A stretch of DNA of 35,554 nucleotides, taken from contig JAAANX010000046.1 in NCBI GenBank assembly GCA_009909085.1, positions 1 through 35,554 of the forward strand. The letters run 5' to 3'. The stretch comes from Cyanobacteria bacterium GSL.Bin1 (GTDB taxonomy: Bacteria > Cyanobacteriota > Cyanobacteriia > Cyanobacteriales > Rubidibacteraceae). The position numbers and the translations under genes are program-made. Positions 1-35,554 of the stretch are shown here, in pieces. Below the pieces are notes generated by a model that saw nothing but the letters and a program-made list of their open reading frames with translations, was not told where the DNA came from and did not search any database. The stretch's first letter is position 1; the number at the start of each line of letters is the position of its first letter.

Positions 1-2
1 AG

Positions 3-404
3 CGACGGCGCATTCCGCGCTTGCCGGTGAGAAATCTAGTGAAAAACCACAATTTGGCGAAGTCGATTAGTGATGTCGCTTGGTCCCAATTTCGCGTTTG
101 GCTGGAGTATTTTGCCGACAAGTTTGGCAAAGTAACAGTTGCCGTCCCCCCGCACTACACCTCGCAAGAGTGTTCTAATTGTGGGCGGATCGTGAAAAAA
201 GGTTTGTCCACCCGAACACATACTTGTCAGTGCGGGGCAAACCTTTGCCGCGATGAAAACGCAGCCATCAACATTCTCAAGAAAGCATTAAGTACGACGG
301 GGCACGTCGGAACTCACGCTTGGGGAGAAGCCGCCTCTACTCTGGTAGAATCCGTTCTGTCAGAGCAAGCAGCCTCGATGAACCAAGAATCCCCCGCGCT
401 TTAG
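3..404 (+). CDS. tnpB: TnpB RNA-guided nuclease, C-terminal part
   Basis: The frame is open from the window edge, so this is the C-terminal 133 or so residues of a TnpB that normally has about 400. Visible are the zinc ribbon (CSNC, then CQC about 16 residues later) and the motif RDENAAINIL, whose Asp is the last RuvC catalytic residue. The preceding LAKSISDVAWSQF segment is also typical. TnpB is a guide-RNA-directed DNA nuclease that helps IS200/IS605 elements persist. The stop codon TAG (402-404) lies in the loop side of the right-end hairpin. The TTG at 21 is not a real start, since the protein clearly extends upstream. Whether the missing RuvC parts are intact cannot be judged here. Confidence 0.9.
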   Translation, partial: RRRIPRLPVRNLVKNHNLAKSISDVAWSQFRVWLEYFADKFGKVTVAVPPHYTSQECSNCGRIVKKGLSTRTHTCQCGANLCRDENAAINILKKALSTTGHVGTHAWGEAASTLVESVLSEQAASMNQESPAL

Positions 405-411
405 CCGGGGG
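391..411 (+). other. IS605 right-end hairpin / guide-RNA 3' region
   Basis: CCCCCG and CGGGGG form a 6-bp stem around a 9-nt loop that contains the tnpB stop codon. Position and form match right-end hairpins of IS200/IS605 elements, which also form the 3' part of the TnpB guide RNA. A similar hairpin, in the opposite orientation, is at 8049-8070. Confidence 0.7.
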
Positions 412-415
412 AGTG

Positions 416-853
416 TCAAGACTGACTGACTTTGACTAAAACTTGGTTATCTTCAGTTTTGACTTCATAAGTTGTCAGAGGAGTGGTTGCGGGTCCTTGT
501 AGTAACTCACCCCGAATGGTAAATTCTGAGCCATGACAAGGACAAGCGAGTCGTTCGCCACTTTCAGTGAGAGATACGGCACAACCCTGATGAGGACACC
601 GTTGATCAAGGGCAATTAAGTCATTGTTAGCACTACGAATAACAATTGCACTCGCAACATTATTGGTTAATTTACCCTTAGCATCGAGTTCTTCCACTGT
701 TCCGACGACTTGAAAGCCATCAGACCGGATTGCCTCGCTAGTTGTCGATTCTCCTTCAGAATTACTTTCTCTCGGTGCATTACAACCAATCATCGAGGTC
801 AAAATTGCACTCATACTCATCCAACCGACAAACCGACGACGATTCATTTTCAT
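416..853 (-). CDS. Rieske [2Fe-2S] lipoprotein
   Basis: A 145-residue small electron-transfer protein. The N-terminus has RRR followed by a hydrophobic segment and a lipobox ending in Cys24 (MIGC), so it is probably exported and lipid-anchored, possibly by the Tat route. Rieske box 1 is CPHQGC (Cys86, His88, Cys91) and box 2 is CPCHGS (Cys104, Cys106, His107), giving all four cluster ligands and the disulfide pair. It is shorter than PetC and lacks PetC's N-terminal helix, so it is a PetC-like soluble domain of unknown partner. The ATG at 853 is chosen because GAGGAAG lies just upstream; a TTG at 871 would overlap that ribosome site. The stop codon TGA is formed by the right end of the adjoining IS605 element. 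It is divergent from the PRC-barrel gene. Confidence 0.88.
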   Translation of the reverse strand: MKMNRRRFVGWMSMSAILTSMIGCNAPRESNSEGESTTSEAIRSDGFQVVGTVEELDAKGKLTNNVASAIVIRSANNDLIALDQRCPHQGCAVSLTESGERLACPCHGSEFTIRGELLQGPATTPLTTYEVKTEDNQVLVKVSQS

Positions 854-1051
854 AATGTTCTTCCTCGACAAGGCTTAATTATTTTGTAATTCAGGAGCGG
901 GTTGTCTCTGATAATAACTGATGCTAAATGTTTGCCTTTTTGATGATTTTAAGCGCTTGAGACGGAGTTAACTGATCGGATCATTGCAAAATTATTATTT
1001 AGAATTAAAGTGAGTGGTCAAGAATTAATCACACTTAATCCTCAGGTATTA

Positions 1052-1060
1052 GAGGAGGTG
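1052..1060 (+). promoter_or_regulatory. Strong ribosome-binding site of PRC-barrel gene
   Basis: GAGGAGGTG lies 7 nt before the ATG at 1068 and 10 nt before a second in-frame ATG at 1071. Either could be used. The 214-bp space between the divergent Rieske and PRC genes (854-1067) holds no other recognisable gene. Confidence 0.6.
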
Positions 1061-1067
1061 AAGAATA

Positions 1068-1829
1068 ATGATGAATGTGATTCGTCGTAGCCAAATGATT
1101 GGATTAATGGCAATGGATCGCAGCACTGCAACTGGCTATGGCAGAATTGATGAAGTTTGGGTCGATGAGTCCGGTCGCGTTTCTTATTTCAGCAGCGACC
1201 AAGGCTATGTCCCTTTAGAAGAAGTGGCAGTGGTCGGTCCTGATGCTGTGCTAAGTTATTCCGATTTGGGCTTGGATACGCCTCATGATTCTTTCCGTCA
1301 ACTCCATCGCGTTCCTATTCGCATGTCTCGCGCCAGTGATCCGGTGGGTTGGATTGAAGACTTTTTGTTTGACTGGGAAACGGGAGATATTGTGGCTTAT
1401 ATCTTAGAAGGGGACATTGCCAGTCCATTCGGCGATCGCGCTGTCTTATTCCCCGATGATGTGGAAGTGATCGACACGGATGCTGTGGTCATTCGAGATG
1501 GGGCAAAAGACCGCCTGAAAAGCGAAACTGAGGGGTTAAAAGGCTTTTTAAGCGAAAAATCTCAACAAGTGAAGCATTTTGTCAAACGAATGCGCGATCG
1601 CGCTCAATCTTTAATTAAACCTGACGACAAACCTGAAACGGTTCGGGTCAAAATTAAACAAGTCAGTGATGAACTGACTGCTTCGGGAAAACATGATCAC
1701 CATGCAGTACGGGAAGCAACAGAGTTTTTGCAAGAGCAATGGCAACAGCTTCAACATCGGGCAGCAAAAGCGGGAACTCGGATGAAAAAAGCATTTGATC
1801 AGGCTTGGCAACGTCTGACAAAAAAATAA
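1068..1829 (+). CDS. PRC-barrel domain protein
   Basis: A 253-residue cytoplasmic protein with two PRC-barrel domains, roughly residues 5-60 (RRSQMIGLMAMDRSTATGYG onward) and 78-135 (RVPIRMSRASDPVGWIEDF onward). These are followed by a charged, helical C-terminal half rich in Lys, Gln and Arg (about 145-253), which may be a coiled coil. PRC barrels serve as small protein- or tRNA-binding modules (for example RimM and photosynthetic reaction-centre H subunits). Such two-barrel proteins are common in cyanobacteria, but the role is not known. A very good Shine-Dalgarno site precedes it. It is divergent from the Rieske gene and 52 bp upstream of the SWIM gene, so it could share a transcript with the latter. 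Confidence 0.82.
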   Translation: MMNVIRRSQMIGLMAMDRSTATGYGRIDEVWVDESGRVSYFSSDQGYVPLEEVAVVGPDAVLSYSDLGLDTPHDSFRQLHRVPIRMSRASDPVGWIEDFLFDWETGDIVAYILEGDIASPFGDRAVLFPDDVEVIDTDAVVIRDGAKDRLKSETEGLKGFLSEKSQQVKHFVKRMRDRAQSLIKPDDKPETVRVKIKQVSDELTASGKHDHHAVREATEFLQEQWQQLQHRAAKAGTRMKKAFDQAWQRLTKK

Positions 1830-1881
1830 GACGGGTGCGCGAGTGAGATAACAGTGACTTAAAATCAAAAACGGAGGAACG

Positions 1882-2715
1882 ATGAGCCAATTTAGCCGAA
1901 CTTGGTGGGGACAAAAATTCATTGCCGTGATGGAAAAAGTCGGAGATGAAGGACGTCTCAGTCGCGGTCGTTCTTACGCGCGAGGGAATAAAGTCAAAAG
2001 TTTTCAGATTCAAGATGGGGGGGTCACTGCGCAAGTGCGAGGATCAGTGAATCCCTATTTTGGAGTGTATAAAGAACCGCTTTATCACATTACTTTAGAA
2101 TTTCAACCGATTAGTGCTGCGAAATGGTCGGCAGCGATCGCGCTGATGGCATCCAAAGCCAGTATAATCTCTCGTCTGCTTCTCAAGGAAATTCCCGATA
2201 ATATTGAAGAGACTTTTGCCCAACTCAATCTCAATTTCTTACCCAGCACTCACAAAGACTTTCACGCCACCTGTAGTTGTCCCGATTGGGGCGATCCCTG
2301 CAAACATATTGCTGGGGTGTATTATCTCCTGGCTGCGGAATTAGACCACGATCCGTTTCTACTGTTTGAATTGCGGGGATTATCGCGAGATGACCTTTTA
2401 AAAGAACTGGCGAAATCGCCTCTCGGGGAAACCCTTTCTGCTGAGTTGCAACTAGAAGCGCGATCGCCGCAAGTAGTTGCATCCTATTATCCACCGCTGC
2501 AAACGGTTAAAACTGAGATGTGCCAGAACCTACGAGAGTTTTGGCATGGCACAAAACGTTTACCGCAAACCATCGATGCACCGCCCCAAGTTCCCATCTC
2601 AGGAATTCCCATCAAGAAACAAGGGGATTTTCCGCCCTTCTGGCAACGGGATCATTCTTTTATTGAAGTGATGGAAACGCTCTATGATCAGGTAAAAACA
2701 AAGGGGCAACTCTAG
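1882..2715 (+). CDS. SWIM zinc-finger protein
   Basis: A 277-residue protein with a SWIM zinc-binding motif at about residues 132-144, CSCPDWGDPCKHIAG (CxC...CxH), a fold linked to DNA or protein binding. The opening MSQFSRTWWGQKFIAVME and the SRGRSYARGNKV segment are typical of the bacterial SWIM family often encoded beside a SNF2/HepA-type helicase. No helicase is in this window, so its partner is elsewhere or absent. GGAGG lies a few bases before the ATG. Its stop overlaps that of the convergent PNPOx-like gene in the tetranucleotide CTAG (2712-2715). Confidence 0.85.
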   Translation: MSQFSRTWWGQKFIAVMEKVGDEGRLSRGRSYARGNKVKSFQIQDGGVTAQVRGSVNPYFGVYKEPLYHITLEFQPISAAKWSAAIALMASKASIISRLLLKEIPDNIEETFAQLNLNFLPSTHKDFHATCSCPDWGDPCKHIAGVYYLLAAELDHDPFLLFELRGLSRDDLLKELAKSPLGETLSAELQLEARSPQVVASYYPPLQTVKTEMCQNLREFWHGTKRLPQTIDAPPQVPISGIPIKKQGDFPPFWQRDHSFIEVMETLYDQVKTKGQL

Positions 2716-3638
2716 CGAGGATTAACTGGAGAATATTCCCCAAATTGCCAGCGCCAAGGAACAGCGTGCTGGGTTGCTAAGATTTGGTCAATGTCAAAAC
2801 TTACTAAACGCTTTGCCCCAGCAAAGTCTTTGATTTGTTCTCCATCCCAAATCACTTGAGCTTTCCCTACGAATTGAAGTGTCGAACCCGTCAGAAAATC
2901 AAGAAATAATAAACCCGCTTGCGGATTCAGGTGTAAATTGCCGAAGGTTTGAAACATATTATTCCCGGCATAATCAGGAAAGATTAATTGCCGATCCGAC
3001 AAAACTTTAACAAATCTGGGTAAGCCTCCGCGATGAGACGTATCAGCGCCTCTTTCCGGGTGATAGGTGCTAATAAAAAAAGTATCTGCTTGCGTGATCC
3101 AAATTTCATCTTGCTTCAGTAAGGTGCTGCGGGTTGCAGGTTGCGGTTGACGGATGACCTCATCGGCTGTCGTTTCCAAATGACGCACTTGAATATATTT
3201 GGGACAGTTAAAAAAGGTCTCCTGAACTTGAATCACAAGATTTTCTGCGGATTCTCCCTTGACTTGACCATTGATCCGTAAACGGCGACGATTGGCTAAG
3301 TCAATGACCAAAAGCCCGATAACAGTGTTATGAGATAAGTTGCGGTAGAGGGGATCACCGGGAATCAGAATTGGTGTTAGGTGGATGGTTCTATGATCCA
3401 AAACTTGCATGAAACCGGCTTTTCCAAGTAGAAGAGAAGTCCAAATCTTGCCTTGTTCATCAATTGTCCCTGCAACAGCAAACGATTGATCCAAAAGAAA
3501 CTTTTGCGCAGCCGGTTTAAGGGAAGCGTGAATAACACCGCTTAATTGTTGGGCTTCTGCTTCTACCCCGGCTTGGGCTTGAACAGCGCGTTCTCCGGCA
3601 TGGAACGCTGCGTTGTTATAATCCTGGCATTGGGACAT
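2712..3638 (-). CDS. Pyridoxamine-phosphate-oxidase-like flavin-binding protein
   Basis: About 308 residues. The segments FLLDQSFAVAGTIDEQGKIW and GDPLYRNLSHNTVIGLLVID, and the late FPDYAGNNMFQTFGNLHLNP, are those of the PNPOx-like split-barrel family that binds FMN or F420-type cofactors. Two split-barrel halves can be made out (about 45-150 and 190-290). It is probably an oxidoreductase or stress-related flavoprotein rather than true PdxH. The start at 3638 (MSQCQDYNNAAFHAG) fits homologues. A longer frame reaching 3710 would run deep into the upstream GST gene. With this start it overlaps the GST gene by 23 bp, suggesting translational coupling. Confidence 0.8.
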   Translation of the reverse strand: MSQCQDYNNAAFHAGERAVQAQAGVEAEAQQLSGVIHASLKPAAQKFLLDQSFAVAGTIDEQGKIWTSLLLGKAGFMQVLDHRTIHLTPILIPGDPLYRNLSHNTVIGLLVIDLANRRRLRINGQVKGESAENLVIQVQETFFNCPKYIQVRHLETTADEVIRQPQPATRSTLLKQDEIWITQADTFFISTYHPERGADTSHRGGLPRFVKVLSDRQLIFPDYAGNNMFQTFGNLHLNPQAGLLFLDFLTGSTLQFVGKAQVIWDGEQIKDFAGAKRLVSFDIDQILATQHAVPWRWQFGEYSPVNPR

Positions 3639-4218
3639 AATGGGATAACCTTTGGGTGCGTTTAATCCAAGCCACAACATGAGGATAGGGATCGAGAGCA
3701 ATTTTGCCATCGGGGGCTAAGCCCACGTAAGGAAAACAAGCAATATCGGCAAGGGTAGGACGGTTAAATTCGAGCCATTCTCGATTTTCTAAACGTTTGT
3801 TCAGAACTTCTAGGACTTCCTTACTTTTAGTTTGTGCTTTTTCTAAGTCCACATCGGCATCAAACAGAAAGTAGAGTCTGGCAAGGAACAAACTATTATT
3901 AATTTCATTGACAGCAAAAGAGAGCCACTGCATAATTTTTGCCATGGCAGTCGGGTCTAAGGGTAGCCATAACCAGTCATCCGCATCATATTTCCGCGCT
4001 AAATAGACCAAGATCGCTTGCGAATCTCTGATCACAACGTCTCCATCCACTAAAACCGGAACTTGACCTAAAGGATTAATGGCTAAAAACTCAGGCGATT
4101 TTAGTTCACCTTGTTTATAGTCAATTGGTCGCTTTTCATAGGTAACATTGAGTAAGGATAAAAATAAGCGGACTTTGTGACAATTGCCAGAGAGATCAAT
4201 ATCATAGAGCTTCATCAT
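3616..4218 (-). CDS. Glutathione S-transferase family protein
   Basis: A 200-residue cytosolic GST. The N-terminal thioredoxin-like domain starts MMKLYDIDLSGNCHKVRLFL and carries the conserved cis-Pro region GQVPVL (about 51-56) and the glutathione-binding acidic/Ser pair in RDSQAI (about 64-69). The rest is the all-helical C-terminal domain, with the typical N-capping segment RPTLADIACFPYV. The catalytic residue in the SGNCHK segment could be Ser or Cys. The upstream ribosome site is weak. It overlaps the PNPOx-like gene downstream, and the two probably form a small redox or detoxification operon. Confidence 0.88.
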   Translation of the reverse strand: MMKLYDIDLSGNCHKVRLFLSLLNVTYEKRPIDYKQGELKSPEFLAINPLGQVPVLVDGDVVIRDSQAILVYLARKYDADDWLWLPLDPTAMAKIMQWLSFAVNEINNSLFLARLYFLFDADVDLEKAQTKSKEVLEVLNKRLENREWLEFNRPTLADIACFPYVGLAPDGKIALDPYPHVVAWIKRTQRLSHYVPMPGL

Positions 4219-4419
4219 TTTTTCTCTGTCCGTTACGAAATTAATCGTTGTTATTTTAATTTTCTATCATTGTCAAGACTCGTGAGAGATCAGTTTTAAT
4301 GATAGAAACTGATCTTGTTATTTTGACCGCGATGTGTTTAGCACTAACTGTAATGGAACTTCACCTAATTTATACTTGTAAAAGTTAAGGGCTAATGGTT
4401 TTTATTCCTTCCTAATTTT

Positions 4420-4424
4420 AAGGA
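4420..4424 (+). promoter_or_regulatory. RBS deciding the start of the STAND gene
   Basis: AAGGA is 1 nt before the ATG at 4426 but 7 nt before the in-frame ATG at 4432. The second is therefore the likelier start. Confidence 0.5.
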
Positions 4425-4431
4425 AATGACC

Positions 4432-7400
4432 ATGACAAAAAATCTCAAGGCTTCTGTGTTAGGACTCGCAAAAATTAAGCAAGCTAGAAAACAGAAAGGA
4501 TGGTCTGTTAATGATTTCCAATGGCTAGAAGCAGCGAGTCAAATTTTAGGCGTATCTTGGGAAGAAACTGGGGTTTTAGCTGTTGGAATTTCCGAAGGAA
4601 CATGGAAACGATTTTTAGCAGGAAAACATGGCATCAATGCCGACGCATTTAAAGCGTATTGTCAGGTTTTGGGGATTTCTTGGGAAGAAGTATCGGCAAC
4701 CAAAAGTTCTGATTCTCAGCTTGATTTAGACGCAATTGGTGATGACTGGCAAGATGCACCGGATGTCTCCGTTTTTTATGGTCGCGATCAAGAATTACAG
4801 ACGATTAAACACTGGATTCTTGAAGAAAAATGTCGGTTAATTACTCTCCTGGGGATGGGAGGAATTGGGAAGACCACCTTAGCAACGAAGTTAGCCCGAA
4901 ACTTAATTGATGAGGTCAACTCCCAAAAGACCTTTCAAGGCATCATTTGGCGGAGTCTTCGTAATGCACCCTCTTTAGAAGATTTGTTAACGGAACTGAT
5001 TCAGTTTGTCTCTCATCAACAAGCAATGATTCCGCCGCAACCCGAACAACAAACGCTGTTACTTTTAGAGTATCTGCGGCAGTTTCCGGTGTTGTTAATT
5101 TTAGATAATGTGGAGTCGCTACTACGGGCGGGCGATCGCCGCGGACGATTTCGAGAGGGCTATGAAGATTATGATCGCTTCTTGCGCTGTTTGGCAGAAA
5201 CCCCGCATCAAAGCTGTCTGTTATTAACCACTCGCGAAAAACCCTATGGCTTAGCTAAGTTTGAAGGGGAACAATTACCGGTGCGATCGCTGCAATTATC
5301 GGGAGTATCCACAGATGTAGCGCGATCGCTGCTGACAGCAAAAGGCAATTTCAGCGGTTCTGATCCCGAGTGGGAGACATTAGTCTCCCGTTATGGGGGG
5401 AATCCCCTCGCCTTAAAAATTGTCGCAACATCGGTTCAAGACTGCTTTGGCAGTAGTATTTCCCAGTTTTTAGCGATGCAGCAGCAAGGGATCTTAATTG
5501 TTGATGATATCCGCGATCTCCTTGCCCAACAATTCCAACGGTTAACCGTTTTAGAACAAGACATCATGTATTGGTTAGCGGTTAATCGAGAACCGATTTC
5601 CCTCCTGCAATTAAAAAGCGATCTCTTAGGAAACGTGCCATTGAGTGACTTGATGGAGGGGTTGAGTTGTCTGCAACGACGGTCTCTAATTGAATCCAGC
5701 AGCAACAGCGAGAGTGCGACATTTACCCAGCAACCCGTAGTCATGGAGTATGTGATCAATCGTCTGCTGGAAGAGGTGGCAGCAGAAATTGGAGATGGGC
5801 AAATTGCCGAAAAGAGAACGCCATTATTGGTCACTCACGCACTGCTGAAAGCGCAAGCGAAAGATTATGTTCGCGAAACCCAGGTAACACTAATTCTCAA
5901 ACCTTTAATTGAACAACTGATTACCGAATTAGGAGAAGCAACCTTATCCTCTCGGCTAACGGAAATTTTGGCACAACTCCGAGGCAAACCTTGCCCCCAA
6001 ACCGGCTATGCTGGCGGCAATATTTTGAATTTAATGTTAGCGGCGGGCATGGAGGTTACCCATGCTGATTTTTCCGATTTAACGATTTGGCAAGCCTATT
6101 TACAGGGGGTAACCTTACACGGCGTCAATTTTGCTGGATCCGATTTATCCCGTTGTGTCTTTACAGAAATGCTAGGAAATACCTTAGCGGCTGTCTTTAG
6201 TCCGGATGGTCAAATCCTTGCCACCTGCGATACCGATTGTCGAATCCGCATGTGGGAAGTGGCAAGTGGGAAGTTAATTTTAGTCTGCGAAGGGCATCAA
6301 AATTGGGCGCGATCGCTGTCTTTTCGGGCGGATGGACAAGTGCTGGCGAGTGCAGGCGCAGACCAGACGATTAAACTCTGGAATCTTGCCGATGGCGTGT
6401 GTCTTAAAACCTTAACCGGACATGAACATGAAATTTTTGCCGTTGCCTTTAGTCCTACTGAACCCCATCTTCTTGCGAGTGGTAGCGGCGATCGCGCAGT
6501 GAAAATTTGGGATACTTTTACTGGATACTGTTTACACACGCTAACCGGACATACGGATTGGGTGCGAGGCGTTGCCTTTAGTCCGGATGGTGAGATTGTA
6601 GCGAGTGCCAGTGCCGATCACACCATTAAACTCTGGACACGCCAGGGAGAGTGTTTGTATACCCTACTAGACCATGAAAGTTGGGTTCGATCCATTGCCT
6701 TTAGTCCCCAGGGTAATCTTCTTGCCAGTGGCAGTGGCGATGGGACGATTAAACTCTGGGATTATCGCAATGGACAATGCGTTAAAACCTACCAAGGGCA
6801 TCAAAAGAGTATCTATGCCGTTGCCTTTAGTACTGATGGTATTCTCGCCAGTGGTAGTGGCGACTCTACGATCAAACTGTGGGATATCCAGCGCGATCGC
6901 TGTTTGCAAACGTTACAAGGTCATGAAAATGAAGTTTGTTGCGTCGCCTTTAGTCCCCAAGGACAGATGTTAGCTTGTGTCAGTTTAGACCAAACGGTTA
7001 AACTTTGGGATGGCAAAACCGGACAAGTGTTAAGAAGCTGGTATGGCAACACCGATTGGGCATTACCGGTTGCCTTTAGTCCCGATGGGGAAACCCTGGC
7101 CAGTGGCAGTAACGATAAAACGATTAAGCTATGGCATTGGCGAACGGGGGAATTTCAGCAAAGTTTAGCCGGACACGAGGATTTTATCTATGGTCTGGCT
7201 TGGTACAAAACTGGGGAAATCCTTGCCAGTGCGAGTACCGACTCGACTGTGCGCTTGTGGGACGTGAAAACCGGTCGCTGTTGCCAAATCTTACAAGGAC
7301 ATACCGATTGGGTGTATGCGGTTACCTTTGTTCCGGGTTCTCCCAATTTAATTGCCACCGCTAGCGCCGACTGTACGATCAAGATTTGGCAGTGGCGAAC

Positions 7401-8025
7401 TGGCGTGTGCTTACAAACGTTGGCAGGACATACTGATAAAATTTTCACATTGAGGTTTCGTGCTGATGGTCAATTATTAGCCAGTGCCAGTGCCGATCAA
7501 ACTGCGAAGTTATGGGATGCGACAACCGGACATTGTCTTAAAACCTTATCGGGACACAGCGGACGCGTGTATAGTGCAATTTTTTGTCCCCGTACCCCCA
7601 TTATTGCCACTTGCAGTACCGATCAAACTATTAAGTTATGGGAGGTTGAGTCAGGAGAATGCCTCCAGACCTTAACTGGACATGACAACTGGATTTTCGC
7701 GATCGCGCTGAGTCCCGATGGTCAAACCCTCGCTAGTGTTTCTCACGATCAAACCTTAAGGATTTGGGATTTAGCCTTTGGCAAGTGCGTACACATCTGC
7801 CACGGGCATCAGCGCCTTATTTCTGCCGTTGCCTATAGTAGCGATGGCAGCGTGATCGCCACCGGATCGCAAGATCAAACGGTCAAAATCTGGGATGCAA
7901 AAAATGGTCATTGCTTAAGAACTTTAATTGCTAAACGCTTGTATGAAGGGATGAATCTTCACAACGTGAAAGGACTAACCCCAGCAACGCTATCCACCTT
8001 ACAATCATTAGGGGCAGTTTTGTAG
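4432..8025 (+). CDS. STAND NTPase: HTH-like, NB-ARC, pentapeptide, 14 WD40 repeats
   Basis: About 1197 residues. Residues 5-85 form a helical cyanobacterial N-terminal domain (KQARKQKGW...ISEGTWKRFLAGK...INADAFKAYCQVLG) that looks HTH-like. FYGRDQEL opens an NB-ARC NTPase with Walker A GMGGIGKTT (about 141-149), Walker B LLILDNVES, sensor LLLTTREKP and GNPLALKI. A winged-helix region and a short pentapeptide-like stretch (HADFSDLTIWQAYLQGV) follow. From about 577, 14 WD40 repeats (GH...SPDG...ASGS.D.TIKLWD) make two seven-blade propellers. The family consists of ligand-triggered, oligomerising signal switches, some acting in antiviral immunity. No effector such as TIR, CHAT or nuclease is visible. 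The ATG at 4432 is preferred because AAGGA (4420-4424) is 7 nt away; the ATG at 4426 is too close. It stands alone, with a separate upstream promoter region. Confidence 0.93.
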   Translation: MTKNLKASVLGLAKIKQARKQKGWSVNDFQWLEAASQILGVSWEETGVLAVGISEGTWKRFLAGKHGINADAFKAYCQVLGISWEEVSATKSSDSQLDLDAIGDDWQDAPDVSVFYGRDQELQTIKHWILEEKCRLITLLGMGGIGKTTLATKLARNLIDEVNSQKTFQGIIWRSLRNAPSLEDLLTELIQFVSHQQAMIPPQPEQQTLLLLEYLRQFPVLLILDNVESLLRAGDRRGRFREGYEDYDRFLRCLAETPHQSCLLLTTREKPYGLAKFEGEQLPVRSLQLSGVSTDVARSLLTAKGNFSGSDPEWETLVSRYGGNPLALKIVATSVQDCFGSSISQFLAMQQQGILIVDDIRDLLAQQFQRLTVLEQDIMYWLAVNREPISLLQLKSDLLGNVPLSDLMEGLSCLQRRSLIESSSNSESATFTQQPVVMEYVINRLLEEVAAEIGDGQIAEKRTPLLVTHALLKAQAKDYVRETQVTLILKPLIEQLITELGEATLSSRLTEILAQLRGKPCPQTGYAGGNILNLMLAAGMEVTHADFSDLTIWQAYLQGVTLHGVNFAGSDLSRCVFTEMLGNTLAAVFSPDGQILATCDTDCRIRMWEVASGKLILVCEGHQNWARSLSFRADGQVLASAGADQTIKLWNLADGVCLKTLTGHEHEIFAVAFSPTEPHLLASGSGDRAVKIWDTFTGYCLHTLTGHTDWVRGVAFSPDGEIVASASADHTIKLWTRQGECLYTLLDHESWVRSIAFSPQGNLLASGSGDGTIKLWDYRNGQCVKTYQGHQKSIYAVAFSTDGILASGSGDSTIKLWDIQRDRCLQTLQGHENEVCCVAFSPQGQMLACVSLDQTVKLWDGKTGQVLRSWYGNTDWALPVAFSPDGETLASGSNDKTIKLWHWRTGEFQQSLAGHEDFIYGLAWYKTGEILASASTDSTVRLWDVKTGRCCQILQGHTDWVYAVTFVPGSPNLIATASADCTIKIWQWRTGVCLQTLAGHTDKIFTLRFRADGQLLASASADQTAKLWDATTGHCLKTLSGHSGRVYSAIFCPRTPIIATCSTDQTIKLWEVESGECLQTLTGHDNWIFAIALSPDGQTLASVSHDQTLRIWDLAFGKCVHICHGHQRLISAVAYSSDGSVIATGSQDQTVKIWDAKNGHCLRTLIAKRLYEGMNLHNVKGLTPATLSTLQSLGAVL

Positions 8026-8041
8026 AAGCTTGAAAGCAAAA

Positions 8042-8395
8042 TTGACGCTCCCATCACCGGAGGTGAGGGATTCTTGGGCTGAGTCTTGCCTCCATTAACT
8101 AAGTTAATTTTGGTCTTACGGTCTCATGTCCTACCTGACTACACCTTTTACAGCAAGCGCTCTTAAAGGTAGCTCCCCAAGCGTTTAGATTTCCGTCCGC
8201 CCGACGGTATCGTAATTTATTTTGATCTCCCGCCCTTGATACTTATCGATCAGTGGAGCAATGGGGCAAGCGGTTTTCGATACCCACTTGGTGCAGTTAG
8301 CCTTTTTCCAGCCGGAGCAAAGCGTGAGGATAGGTTCGTACTACACGACTAATCCAATATCCCTCCTTTAGCTTGCCAAAATCATACCACACAAC
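8042..8395 (-). mobile_element. TnpB-less IS605-like remnant with right end
   Basis: On the minus strand this stretch ends like the IS605 element at 391-419. There is a CCAAGAATCCC box, a hairpin (TCCCTCACC / GGTGATGGGA with one bulge, 8049-8070) and TCAA at the terminus (TTGA on plus, 8042-8045). Further in, the minus strand reads RYRRADGNLNAWGATF, resembling the tail of TnpB proteins (compare HAWGEAAS in the tnpB at the window start). No RuvC or zinc-ribbon coding remains. It is therefore a decayed or non-autonomous element, possibly still specifying a guide-RNA-like transcript. The left limit near 8395 is approximate. This fills most of the gene-free stretch 8026-8510; nothing else was recognised there. 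Confidence 0.55.
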
Positions 8396-8510
8396 TATCC
8401 TGATTCATCCCATCATTTGAGATGAGGGTCTTCTCAGGATGACAGATAAAACCCGCCTGAGTGCAATAAAGCAGGGTAGCGGGATAATAAGCCAATGATA
8501 TTAACATTAT

Positions 8511-8768
8511 TCACGCAGGGCAAGGAATCGCCTGATCACCAAGATTTATAGCAGTATTTTCATAACGACGATAAGGAACACCACGGTACTTTAAATTATG
8601 TTGGGGAACGAGCGGTAATTCCATTGGACGTTGCAGGAAGTAGGTTGCCCCACGATAGCGAACTGGCGTTTGTGTCGGCACTGTCTCAATAGCAAGAGAC
8701 ATTTTAGAGTAAGAAACACCACGGTAGGTTAAAGAAGAAATAGCTTGGGAATTGATTTGAGTTTGCAT
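8511..8768 (-). CDS. DUF4278 protein with three YRG motifs
   Basis: An 85-residue protein with three spaced YRGxxY motifs (YRGVSY near 16-21, YRGATY near 38-43, YRGVPY near 61-66). This is the signature of DUF4278, a small cyanobacterial domain of unknown function. There is no signal peptide or membrane segment. Length and motif number are normal for the family. The upstream ribosome site is weak, but AT-rich sequence with TATAAA-like elements precedes the gene. A fragment of a second DUF4278 gene is at 17222-17326. Confidence 0.8.
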   Translation of the reverse strand: MQTQINSQAISSLTYRGVSYSKMSLAIETVPTQTPVRYRGATYFLQRPMELPLVPQHNLKYRGVPYRRYENTAINLGDQAIPCPA

Positions 8769-8981
8769 GATAAATACCGTTTGAATATTGACACTTTTAT
8801 TTATACGGCGCTTCTCATGCGCAGTCGATACAGATTAGTTAGGGAACTCAACTTTTAGAAACGACTTAACTTTTACCCATCTCTTCAATTTAAATTGAAC
8901 GCGGTTGGCGACAAGTCAAAAATATTTAATTTCCTAAACGTAGTAAACGTAATCTGCTGTAAGATCTAACTCTGCACGAGG

Positions 8982-9033
8982 CGCGATCGCGCTGAGTCCT
9001 GACGGTCAAACCCTCGCTAGCGTTTCTCACGAT
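8982..9033 (+). pseudogene. Remnant of a WD40-repeat gene
   Basis: These 52 bases match 7698-7749 of the STAND/WD40 gene with only three differences. In the WD40 reading frame both encode IALSPDGQTLASVSHD, and all three differences are silent (CCC/CCT, GAT/GAC, AGT/AGC). Similarity stops abruptly on both sides. It is a scrap of a close paralogue, lying in the 279-bp space between the DUF4278 and glycosidase genes. Confidence 0.75.
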
Positions 9034-9047
9034 TTATGATTCAGTCA

Positions 9048-10841
9048 CTAGTCATTGCGATAAATCCCGATACCATTATGGATCCGGGCACTGGTTGCAG
9101 GAGAACGATTGATCAGTTCGCCGCCGAGATAAAGAGAAGTTGAACTCCCACCGTCTAAGTTAAGTGCTTCCACTGCCCCTAGACGCTTTAAAAGAGCAGT
9201 CTCCTCAGCGAGAGTCGGTCCCTTTCTCCCAATACCATCCCCAATTGCCACTAAAAGAATTTTACCTTGTCGGTTGAGCGCGATCGCGCTGCGATGTGCT
9301 TTTTGGTTGATAAAGGCGGAACTAAAGTTTTCTCCTTCTGCATCCAAGACCACTTGCCCATTTTTAATCAACAAGGGACCAGCTGCCATAATATTGGGAT
9401 ATCGCTCAAAATAGCCTGGAAAATTTTGACCTTCTAGCTGTAACGCGGTTCCGATCTTAAAAGCTGAGGCAAGTTCTGGTTGCTTACGAATTGTTAACAC
9501 ATAGCCATTGCTTGGAATCGGAATCCGTTGCTCTTGACTCAAATTGCCGGTGACTAACCGTTCCACCCTAGAATTTTCCACCACAACCACGGTTTCTTGG
9601 TCTGTGAGTGGCGTGTAAGTTACCCCCCAAGCCGGGGTATAACGGGCAATGCCGGATTGCACATAGCCACTATTGAGGGCTTGTAGCGCAAACGTTTGTC
9701 CGGTATCCGTACGGAGCGTTTCTTCGTAGCGTAAGCGATCCATAATCATTTGTCCTTGATTATCCCACGCGATCGCGCCGCGATTTAAAATAGGACTGGA
9801 ATACCATTCTCCCTCTCGTTTAATTGCCCCAAGGGGTAATTGGGTATCCCGATTAAAAAATCCACCATTAATCGCAATCCATACATCATTTGCTTTTCCA
9901 GTCTTCGTTAAGCGAGCAATTCCTTGCATTTGCTGAGGATTAGTCCAAATCGGAGTGAAGTTTAAGTTTGCCACCTGCGGCTCTAGCTCTAACCATGTCA
10001 CAGCAAAAGTTGCATCTGTGAGCGAAAGATAATCCTGTCGCCAGTGAATCCCTTCTGCCCAATGAATTTGTTTAGCTTGGAGATCATCAGGGCGTAAATC
10101 AATAACTAATCGCGCTGGCTTGGTCAAAGTACTTACCCGTAAATGGAATGTATCAGGTAAATTAACTTGTAGTTGCGTTTGGTTACCCTTTGGCTTAACA
10201 ACCAGTAAAGAGTGATCCGCTTTTTCTTCTGTGGCTTTTGGATTTGGGGAAAACTGTTGGCTAATCCGAGAAGCAGTGAAAGCCGGAAGCTCAAAATTGG
10301 CTTGTTCTTGCCCTTCTTTCACCTGCCAGAGGAGAGGGCGATCTAAATCAATCACGATTCGTTGTCCCCACGATTGTTTCCCAAGGCGAATGTTTTGGAT
10401 TTCTGCTGGAGTTGTCGTAATTTCGAGTTGATTGTCTAAGACAGATAATTGTTCTGTTGTTTCGTTTAAGATTGGAGTAAGATCCAGATAGCGATTTCCT
10501 TGAAGATGCTGCGCCGTTAATCGATAAGCAGAACGATTTTCTCCACCAAACCACCAGACCGGTTGAACTTGTGGATTATTGCTACTGAGTAATTCTAAGC
10601 CAAGCCATTGCTGAGCTGCTGTATCCGTTATACCAAGATGAGTGGTGCCATTGGCTTCCCACTGTCGCCAACTGATTGGCAGTTGCTCACCATTCAATGT
10701 AATTTCTTCGCCTTGGCGCAATACATTGACCTCAATCGGAGAGGTTTGAGCGTTACTTACTGTTGTCAACAAAATACAGCTAATAACCGTTGTTAAGCCC
10801 AATCCAATTTGGCGTCGCCATTGATCCCATCTCATACGCAA
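9048..10841 (-). CDS. Secreted phosphodiester glycosidase (NAGPA domain) protein
   Basis: 597 residues. A basic start and hydrophobic stretch (GLGLTTVISCILLTTVSNAQ, about 13-32) form a signal peptide with cleavage near Ala-Gln. The middle (about 150-255) contains beta-rich segments such as RIVIDLDRPL and RLVIDLRPD, like AMIN-type cell-envelope domains. The C-terminal NAGPA domain (about 310-595) shows AINGGFFNRD, LGAIKREGEW and the signature LNLDGGSSTSLYL. This fold hydrolyses phosphodiester-linked glycans or, in relatives such as YigE/EpsL types, envelope polymers. It probably acts in the periplasm or outer envelope. It is divergent from the glycosyltransferase gene across about 100 bp, and a joint role in surface glycans is possible but unproven. 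Confidence 0.88.
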   Translation of the reverse strand: MRMRWDQWRRQIGLGLTTVISCILLTTVSNAQTSPIEVNVLRQGEEITLNGEQLPISWRQWEANGTTHLGITDTAAQQWLGLELLSSNNPQVQPVWWFGGENRSAYRLTAQHLQGNRYLDLTPILNETTEQLSVLDNQLEITTTPAEIQNIRLGKQSWGQRIVIDLDRPLLWQVKEGQEQANFELPAFTASRISQQFSPNPKATEEKADHSLLVVKPKGNQTQLQVNLPDTFHLRVSTLTKPARLVIDLRPDDLQAKQIHWAEGIHWRQDYLSLTDATFAVTWLELEPQVANLNFTPIWTNPQQMQGIARLTKTGKANDVWIAINGGFFNRDTQLPLGAIKREGEWYSSPILNRGAIAWDNQGQMIMDRLRYEETLRTDTGQTFALQALNSGYVQSGIARYTPAWGVTYTPLTDQETVVVVENSRVERLVTGNLSQEQRIPIPSNGYVLTIRKQPELASAFKIGTALQLEGQNFPGYFERYPNIMAAGPLLIKNGQVVLDAEGENFSSAFINQKAHRSAIALNRQGKILLVAIGDGIGRKGPTLAEETALLKRLGAVEALNLDGGSSTSLYLGGELINRSPATSARIHNGIGIYRND

Positions 10842-10958
10842 TATTTTTCTCGAAAAAGTCTGTTTTATTGTCTCATAATCGAGAAAATTGAATGACTCTT
10901 ATCAACATCCAAATCAGGTAAAATCAACATAGTGTTGATCTTGATTTGTGAGGTGCGA

Positions 10959-11972
10959 GTGAGTGATTCCCTTAGTCTTTCGGAAAACCCTACCTATCCG
11001 CTGCCCGTTAAACCTTATGTTTCGGTGATCCTTCCTATTTATAATGAAGTAGAAAGCTTGGAGACTTTGGTCAACGCGATCGCGCAAACTCTTATGCCGA
11101 TCAATCATGCTTATGAAATTATCTGTGTCGATGATGGCTCGAAAGATGGTTCAACCGAACTTCTCAAAGATTTAGCCGACAAACGCAACGACTTGTGTGC
11201 AGTGATTCTCCGGCGCAACTATGGACAAACTGCTGCCATGGCGGCGGGATTTCATCAAGCGCAAGGGAGATTCATTATTTCCCTCGATGCTGACTTGCAA
11301 AATGACCCCACTGATATCCCAGAAATCCTTGCCAAACTGGAAGAAGGTTACGATCTGGTCAGTGGATGGCGCAAAAACCGTCAAGATGCAGCCCTTACTC
11401 GTTTACTACCCTCAAAAATTGCCAACTGGCTGATTGGACGAGTAACCAATGTTCGCATCCACGACTATGGCTGTTCTCTCAAAGGCTATCGCACTGAACT
11501 CCTTGCGGATATGAATTTATACGGGGAACTCCATCGCTTTCTGCCAGCACTCGCTTTTATGGAAGGGGCAAAAATTGCTGAAATTCCTGTCAAACATCAT
11601 CCCCGACGTTACGGGAGTAGTAAGTATGGTTTGGGGCGTACCCTTCGCGTCCTCATGGACTTACTGACCATCTGGTTCATGCAGAAGTTCCTCACCCGCC
11701 CCATGCACGTTTTTGGTTCTCTTGGTTTACTTTCCCTGGGATTAGGGGTTTTAATGGGAGGATATTTAACTATTTTAAAATTTGTTTTTGGGCAAAGTCT
11801 TGATGATCGCCCTCTACTGATTTTAGTCGTGGTGCTGCTCTTAGCAGGAGTGCAACTTTTCTCTTTTGGCTTACTCGGAGAACTCCTCATTCGCACGTAT
11901 CATGAATCCCAAGGTCGGCCCATTTATCGAGTGCGAGAAATTGTTTCGATCAATAATGATTCAGTCTCTTAA
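10959..11972 (+). CDS. Membrane glycosyltransferase family 2 (DPM1/GtrB-like)
   Basis: About 338 residues. The GT-A domain begins VSVILPIYNEVESLETLV, with VDDGSKDGS (Asp58-Asp59) and the metal-binding LDADLQNDP (Asp110-x-Asp112). The segment RRYGSSKYG is typical of the polyprenyl-phosphate mannose/glucose synthase branch. Two hydrophobic helices follow (about 238-262 and 275-305), ending in a cytoplasmic tail. Members transfer a sugar from a nucleotide donor to undecaprenyl or dolichyl phosphate for later surface glycan modification. The GTG at 10959 is chosen because GAGGTG (10950-10955) precedes it. A GTG at 10932 would add nine residues and cannot be excluded. Confidence 0.88.
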   Translation: MSDSLSLSENPTYPLPVKPYVSVILPIYNEVESLETLVNAIAQTLMPINHAYEIICVDDGSKDGSTELLKDLADKRNDLCAVILRRNYGQTAAMAAGFHQAQGRFIISLDADLQNDPTDIPEILAKLEEGYDLVSGWRKNRQDAALTRLLPSKIANWLIGRVTNVRIHDYGCSLKGYRTELLADMNLYGELHRFLPALAFMEGAKIAEIPVKHHPRRYGSSKYGLGRTLRVLMDLLTIWFMQKFLTRPMHVFGSLGLLSLGLGVLMGGYLTILKFVFGQSLDDRPLLILVVVLLLAGVQLFSFGLLGELLIRTYHESQGRPIYRVREIVSINNDSVS

Positions 11973-12215
11973 TTCGCGTTGGCTTAACTAGCTAAAACTT
12001 TGACTAAGACTTTATGATCATCCTAACAAAATTATCCCAATTCTCCGAGAGAATGTGGGAGAAGGAAACTTCCACGATGTTATTTAGTGAAAATTTTTAA
12101 GTTGGAGTTTTTTATTTCTTCTTTTTTCGATTCCGAGATTTTTAGGACTGATGCATTGACAGAATGGTAAAAGGATGCAGTCAGTCGATCACTTAAAAAG
12201 TAAATGCCTAAGAGC
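11973..12215. other. Gene-free stretch
   Basis: No convincing gene, RNA or repeat was found. A 12-codon minus-strand match to the tail of the Rieske protein (11984-12022, DDHKVLVKVLAS then stop) may be a relic but is very short. Confidence 0.4.
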
Positions 12216-12377
12216 TTAAGTAGCGCGAAGGCTGTATTGTTGTGCTATTTTCAGGGCTTCTCGATGCAGTTGGGAATCGCCATAAAGCTTTAATCCTAAG
12301 TTTAAAGCCTGTTCTAAAAATGCTTCTGCTTCACGAGAAGTGAGCTGACCAGCTAAAGAGGTAATCTGACCATTACC
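12216..12377 (-). pseudogene. VapC-like PIN-domain toxin gene fragment
   Basis: The minus strand encodes about 53 residues, including LTSREAEAFLEQALNLGLKL and LHREALKIAQQYSLRAT. This matches the second half of cyanobacterial VapC-type PIN ribonucleases, in which the LHR-AL-IA segment is normally followed by YDAHYLALA. Here a stop replaces that catalytic segment, and two TGA codons block the frame upstream, so both ends are missing. No antitoxin partner remains. It is a dead remnant. Confidence 0.6.
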
Positions 12378-12411
12378 TCATCACCGAAAAAATTGCATGA
12401 TTGAACCATGA

Positions 12412-12582
12412 TTAGCTAGCTTTTTGTTGACGCTTTTTGCGGTAGAAGCGGTAGGAGAAGTAACTGCCTAATGCAACTAATCCCATTGTGCCTTCCGCTT
12501 CAAAAGGAACGGGTTCAGCTCCTGACACTGAACTGTTTAAGTATTTTTGAACATTGTCAAGGATGGCAACCGCAATGACAGG
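12412..12582 (-). pseudogene. 3' fragment of a CTERM (exosortase-sorted) protein gene
   Basis: The minus strand reads VPFEAEGTMGLVALGSYF followed by SYRFYRKKRQQKAS and a stop. That is a VPFE-type motif, a hydrophobic helix, then a basic tail: the architecture of the cyanobacterial PEP/PFE-CTERM sorting signal recognised by exosortase. Only about 57 codons are open; a TAG at 12583-12585 precedes them, and no start or mature domain is visible. It appears to be the leftover 3' end of a surface-protein gene. A short intact gene would need an unseen start. Confidence 0.6.
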
Positions 12583-12726
12583 CTACAGAATCCCAAGCCA
12601 TTACACTGACTCAGCTTCCCCCGAAAAAGTAGAAATTCTGGCAGGGCAAATAGTCGTTTGCTCCTTGCTAAATCAAAAACGCTACAATGATTTAGAACCT
12701 TGGTTGGAAAAAGAACCCGTGTGGCG

Positions 12727-13307
12727 ATGCCGATCGCGATTCTGAAAGGATTTAGAATCACTCCAGAACAATTCAATCAACTCGCCGAGATCGAGCAACT
12801 TTCAAAAATCGAGTTGACTGAGACTGGAGAACTAATTGTTATGAGTCCCACTGGCGGGGAAGCAGGGGAAAAAACTTTAATTTGTATATCGATCTGGGAA
12901 TCTGGAATCGTCAGACAAGATTGGGAAAAGCCTTTGATTCCTCGACAGTATTTGTTCTACCTAATGGGGCGAGAAGAAGTCCTGATGTCAGTTGGATCAA
13001 ATTAGATCGTTGGAATCATTTAACCTCTCAAGAAAAACAAGGATTTCCGCCGATCGCGCCTGATTTTGTCATTGAGTTAGTCAGTGCGAGGGATTTAAAA
13101 AGCCAGGGCTATGAAGACTTACCGGCAAAGATGCAAGAATATCTAGAGAATGGGGTGCAGTTAGGTTGGTTAATCGAACCCTTGGCAAAAACCGTGGAAA
13201 TCTATCAACTGGGGCAACCTGTAGAGGTTTTAAATAATCCTCAAACCTTATCAGGGAAAGATGTTTTGCCTGGATTTATTTTAGATTTAAGTGAGATTTT
13301 TTCCTAG
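12727..13307 (+). pseudogene. Uma2-family (DUF820) nuclease gene, frameshifted
   Basis: The first frame (ATG at 12727) gives KGFRITPEQFNQLAEIEQ and GELIVMSPTGGEAGEK. The second frame continues the same protein: YIDLGIWNRQTRLGKAFDSS, RRSPDVSWIKLDRW, APDFVIELVSARDLK and a typical end LSGKDVLPGFILDLSEIF. Adding one A to the A6 run at 12869-12874 restores an unbroken protein of normal Uma2 length, about 194 residues. The family has a PD-(D/E)XK restriction-like fold and is greatly expanded in cyanobacteria, with unknown targets. The break is either a real slip mutation or a sequencing error. It lies in a zone of other gene remnants. Confidence 0.8.
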
Positions 13308-13424
13308 GGTGCTCCGTGAAAACAAGTATGAGTTCGGGTGGACAGCGCTTTCTTATCGGCAATCAAGTTCTTCCATAGGGTCGATCTTTCAATTTCTATG
13401 CTTTTCCGAAGCGGTCGATCGCGC

Positions 13425-13430
13425 TATAAT
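13425..13430 (+). promoter_or_regulatory. Probable -10 element of the NTRC gene
   Basis: A perfect TATAAT lies 41 nt before the start codon. No good -35 match is found at 16-18 nt upstream. The resulting leader would be about 35 nt. Confidence 0.45.
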
Positions 13431-13470
13431 ACAGATTAATTCGGAGTCGTTATGAGTTTAATTAAAAAGT

Positions 13471-14874
13471 ATGAGCAATTCAACTGTAGAAAACCTTGTC
13501 ATTATCGGATCAGGACCTGCAGGTTATACGGCAGGGATTTACGCGGCACGCGCTAACCTTAAACCAGTGATGTTTGAGGGTTTTCAGGCAGGTGGTGTTC
13601 CTGGTGGACAGCTAATGACCACCAGCGATGTGGAAAACTATCCCGGATTCCCCGAAGGCATTACTGGCCCCAAATTAATGCAAGATATGAGAGCGCAAGC
13701 CGAGCGCTGGGGAACGGAAGTTTATACAGAAGATGTGATTTATGTTGACTTAAAACAACGTCCGTTTACAATTCGATCACAGGAACGAGAAGTTAAAGCT
13801 CATAGCGTCATTATCGCGACCGGCGCCAATGCGAAACGCTTACATCTCCCCAACGAAGATAAATTCTGGAATATGGGCATTTCTGCGTGTGCCATCTGTG
13901 ATGGCGCAAATCCGATGTTCAAAGATAATCATGTAGTTGTGATCGGTGGTGGTGATTCCGCAGCAGAAGAAGCCGTTTATGTGACCAAATATTGCGACAT
14001 GGTACATCTGTTAGTGCGTCGTGAAGAAATGCGCGCCAGTAAAACCATGCAAGATCGCGTCCTCAATCACCCGAAAGTGACCGTGCATTGGCATACAGAA
14101 GCAGTTGATGTCTATGGACAAGAAGGCGGTTTCTTAGAAGGGGTGAAGATTATTAATAATCAAACAGGGGAACAAAGTAATTTACCAGCGCGAGGTTTAT
14201 TTTACGCGATCGGGCACACCCCTAATACCCAGTTATTCCAAGGACAATTAGACCTAGATGATGTAGGCTATATTATTACCAAGCCTGATTCGGTCGAAAC
14301 CAGTATCGAAGGCGTTTATGCAGCAGGAGATGTGCAGGATCACGAGTTCCGACAAGCAGTCACAGCAGCCGGAACCGGTTGTCAAGCAGCAATGCTTGCA
14401 GAGCGCTGGTTGTCCGCGCATGAATTAGCAACGGAGTATCATCAAGAAACCAGTGGCGAAACAAGCCAAGAAACTGCCAGTACTCAGGAAGAAGATAAAC
14501 CGGTTGCTGATACGGCAGAAACCTTTGATATCAATCAAACGCGTCACTACGGCGGTTATGCGCTGCGTAAATTATTCCATGAGAGCAATCGCGTTTTGAT
14601 TGTCAAATATGTGGGTCCTAACTGCGGACTCTGCGCAACACTTGCCCCCATTTTAGAGGGTGTCATTGATGAGTATGAAGACAAAGTGCATTTTGTCGAA
14701 ATTGATATCGCCGAAGAACCAGATATTGCTGAGAATGCCATGGTTACGGGTACACCAACCGTCCAATTTTTCCGCAACCAAGAAATTGTGGATCAACTGC
14801 GTGGTGTGAAACAAAAAAGTGAATATCGGCAACGAATTGAAGAGTATCTTCCGGAAAAGGTCAGTGCAAAATAG
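13471..14874 (+). CDS. ntrC: NADPH-thioredoxin reductase / thioredoxin fusion (NTRC)
   Basis: 467 residues. The thioredoxin-reductase part (1-315) has the FAD site [16 protein letters not shown], the redox pair Cys140-A-I-Cys143 followed by DG, the NADPH site [10 protein letters not shown] and the second FAD motif AAGDVQD. A Glu/Thr-rich linker (about 318-350) leads to a thioredoxin domain (355-467) with Cys385-G-L-Cys388 and cis-Pro in [14 protein letters not shown] uses NADPH to reduce 2-Cys peroxiredoxin and tune redox metabolism in the dark and under stress. The usual CGPC is CGLC here, which may shift the redox potential. The ribosome site is weak; the best upstream GGAG instead faces an out-of-frame ATG at 13452. 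The symbol denotes NTRC, not the nitrogen regulator. Confidence 0.93.
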
Positions 14875-14917
14875 AAATCATCTCTCATTTAGGTTGGTCC
14901 AGTGAATTTCGGTTAAA

Positions 14918-14967
14918 GGGTCAAGGAGAAGGGTTTTTTAAACTTTCCTTTAGCCTTGATCCTTTTT
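14918..14967 (+). terminator. Intrinsic terminator after NTRC
   Basis: GGGTCAAGG (14918-14926) pairs with CCTTGATCC (14954-14962) with one G-U pair, and inner AAGG/CCTT pairing is possible. A run of five T follows at 14963-14967. The CCTTGATCC motif is repeated directly a few bases on. Confidence 0.6.
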
Positions 14968-15085
14968 CCTTGATCCATCAATTAAAAATTGACAAACGAC
15001 TTCCTCAGCCAAAAACGATTTTCTGGTCCCTTCATTTGATAGCATCAACAATAATACGATTCAAATCCAGTTGATTGAGCCATCA

Positions 15086-16096
15086 ATGACCAAAACAGTA
15101 CGCTTAACGCAGTCCACCGACGCTTCAGCACTCACTCTCCTTGGTACTCCTGATCCTGATGACTCCGGGAGTAATCCAACCATTAATCTTGCGGTGGGAC
15201 TGAAATTGAGTACAAGTGAATTCTTCCTGGGAAAAGGAAAAGTTAAATACGGTTTTACGGGGGGAACGCTCAAATTAGACCTCAGAGCGGCATATTTCAC
15301 TCATTTTTCCGAAGATATTAAGCATTCTCTCCCTATTACTAAATTTCCCACCACCACTCACCCTAGTTGGAAATTTGCCTTACCAGCCGGTTTCAATGTT
15401 CTGGAAATTGATGCAGAAACCCTTCCCCTTGGCTGCATCACCCCAACCGCTGAAAATTGGTCAGTGGATGTTAGCTTAACCATCGGTAAATCGGAACTAC
15501 TCATTACAGAAGTAGAAGGATTATGGCGTCATGATCTGCGCCCCAATAAACAAGCGATTCTCCATCGTAAAATTGCCCTCTTTCTGCTGGAAAACTACCT
15601 ACCATCTCCCCTAATTTCCCTACAAATGGATTCATCCTTAACCGAGGAAACTAGGTCGCCAGCTTCAACAGACACCTCAGGTTTACTCAACATCATTCAG
15701 AATATTATTCATGCGGAAAGCAACAATTTCTTTGAACTCTGCAAAATTGCCGATCTCAATCCGCGCCTCGATTTTGCTGGTGCAAACCTGCGCGGAACAA
15801 CCCTCAGAGGACTGGATTTAAATGGAGCAAATTGGTCGCGAGTGAATCTACGCGGTGCTGAATTGACAGATGTTGACTTTTCACAAGGAAATTTACAAGG
15901 GGCAAAATTAAGCGGTGCTGACTTATCTGGGGCTTATTTGAGTAATGCCAATCTCAAAAATACGGACTTTCATCGGGCGAGTCTCGCACTGGCTAACCTC
16001 AGTGGCGCAAACTTACAAGGAGCGAATTTACAGGAAGCTAACTTAAGTCAAGCTAACTTTAATGATTGTGATTTAGAAGGGGCAAAATTTGATTAA
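15086..16096 (+). CDS. Pentapeptide-repeat protein with N-terminal beta domain
   Basis: About 336 residues. The N-terminal 180 or so residues form an unrecognised beta-rich domain (INLAVGLKLSTSEFFLGKGK, LPAGFNVLEIDAETLPLGC). After a Ser/Thr-rich link, about 18 pentapeptide repeats of A(D/N)LxX type run to the C-terminus (LDFAGANLRGTTLRGLDLNG onward). Such repeats fold into a right-handed quadrilateral helix and are abundant in cyanobacteria, mostly without known function. The ATG at 15086 is chosen over a TTG at 15071; neither has a clear ribosome site. The gene follows the NTRC terminator, so it probably has its own promoter. Confidence 0.85.
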   Translation: MTKTVRLTQSTDASALTLLGTPDPDDSGSNPTINLAVGLKLSTSEFFLGKGKVKYGFTGGTLKLDLRAAYFTHFSEDIKHSLPITKFPTTTHPSWKFALPAGFNVLEIDAETLPLGCITPTAENWSVDVSLTIGKSELLITEVEGLWRHDLRPNKQAILHRKIALFLLENYLPSPLISLQMDSSLTEETRSPASTDTSGLLNIIQNIIHAESNNFFELCKIADLNPRLDFAGANLRGTTLRGLDLNGANWSRVNLRGAELTDVDFSQGNLQGAKLSGADLSGAYLSNANLKNTDFHRASLALANLSGANLQGANLQEANLSQANFNDCDLEGAKFD

Positions 16097-16219
16097 ATCT
16101 TTTCTATGTCATGGTTTACACTTGATGGACTTTACAATTAAGAATGCCTAGTCTTGAAAAATCAGAGAGTTGAAAGCTCAGATACTGAAAAAAAGCGCGA
16201 TCGTAGCAGTAGGAGTGAA

Positions 16220-16423
16220 TCAATATCTATCAAGATCTTTAAAGAGGGTGGTGAAAAAATCCCCTGTTAAATCCTCCCAAACGTCGTCGACTTCAGCTGA
16301 GAGTGAGTAAACCTCAGCTTGGTATTGATTTTGGGCGTGTTTTTGATCAAGCTCGCGTGCCAACTCTTCGTCGTCTAGAGTGTCTTGCATCAATTTTTGA
16401 GTTACTGAAATCACTGAATACAT
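16220..16423 (-). CDS. Small acidic protein, unknown
   Basis: 67 residues, rich in Asp and Glu (DTLDDEELARELDQKHAQ and AEVDDVWEDLTGDFF), with mostly helical character. There is no signal peptide, membrane segment or Cys. I do not recognise a family. It is accepted as a gene because GAGGTAAG sits 3 nt before the ATG and AT-rich promoter-like sequence lies upstream. It could bind a basic partner or nucleic-acid-binding protein, but that is speculation. Confidence 0.6.
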   Translation of the reverse strand: MYSVISVTQKLMQDTLDDEELARELDQKHAQNQYQAEVYSLSAEVDDVWEDLTGDFFTTLFKDLDRY

Positions 16424-16710
16424 TATCTTACCTCAATTTTTCTATGTTAATTTTAGCATATTTTTATTTGACTCCTGTTAGATAAAAATTATAGGTCAAA
16501 GAGAAGCAAAAAGTAAACTTCTTGCCTATAAAGAATTTCAGGAGTTGAACTCTTCTGAAGAATTCTAGCTGGCAAGCCAGAGCCAAGGGAAAAGTTTCAG
16601 CGCGATCGCGCCTCATTAGCAGGACTTAGACAAAAAAACAACAAGAAAACAGCCTCAAACCCAGTCATGGCAATGAATTTACACCAAACCCATAAAAAAG
16701 GAACAAGCCA

Positions 16711-16881
16711 TTAAGAGAACTCTTCGAGGGCTTGTCGAAGCAGTTCCTGAACTTGCTCAATCATACTTCGACCTCTGGCACTGCGAGCAATCGTACCAAG
16801 GACTTCCAGAGATTGGTCTCTGGAAAGCCGTTGTTGGTACCAACACTGTAAAACATCGAGAATCAAGCTCATTTCATCCAT
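16711..16881 (-). CDS. Small helical protein, unknown
   Basis: 56 residues from the ATG at 16881 (MDEMSLILDVLQCWYQQRLS onward). The longer frame to 16971 starts with TTG and translates AT-rich upstream sequence, so it is less likely. The composition (Leu, Gln, Arg, Glu) suggests a short helical bundle. No family is recognised and no strong ribosome site is visible. The 287 bases between it and the previous small gene (16424-16710) contain one HIP1 site and nothing else clear. Confidence 0.5.
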   Translation of the reverse strand: MDEMSLILDVLQCWYQQRLSRDQSLEVLGTIARSARGRSMIEQVQELLRQALEEFS

Positions 16882-17088
16882 GACATTCGACCACAAATCA
16901 CTTAATATTATGTTGCAAATATAGCACAATTTTAAATGATTTAAATCACAATTGTCAGGAAATGTTAACAATAGACTCTTCTTCAGTCAATGGGGCAAGG
17001 TTTGCGCTCTGGCTTGAAAGGTTGGTCAGAGGCTTCATTAATCATCCCAATCGCTGGGTGATAGGTAAATATAGAAATCCTTCCTGTT

Positions 17089-17210
17089 CTAGGTTCTGTT
17101 GACACAAGACGATAGAGCAACTGTTTTTCGTCGCAGCGAAAGAGATACACTGATTTTATTCAAGTTGACAGATGGCAAAAGTTTTAGACAGAAACATCAA
17201 CAGAACCTAG
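17089..17210. mobile_element. Candidate MITE with 14-bp inverted repeats
   Basis: CTAGGTTCTGTTGA (17089-17102) is exactly inverted as TCAACAGAACCTAG (17197-17210). If the true ends are GGTTCTGTTGA, both are flanked by TA, as expected for IS630/Tc1-type insertions that duplicate TA. The interior is only about 94 bp and codes for no transposase. A minus-strand frame stays open across the left repeat (16983-17159), so chance or a coding origin of one repeat is possible. Confidence 0.4.
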
Positions 17211-17221
17211 GCTAGAAGTAG

Positions 17222-17326
17222 AAAGGTAGCAGAGAATTGCAATGGAATCAGAAATCAACCGCAACCTATCGGGGTCAATCTTACCAAGATTCTGCTGCTA
17301 TGGCGATTATTCCTAAAGCCAAGTGA
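17222..17326 (+). pseudogene. C-terminal fragment of a DUF4278 gene
   Basis: The plus strand encodes about 34 residues ending KSTATYRGQSYQDSAAMAII then a Lys-rich tail and stop. The TYRGQSYQ segment matches the YRGxxY signature of DUF4278. A TAG at 17219 blocks the frame upstream and no start is present. It directly follows the candidate MITE, which may have removed the front of the gene. Confidence 0.45.
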
Positions 17327-17516
17327 GTTGATTGAGGTATTCCTTAATGTTCAAGCTAAATCTTCTATATATGAAGACGCGATCGCGGCTCAGTTTTTGG
17401 ACCATCCCTAAACTTGGTTAGGGAATGACAACGCGCGATCGCAAGATTGATAATTTTGTTTGCGGTTGTTAACTACCTCGTGCCTCTACACAAGCTGGAC
17501 GTGGCTTTCAGCAGCG

Positions 17517-18080
17517 TTAAAAATCATCATTCTCCGGGGTAGGGACAAAGCTACCATTCCCATTATTACGGAAGAATTTACCCGCAGAATCATTTTGGTA
17601 AACACAATTCACTTCAGGAGACTCTTCCAGCTTCCCGGTAAAAGCAAAAGTATTCATCCGATTTTTACAATCTCGCACTTGTTCACGGCTGACTAAATTT
17701 TGATCTTCTAAAATTGACCAGTTCGTCCGACGCATAACACAACCCGGAACCATTTTCGGCTGCGTCACATAAACACTGAAGGGGCTTAAACTCATATAAA
17801 CGCGCATATCTGTAACGACCGCACTTGCCCCATATTGGGCGCAAAATTCAGGATTCGGAACACTGCGATCAATGGCAACGGTGGAGGTGACATTTTCAGA
17901 ATTCAAATTGGTTGCGGAACTAAAGGTCATCCCGAGACCAATACCGATAATAAACACCGCCCCAATAATTGCCCAGTAGGTTGCATTAAGCGGCGATCGA
18001 GAAGAATCGGAACTGCGAGGCGGAGACTCGTCATAAGAGCGACGAGAAGCAGTTGCACTTTTACGTGTTTTTCGCGTCAT
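17517..18080 (-). CDS. DUF3172 membrane protein
   Basis: 187 residues. A basic and Ser-rich cytoplasmic N-terminus (1-32) precedes one transmembrane helix (YWAIIGAVFIIGIGLGMTF, about 35-53). A conserved soluble domain follows, with NPEFCAQYGASAVVTDMRVY, PGCVMRRTNWSILE and VRDCKNRMNTFAFTGKLE. This is DUF3172, conserved in cyanobacteria and plastids, of unknown function. Three conserved Cys suggest a disulfide or cofactor. Length is normal. It is followed by sparse DNA and divergent from Uma2. Confidence 0.88.
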   Translation of the reverse strand: MTRKTRKSATASRRSYDESPPRSSDSSRSPLNATYWAIIGAVFIIGIGLGMTFSSATNLNSENVTSTVAIDRSVPNPEFCAQYGASAVVTDMRVYMSLSPFSVYVTQPKMVPGCVMRRTNWSILEDQNLVSREQVRDCKNRMNTFAFTGKLEESPEVNCVYQNDSAGKFFRNNGNGSFVPTPENDDF

Positions 18081-18265
18081 TTTGTAACTCAGTCAGTATA
18101 GATAGGCATGAGATTAATGTTATCTCCATTTTAATAACAGTGACTGGGAGATTCGTTATAACCACCGACCTATTATTACCAAGACAGAAGGCGTCGGGCG
18201 TAAGCCAGTGCGGGAGTCTGATAGAATAAATCCGCACCTAGTATTGTTTTGTCCTGCAATTGTTT

Positions 18266-18844
18266 ATGCCTCCCATCCAAAGTCATTCTCAGTTATCACT
18301 ACAAGACTTCTTAAACTATCCAGAAATTCAACCTGCCCGTGAATATATTGCCGGTAAGATCTACCAAAAACCTCGCCTCAAAGGGAAGCAAGAACGGGTT
18401 TTATCTCGCTTACTGGAGAAAATTAATCAAACAGGAAAACGTCAAAAGACAGCAGTTGCCTTTACTGATTTACGGTGTACCTTTGAAAAATATTCCATTG
18501 TTCCTGATATTAGTGTGTTTAATTGGAATAATTTACCAGTTGATGAGAAGGGAAATTTGGTGGAACACGCTTTAATTCCCAATTGGATTATTGAATTTGC
18601 CTCGCCAGAAGATAATTCAACCCGGATCATGAATAATATTCTGATTTGTTTAAAACGAGGGGCACAAATGGGATGGTTGATTGATGTCCATGAACAAAAA
18701 GTGATGACTTTTCCGAAGGGGGAACAACCAGATCTCAAAGAAAATGATGATTCTCTACCCATTCCCGCAGGCTTAAGAACCCTCAGTCTTTCGGTTTCTG
18801 ATTTGTTCATTAACAGTTCTCTCTCTCGTCGGGGATATTTTTAG
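18266..18844 (+). CDS. Uma2-family (DUF820) putative nuclease
   Basis: 192 residues. The PD-(D/E)XK-type restriction fold is seen in AREYIAGKIYQKP (N-terminal strand region), FEKYSIVPDISVFNW and IPNWIIEFASPEDN, followed by a helix and GAQMGWLIDVHEQKV. The family is greatly expanded in cyanobacteria; substrates are unknown. The ATG at 18266 is preferred over the TTG at 18260. Unlike the copy at 12727-13307 this one is intact and only distantly similar. It ends about 10 bp before the trm1 start. Confidence 0.85.
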   Translation: MPPIQSHSQLSLQDFLNYPEIQPAREYIAGKIYQKPRLKGKQERVLSRLLEKINQTGKRQKTAVAFTDLRCTFEKYSIVPDISVFNWNNLPVDEKGNLVEHALIPNWIIEFASPEDNSTRIMNNILICLKRGAQMGWLIDVHEQKVMTFPKGEQPDLKENDDSLPIPAGLRTLSLSVSDLFINSSLSRRGYF

Positions 18845-18854
18845 TTTTTGTTTG

Positions 18855-20027
18855 GTGACTTTCTATCGGAGGAATAACTTCCAATCCCTCACTTTGTACT
18901 CCATTCCCAAAAAACGCGATACAAAATTGTTGTCTCAAGAAAGAAACATAACCTTTGATGTTGGTAATGCGTTTTATCGTCCGACAACTGTTGTCGTCAG
19001 AGATTTAGGAATTCTTGCAGCAACGGTTCAGCGACAACAAACGGGTCACTTGCGGGTTTTAGATGCGATGTCAGGATGTGGCATTAGAGCGTTACGTTAT
19101 GCCGTAGAAGCCAATGCAGACTGGGTTTGGGCTAACGAAGCGAATCGGGAAATTGCACCAATACTTCAAGGGAATATAGACCAATATCTTGCTCCCTCGC
19201 AGTATCAAATCACTCATACCGATGCGAACCGCATTTTTTTTGATTGCTACAATCGGTCTGATTTTTATGATTTGATTGATGTTGATGCTTTTGGTATCCC
19301 TAGTCCTTACATTTCTACCGTTTTATGGGGAACCAAAATTGGAGGACTGGTTTATCTAACTAGTACCGATGGCCGGTCTGCAACCGGTAACGCCCCAGAA
19401 AACAGTTTAAAGTATTATGGGGCTTATGCTCGTTCTCATCCTGCTGCCCACGAACAAGGGTTACGCTTGATTATGGGTCGTCTGCAGCAACAAGCTGCTA
19501 GTCAAGGGCGTGGGGTGGAACCGGTTTTTGCGTACTTCACTGGGGAAACTTATCGCGTGATGATGCGCTTAGTTGCCCAACCTCAACTGACTATGGATAA
19601 CTATGGTTGGTTAGGTTATTGTCATCAGTGTGGACACTATCAAAGTGTCCGTTGGCGTCAATTAGGAAAAGCCTTATGTCCCCATGATGGAAAACGATTA
19701 GTCGTCAGTGGTCCTCTCTGGTTGGGAAACCTGCATGATCGCGAAATGTTAGACGCGATGATCGCCTTAGCTACAACTTGGGGATGGATAAACCGGGTGG
19801 CTTTACTTAATATCATGCGAACTGAAGCGGATGTCGCCCCCTATTTTTATTCTTTACAGAATATTGGTAAAGTGGGAAAACTGGATTTACCGAAGCGCGA
19901 TCAACTGATTGCAACCCTACAGCAACACGGATATCGCGCCTGTGCAACGCATTTTGACCCCCAAGCCCTAAAAACGGATGCCAGTTTTCGGACTTGCGTT
20001 GAAATCGCCAAGAGTCTCAGTCATTAA
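18855..20027 (+). CDS. trm1: tRNA (guanine26-N2)-dimethyltransferase, Trm1 type
   Basis: About 390 residues. The SAM-binding Rossmann domain shows VLDAMSGCGIRALRYAVEA (about 72-90) and the catalytic DVDAFGIPSPY, corresponding to DxDPFG in Trm1. A C-terminal zinc-ribbon-like CHQC...LCPHDG and TEADVAPYFYSLQNIGK complete the family pattern. Trm1 makes m2G/m2,2G at tRNA position 26. It is general in archaea and eukaryotes but rare in bacteria (Aquifex, cyanobacteria). The start is uncertain: the GTG at 18855 lacks a ribosome site, and the only strong one (GGAGG near 18868) has no start codon at the right distance. The conserved part begins near NITFDVGNAFYRP. Confidence 0.87.
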   Translation: MTFYRRNNFQSLTLYSIPKKRDTKLLSQERNITFDVGNAFYRPTTVVVRDLGILAATVQRQQTGHLRVLDAMSGCGIRALRYAVEANADWVWANEANREIAPILQGNIDQYLAPSQYQITHTDANRIFFDCYNRSDFYDLIDVDAFGIPSPYISTVLWGTKIGGLVYLTSTDGRSATGNAPENSLKYYGAYARSHPAAHEQGLRLIMGRLQQQAASQGRGVEPVFAYFTGETYRVMMRLVAQPQLTMDNYGWLGYCHQCGHYQSVRWRQLGKALCPHDGKRLVVSGPLWLGNLHDREMLDAMIALATTWGWINRVALLNIMRTEADVAPYFYSLQNIGKVGKLDLPKRDQLIATLQQHGYRACATHFDPQALKTDASFRTCVEIAKSLSH

Positions 20028-20157
20028 ATTAATTCAATCTTACTGCCATCTCAGGAAAAACTCATCTCCTTTCGATTTAATATAATTGAGCGCAAGGGAT
20101 TTTTGAAAATACCTAATCCTTAGTCTTTCTTGTGGAAATTTTAATAGGGAGATCAAA

Positions 20158-21168
20158 TTGGTCAAAACAAACATCAAAAATAATAATAGTGTTACCCCCT
20201 TTGCGGAAAAAATTAATGCTCCTCTGACAAAGGAGAAAATTAGTGTTTTACAAATTAATTTAGGACGAAAATGTAACTTAGCTTGTACTCATTGTCATGT
20301 TGAAGCAAGTCCGAAACGCACGGAAGAACTTTCAGCAGAGATTTGCGATCAAATCATCGAAATCATTAATCGTTTCCCCCAAATTGAAACAGTTGATTTA
20401 ACCGGGGGTGCGCCAGAAATGAACTATGGTTTTCGCCCGATTGTTGAAGCAGCACGAGCACAAAATAAGGAAGTGATTGTGCGTTCTAATCTTACGATTT
20501 ATTTTGAACCGGGCTATGACGATCTTCCTCAATATTGTGCAGACTATCAAACGCGAATTGTTGCTTCTTTACCCTGTTATTTAGAAGATAATGTTGATAA
20601 ACAACGGGGAGCGGGTGTTTATAATAATTCGATTCGGGCGTTACAATGGCTGAATCAACTGGGCTATGGTCAAGATCCTAATTTAATCCTGGATTTAGTT
20701 TATAATCCCCCCGTTCCGATTAGTGAGAAACAATTTACTTTACCACCGCAGCAACAAAAACTGGAACAAGATTATAAAACTTATTTAGCAGCAAATTTTG
20801 GCATTCGATTCAATCATTTGTTTACGATTACTAATCTTCCTATTGGCAGAATTAAAGACTTTTTACACCGTTACCAACTCCATCAGTCGTACTTAAAGTT
20901 TTTAGAAGAAAACTATAATCCGGAAACGGTTTCCAGTGTAATGTGTCGTAATGAACTTTCTGTCGATTATTTGGGCAGAATTTATGATTGCGATTTTAAT
21001 CAGATGGAAAATGTTCCTGCTCAAACAGCAACAGGAGAAACGCTAACTTTAGAAAAATTGTTGGAGTTTAATGATCTTGATGTGATTAAAACGATTCAGA
21101 CGCGCCCTTACTGTTATGGCTGTACCGCTGGCAGTGGTTCGAGTTGTGGAGGTGCATTATTAGCTTAA
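20158..21168 (+). CDS. arsS: Arsenosugar biosynthesis radical SAM protein
   Basis: 336 residues. The radical-SAM cluster motif is Cys39-NLA-Cys43-TH-Cys46, followed by the SAM-binding VDLTGGAPEMN. The C-terminal half (DUF3641) has the further Cys set YCYGCTAGSGSSCGG and SSVMCRNELSVDYLGRIYDC. ArsS transfers the 5'-deoxyadenosyl group to dimethylarsenite, the committed step of arsenosugar synthesis after ArsM methylation. The start is TTG, supported by GGGAGA 6 nt upstream. ArsM is not in the window. Two VTT-family membrane genes follow 39 bp downstream, probably in one operon. Confidence 0.92.
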   Translation: MVKTNIKNNNSVTPFAEKINAPLTKEKISVLQINLGRKCNLACTHCHVEASPKRTEELSAEICDQIIEIINRFPQIETVDLTGGAPEMNYGFRPIVEAARAQNKEVIVRSNLTIYFEPGYDDLPQYCADYQTRIVASLPCYLEDNVDKQRGAGVYNNSIRALQWLNQLGYGQDPNLILDLVYNPPVPISEKQFTLPPQQQKLEQDYKTYLAANFGIRFNHLFTITNLPIGRIKDFLHRYQLHQSYLKFLEENYNPETVSSVMCRNELSVDYLGRIYDCDFNQMENVPAQTATGETLTLEKLLEFNDLDVIKTIQTRPYCYGCTAGSGSSCGGALLA

Positions 21169-21207
21169 TTTTCTTTTAACTTCATCCTGATTATAGGAGA
21201 AGAAATC

Positions 21208-21918
21208 ATGAACTCAAAACTGAAATATGTCGGAATTGCTGTGATTATTGCTGCTTTAATTGCTTCTACTCAATTGATTAATTTACAGGAAATTTTAACC
21301 GATACTCTGCAATGGATTAATGATCTCGGTCCTTCTGCTGCCATTGTTTTTATTATCATCTATATGGTGGCAACCGTTTTCTTTTTCCCAGCTTCCATTT
21401 TAACCTTAGGTGCCGGGATTATTTTTGATATTTTCTTTGGTTCACTTTATGTTTTTATTGCAGCAAGTATTGGGGCAAGCCTTGCTTTTTTAGTGGGAAG
21501 ATATATTGCTCGCGGTTGGGTGGAAAAACGAATTGAAGGGAATCCTCGATTTAAAGCTATCGATCAAGCGGTTGCAGAAGAAGGGATGAAAATTGTGTTA
21601 CTCACTCGCTTATCTCCAATCTTTCCTTTTAATCTTCTGAATTATGCGTATGGTTTAACGAAAGTGACGTTTCGGGATTATGTAATTGGAACGTTAGGAA
21701 TTTTACCCGGAACAATCATGTATGTTTATGTGGGTTCCTTAGCAAAAGATTTAGCAACCTTAGGTTCGGAAGAAGTAACTGCCCCTTCTGAAATTCAGTG
21801 GGCGATCCGCATTATTGGATTTATTGCAACCGTCGCTGTCACCGTTTATGTAACAAAAATTGCGAAAAAAGCCTTAGCGCAAAGAGTAGAAACGGAAGCC
21901 GAACCTTCTGTTGAGTGA
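21208..21918 (+). CDS. TVP38/TMEM64 (VTT) family membrane protein 1
   Basis: 236 residues with about five hydrophobic segments. The VTT core is visible as FFFPASILTLGAGIIFDIFF, then GASLAFLVGRYIARGW, and the conserved RLSPIFPFNLLNYAYGLTKV with GTLGILPGTIMYVYVGS. The DedA/VTT fold is a re-entrant-loop membrane protein linked to lipid flipping or ion-coupled transport. The ribosome site AGGAGAAG is 6 nt before the ATG. Position behind arsS suggests a role in arsenical handling, by inference only. Confidence 0.87.
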   Translation: MNSKLKYVGIAVIIAALIASTQLINLQEILTDTLQWINDLGPSAAIVFIIIYMVATVFFFPASILTLGAGIIFDIFFGSLYVFIAASIGASLAFLVGRYIARGWVEKRIEGNPRFKAIDQAVAEEGMKIVLLTRLSPIFPFNLLNYAYGLTKVTFRDYVIGTLGILPGTIMYVYVGSLAKDLATLGSEEVTAPSEIQWAIRIIGFIATVAVTVYVTKIAKKALAQRVETEAEPSVE

Positions 21919-21979
21919 GTTCATTGTTGTCCTTATTTAATACATAAAAAAGGAATTAAAAATCAACTGATACTTACAG

Positions 21980-22678
21980 ATGCTCAAAACAATGCGCCGA
22001 TTTTACCAACAGTTGTGTCCTTTTTTTCGGATTTGTCAAAAGCCCCGCTTTTGGGTCGCGATCGCGCTTTTTTTAGCCGCTTTTTGGGTAACAGTCGGTC
22101 CCTTAAATGTTCTCTTTGATCAGGAATTTATTCTCCAGCATTTAGAAGCATATCAATGTTGTGCGACGGCGCTGTTTATTACCCTTTATACCCTTCTGAC
22201 AATTATTGGAATCCCTGGAACGGTTTTAACCGTTGCCGGTGGGTTAGCTTTCGGCTTGTTCTGGGGAACCCTTTGGTCAGTATTGGGGGCAACCTTAGGG
22301 GCGTTAGGGGCATTTTGGACAGCCCGTTATCTGCTACGAGATTTAGCGGAAACGAAGTTTGGCGAGTATCACCTTCTCGGTTATCTCAAAAAAACAGTCA
22401 CTCAAAATCCGCTGCGTTTTGTCCTGACCTTGCGTTTTGTTCCCATTACTCCGTTTAACCTGATTAATTTCTTATTTGGCTTGACCCCAATTCATTGGTT
22501 TCCTTATACCTTGGGAACATTCGTTGGCATTCTTCCGGGAACCTTTGCTTATACGTGGTTAGGTGTGAGTGGAATGGAAGCCTTACAAGGGCGCGATCGC
22601 CTTTCTTTTTTCCTTGCACTTATTCTTTTGGCGTTACTGTCTGCAATTCCTTTCTGTCTGCGGAAAAAATCATCATAG
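21980..22678 (+). CDS. TVP38/TMEM64 (VTT) family membrane protein 2
   Basis: 232 residues, a divergent paralogue of the previous gene. Hydrophobic segments flank GIPGTVLTVAGGLAFGLFWG, GATLGALGAFWTARYLLRD and the family core RFVPITPFNLINFLFGLTPI with LGTFVGILPGTFAYTWLG. The N-terminus is basic and cytoplasmic. The spacing of 61 bp and the same strand suggest co-transcription with arsS and VTT 1. No strong ribosome site is seen. It is followed by heptamer repeats and a hairpin shared with the convergent PfpI gene. Confidence 0.85.
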   Translation: MLKTMRRFYQQLCPFFRICQKPRFWVAIALFLAAFWVTVGPLNVLFDQEFILQHLEAYQCCATALFITLYTLLTIIGIPGTVLTVAGGLAFGLFWGTLWSVLGATLGALGAFWTARYLLRDLAETKFGEYHLLGYLKKTVTQNPLRFVLTLRFVPITPFNLINFLFGLTPIHWFPYTLGTFVGILPGTFAYTWLGVSGMEALQGRDRLSFFLALILLALLSAIPFCLRKKSS

Positions 22679-22680
22679 TT

Positions 22681-22722
22681 ATTAGTCATTGGTCATTAGT
22701 CATTAGTCATTGGTCATTAGGC
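22681..22722. repeat. Heptamer STRR, six units of ATTRGTC
   Basis: Six consecutive 7-mers read attagtc, attggtc, attagtc, attagtc, attggtc, attaggc. Short tandem heptamer repeats (STRR) are well known in cyanobacterial intergenic DNA. It lies immediately after the second VTT gene. Confidence 0.8.
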
Positions 22723-22760
22723 ATTAAACAACAAAAGACAAAGAAACGGGTCACAGTTAC

Positions 22761-22791
22761 ATCCCCCCAAACTCAATTAGTCTGAGGGGAT
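22761..22791. terminator. Possible bidirectional terminator
   Basis: ATCCCC (22761-22766) pairs with GGGGAT (22786-22791), with CTC/GAG pairing inside, between two convergent genes. There is no clear T-run, so function is uncertain. Confidence 0.35.
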
Positions 22792-22798
22792 ATTGATT

Positions 22799-23341
22799 CT
22801 AAACGGCTGTGGTTGCTTCGGGTTGGTTTAAAGTTTCAAACTGCGTTAACGCTGCTTTAATCCAGGCGGCATTATCTCGATAGTGAGTGGCTGTGACAAG
22901 GTTACGATCAACCACGACCGCTTCATCCTTGAAGTTACCGCCAGCATTAACTAAATCATCTTTACAACCGGGATACGCCGTGACATCGCGTCCTGCAACG
23001 ACTTTCGCAGAAACCAGTACCCAGGGACCATGACAGGTACTTGCAATCACTTTTCCTTTCTGGTCAAAATCGTGGAGAAACTGAAGCACATTGGCAATTT
23101 GGCGAACCCGATCTGGGGATTCACGTCCCCCGGGGACAACGGCTAAGTCATAATCCACTTCTTTAATCTCATCGGCATCAACCGTAGCGTTTGCAGCAAC
23201 CCCATGCTTGCCTTTCACATCCACTTTGCCCTTGGTTGCGACTTCAACCGTAAATCCAGCCTCTTGGAGGCGATAAAAAGGATAGGCAAATTCTGTATCT
23301 TCAAAACCGTTATCAACGATAATCACTGCGCGTTTAATCAT
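22799..23341 (-). CDS. DJ-1/PfpI family protein
   Basis: 180 residues, one DJ-1/PfpI domain. The nucleophile elbow is ASTCHGPWVL with Cys103-His104, and an early Glu14 (NGFEDTEF) is the conserved acidic residue. AVVPGGRESPDRVR is the typical loop. Members act as proteases, deglycases or stress chaperones; the motif is closest to PfpI/YhbO. AAAGGAGG precedes the ATG by about 5 nt. It is convergent with the VTT genes and transcribed away from trmJ. Confidence 0.9.
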   Translation of the reverse strand: MIKRAVIIVDNGFEDTEFAYPFYRLQEAGFTVEVATKGKVDVKGKHGVAANATVDADEIKEVDYDLAVVPGGRESPDRVRQIANVLQFLHDFDQKGKVIASTCHGPWVLVSAKVVAGRDVTAYPGCKDDLVNAGGNFKDEAVVVDRNLVTATHYRDNAAWIKAALTQFETLNQPEATTAV

Positions 23342-23488
23342 TACATCCTCCTTTAATTTAAGATGATTTTTTTATGGAATAACCCTAATCAATGTTTGAC
23401 GATCAAATCAGGGAACAATATTTGAACCCAGAGACTCACTTGTCATCAGGGTGGGTCTAGATCTAAAGTAACCAACAATTCCTTAGCA

Positions 23489-24241
23489 ATGACAGTATTC
23501 ATGGCTCATTCCCTTGATGAAATTCGCATTGTCCTAGTTGAACCGGCAGGGGCTTTAAATGTTGGTTCTATTGCCAGAGTAATGAAAAATATGGGCGTCC
23601 AACAATTAGTTTTGGTCAACCCCAAGTGTGATCCTCAGAGTGCAGAAGCTAAACAAATGGCCGTTCATGGGAGAGATGTTTTAAACCAAGCCAAAATCGT
23701 TGCTTCGCTACCGGAAGCGTTGGTGGGATGTCAACAAGCCGTGGCAACAACCGCGCGCGATCGCGCCCTTGCCCTTCCTCTCGAACCGCCGCAAGATGTC
23801 CTACCCAAGTTATTGCCGGTTCCCTCTGCCCTGATTTTTGGACGAGAAGACAGTGGTTTAACCAATGACGAATTAACCCATGCCCAACATTGTCTCTATA
23901 TTCCCACAGCATCGACTTATCCTTCCTTGAACTTAGCGATGGCGGTGGGAGTTTGTGTTTATGAATTACAGCAGTTAGTGGCAACAAAAGAGAAAACAAT
24001 TGATACTTTTGCAACAGAAACTGTTACTTTGGAAGCTTTAGAAGGGTACTATCAACACTTAGAACACATCTTACTAAAAATTGGCTTTTTGTATCCCCAT
24101 ACTGCCTCGGCACGGATGCAAAAATTTCGTCAGATCTTTAATCGTGCTAATCTAACTCCAGAAGAATTAGCCCTACTCAGAGGAATTTTAAGACAGACGG
24201 AATGGGCAATTCAAAAGAATGATCTGGTAAATGAGGAGTAA
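23489..24241 (+). CDS. trmJ: tRNA 2'-O-methyltransferase, TrmJ type
   Basis: 250 residues. The SPOUT (SpoU) fold is clear: IRIVLVEPAGALNVGSIARV with the N-G-S motif 1, FGREDSGLTNDEL (motif 2) and IPTASTYPSLNLAMAV (motif 3), forming the SAM-binding knot. The C-terminal helical extension (about 165-250, YPHTASARMQKFRQIFNRA) is typical of TrmJ, which methylates the ribose of residue 32 in tRNA. A related rRNA or tRNA target cannot be excluded. The start region has no good ribosome site. A GAGGAG at its 3' end serves the next gene, which starts 5 bp after the stop. Confidence 0.87.
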   Translation: MTVFMAHSLDEIRIVLVEPAGALNVGSIARVMKNMGVQQLVLVNPKCDPQSAEAKQMAVHGRDVLNQAKIVASLPEALVGCQQAVATTARDRALALPLEPPQDVLPKLLPVPSALIFGREDSGLTNDELTHAQHCLYIPTASTYPSLNLAMAVGVCVYELQQLVATKEKTIDTFATETVTLEALEGYYQHLEHILLKIGFLYPHTASARMQKFRQIFNRANLTPEELALLRGILRQTEWAIQKNDLVNEE

Positions 24242-24246
24242 TTATT

Positions 24247-25425
24247 GTGGTTTGGCAAAATGAATATCGATCCGGAAATGGGAAAAAAGGAACTAAACTG
24301 AGACCATCTCGGCGCAAGTTTTCTTCTCATCAAAAAAAACGCTCCCAAAAAAAACGCAAACCGAGACAAAAAGAAAAAGTTATTCCTTTTCCCCAGCAAC
24401 GGCAACCGGTTCGTCCTCCCCGTTCCAGTACAGAATTATCCTTGATTTTGATGATCCGCTTAACAATTTTTGCTGTGGGAATTGGCGCGATCGCGGGAAC
24501 AGTACTTGCTTTTTTGGATCGAGATTTATACTTATCGCAACCGGTATCTTCCCAAGTGCAAGTTGCCACCTCAACTGTTGAAACAGATCCTCCCGCAAAG
24601 CCGCCTGTTTTACCGCTGAACCAAGAAGTAACCGGATTGAAGCAAACCTTCCAAGATCTGGCGAGTCAAAAACCGCAACTCAACCCGGCTGCATTTATTG
24701 TCGATCTCGACAGTGGAGAATATGTCAACCTACAAGGAGAAAGGACGTTTTCGGCTGCCAGTATGATTAAATTCCCGATTTTAATTGCATTTTTTCAGGC
24801 TTGGGAGGAAGGGCGAGTCGATCTCGATGAACCTCTCACCATCACAAAAGAGGTTAGGGCTGGTGGTTCTGGCAATATGCAGTACGAAGACCTCGGAAAA
24901 CAGTATCTGGCTTTGGAAACGGCCGCCAAGATGAGTATTATCAGTGATAATACTGCCACAAATATGCTGATTCAACGGTTAGGGGGACAAGAGGCTTTAA
25001 ATGAAGTATTTGCCGAGTGGGGATTAGAACACACCCGTCTTCGTAACCCTTTGCCCGATTTAGATGGAACTAACACCACCAGCCCAAAAGAATTGGTTAG
25101 CCTATTAGCACGGTTAGATCAGGGAGAGTTGGTGTCAGCGAAATCGCGCGAGCATATTTTCCAAATTATGGGAGAAACCCGCAGGAGAACCTTACTCCCT
25201 CAAGGCTTAGGCTCAGGTGCTAAAATTGCTCATAAAACTGGGGATATTGGCTCATTAGTGGGAGATGTTGGTATCATTGACCGCCCGAGTGGTCAACGCT
25301 ATTTAGCGGCGATTATGGTTGAACGCCCCCACAATGATCGCAATGCCAACGAACTAATCCGTCGCTACTCTCAGGAAGCCTATCAATACTTCCGTAATCA
25401 AGAGCAGAATTCTTTTACTAATTGA
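24247..25425 (+). CDS. Membrane-anchored class-A beta-lactamase-like serine hydrolase
   Basis: 392 residues. A very basic cytoplasmic N-terminus (1-60) leads to one transmembrane segment (about 65-90), then the penicillin-recognising domain. Motifs are Ser172-M-I-Lys175 (nucleophile), Ser233-D-Asn235 and Lys330-T-Gly332. In the omega-loop region RNPLPDLDGTNTTSP there is no Glu matching Glu166 of class A enzymes, so rapid deacylation is unlikely. A D-Ala-D-Ala peptidase or peptidoglycan role fits better than drug resistance. The start is GTG, with GAGGAG 8 nt upstream inside the end of trmJ, giving tight coupling. Confidence 0.85.
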   Translation: MVWQNEYRSGNGKKGTKLRPSRRKFSSHQKKRSQKKRKPRQKEKVIPFPQQRQPVRPPRSSTELSLILMIRLTIFAVGIGAIAGTVLAFLDRDLYLSQPVSSQVQVATSTVETDPPAKPPVLPLNQEVTGLKQTFQDLASQKPQLNPAAFIVDLDSGEYVNLQGERTFSAASMIKFPILIAFFQAWEEGRVDLDEPLTITKEVRAGGSGNMQYEDLGKQYLALETAAKMSIISDNTATNMLIQRLGGQEALNEVFAEWGLEHTRLRNPLPDLDGTNTTSPKELVSLLARLDQGELVSAKSREHIFQIMGETRRRTLLPQGLGSGAKIAHKTGDIGSLVGDVGIIDRPSGQRYLAAIMVERPHNDRNANELIRRYSQEAYQYFRNQEQNSFTN

Positions 25426-25493
25426 TCGGTTTCTCAATCTTTGCTAGCAATGGTAATATTTACTTAATTAATTTCTCTTACTTAATTCTAGTG

Positions 25494-25952
25494 ATGATAC
25501 GCCGCCTTTCTCATTTCGTATTTACAGTTCTTGGCATTATCTTTCGTCATCCTGTCACTGGCGCTACCATTATTCCCATTCTTGCCAGTGGCGAAATTGT
25601 CTTAGTCCGGCGGCGAGATACAGGAGAGTGGGGATTGCCTGGCGGCGTTGTCGATTGGGGGGAAGAAATTGCTGCAACCGCTAAACGAGAACTGTGGGAA
25701 GAAACCGGATTGCAATTACTCGAAATTCGACGCCTAGTTGGGGTTTATTCAGCGCGCGATCGCGATCCGAGACTCCATTCCATTAGTATCTTAATCGAAG
25801 CAGCAGTCGCGGGTGATCTCGAAGTGAAAGACGATTTAGAAATTTCTAATGTGAAAGCATTTGCCATCGAACAAATCCCCTTTGGTCATCTTGCCCATGA
25901 TCACGAACGACAATTAAAAGATTTCTTAGCTGGAGAAACTATCCTCGCTTAA
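25494..25952 (+). CDS. Nudix hydrolase
   Basis: About 152 residues from the ATG at 25494 (MIRRLSHFVFTVLGIIFRHP). The Nudix box G-x5-E-x7-REL-x-EE-x-G-L is complete in VDWGEEIAATAKRELWEETG. These enzymes split nucleoside diphosphates linked to another moiety; the substrate cannot be read from sequence. A TTG at 25422 would extend it into the end of the upstream gene but is less likely. It probably shares a transcript with the hydrolase upstream. Confidence 0.88.
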   Translation: MIRRLSHFVFTVLGIIFRHPVTGATIIPILASGEIVLVRRRDTGEWGLPGGVVDWGEEIAATAKRELWEETGLQLLEIRRLVGVYSARDRDPRLHSISILIEAAVAGDLEVKDDLEISNVKAFAIEQIPFGHLAHDHERQLKDFLAGETILA

Positions 25953-25954
25953 AT

Positions 25955-25983
25955 CAGTAACCAGTAACCAGTGACCAGTTAAC
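25955..25983. repeat. Heptamer STRR, CAGTAAC type
   Basis: Four units read cagtaac, cagtaac, cagtgac, cagttaac. It directly follows the Nudix gene. Confidence 0.7.
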
Positions 25984-26070
25984 CCCAAGGGTTAATGGGG
26001 AAAGGAGAAGTGGAAAAAGGAACTGTAAACTTGCCTTTAAGCTGTCCCTCGTTCCTCCATTGAATAACGA

Positions 26071-26105
26071 ATTCCCGATTCCCGATTCCCAATTCCCTGT
26101 TCCCG
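26071..26105. repeat. Heptamer STRR, ATTCCCG type
   Basis: Five units read attcccg, attcccg, attccca, attccct, gttcccg. It is in the same intergenic space as the previous array but has a different unit. Confidence 0.75.
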
Positions 26106-26207
26106 AATGACTAATCAACGACCCCTCTCTTCCCAAAGATGGGTTGCAATTCAAACTCATAACGATTATGATTTAGGCAAGAAATGACAGCAGGGGGTTA
26201 ACCAATA

Positions 26208-26468
26208 ATGGAAATTAAAGAAATCCCAGTTGAGGCAATTCGTCGCCCTTTACCCCGACAAAACGATCCGGAAAAAGTGAAAGCTTTAATGGCTTCCATT
26301 GCCGAGGAAGGATTACGCGAACCAATCGACGTCTTAGAAGTAGATGGGAAGTATTATGGATTTTCCGGGTGTCACCGCTACGAAGCCCATCAACGTCTCG
26401 GCAAAGAAACGATTAAGTGTCGCGTGCGTCGTGCCCCTCGTGCTGTTTTACAGAAGCATCTCGCTTGA
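26208..26468 (+). CDS. srxA: Sulfiredoxin
   Basis: 86 residues in the ParB/sulfiredoxin fold. The catalytic signature is FSGCHRYEAHQRLG with Cys55 (usual form FGGCHR); Lys/Arg residues that bind ATP phosphate are in the RRPLPRQNDPEKV region. Sulfiredoxin uses ATP to rescue over-oxidised (sulfinic) 2-Cys peroxiredoxin, the same enzyme NTRC reduces. A G-rich ribosome site lies before the ATG. It is 134 bp upstream of dps on the same strand, an oxidative-stress neighbourhood. A plain ParB-like nuclease is unlikely given the Cys motif. Confidence 0.9.
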   Translation: MEIKEIPVEAIRRPLPRQNDPEKVKALMASIAEEGLREPIDVLEVDGKYYGFSGCHRYEAHQRLGKETIKCRVRRAPRAVLQKHLA

Positions 26469-26602
26469 TACCCTTGATCTAAAGAAAGAGTGAGAGTTCA
26501 ATCCCTTGGATGATTCAATCTGCTTTCATTGATCATAGGATGAACTCAAGAAGATTACATTTTTAAACCCAAAAAAGCAGCCCTCATTAATAGGAGATAA
26601 TC

Positions 26603-27100
26603 ATGCAAACTGCAGATCCAAAAGGTACAAAAACACCGGTCAATATTGGTATTGAAGAAAATGATCGTCAGGCGATCGCGCAAGGGCTTTCTCGCCTCTT
26701 AGCCGATACTTATAGCCTTTATCTGAAAACCCACTACTTCCACTGGAATGTGACCGGACCAATGTTCCATTCCTTACACCAAATGTTTGAAGAAGAGTAT
26801 GTGGAACTTGCACAAGCTGTGGATGATATTGCAGAGCGGATTCGGACCTTAGGTGCGGTTGCACCCGGTAGCTACAGCGAATTTGCCGAGCTATCCTCAG
26901 TTAAAGAAACTCGTGAAGTTCCGACCGCCCAAGAGATGGTCCGTCTTCTAGTTGAAGGGAACGAAACTGTCGTCAGAACCGCCCGCGAAGCCTTCCCAGC
27001 CGCTGAACGTGCGGGTGATGAGTCAACAGTAGACTTAATGACCGAAAGAATGCGGACTCATGAAAAAACCGCATGGATGTTACGCAGCATGATTGAGTAA
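26603..27100 (+). CDS. dps: Dps family ferritin-like protein
   Basis: 165 residues, four-helix bundle. Ferroxidase ligands at the dimer interface are present: His47 in HYFHWNV, His59 in SLHQM, Glu63, Asp74 and Glu78 in DDIAERI. Dps dodecamers oxidise Fe(II) with peroxide, store iron and may protect DNA. The N-terminal 18 residues contain only two or three Lys, so strong DNA binding is not obvious. The ribosome site is AGGAGA before the ATG. A perfect terminator hairpin lies 93 bp downstream. Confidence 0.93.
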
Positions 27101-27192
27101 TTATAACCCTACTTAATTTGACACTCTGTTAGGGATTGTTAAGAATTAATTCACTCTGCAATCAATCAAGAGTAAGCCCTTATGTTTCAAGC

Positions 27193-27218
27193 AGGACGAT
27201 CGCGCGATCGTCCTTTTT
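27193..27218 (+). terminator. Intrinsic terminator after dps
   Basis: AGGACGATCGC and GCGATCGTCCT form a perfect 22-nt palindrome (27193-27214), with a run of T at 27214-27218. The stem is built from overlapping CGATCG units resembling HIP1. Confidence 0.8.
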
Positions 27219-27375
27219 GGTGTGATTAAATTCATAATAAAAAGAGACTTAAGTATAAGAGAATGATTGATTTACTTTTCCTTACAATCAGGTTAACAAC
27301 AGAGGGATCAATAAAGTGAAATAATAACTGTGACAGCTTTAGAAAATTAAGTTTAGCTCAGCTTAGAGAAATGAT

Positions 27376-29139
27376 ATGGAATCCATACGTTCTGCTAGTT
27401 TTAATTCCTCGCTTAATCCTGAGGCAGAAGAGGTGTTAATTTCTGTAGATGCCTTTCAATCTGTGCGCAATAGTGTGAGTGAAATCGAATTCCTGGGCGA
27501 AACTCGTATCCCGACTGGCACTGAATTTGACGGAACGAGCATCGGTGGCTTATACAGATTAGCTTTTGATGCTGCTAATGAAGTTTATTATGCCTTATCC
27601 GACGATCACGGTTCTGAGGAGAGTAATGCCCGCTTCTATACTCTCAATATCGACCTCAGCGATGGCTCTTTGGATGAGGGCGACGTTAATTTATTAAGGG
27701 AACAACCGGAACTCACAGCAAAACCGTTCCAAAGCTTGATCACATTTGGTGATAGCAGTGTGGATTTGGGGAATGTTTTCCTTAGTACGAACCAAACTCG
27801 ACCCCCTTCTCCCCCCTATTTTGAGGGACGATTTTCTAATGGACCGGTTTTTGTGGAACAGATTGCCGAAGAACTAGGATTATCGGCTTCAACTCCTTCT
27901 CTTGCAGGGGGTAACAACTATGCCTTCGGAGGTGCTGAATTTGGGGATGGCACTTCTGGACAAGGGACACCAAACATTGGAAACCAAATTGACCTTTACC
28001 TCAATAGCAACACACCGAGTGAAGAAGATTTATTGTTTATTTCGGGTGGGAGTAATAACTTCTTGACTTTAGATAATTTCCCTAATCCTGCAGAGACAGT
28101 GGATTTAGTCGTAGAGCACATTACGACGCTTGCCAATGCGGGGGGAGAAAACTTTGCTGTTACGAATTTACCGCCACTGGGAAATACACCATTGATTACC
28201 AATCAAGGAGGAACCGAGATTGTTAATACTCTCATTAGTAATTATAATAATCTTCTTGATCAAGAATTAGACATCCTAGAAACTGAATTAGACATTGAAA
28301 TCTACGAAATTGATCTCGAAGAAACCGTCCAAGCAATTTTCAATGATCCAGCAGCCTTTGGTTTAACTAATGTGACGGATCCAGCACTGAATCAGCAAAC
28401 GCTAGAAGTGGTTGAGAATCCCAATGAGTTTTTATTCTGGGATAATGTTCACCCCACTGAAACCGTTGATGAAATTGTTGCCGAAAGTGCCTTAGAAGTG
28501 ATTCCAGAAGGAACCGGTTCTGAAGCGCCACGTTTTGGGGGGTTAGATAATGATGTGGTTGAAACAGCAGGGGGTAATGAAATCATCTTTACAGGAAAAG
28601 GGGATGATATTATAGATGCTTCGACGGGTACAGGTCGCAATCGCATCTATGGTGGGACTGACAACGACGAATTATTGGCTGGTAGGAATGATCGTCTCTT
28701 CGGTAGCGAGGGTGATGATATTCTGGATGCTAGTGTTGGTGCTGGCGGCAATCGTCTCTATGGCGGCGCTGGTCAGGATGACTTCTTTGCCGGTAGCAAT
28801 GACCGGTTAGTCGGAGGAGAAGGCAATGATCGCGTTTTTATTCTCGAAGGAGGCGATAATCTTATTACCGGTGGGGCAGATGCCGATCAATTCTGGATTG
28901 CGAACGCCCAATTGCCAGCAAGTGCTAACACGGTTACTGACTTCATCATTGATGAAGATGTGCTTGGCATTGGCGGAATTGATAGTATTACTGAGTTTGC
29001 CGATTTAACGCTGACCCAAGAGGGGTCAGACACAATCATTAGCAACAGTAATAACGAGTTAGTCCGCTTAGTCGGTATTAGTAAAAGTGAACTAACTGCG
29101 GATCAGTTTGTCATTGAAGATAATGGACCGGTTTTTTAA
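27376..29139 (+). CDS. Chimeric phytase-like / GDSL esterase / RTX protein
   Basis: 587 residues. Residues 35-105 (EIEFLGETRIPTGTEFDGTS, AANEVYYALSDDHGSEESNA, ARFYTLNIDLSDGSL) match the start of the esterase-like phytase domain, which normally continues for 250 or more residues but stops here. A complete GDSL/SGNH hydrolase follows (about 119-370), with the Ser127 block FGDSSVDLGN, an Asn block GGSNNF and the Asp356/His359 pair in DNVHPT. From about 385 to 500, RTX-type calcium repeats (GKGDD, GSEGDD, GGAGQDD, GGEGND) and a C-terminal beta domain follow. It has no signal peptide and is probably exported by type I secretion. Likely an extracellular lipid or ester hydrolase. The order suggests fusion by deletion. 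Confidence 0.82.
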   Translation: MESIRSASFNSSLNPEAEEVLISVDAFQSVRNSVSEIEFLGETRIPTGTEFDGTSIGGLYRLAFDAANEVYYALSDDHGSEESNARFYTLNIDLSDGSLDEGDVNLLREQPELTAKPFQSLITFGDSSVDLGNVFLSTNQTRPPSPPYFEGRFSNGPVFVEQIAEELGLSASTPSLAGGNNYAFGGAEFGDGTSGQGTPNIGNQIDLYLNSNTPSEEDLLFISGGSNNFLTLDNFPNPAETVDLVVEHITTLANAGGENFAVTNLPPLGNTPLITNQGGTEIVNTLISNYNNLLDQELDILETELDIEIYEIDLEETVQAIFNDPAAFGLTNVTDPALNQQTLEVVENPNEFLFWDNVHPTETVDEIVAESALEVIPEGTGSEAPRFGGLDNDVVETAGGNEIIFTGKGDDIIDASTGTGRNRIYGGTDNDELLAGRNDRLFGSEGDDILDASVGAGGNRLYGGAGQDDFFAGSNDRLVGGEGNDRVFILEGGDNLITGGADADQFWIANAQLPASANTVTDFIIDEDVLGIGGIDSITEFADLTLTQEGSDTIISNSNNELVRLVGISKSELTADQFVIEDNGPVF

Positions 29140-29187
29140 ATCAGGAATGATCTTTCCTAGTCAGATGCCATTGCTCGTTTAATCATT

Positions 29188-29208
29188 CCACCCGCAAGAA
29201 GCGGGTGG
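29188..29208. terminator. Hairpin between convergent genes
   Basis: CCACCCGC and GCGGGTGG pair perfectly (8 bp, loop AAGAA). It sits between the convergent RTX esterase and FAD oxidoreductase genes. No T-run follows on either side, so it may act with Rho or as an RNA-stability hairpin. Confidence 0.55.
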
Positions 29209-29215
29209 ATTTAGT

Positions 29216-31198
29216 TCATTGCCAATCTTCCCAATCATTATTGAAGATGGACGTATTCGGAAAGGCTGTGGGATTGCCATTTGCTTCTAGTCGTTGTCGT
29301 AATTGTTGTAATTGTTTTTCTTTTAGCAGCTGCTCATCAACCAGTTCATAAGGAAAAATCTCGTTTTCTAAAGCAAATGCTACAGTTGTTCCTGCTGCCG
29401 CGCCCACTGACCACTCAAAGGAATGCACGCGATAGGCGGCTGCGGCGATGTGGCTAGTAGCAATACTTTTACCAGCGACCAAGAAATTATCAATTTCTTG
29501 AGGAATGAGCGCCCGTAACGGAATTTGAAAGGGATAAGGCAGCCCAGCCCCCCGTCGTTCCCCTTCTCTTTCTGTATTGCCTGGTTTTTCGGGCGGATGC
29601 TCACTCATGCAGGGATGGAAGTCAATGGCATAATGGGCAATGCCCACAGAGTCAGGATAAATGCGCGATCGCGTTCTATTTTTACTGATTTCTCTTTTTA
29701 ACAGGACGGCAAAAGTATCTCGTCCAGCAACTTCTTGTTGTAGATCCTGATAGGCTGCTGGCGACAGCACCTCCTGATAATACTCATCCGTATAATCTTT
29801 GCGGGCAATATCCACTTCCCACACTGTAAATCCGTCAGGATAACCATACCCTGGTCTGCCAATAATCCGTCGTCCTTCTCTCATATAAGGATACTTCGAC
29901 AAGCCATGCACCGTTCCCATAGGCGAATCAATCCCACTTAAAAACCGATAATTGGGATGGGGTTCTTTCACCCCCTCTCCGAGTTGGGAATCGGTTGTTC
30001 CTGCAACCAACCAGTAGAAAAAGCCGAAAGCATTTTCCTCGCCTTTGGCTAAGGTTTCCACTCGCAGTCCTCCTTGCCATCCCCCTGGCGATAACTGTCC
30101 ATTGGCTTGCAGTTGTTCTCGCGTATAAATTAAATTATCCTTGGCAGTTCCTGGGCGATAATCATTCCCCCAGGTCCAATTTTGCATGGAAATATCTCCA
30201 ACTGTAGGTTCAGTAAAATCAATTCCGCCAAAGGTCTCTTCCTCCCCGGTTTGCGGACTCCAAATCCGGCGATACGTAAAGACTAAATCAAAACTGGCCA
30301 GACGTTCTAATTCATAGCTGTAATAGGGCTGATACTGTTCATAAAAGGGGGGTTCTCGATGAGATTGTGGGGTTTCTGTCTCTTCCATAGCAAAGGTATA
30401 AGTAAATCCTTGCGTGCAGTAAGGATCACCATTTTCGCTTGCTGAAGAGGGTTCAAGATAAGACCGCGGATCAATTCCTAGACGGTAAGGAACATCACTT
30501 AAGCCAACCAGTTCACCCGTTTCAGTCGCATCAATGACATACCAATTTTGATCTTGAGGAACAAAACGAATAATTTTTTTCTCAAAGCGGTCTGAATCTT
30601 CGTAACGATACCAATCGGCAATCGTTTCAGAAAGGGGATAGGTGTTTAAGGGCGATCCCGTTGCTGTGGGTTCATGTTGAATTGCCGTAACTGTTTCGAT
30701 GAGGTTACCCTCTCCATTCCGTTCCAGATCTTTGATCACCGTCGAAGGAAACCACTGCAGCGTGCCATCTCCTTCATCTGCTGCCGCGAGGAGTTGGTCC
30801 TTTAAAATTTTGTGGGCATCAGCGGGAATAAAACAAGACTCACTCACCCAACAATCTCCTGGGTTTAACTCCCCGTAATAGTCTTCGATTCGGCGTCTGA
30901 GTTCTAAATATCCTTGGGGGAAATATAACAAGCTGCGTTGCGTAGCGCGTTCATCCAGTGCAGATGTGCCCTGGGATGAAATTTGTCCGCCCAGCCAGTC
31001 AGTGAGTTCCGTTAAACAAACTGTCTTTCCAGCTAAAAGCCCTTCATACGCCGTTGCTGCCCCAGCCAAGCCACCCCCAGCTACCAGTAAGTCACAACTG
31101 ATCGTTTCTTCTGGCGGAGGAGCTGCAATACTAGGAACGGGACAATTGACAACAGTAAGGAAAACGGAAAAAACAGGAAGAAAACGGCGTAACATCAT
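29216..31198 (-). CDS. Exported FAD-dependent oxidoreductase
   Basis: 660 residues. A signal peptide (RRFLPVFSVFLTVVNCPVPS, about 4-26, with an Ala-Ala cleavage region) precedes the FAD dinucleotide-binding motif VAGGGLAGAATAYEGLLAG (about 39-57). TELTDWLGGQISSQG and, near the end, FLVAGKSIATSHIAAAAYRV are conserved parts of the FAD-dependent oxidoreductase family of pfam12831 type. It presumably acts in the periplasm; the substrate is unknown. Start ATG-ATG (31198 or 31195); ribosome site weak. Its length is typical of the cyanobacterial members. It lies 97 bp downstream of glcD on the same strand. Confidence 0.85.
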   Translation of the reverse strand: MMLRRFLPVFSVFLTVVNCPVPSIAAPPPEETISCDLLVAGGGLAGAATAYEGLLAGKTVCLTELTDWLGGQISSQGTSALDERATQRSLLYFPQGYLELRRRIEDYYGELNPGDCWVSESCFIPADAHKILKDQLLAAADEGDGTLQWFPSTVIKDLERNGEGNLIETVTAIQHEPTATGSPLNTYPLSETIADWYRYEDSDRFEKKIIRFVPQDQNWYVIDATETGELVGLSDVPYRLGIDPRSYLEPSSASENGDPYCTQGFTYTFAMEETETPQSHREPPFYEQYQPYYSYELERLASFDLVFTYRRIWSPQTGEEETFGGIDFTEPTVGDISMQNWTWGNDYRPGTAKDNLIYTREQLQANGQLSPGGWQGGLRVETLAKGEENAFGFFYWLVAGTTDSQLGEGVKEPHPNYRFLSGIDSPMGTVHGLSKYPYMREGRRIIGRPGYGYPDGFTVWEVDIARKDYTDEYYQEVLSPAAYQDLQQEVAGRDTFAVLLKREISKNRTRSRIYPDSVGIAHYAIDFHPCMSEHPPEKPGNTEREGERRGAGLPYPFQIPLRALIPQEIDNFLVAGKSIATSHIAAAAYRVHSFEWSVGAAAGTTVAFALENEIFPYELVDEQLLKEKQLQQLRQRLEANGNPTAFPNTSIFNNDWEDWQ

Positions 31199-31294
31199 GC
31201 TCGTTGAGATAATTTTCAGTTACAGGCTTTGCCATAGCCTTGGGTCAAAATAATCATACAATACGAGCTGATTTAAATTCGCACCCTTTTCAGA

Positions 31295-31309
31295 CTCAAT
31301 AGAATTGAG
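31295..31309 (-). terminator. Small hairpin at the glcD stop
   Basis: CTCAAT / ATTGAG with a 3-nt loop overlaps the glcD stop codon (TGA at 31296-31298). Lacking a T-run, it is a weak terminator candidate. Confidence 0.3.
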
Positions 31310-32777
31310 CCCCTTTAAATTGAGCTGTTTTTTGCGCATTCGCTGCTTCTCCGCAGGTGCGAGGGGTGGGAAATAACTTAGTGGGATTGGCTAATCCTTT
31401 GGGGTTAAAAGCACTACGCACATACTGCATCGTTTCGAGATCAACCTCGCTAAACATATCGCTCATATAGCAGTTTTTATCTGCACCAATGCCATGTTCC
31501 CCAGAAATACTCCCTCCTGCTTCCACACAGCGCTTCAGAATCTTTCCCCCAATTTCTTCGACTTTTTCTAAATCTCCAGGAACGGATTCATTGTATAGAA
31601 TCAATGGATGCAAGTTGCCATCTCCGGCATGAAACACATTGGCAATGCGATACCCATATTCTTCGCTGAGGGCTTCAATATCTCGTAATACACTAGCCAG
31701 TTGCGTGCGAGGAATCACCCCATCTTGCACAAAGTAATCCGGGCTGAGATGTCCAGCAGCAGCAAACGCAGCTTTTCTCCCTTTCCACAATTTTGCTCGT
31801 TTTTCAGCATCAGTAGCAATGGTGGTGTCTCGTGCCCCATTTTCTTTACAGATGCTAGCGGTGCGTTCAATATTATGGCTGACTTCTACTTCCGATCCAT
31901 CTAGTTCGACTAATAAGATCGCCCCTGCATCTCGGGGATATAAACCAGCGCCCACTACATCTTCCACGGCGTTAATCGTAAGATTATCCATCATTTCCAT
32001 ACCTGCGGGAACAATCCCATCGCCAATAATGGCAGCAACGGCATCGGCAGCCGCTTCAATGGTTTCAAAATCAGCAAGTAAGACAGCTACTGATTCCGGC
32101 GTTTTCAGGATCCGGAGGGTAATTTCTGTAGCAATACCTAACGTTCCCTCTGATCCCACAAATAAGCCGGTTAAGTCATAACCGGGCATCTCAGGAACCA
32201 TCCCCCCAACATCAACAATCGAACCATCTGGGGTGACAATTTTCAACCCGAGGACATGATTGGTAGTGACCCCATACTTTAGGCAATGAACCCCCCCCGA
32301 ATTTTCTGCCACATTTCCGCCAATGGAACAAATAATTTGACTAGAGGGGTCTGGGGCATAATAAAAGCCTTTTCCACTCACTGCTTGTGTCACCCAATTA
32401 TTAATCACACCCGGCTGTACAACCACGCGCTGGTTCGGGATATCAGTTTCTAAAATTTCATTCATGCGGGCGGTAACGATTAAAACACCGTTTTCTAAGG
32501 GAAGTGCGCCGCCCGATAAGCCTGTTCCTGCCCCTCGTGCTACCCAGGGCAAATCATATTGATCGCAAATTTTTACCACCCCTGCCACTTGTTCTGTGGT
32601 CCGAGGAAGCACGACCACCGCTGGCCGTTGGCGATAACTGGCGAGTCCATCACATTCATAGGTCAACAGTTCATCTTTGCGTCGAACTACACCATCTTTA
32701 CCAACAACATCTGCAAATGCTTTGATAATGGGTTGCCATGAGTCTTTTGGCGAGGGACGGAAGAGACTTTTTAACAT
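31296..32777 (-). CDS. glcD: Glycolate dehydrogenase subunit GlcD
   Basis: 493 residues. The N-terminal FAD-binding PCMH domain has WVARGAGTGLSGGALP, ICSIGGNVAENSGGVHCLKY and GLFVGSEGTLGIATEI. The C-terminal FAD-oxidase domain has NVFHAGDGNLHPLIL and the conserved GEHGIGADK. GlcD oxidises glycolate to glyoxylate, the entry step of photorespiration in cyanobacteria, usually with GlcE/GlcF, which are not in the window. D-lactate dehydrogenase is the main alternative, as the two cannot be told apart reliably by motif. The ribosome site is weak. Confidence 0.9.
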   Translation of the reverse strand: MLKSLFRPSPKDSWQPIIKAFADVVGKDGVVRRKDELLTYECDGLASYRQRPAVVVLPRTTEQVAGVVKICDQYDLPWVARGAGTGLSGGALPLENGVLIVTARMNEILETDIPNQRVVVQPGVINNWVTQAVSGKGFYYAPDPSSQIICSIGGNVAENSGGVHCLKYGVTTNHVLGLKIVTPDGSIVDVGGMVPEMPGYDLTGLFVGSEGTLGIATEITLRILKTPESVAVLLADFETIEAAADAVAAIIGDGIVPAGMEMMDNLTINAVEDVVGAGLYPRDAGAILLVELDGSEVEVSHNIERTASICKENGARDTTIATDAEKRAKLWKGRKAAFAAAGHLSPDYFVQDGVIPRTQLASVLRDIEALSEEYGYRIANVFHAGDGNLHPLILYNESVPGDLEKVEEIGGKILKRCVEAGGSISGEHGIGADKNCYMSDMFSEVDLETMQYVRSAFNPKGLANPTKLFPTPRTCGEAANAQKTAQFKGAQFY

Positions 32778-32807
32778 AATTCTGGGGAACAGAACAAAAT
32801 CAACTAA

Positions 32808-33311
32808 TTAAAATTGTAACCCCACCCCTCCTTGCAAGGACAAAGCGGTACCACTCCCTTGACGATAGGCATCGAAAGCAACGATCGCGTTGCCAAATAA
32901 GACGGTATTACTCTTGGGAATCATAAAATCAACGCCCGGCTGAATGGCGAAACTGGTTTGATCCCCAACTGGTGACGGGGAATCGCCACCGGCAAAAGAA
33001 AATCCCGCCCCCACATAAGCATCGGTCTGCCAATTTAAAGGAAAATCATAAGAAACCGTGGGCACGAGCGCCATTCCTTCACCAATCAGTCCTTGAACCC
33101 GTAGTGAAAGGGGCAACTCTAACAATTTATAGCGCACGTTAACCACACCCCCAACTTGACTGCCTTCATCATTGCTATCTTCGGTGGGACTGTAGCCAAG
33201 CCCAACGCCAATATAACTGCCATAAGCGGGTTGGGCAGACACACTCTCAGTGGTTAATAAGAACGCTGTCGCTACGGTTGCGGTTGCCAATAAAACTTTG
33301 AAATCCTTCAT
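32808..33311 (-). CDS. Outer-membrane beta-barrel protein
   Basis: 167 residues. A signal peptide (MKDFKVLLATATVATAFLLT to about residue 26, cleavage after VSAQ region) is followed by alternating beta strands: GSYIGVGLGYSP, GGVVNVRYKLLELPLSLRVQ, TDAYVGAGFSFAGG. It ends SLQGGVGLQF with the C-terminal Phe typical of outer-membrane barrels. An 8-strand OmpA/OmpW-like barrel is likely, function unknown. The ATG at 33311 is chosen because GAGGAGA lies 7 nt upstream; the longer frame to 33332 has no site. It is 30 bp upstream of glcD on the same strand. Confidence 0.82.
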   Translation of the reverse strand: MKDFKVLLATATVATAFLLTTESVSAQPAYGSYIGVGLGYSPTEDSNDEGSQVGGVVNVRYKLLELPLSLRVQGLIGEGMALVPTVSYDFPLNWQTDAYVGAGFSFAGGDSPSPVGDQTSFAIQPGVDFMIPKSNTVLFGNAIVAFDAYRQGSGTALSLQGGVGLQF

Positions 33312-33587
33312 TTTTTTCTCCTCAGCACCCAAATGAAATTGAGATTTTACGCTAATTTTAGCGAGGAAAAAGTGAATTTTGGCGTCCTTTCCTCTAAATT
33401 TTCACATAAAAAACGTGATAGATAAAATTATTTGCATTGATTTTATACAATTAAAAACAGCGATTTCGTGTAATTTTCAATCTTGACCCAGTTTGCATCC
33501 TCAAACCTAGTTACAGCTACTGTCCCTGTTTCGCCAAAACTGATTCCCGCTTCCTAACTAGATCGGTTTCCGATACAGATCTCACTT

Positions 33588-34310
33588 TCAAAAGGGATCA
33601 ATGCGACCAACAACTTCCAGTTGATTTTCCGGATTGACTGCTATGACCACCATTTCTCCTGACGAAACGCCACTGCCACTTAAGGCTGAGATATTAACAA
33701 AATGAGTGACCATCACAGTTACCCCTGGTGTTTCTTCCTGTTCCCGCATCAACTGCCGCACTGCCGCCGTTTGTTCTGACTGGGTAGAGCGATCGCGAAA
33801 GAAAGAGTTTAAGGGAGGAAATGGCTTGACCGGACCCAAATCCATTAATTTTGCTGTATCTAAACAGCGACACCACTGACCAACGGTCGTAGCAGGCGCC
33901 GGAATTTGATTCCGGCGTAATCTGCGACTCGATAAGACCTGGTCCACTTCAATGTTCCGCTGCTGAAAGGCTTCCCCGGTTCGTCTGGCTTGCATTCGTC
34001 CTTCTTCTGACAGATTACGCTGAGTTGAGCAGTCTTCCAGTTCAAAATTAGGCGGATCGCCAGTTCCCGGCGCTAAGGCATGACGCATCAAAACAAAATA
34101 ATGGGTTTCAGCTTGTTGCAGTTGTGACCACAGACGGTCTTCGGCATCAGTGCGTTTCGTTCCCGTTTCAGTTTGAGTCTGATCCGTTGCTGATCCTTGA
34201 ATAGTAGGGGAGGAAGTTTGGGAACCCCAGTGGGCACATCCGGTAACGCTCAACCCGATCATACCTAGCGTTAAGCCAATCGCTGTTCGTGGAAAAGATG
34301 ATAGATTCAT
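33588..34310 (-). CDS. Histidine phosphatase family lipoprotein
   Basis: 240 residues. The N-terminal signal ends in a lipobox at Cys25 (LSVTGC), so it is probably a membrane-anchored lipoprotein in the envelope. The catalytic core has MRHALAPG (Arg76, nucleophile His77), QWCRCLDTA and the second His203 in VMVTHFVNIS. Homologues read VLSS directly followed by QWCRCLETA. Here 16 extra residues (129-144, RRLRRNQIPAPATTVG) interrupt this, encoded by a palindromic DNA insertion (33879-33926). The catalytic Arg after the insertion (about 148) is kept, so activity may survive if the loop is tolerated. Physiological substrate unknown. Confidence 0.88.
   Translation of the reverse strand: MNLSSFPRTAIGLTLGMIGLSVTGCAHWGSQTSSPTIQGSATDQTQTETGTKRTDAEDRLWSQLQQAETHYFVLMRHALAPGTGDPPNFELEDCSTQRNLSEEGRMQARRTGEAFQQRNIEVDQVLSSRRLRRNQIPAPATTVGQWCRCLDTAKLMDLGPVKPFPPLNSFFRDRSTQSEQTAAVRQLMREQEETPGVTVMVTHFVNISALSGSGVSSGEMVVIAVNPENQLEVVGRIDPF
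33879..33926. repeat. In-frame palindromic insertion inside phosphatase gene
   Basis: 48 bp with a perfect 8-bp stem, CGCCGGAA (33897-33904) and TTCCGGCG (33910-33917) around TTTGA, plus a smaller GACC/GGTC hairpin at 33878-33888. It adds 16 residues without breaking the frame, exactly between two conserved blocks of the protein. GTC occurs at both flanks and may be a short target duplication. No second copy was found in the window. Confidence 0.55.
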
Positions 34311-34436
34311 GAACCATGCTCTCTCGATAGCAGTTTACTATTTTAGGAGGCCGTGCAAAAGGCAGCTGCTTAGATGGGGAAGATATCAATTCAGTAGGTA
34401 TGCCACACTAAAGTTGACGCATTCTAGGCAAATGTT
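34311..34436. promoter_or_regulatory. Divergent intergenic region
   Basis: 126 bp separate the divergent phosphatase and DUF255 genes and should hold both promoters. No convincing -35/-10 pair could be assigned. Confidence 0.3.
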
Positions 34437-35554
34437 ATGACTAACCGTCTCGCTGAAACGGAAAGCCTCTATCTTCGTAAACATGCTGAAAACCCAATCG
34501 ATTGGTGGTATTGGTGTCCCGAAGCATTAGAAAAAGCGAAAGCGGAAGATAAACCAATTTTCCTGTCAGTGGGTTATTCCAGTTGCCATTGGTGTACGGT
34601 GATGGAAGGGGAAGCCTTCTCCGACAGCGCGATCGCGCAGTATCTTAATGAGAATTTTGTTCCCATCAAAGTGGATCGCGAAGAACGTCCGGATCTCGAT
34701 AGCATTTATATGCAGGCGTTACAGATGATGACCGGACAAGGCGGTTGGCCCCTCAATATTTTTCTGACTCCCGATGAGCGGATTCCGTTTTATGGCGGGA
34801 CATACTTTCCAGTAGAACCGCGCTTTGGTCGTCCTGGTTTTTTAGAAATTCTAAAAGCGATTCGGCGCTTTTATGACCAAGAAAAAGAGAAACTGAATAC
34901 CTTCAAAAGTGAAGTGATGGGATTACTGCAGCAATCGGCCACCCTTCCTGAAGCCAGCACTGAACTCAATCGTAACTTATTACTCAAAGGAATCGAAACT
35001 GCCGTCGGCATTACCAGTAGTCGGGGCACCGCCCCCAGTTTTCCGATGATTCCCTACGCCCAACTTGCCCTGCGCGGCACCCGATTTAATTATGAGTCTC
35101 GCTATGATGCCCAAGCAATTGCCCAACAACGGGGCTATGACCTTGCCCTCGGGGGCATCTATGACCCTGTTGGCGGGGGCTTTCATCGTTATACGGTTGA
35201 TGGCACCTGGACCGTTCCCCACTTTGAGAAAATGCTCTACGATAACGGACAGATTGTGGAGTATTTAGCCAACTTGTGGAGTAGCGGTGTTCAAGAACCG
35301 GCTTTTCAAAGCGCGATCGCGCACACAGTCGAATGGCTACAACGGGAAATGACTGCCCCAGAAGGGTATTTCTACGCCTCGCAAGATGCCGATAGCTTTA
35401 CCATCCCTAATGCCGACGAACCTGAAGAAGGGGCCTTTTATGTCTGGTCATACCAAGAACTGGAAACGCTACTGAGTCCTGAAGAATTACAAGCGCTACA
35501 AACTGAATTTACAGTCACTGCAGAGGGCAATTTTGAAGGCAGCAACGTCTTACA
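34437..35554 (+). CDS. DUF255 thioredoxin-domain protein (YyaL/SPATA20 type), 5' part
   Basis: The frame is open from ATG 34437 to the window edge: about 372 of the usual 680 or so residues. The N-terminal thioredoxin-like domain has NPIDWWYWCPEAL, the redox motif SSCHWCTVMEGEAF (CxxC; usually CHWCHVM), VDREERPDLD, GGWPLNIFLTPD and GGTYFP. The six-hairpin glycosidase-like part begins with GGIYDPVGGGFHRYTVDGTW and VPHFEKMLYDN. YASQDADS is the family's catalytic-like block. The family is widespread from bacteria to human SPATA20; function is uncertain (redox or sugar-related). The ribosome site is weak. Three HIP1-type sites lie in or near it. Confidence 0.9.
   Translation, partial: MTNRLAETESLYLRKHAENPIDWWYWCPEALEKAKAEDKPIFLSVGYSSCHWCTVMEGEAFSDSAIAQYLNENFVPIKVDREERPDLDSIYMQALQMMTGQGGWPLNIFLTPDERIPFYGGTYFPVEPRFGRPGFLEILKAIRRFYDQEKEKLNTFKSEVMGLLQQSATLPEASTELNRNLLLKGIETAVGITSSRGTAPSFPMIPYAQLALRGTRFNYESRYDAQAIAQQRGYDLALGGIYDPVGGGFHRYTVDGTWTVPHFEKMLYDNGQIVEYLANLWSSGVQEPAFQSAIAHTVEWLQREMTAPEGYFYASQDADSFTIPNADEPEEGAFYVWSYQELETLLSPEELQALQTEFTVTAEGNFEGSNVL

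What the first reader, a model, noticed from the sequence alone, without database searches (positions are those of the whole stretch)
33879..33926. Palindromic element inserted in frame into a histidine phosphatase
The phosphatase family has VLSS directly joined to QWCRCLDTA; here 16 residues separate them. The inserted 48 bp contain a perfect 8-bp stem (CGCCGGAA/TTCCGGCG) and a second small hairpin, and keep the frame. This resembles Rickettsia palindromic elements, which insert in coding sequence and are tolerated as loops. I know of no such coding-compatible element described for cyanobacteria. The family comparison is from memory, not an alignment.
Basis: partly seen in the sequence, partly recalled or inferred. 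Interest (0 to 1): 0.62.

Follow-up and report, generated by a model that had tools for sequence, protein, structure and literature searches.

The report
In-frame hairpin repeats in cyanobacterial genes
A 48-base hairpin-forming DNA repeat has spread through some cyanobacterial genomes and sits inside several genes, where it adds 16 amino acids without breaking the reading frame.

Summary
The 48 bp at 33879-33926 are one copy of a dispersed palindromic repeat. A covariance model (R1) finds 61 distinct copies in this genome, and copies in five same-genus genomes, one of the same family and one of another family, but none in the other 32 of 40 genomes searched. Across the phylum 8 of 386 genomes matched under stricter settings. 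Two nested stems covary.

Phosphatase orthologues lack exactly these 16 residues. The same element adds 16 codons in frame to riboflavin synthase (13 of 13 relatives lack it), a molybdenum hydroxylase and a Uma2 protein. Of 123 copies examined, 16 have coding signal on both sides.

Empty sites show a 48-bp gain 3' of TNAC with at most 'AC' duplicated. This resembles IS200/IS605-type insertion, but no cognate transposase was found. The element works like Rickettsia palindromic elements and REPs; it failed the REP tests I ran. I found no description of it in the papers searched.

The parts
33588..34310 (-). host gene: histidine-phosphatase-like protein, 240 aa, with the in-frame insert
   Evidence: ORF; Pfam His_Phos_1 19.5 bits, below its 21.7 cut-off; model matches SixA, PhoE and PGAM5 structures
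33877..33929 (+). palindromic element as modelled (53 columns of R1, target TGAC included)
   Evidence: R1 78.5 bits, E 4.9e-17
33879..33926 (-). the 16 extra codons (residues 129-144)
   Evidence: absent from 7 of 7 aligned homologues
33881..33928 (+). the 48-bp unit in the register CAACGGTC...GAC; other registers are equivalent because of the shared GAC
   Evidence: empty site in G009; tandem copies at a 48-bp period, e.g. G002:C1:19375 and 19423
33877..33880 (+). left flank TGAC, the presumed target
   Evidence: the empty allele in G009 reads ACTGAC|TCGAT on this strand
33885..33892 (+). outer stem, 5' arm (contains GGTC)
33922..33929 (+). outer stem, 3' arm (contains the right-end GAC)
33896..33904 (+). 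inner stem, 5' arm
33910..33918 (+). inner stem, 3' arm
33878..33888 (+). small alternative hairpin GACC-AAC-GGTC
   Evidence: sequence; formed in the minus-strand fold of this copy

Best explanation
The insert is one copy of a family of very short, non-autonomous, mobile palindromic elements with a 48-bp unit. SHOWN: copies are dispersed, and several have empty counterparts in relatives; the gain is 48 bp next to a pre-existing TNAC or similar; since 48 is a multiple of 3 and some frames of the element are often stop-free, copies that land in genes can add 16 residues without a frameshift. INFERRED: the intragenic copies seen today are the survivors, in loops that tolerate extra residues, while copies bringing stops or misfolding were purged. 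INFERRED: the element moves as a folded single strand placed 3' of TNAC by an HUH (Y1)-type transposase acting in trans, with GGTC at the hairpin foot pairing with the right-end GAC and with the left-flank GAC. INFERRED: the inner stem is rewritten by template switching within the hairpin, which explains arms made to mirror each other and loops turned end for end.
For: 61 distinct copies here and copies in 7 of the other 39 genomes searched. Stems paired in 82-100% of 98 ungapped copies, with many pair types. Clean empty sites: phosphatase and Mo-hydroxylase, L015 in five genomes, L069 in G001 and L025 in G002; riboflavin synthase 13 of 13 without it; Uma2 16-residue gap against 1wdj. In L015 and L025 the left flank (TTAC, TAAC) differs from the right end (GAC), so at most AC is duplicated. 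The left flank is TNAC in 75 of 98 copies. Identical 48-bp units occur at different sites. Rewritten arms (4 and 2 of 98) and flipped loops (GTTTA 33, TAAAC 10).
Against: No cognate enzyme was found. Y1 transposases occur in 9 of 9 relatives searched, including the element-free G007 and G008, and 0 of 12 RAYT-model loci and 1 of 30 Y1 loci (16 bits) carry an R1 match; in this genome one full element lies about 520 bp from a Y1 remnant (L254). Not all targets are TNAC: TGAG 7 of 98, and the relatives' empty alleles for L005 and L024 differ from the left flank by substitutions. A 2-bp duplication cannot be told from none. No transposition was observed.
Confidence: 0.75

Rival explanations
1. It is an ordinary REP of the GTAG or CGTC super-families, moved by a RAYT.
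For: Size, hairpin form, compensatory stem subfamilies and occasional intragenic copies are REP-like (PMC3733652, passages and Results part 1). A RAYT-model match above cut-off exists in G001 and G026.
Against: GTAG stands at the left foot in 7 and CGTC in 1 of 98 copies. RAYT above cut-off in 2 of 10 genomes only, not in this one, which has about 60 copies. No R1 match in 12 RAYT/Y1 loci. Copies are mostly single or head-to-tail rather than inverted pairs (by inspection).
Confidence: 0.12
2. It is a MITE of a cut-and-paste (DDE) insertion sequence with a 2-bp duplication.
For: The ends of the hairpin are inverted repeats and a shared AC flanks the unit.
Against: No parent with these ends was noticed in 19 stretches around 20 pattern places outside the R1 list; only about 115 bp from each left end was read. 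An oriented TNAC on the left only does not fit symmetrical ends.
Confidence: 0.1
3. It is a structured RNA or regulatory element (terminator-like or processing site) whose copies in genes are by-products.
For: Strong covariation, and G-T pairs are common at some positions (GT 61 of 98 at 9-53, 77 of 98 at 20-42); most of the 123 copies are outside scored ORFs.
Against: No Rfam match at gathering scores in 5 loci. Clean empty sites and hosts of unrelated function speak for mobility first. Template switching can also produce covariation.
Confidence: 0.08
4. It is an ordinary lineage-specific loop of this phosphatase.
For: The window protein is the only phosphatase seen with it; the five same-genus genomes have no match to the gene.
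Against: The same DNA occurs at dozens of other places, in unrelated genes too.
Confidence: 0.01

Closest known systems
Rickettsia palindromic elements, RPE (passages of PMC10969869 and PMC2229807)
   Same: Dispersed palindromes found in frame inside unrelated protein genes, tolerated as added peptides
   Different: RPEs are about 105-150 bp and described from Rickettsia; this unit is 48 bp, in cyanobacteria, beside TNAC; no sequence comparison was run
REP / RAYT elements, GTAG and CGTC super-families, including intragenic ones and cyanobacterial GTAG-12, -15, -16 (PMC3733652, passages and Results part 1 of 4)
   Same: Small hairpins with compensatory stem subfamilies, some inside ORFs
   Different: Neither tag is present as a rule (7 and 1 of 98) and no RAYT neighbour was found
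IS200/IS605-type elements and their hairpin-only derivatives (mechanism recalled, no call)
   Same: Insertion 3' of a short target without a real duplication; hairpin foot that can pair with the cleavage sites
   Different: 48 bp, no cognate TnpA identified; ends of 13 Y1 loci read by eye look unrelated
Small dispersed repeats of Nostoc-type cyanobacteria (Elhai et al. 2008; recalled, paper not held)
   Same: Very small mobile repeats in cyanobacteria
   Different: Recalled as shorter; no in-frame coding family recalled; not compared by sequence

Membership tests
Rickettsia palindromic elements | palindrome inserted in frame in several unrelated genes, with orthologues lacking it | tested here: met
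Rickettsia palindromic elements | sequence kinship with a described RPE family | not tested
   no RPE sequence was fetched or compared
Rickettsia palindromic elements | size about 105-150 bp (as in the reviews) | tested here: not met
   unit is 48 bp; nested forms of about 169 bp exist
REP (GTAG/CGTC) | GTAG or CGTC tetranucleotide at one end of the hairpin | tested here: not met
   left foot GTAG 7 of 98, CGTC 1 of 98; right foot 0 and 0 of 98
REP (GTAG/CGTC) | a RAYT gene flanked by the repeat | tested here: not met
   0 of 12 loci from the RAYT model with R1 at E <= 5; flanks were limited to about 1.5 kb
IS200/IS605-type (HUH Y1) insertion | insertion 3' of a short target, without target duplication | tested here: inconclusive
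   target TNAC kept on the left; AC shared, so a 2-bp duplication is not excluded
IS200/IS605-type (HUH Y1) insertion | a cognate Y1 transposase sharing the ends | tested here: not met
   R1 on 6 own loci: only L254, with an element about 520 bp from a Y1 remnant, above 13 bits; 30 loci of relatives: one 16-bit match
MITE of a DDE insertion sequence | terminal inverted repeats with target duplication and a parent IS | tested here: inconclusive
   hairpin ends are inverted; duplication at most AC; no parent noticed in 19 stretches, read only near the left end

The most novel reading that the evidence does not exclude
A dedicated lineage of 16-codon insertion elements in cyanobacteria that moves as a folded single strand to TNAC with an enzyme other than a known RAYT, can stack in steps of 16 residues, rewrites its stem by template switching, and so keeps feeding short peptides into working enzymes, riboflavin synthase among them.
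Probability: 0.3. Interest if true: 0.75.

Novelty: new variant of a known kind. Interest (0 to 1): 0.6.

Why it matters
In-frame palindromic elements are best known from Rickettsia (reviews). Here the same outcome appears in another phylum, with a unit of exactly 16 codons, with filled and empty alleles in relatives about 90% identical in the host protein, and in hosts with solved homologues. That makes two questions testable: how a 48-bp hairpin moves without an obvious partner, and what a naive 16-residue insertion does to an enzyme.

Tried and rejected
Ordinary lineage-specific loop: rejected, the DNA recurs. GTAG/CGTC REP: tag and RAYT neighbour not found. IS200 ends as the source: flanks of 13 Y1 loci read by eye, no likeness seen. 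A longer parent with the same left end: 19 stretches around 20 pattern places outside the R1 list gave nested or variant palindromes and probable chance matches; about 115 bp from each left end were read and the stretches were not translated as a whole. All 29 loci with a match of 27 bits or more are cyanobacterial; the best other is a Streptomyces at 23.1 bits. Some cyanobacterial pattern hits (for example L148, L153, L169) and the repeated hits in Candidatus Magnetocorallium had no R1 match. Viral contigs: 0 matches. Phosphatase in genome contigs: 30 pattern stretches, none confirmed. Rfam: no match in 5 loci. A single coding frame: not exclusive. Length as a sign of coding selection: 15 of 16 intragenic and 83 of 107 other copies have the 53-column length; no test was run and I draw nothing from it.

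Counts and dropped rows: from 81 and 67 R1 matches 61 and 62 were kept; dropped were repeats of one place in overlapping loci, opposite-strand calls of the same palindrome, and partial matches. The relatives' 62 are the best-scoring part of about 170 matches counted for those seven genomes, so fractions there are not genome-wide. The codon score was trained on long ORFs of the same loci and is a rough gene finder. In one search the 30 loci returned were examined, not all of its listed matches; 16 junction-spanning alignments were printed for 9 of the 20 copies sent, and those of L014, L019 (two), L029 and L005 against G002 and G004 are poor at the junction and not used.

Full report
WHAT IS THERE. 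The window is contig C46 of a 4.82-Mb genome. The ORF at 33588-34310 (-) encodes a 240-residue protein with a sub-threshold Pfam histidine-phosphatase match (19.5 bits against 21.7); an AlphaFold model (mean pLDDT 76.8, pTM 0.71) matches SixA, PhoE and PGAM5 structures. Two orthologues (53% and 49%) and five distant homologues lack these 16 residues. The five same-genus genomes and G006 have no match to the gene.

IT IS A REPEAT. An 86-bp query gave seven places in the genome, itself included. Seven copies align without gaps over 53 columns as a two-part hairpin, outer stem 9-16/46-53 and inner stem 20-28/34-42. On these seven, 11 cells show changes on both sides (shuffled mean 3.5, 0 of 500 as high) and sliding the partners drops pairing from 95% to 34-43%; two weaker measures were reached by 17 and 59 of 500 shuffles. 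Over 98 ungapped copies each pair is standard in 82-100%. R1 gave 65 matches at E<=0.01 in this genome (61 distinct places after removing opposite-strand calls), 41, 8, 47, 11 and 1 in the five same-genus genomes, 28 in G006 (same family), 34 in G026 (another family) and none in the other 32 of 40. In 386 genomes of the phylum, under stricter filters, 8 matched at E<=1e-6: this one, G001-G004, G006, G026 and one copy in G326.

WHO CARRIES IT. Contig lengths identify G003 as SW_9_44_58, G006 as QS_4_48_99 and G026 as a Myxosarcina MAG. R1-supported copies were also seen in Lyngbya aestuarii BL J, Hyella patelloides, unicellular cyanobacterium SU3, two Xenococcaceae MAGs and a Pleurocapsa MAG.

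INSIDE GENES. Of 123 distinct copies (61 here, 62 best-scoring in relatives), 21 lie in an ORF with coding-like flanks in sum, and 16 of these have coding signal on both sides. Beside the phosphatase the 16 are: a molybdenum hydroxylase (L008), Uma2 (L014), riboflavin synthase (L022), a Dus protein near its C-terminus (L024), a DUF4351 protein (L029), a cNMP-binding/sigma-54 protein (L039), a PD-(D/E)XK nuclease (L040), a NAD-binding/CIA30 protein with two tandem elements in frame (L044), an Omp85 protein (L108), a protein with an intein region (L109), a DUF192 protein (L111), a photolyase-related protein (L112), and three without a Pfam match (L035, L038, L094). The other five are a histidine kinase with the element between its PAS and GAF matches (L090, left flank score below zero) and four at gene ends that may be untranslated or extensions (L020, L107, L121, L125). 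Most copies are thus outside scored genes.

The strongest cases have empty orthologues. Riboflavin synthase lacks the insert in 13 of 13 relatives, the closest 91% identical (in G013 one residue aligns within the gap). The Mo-hydroxylase lacks it in the four orthologues examined, the closest 90% identical, and shows a 16-residue gap against 5y6q near the start of its second cofactor domain. Uma2 shows a 16-residue gap against 1wdj.

FRAMES. Of 98 full-length copies, whether in genes or not, 83 are stop-free in one antisense frame, 37 in one sense frame, and 31, 24, 20 and 4 in the others; the 19 full-length copies in scored ORFs use them as 9, 7, 2, 1, 0 and 0.

INSERTION SITE. Empty sites on the element's + strand: L015 ATTTAC|CAAG in five genomes, L025 TAAC|TCTTC in G002, L069 CTGAC|TTTA in G001; Mo-hydroxylase TTTGAC|TACG in G001 and phosphatase ACTGAC|TCGAT in G009. 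Filled sites keep the left TNAC and end in GAC; in L015 and L025 left and right differ, so at most AC is duplicated. L005 (G001), L024 and L031 align across the junction but with substitutions at the target. Over 98 copies the left four bases are TGAC 63, TAAC 7, TCAC 3, TTAC 2, TGAG 7, others 16. A at column 50 (right end) goes with T at column 12 (9 of 19) more than with C (4 of 77), so the right end tends to follow the hairpin foot, as expected if it belongs to the element. I read this as IS200/IS605-like insertion (mechanism recalled). No enzyme was tied to it: Y1 genes are in all nine relatives searched, two of which lack the element. That step stays an inference.

HOW THE STEM CHANGES. 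The internal-loop arms are CAGG/TAAT in 59 of 98; ATTA/TAAT (left arm mirrors right) in 4 and CAGG/CCTG (right arm mirrors left) in 2; loops are GTTTA 33 and TAAAC 10. Some of these copies are identical units and not independent events. Template switching in a hairpin would give such block changes and could produce much of the covariation, so covariation here shows structure but not an RNA function. Longer forms of about 169 bp carry further palindromes nested within the same ends.

EFFECT ON THE HOST. In the phosphatase model the insert lies between strand 124-127 and helix 146-156, residues 137-143 below pLDDT 50. The invariant R148 follows closely; by recalled family knowledge this is a phosphate-binding arginine, so activity may be altered. 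In the riboflavin synthase model (pTM 0.54) residues 34-45, the later part of the insert, are below 50. The alignments are shallow: this supports 'loop', not 'harmless'.

LITERATURE. In-frame RPEs in Rickettsia genes (passages, PMC10969869 and PMC2229807) and REPs inside ORFs, RPE-4 and RPE-6 included (passages and Results part 1 of 4, PMC3733652), are known, as are cyanobacterial REPs GTAG-12, -15 and -16. Whether any of those were intragenic is in a supplement that I could not read. Searches that showed no description of this element: in an open-licence library; other papers were seen as listings only. Elhai et al. 2008 is recalled, not held.

VERDICT. Confirmed. It works like RPEs and REPs; it fails the REP tests run here, and RPE kinship by sequence was not tested. 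I rate it a new variant of a known kind.

Noticed in passing
L334, L341, L345, L346; shorter L285, L333, L337, L344; also L071, L087: Longer versions with the same left and, in several, right end carry other palindromes nested inside, up to about 169 bp: a modular, accreting family.
   Followed up: partly
L044:1501-1600: Two elements in tandem at a 48-bp period lie in frame in one NAD-binding/CIA30 gene, adding about 32 residues.
   Followed up: partly
L109:1501-1553: An element lies inside an intein/LAGLIDADG-bearing protein after a GDP-mannose dehydratase-like part: one selfish element within the region of another.
   Followed up: no
L011, L030, L032, L033: Copies in four places share near-identical flanks and sit among small ORFs, so the element has also been copied as part of a larger repeat.
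   Followed up: no
L254:928-979 (G000:C210): A full element lies about 520 bp from a Y1 transposase remnant, the only such neighbour found in this genome.
   Followed up: no
window 33588-34310: The phosphatase has no match in the five same-genus genomes and G006 but orthologues in the distant G035 and G009, suggesting gain or repeated loss.
   Followed up: no
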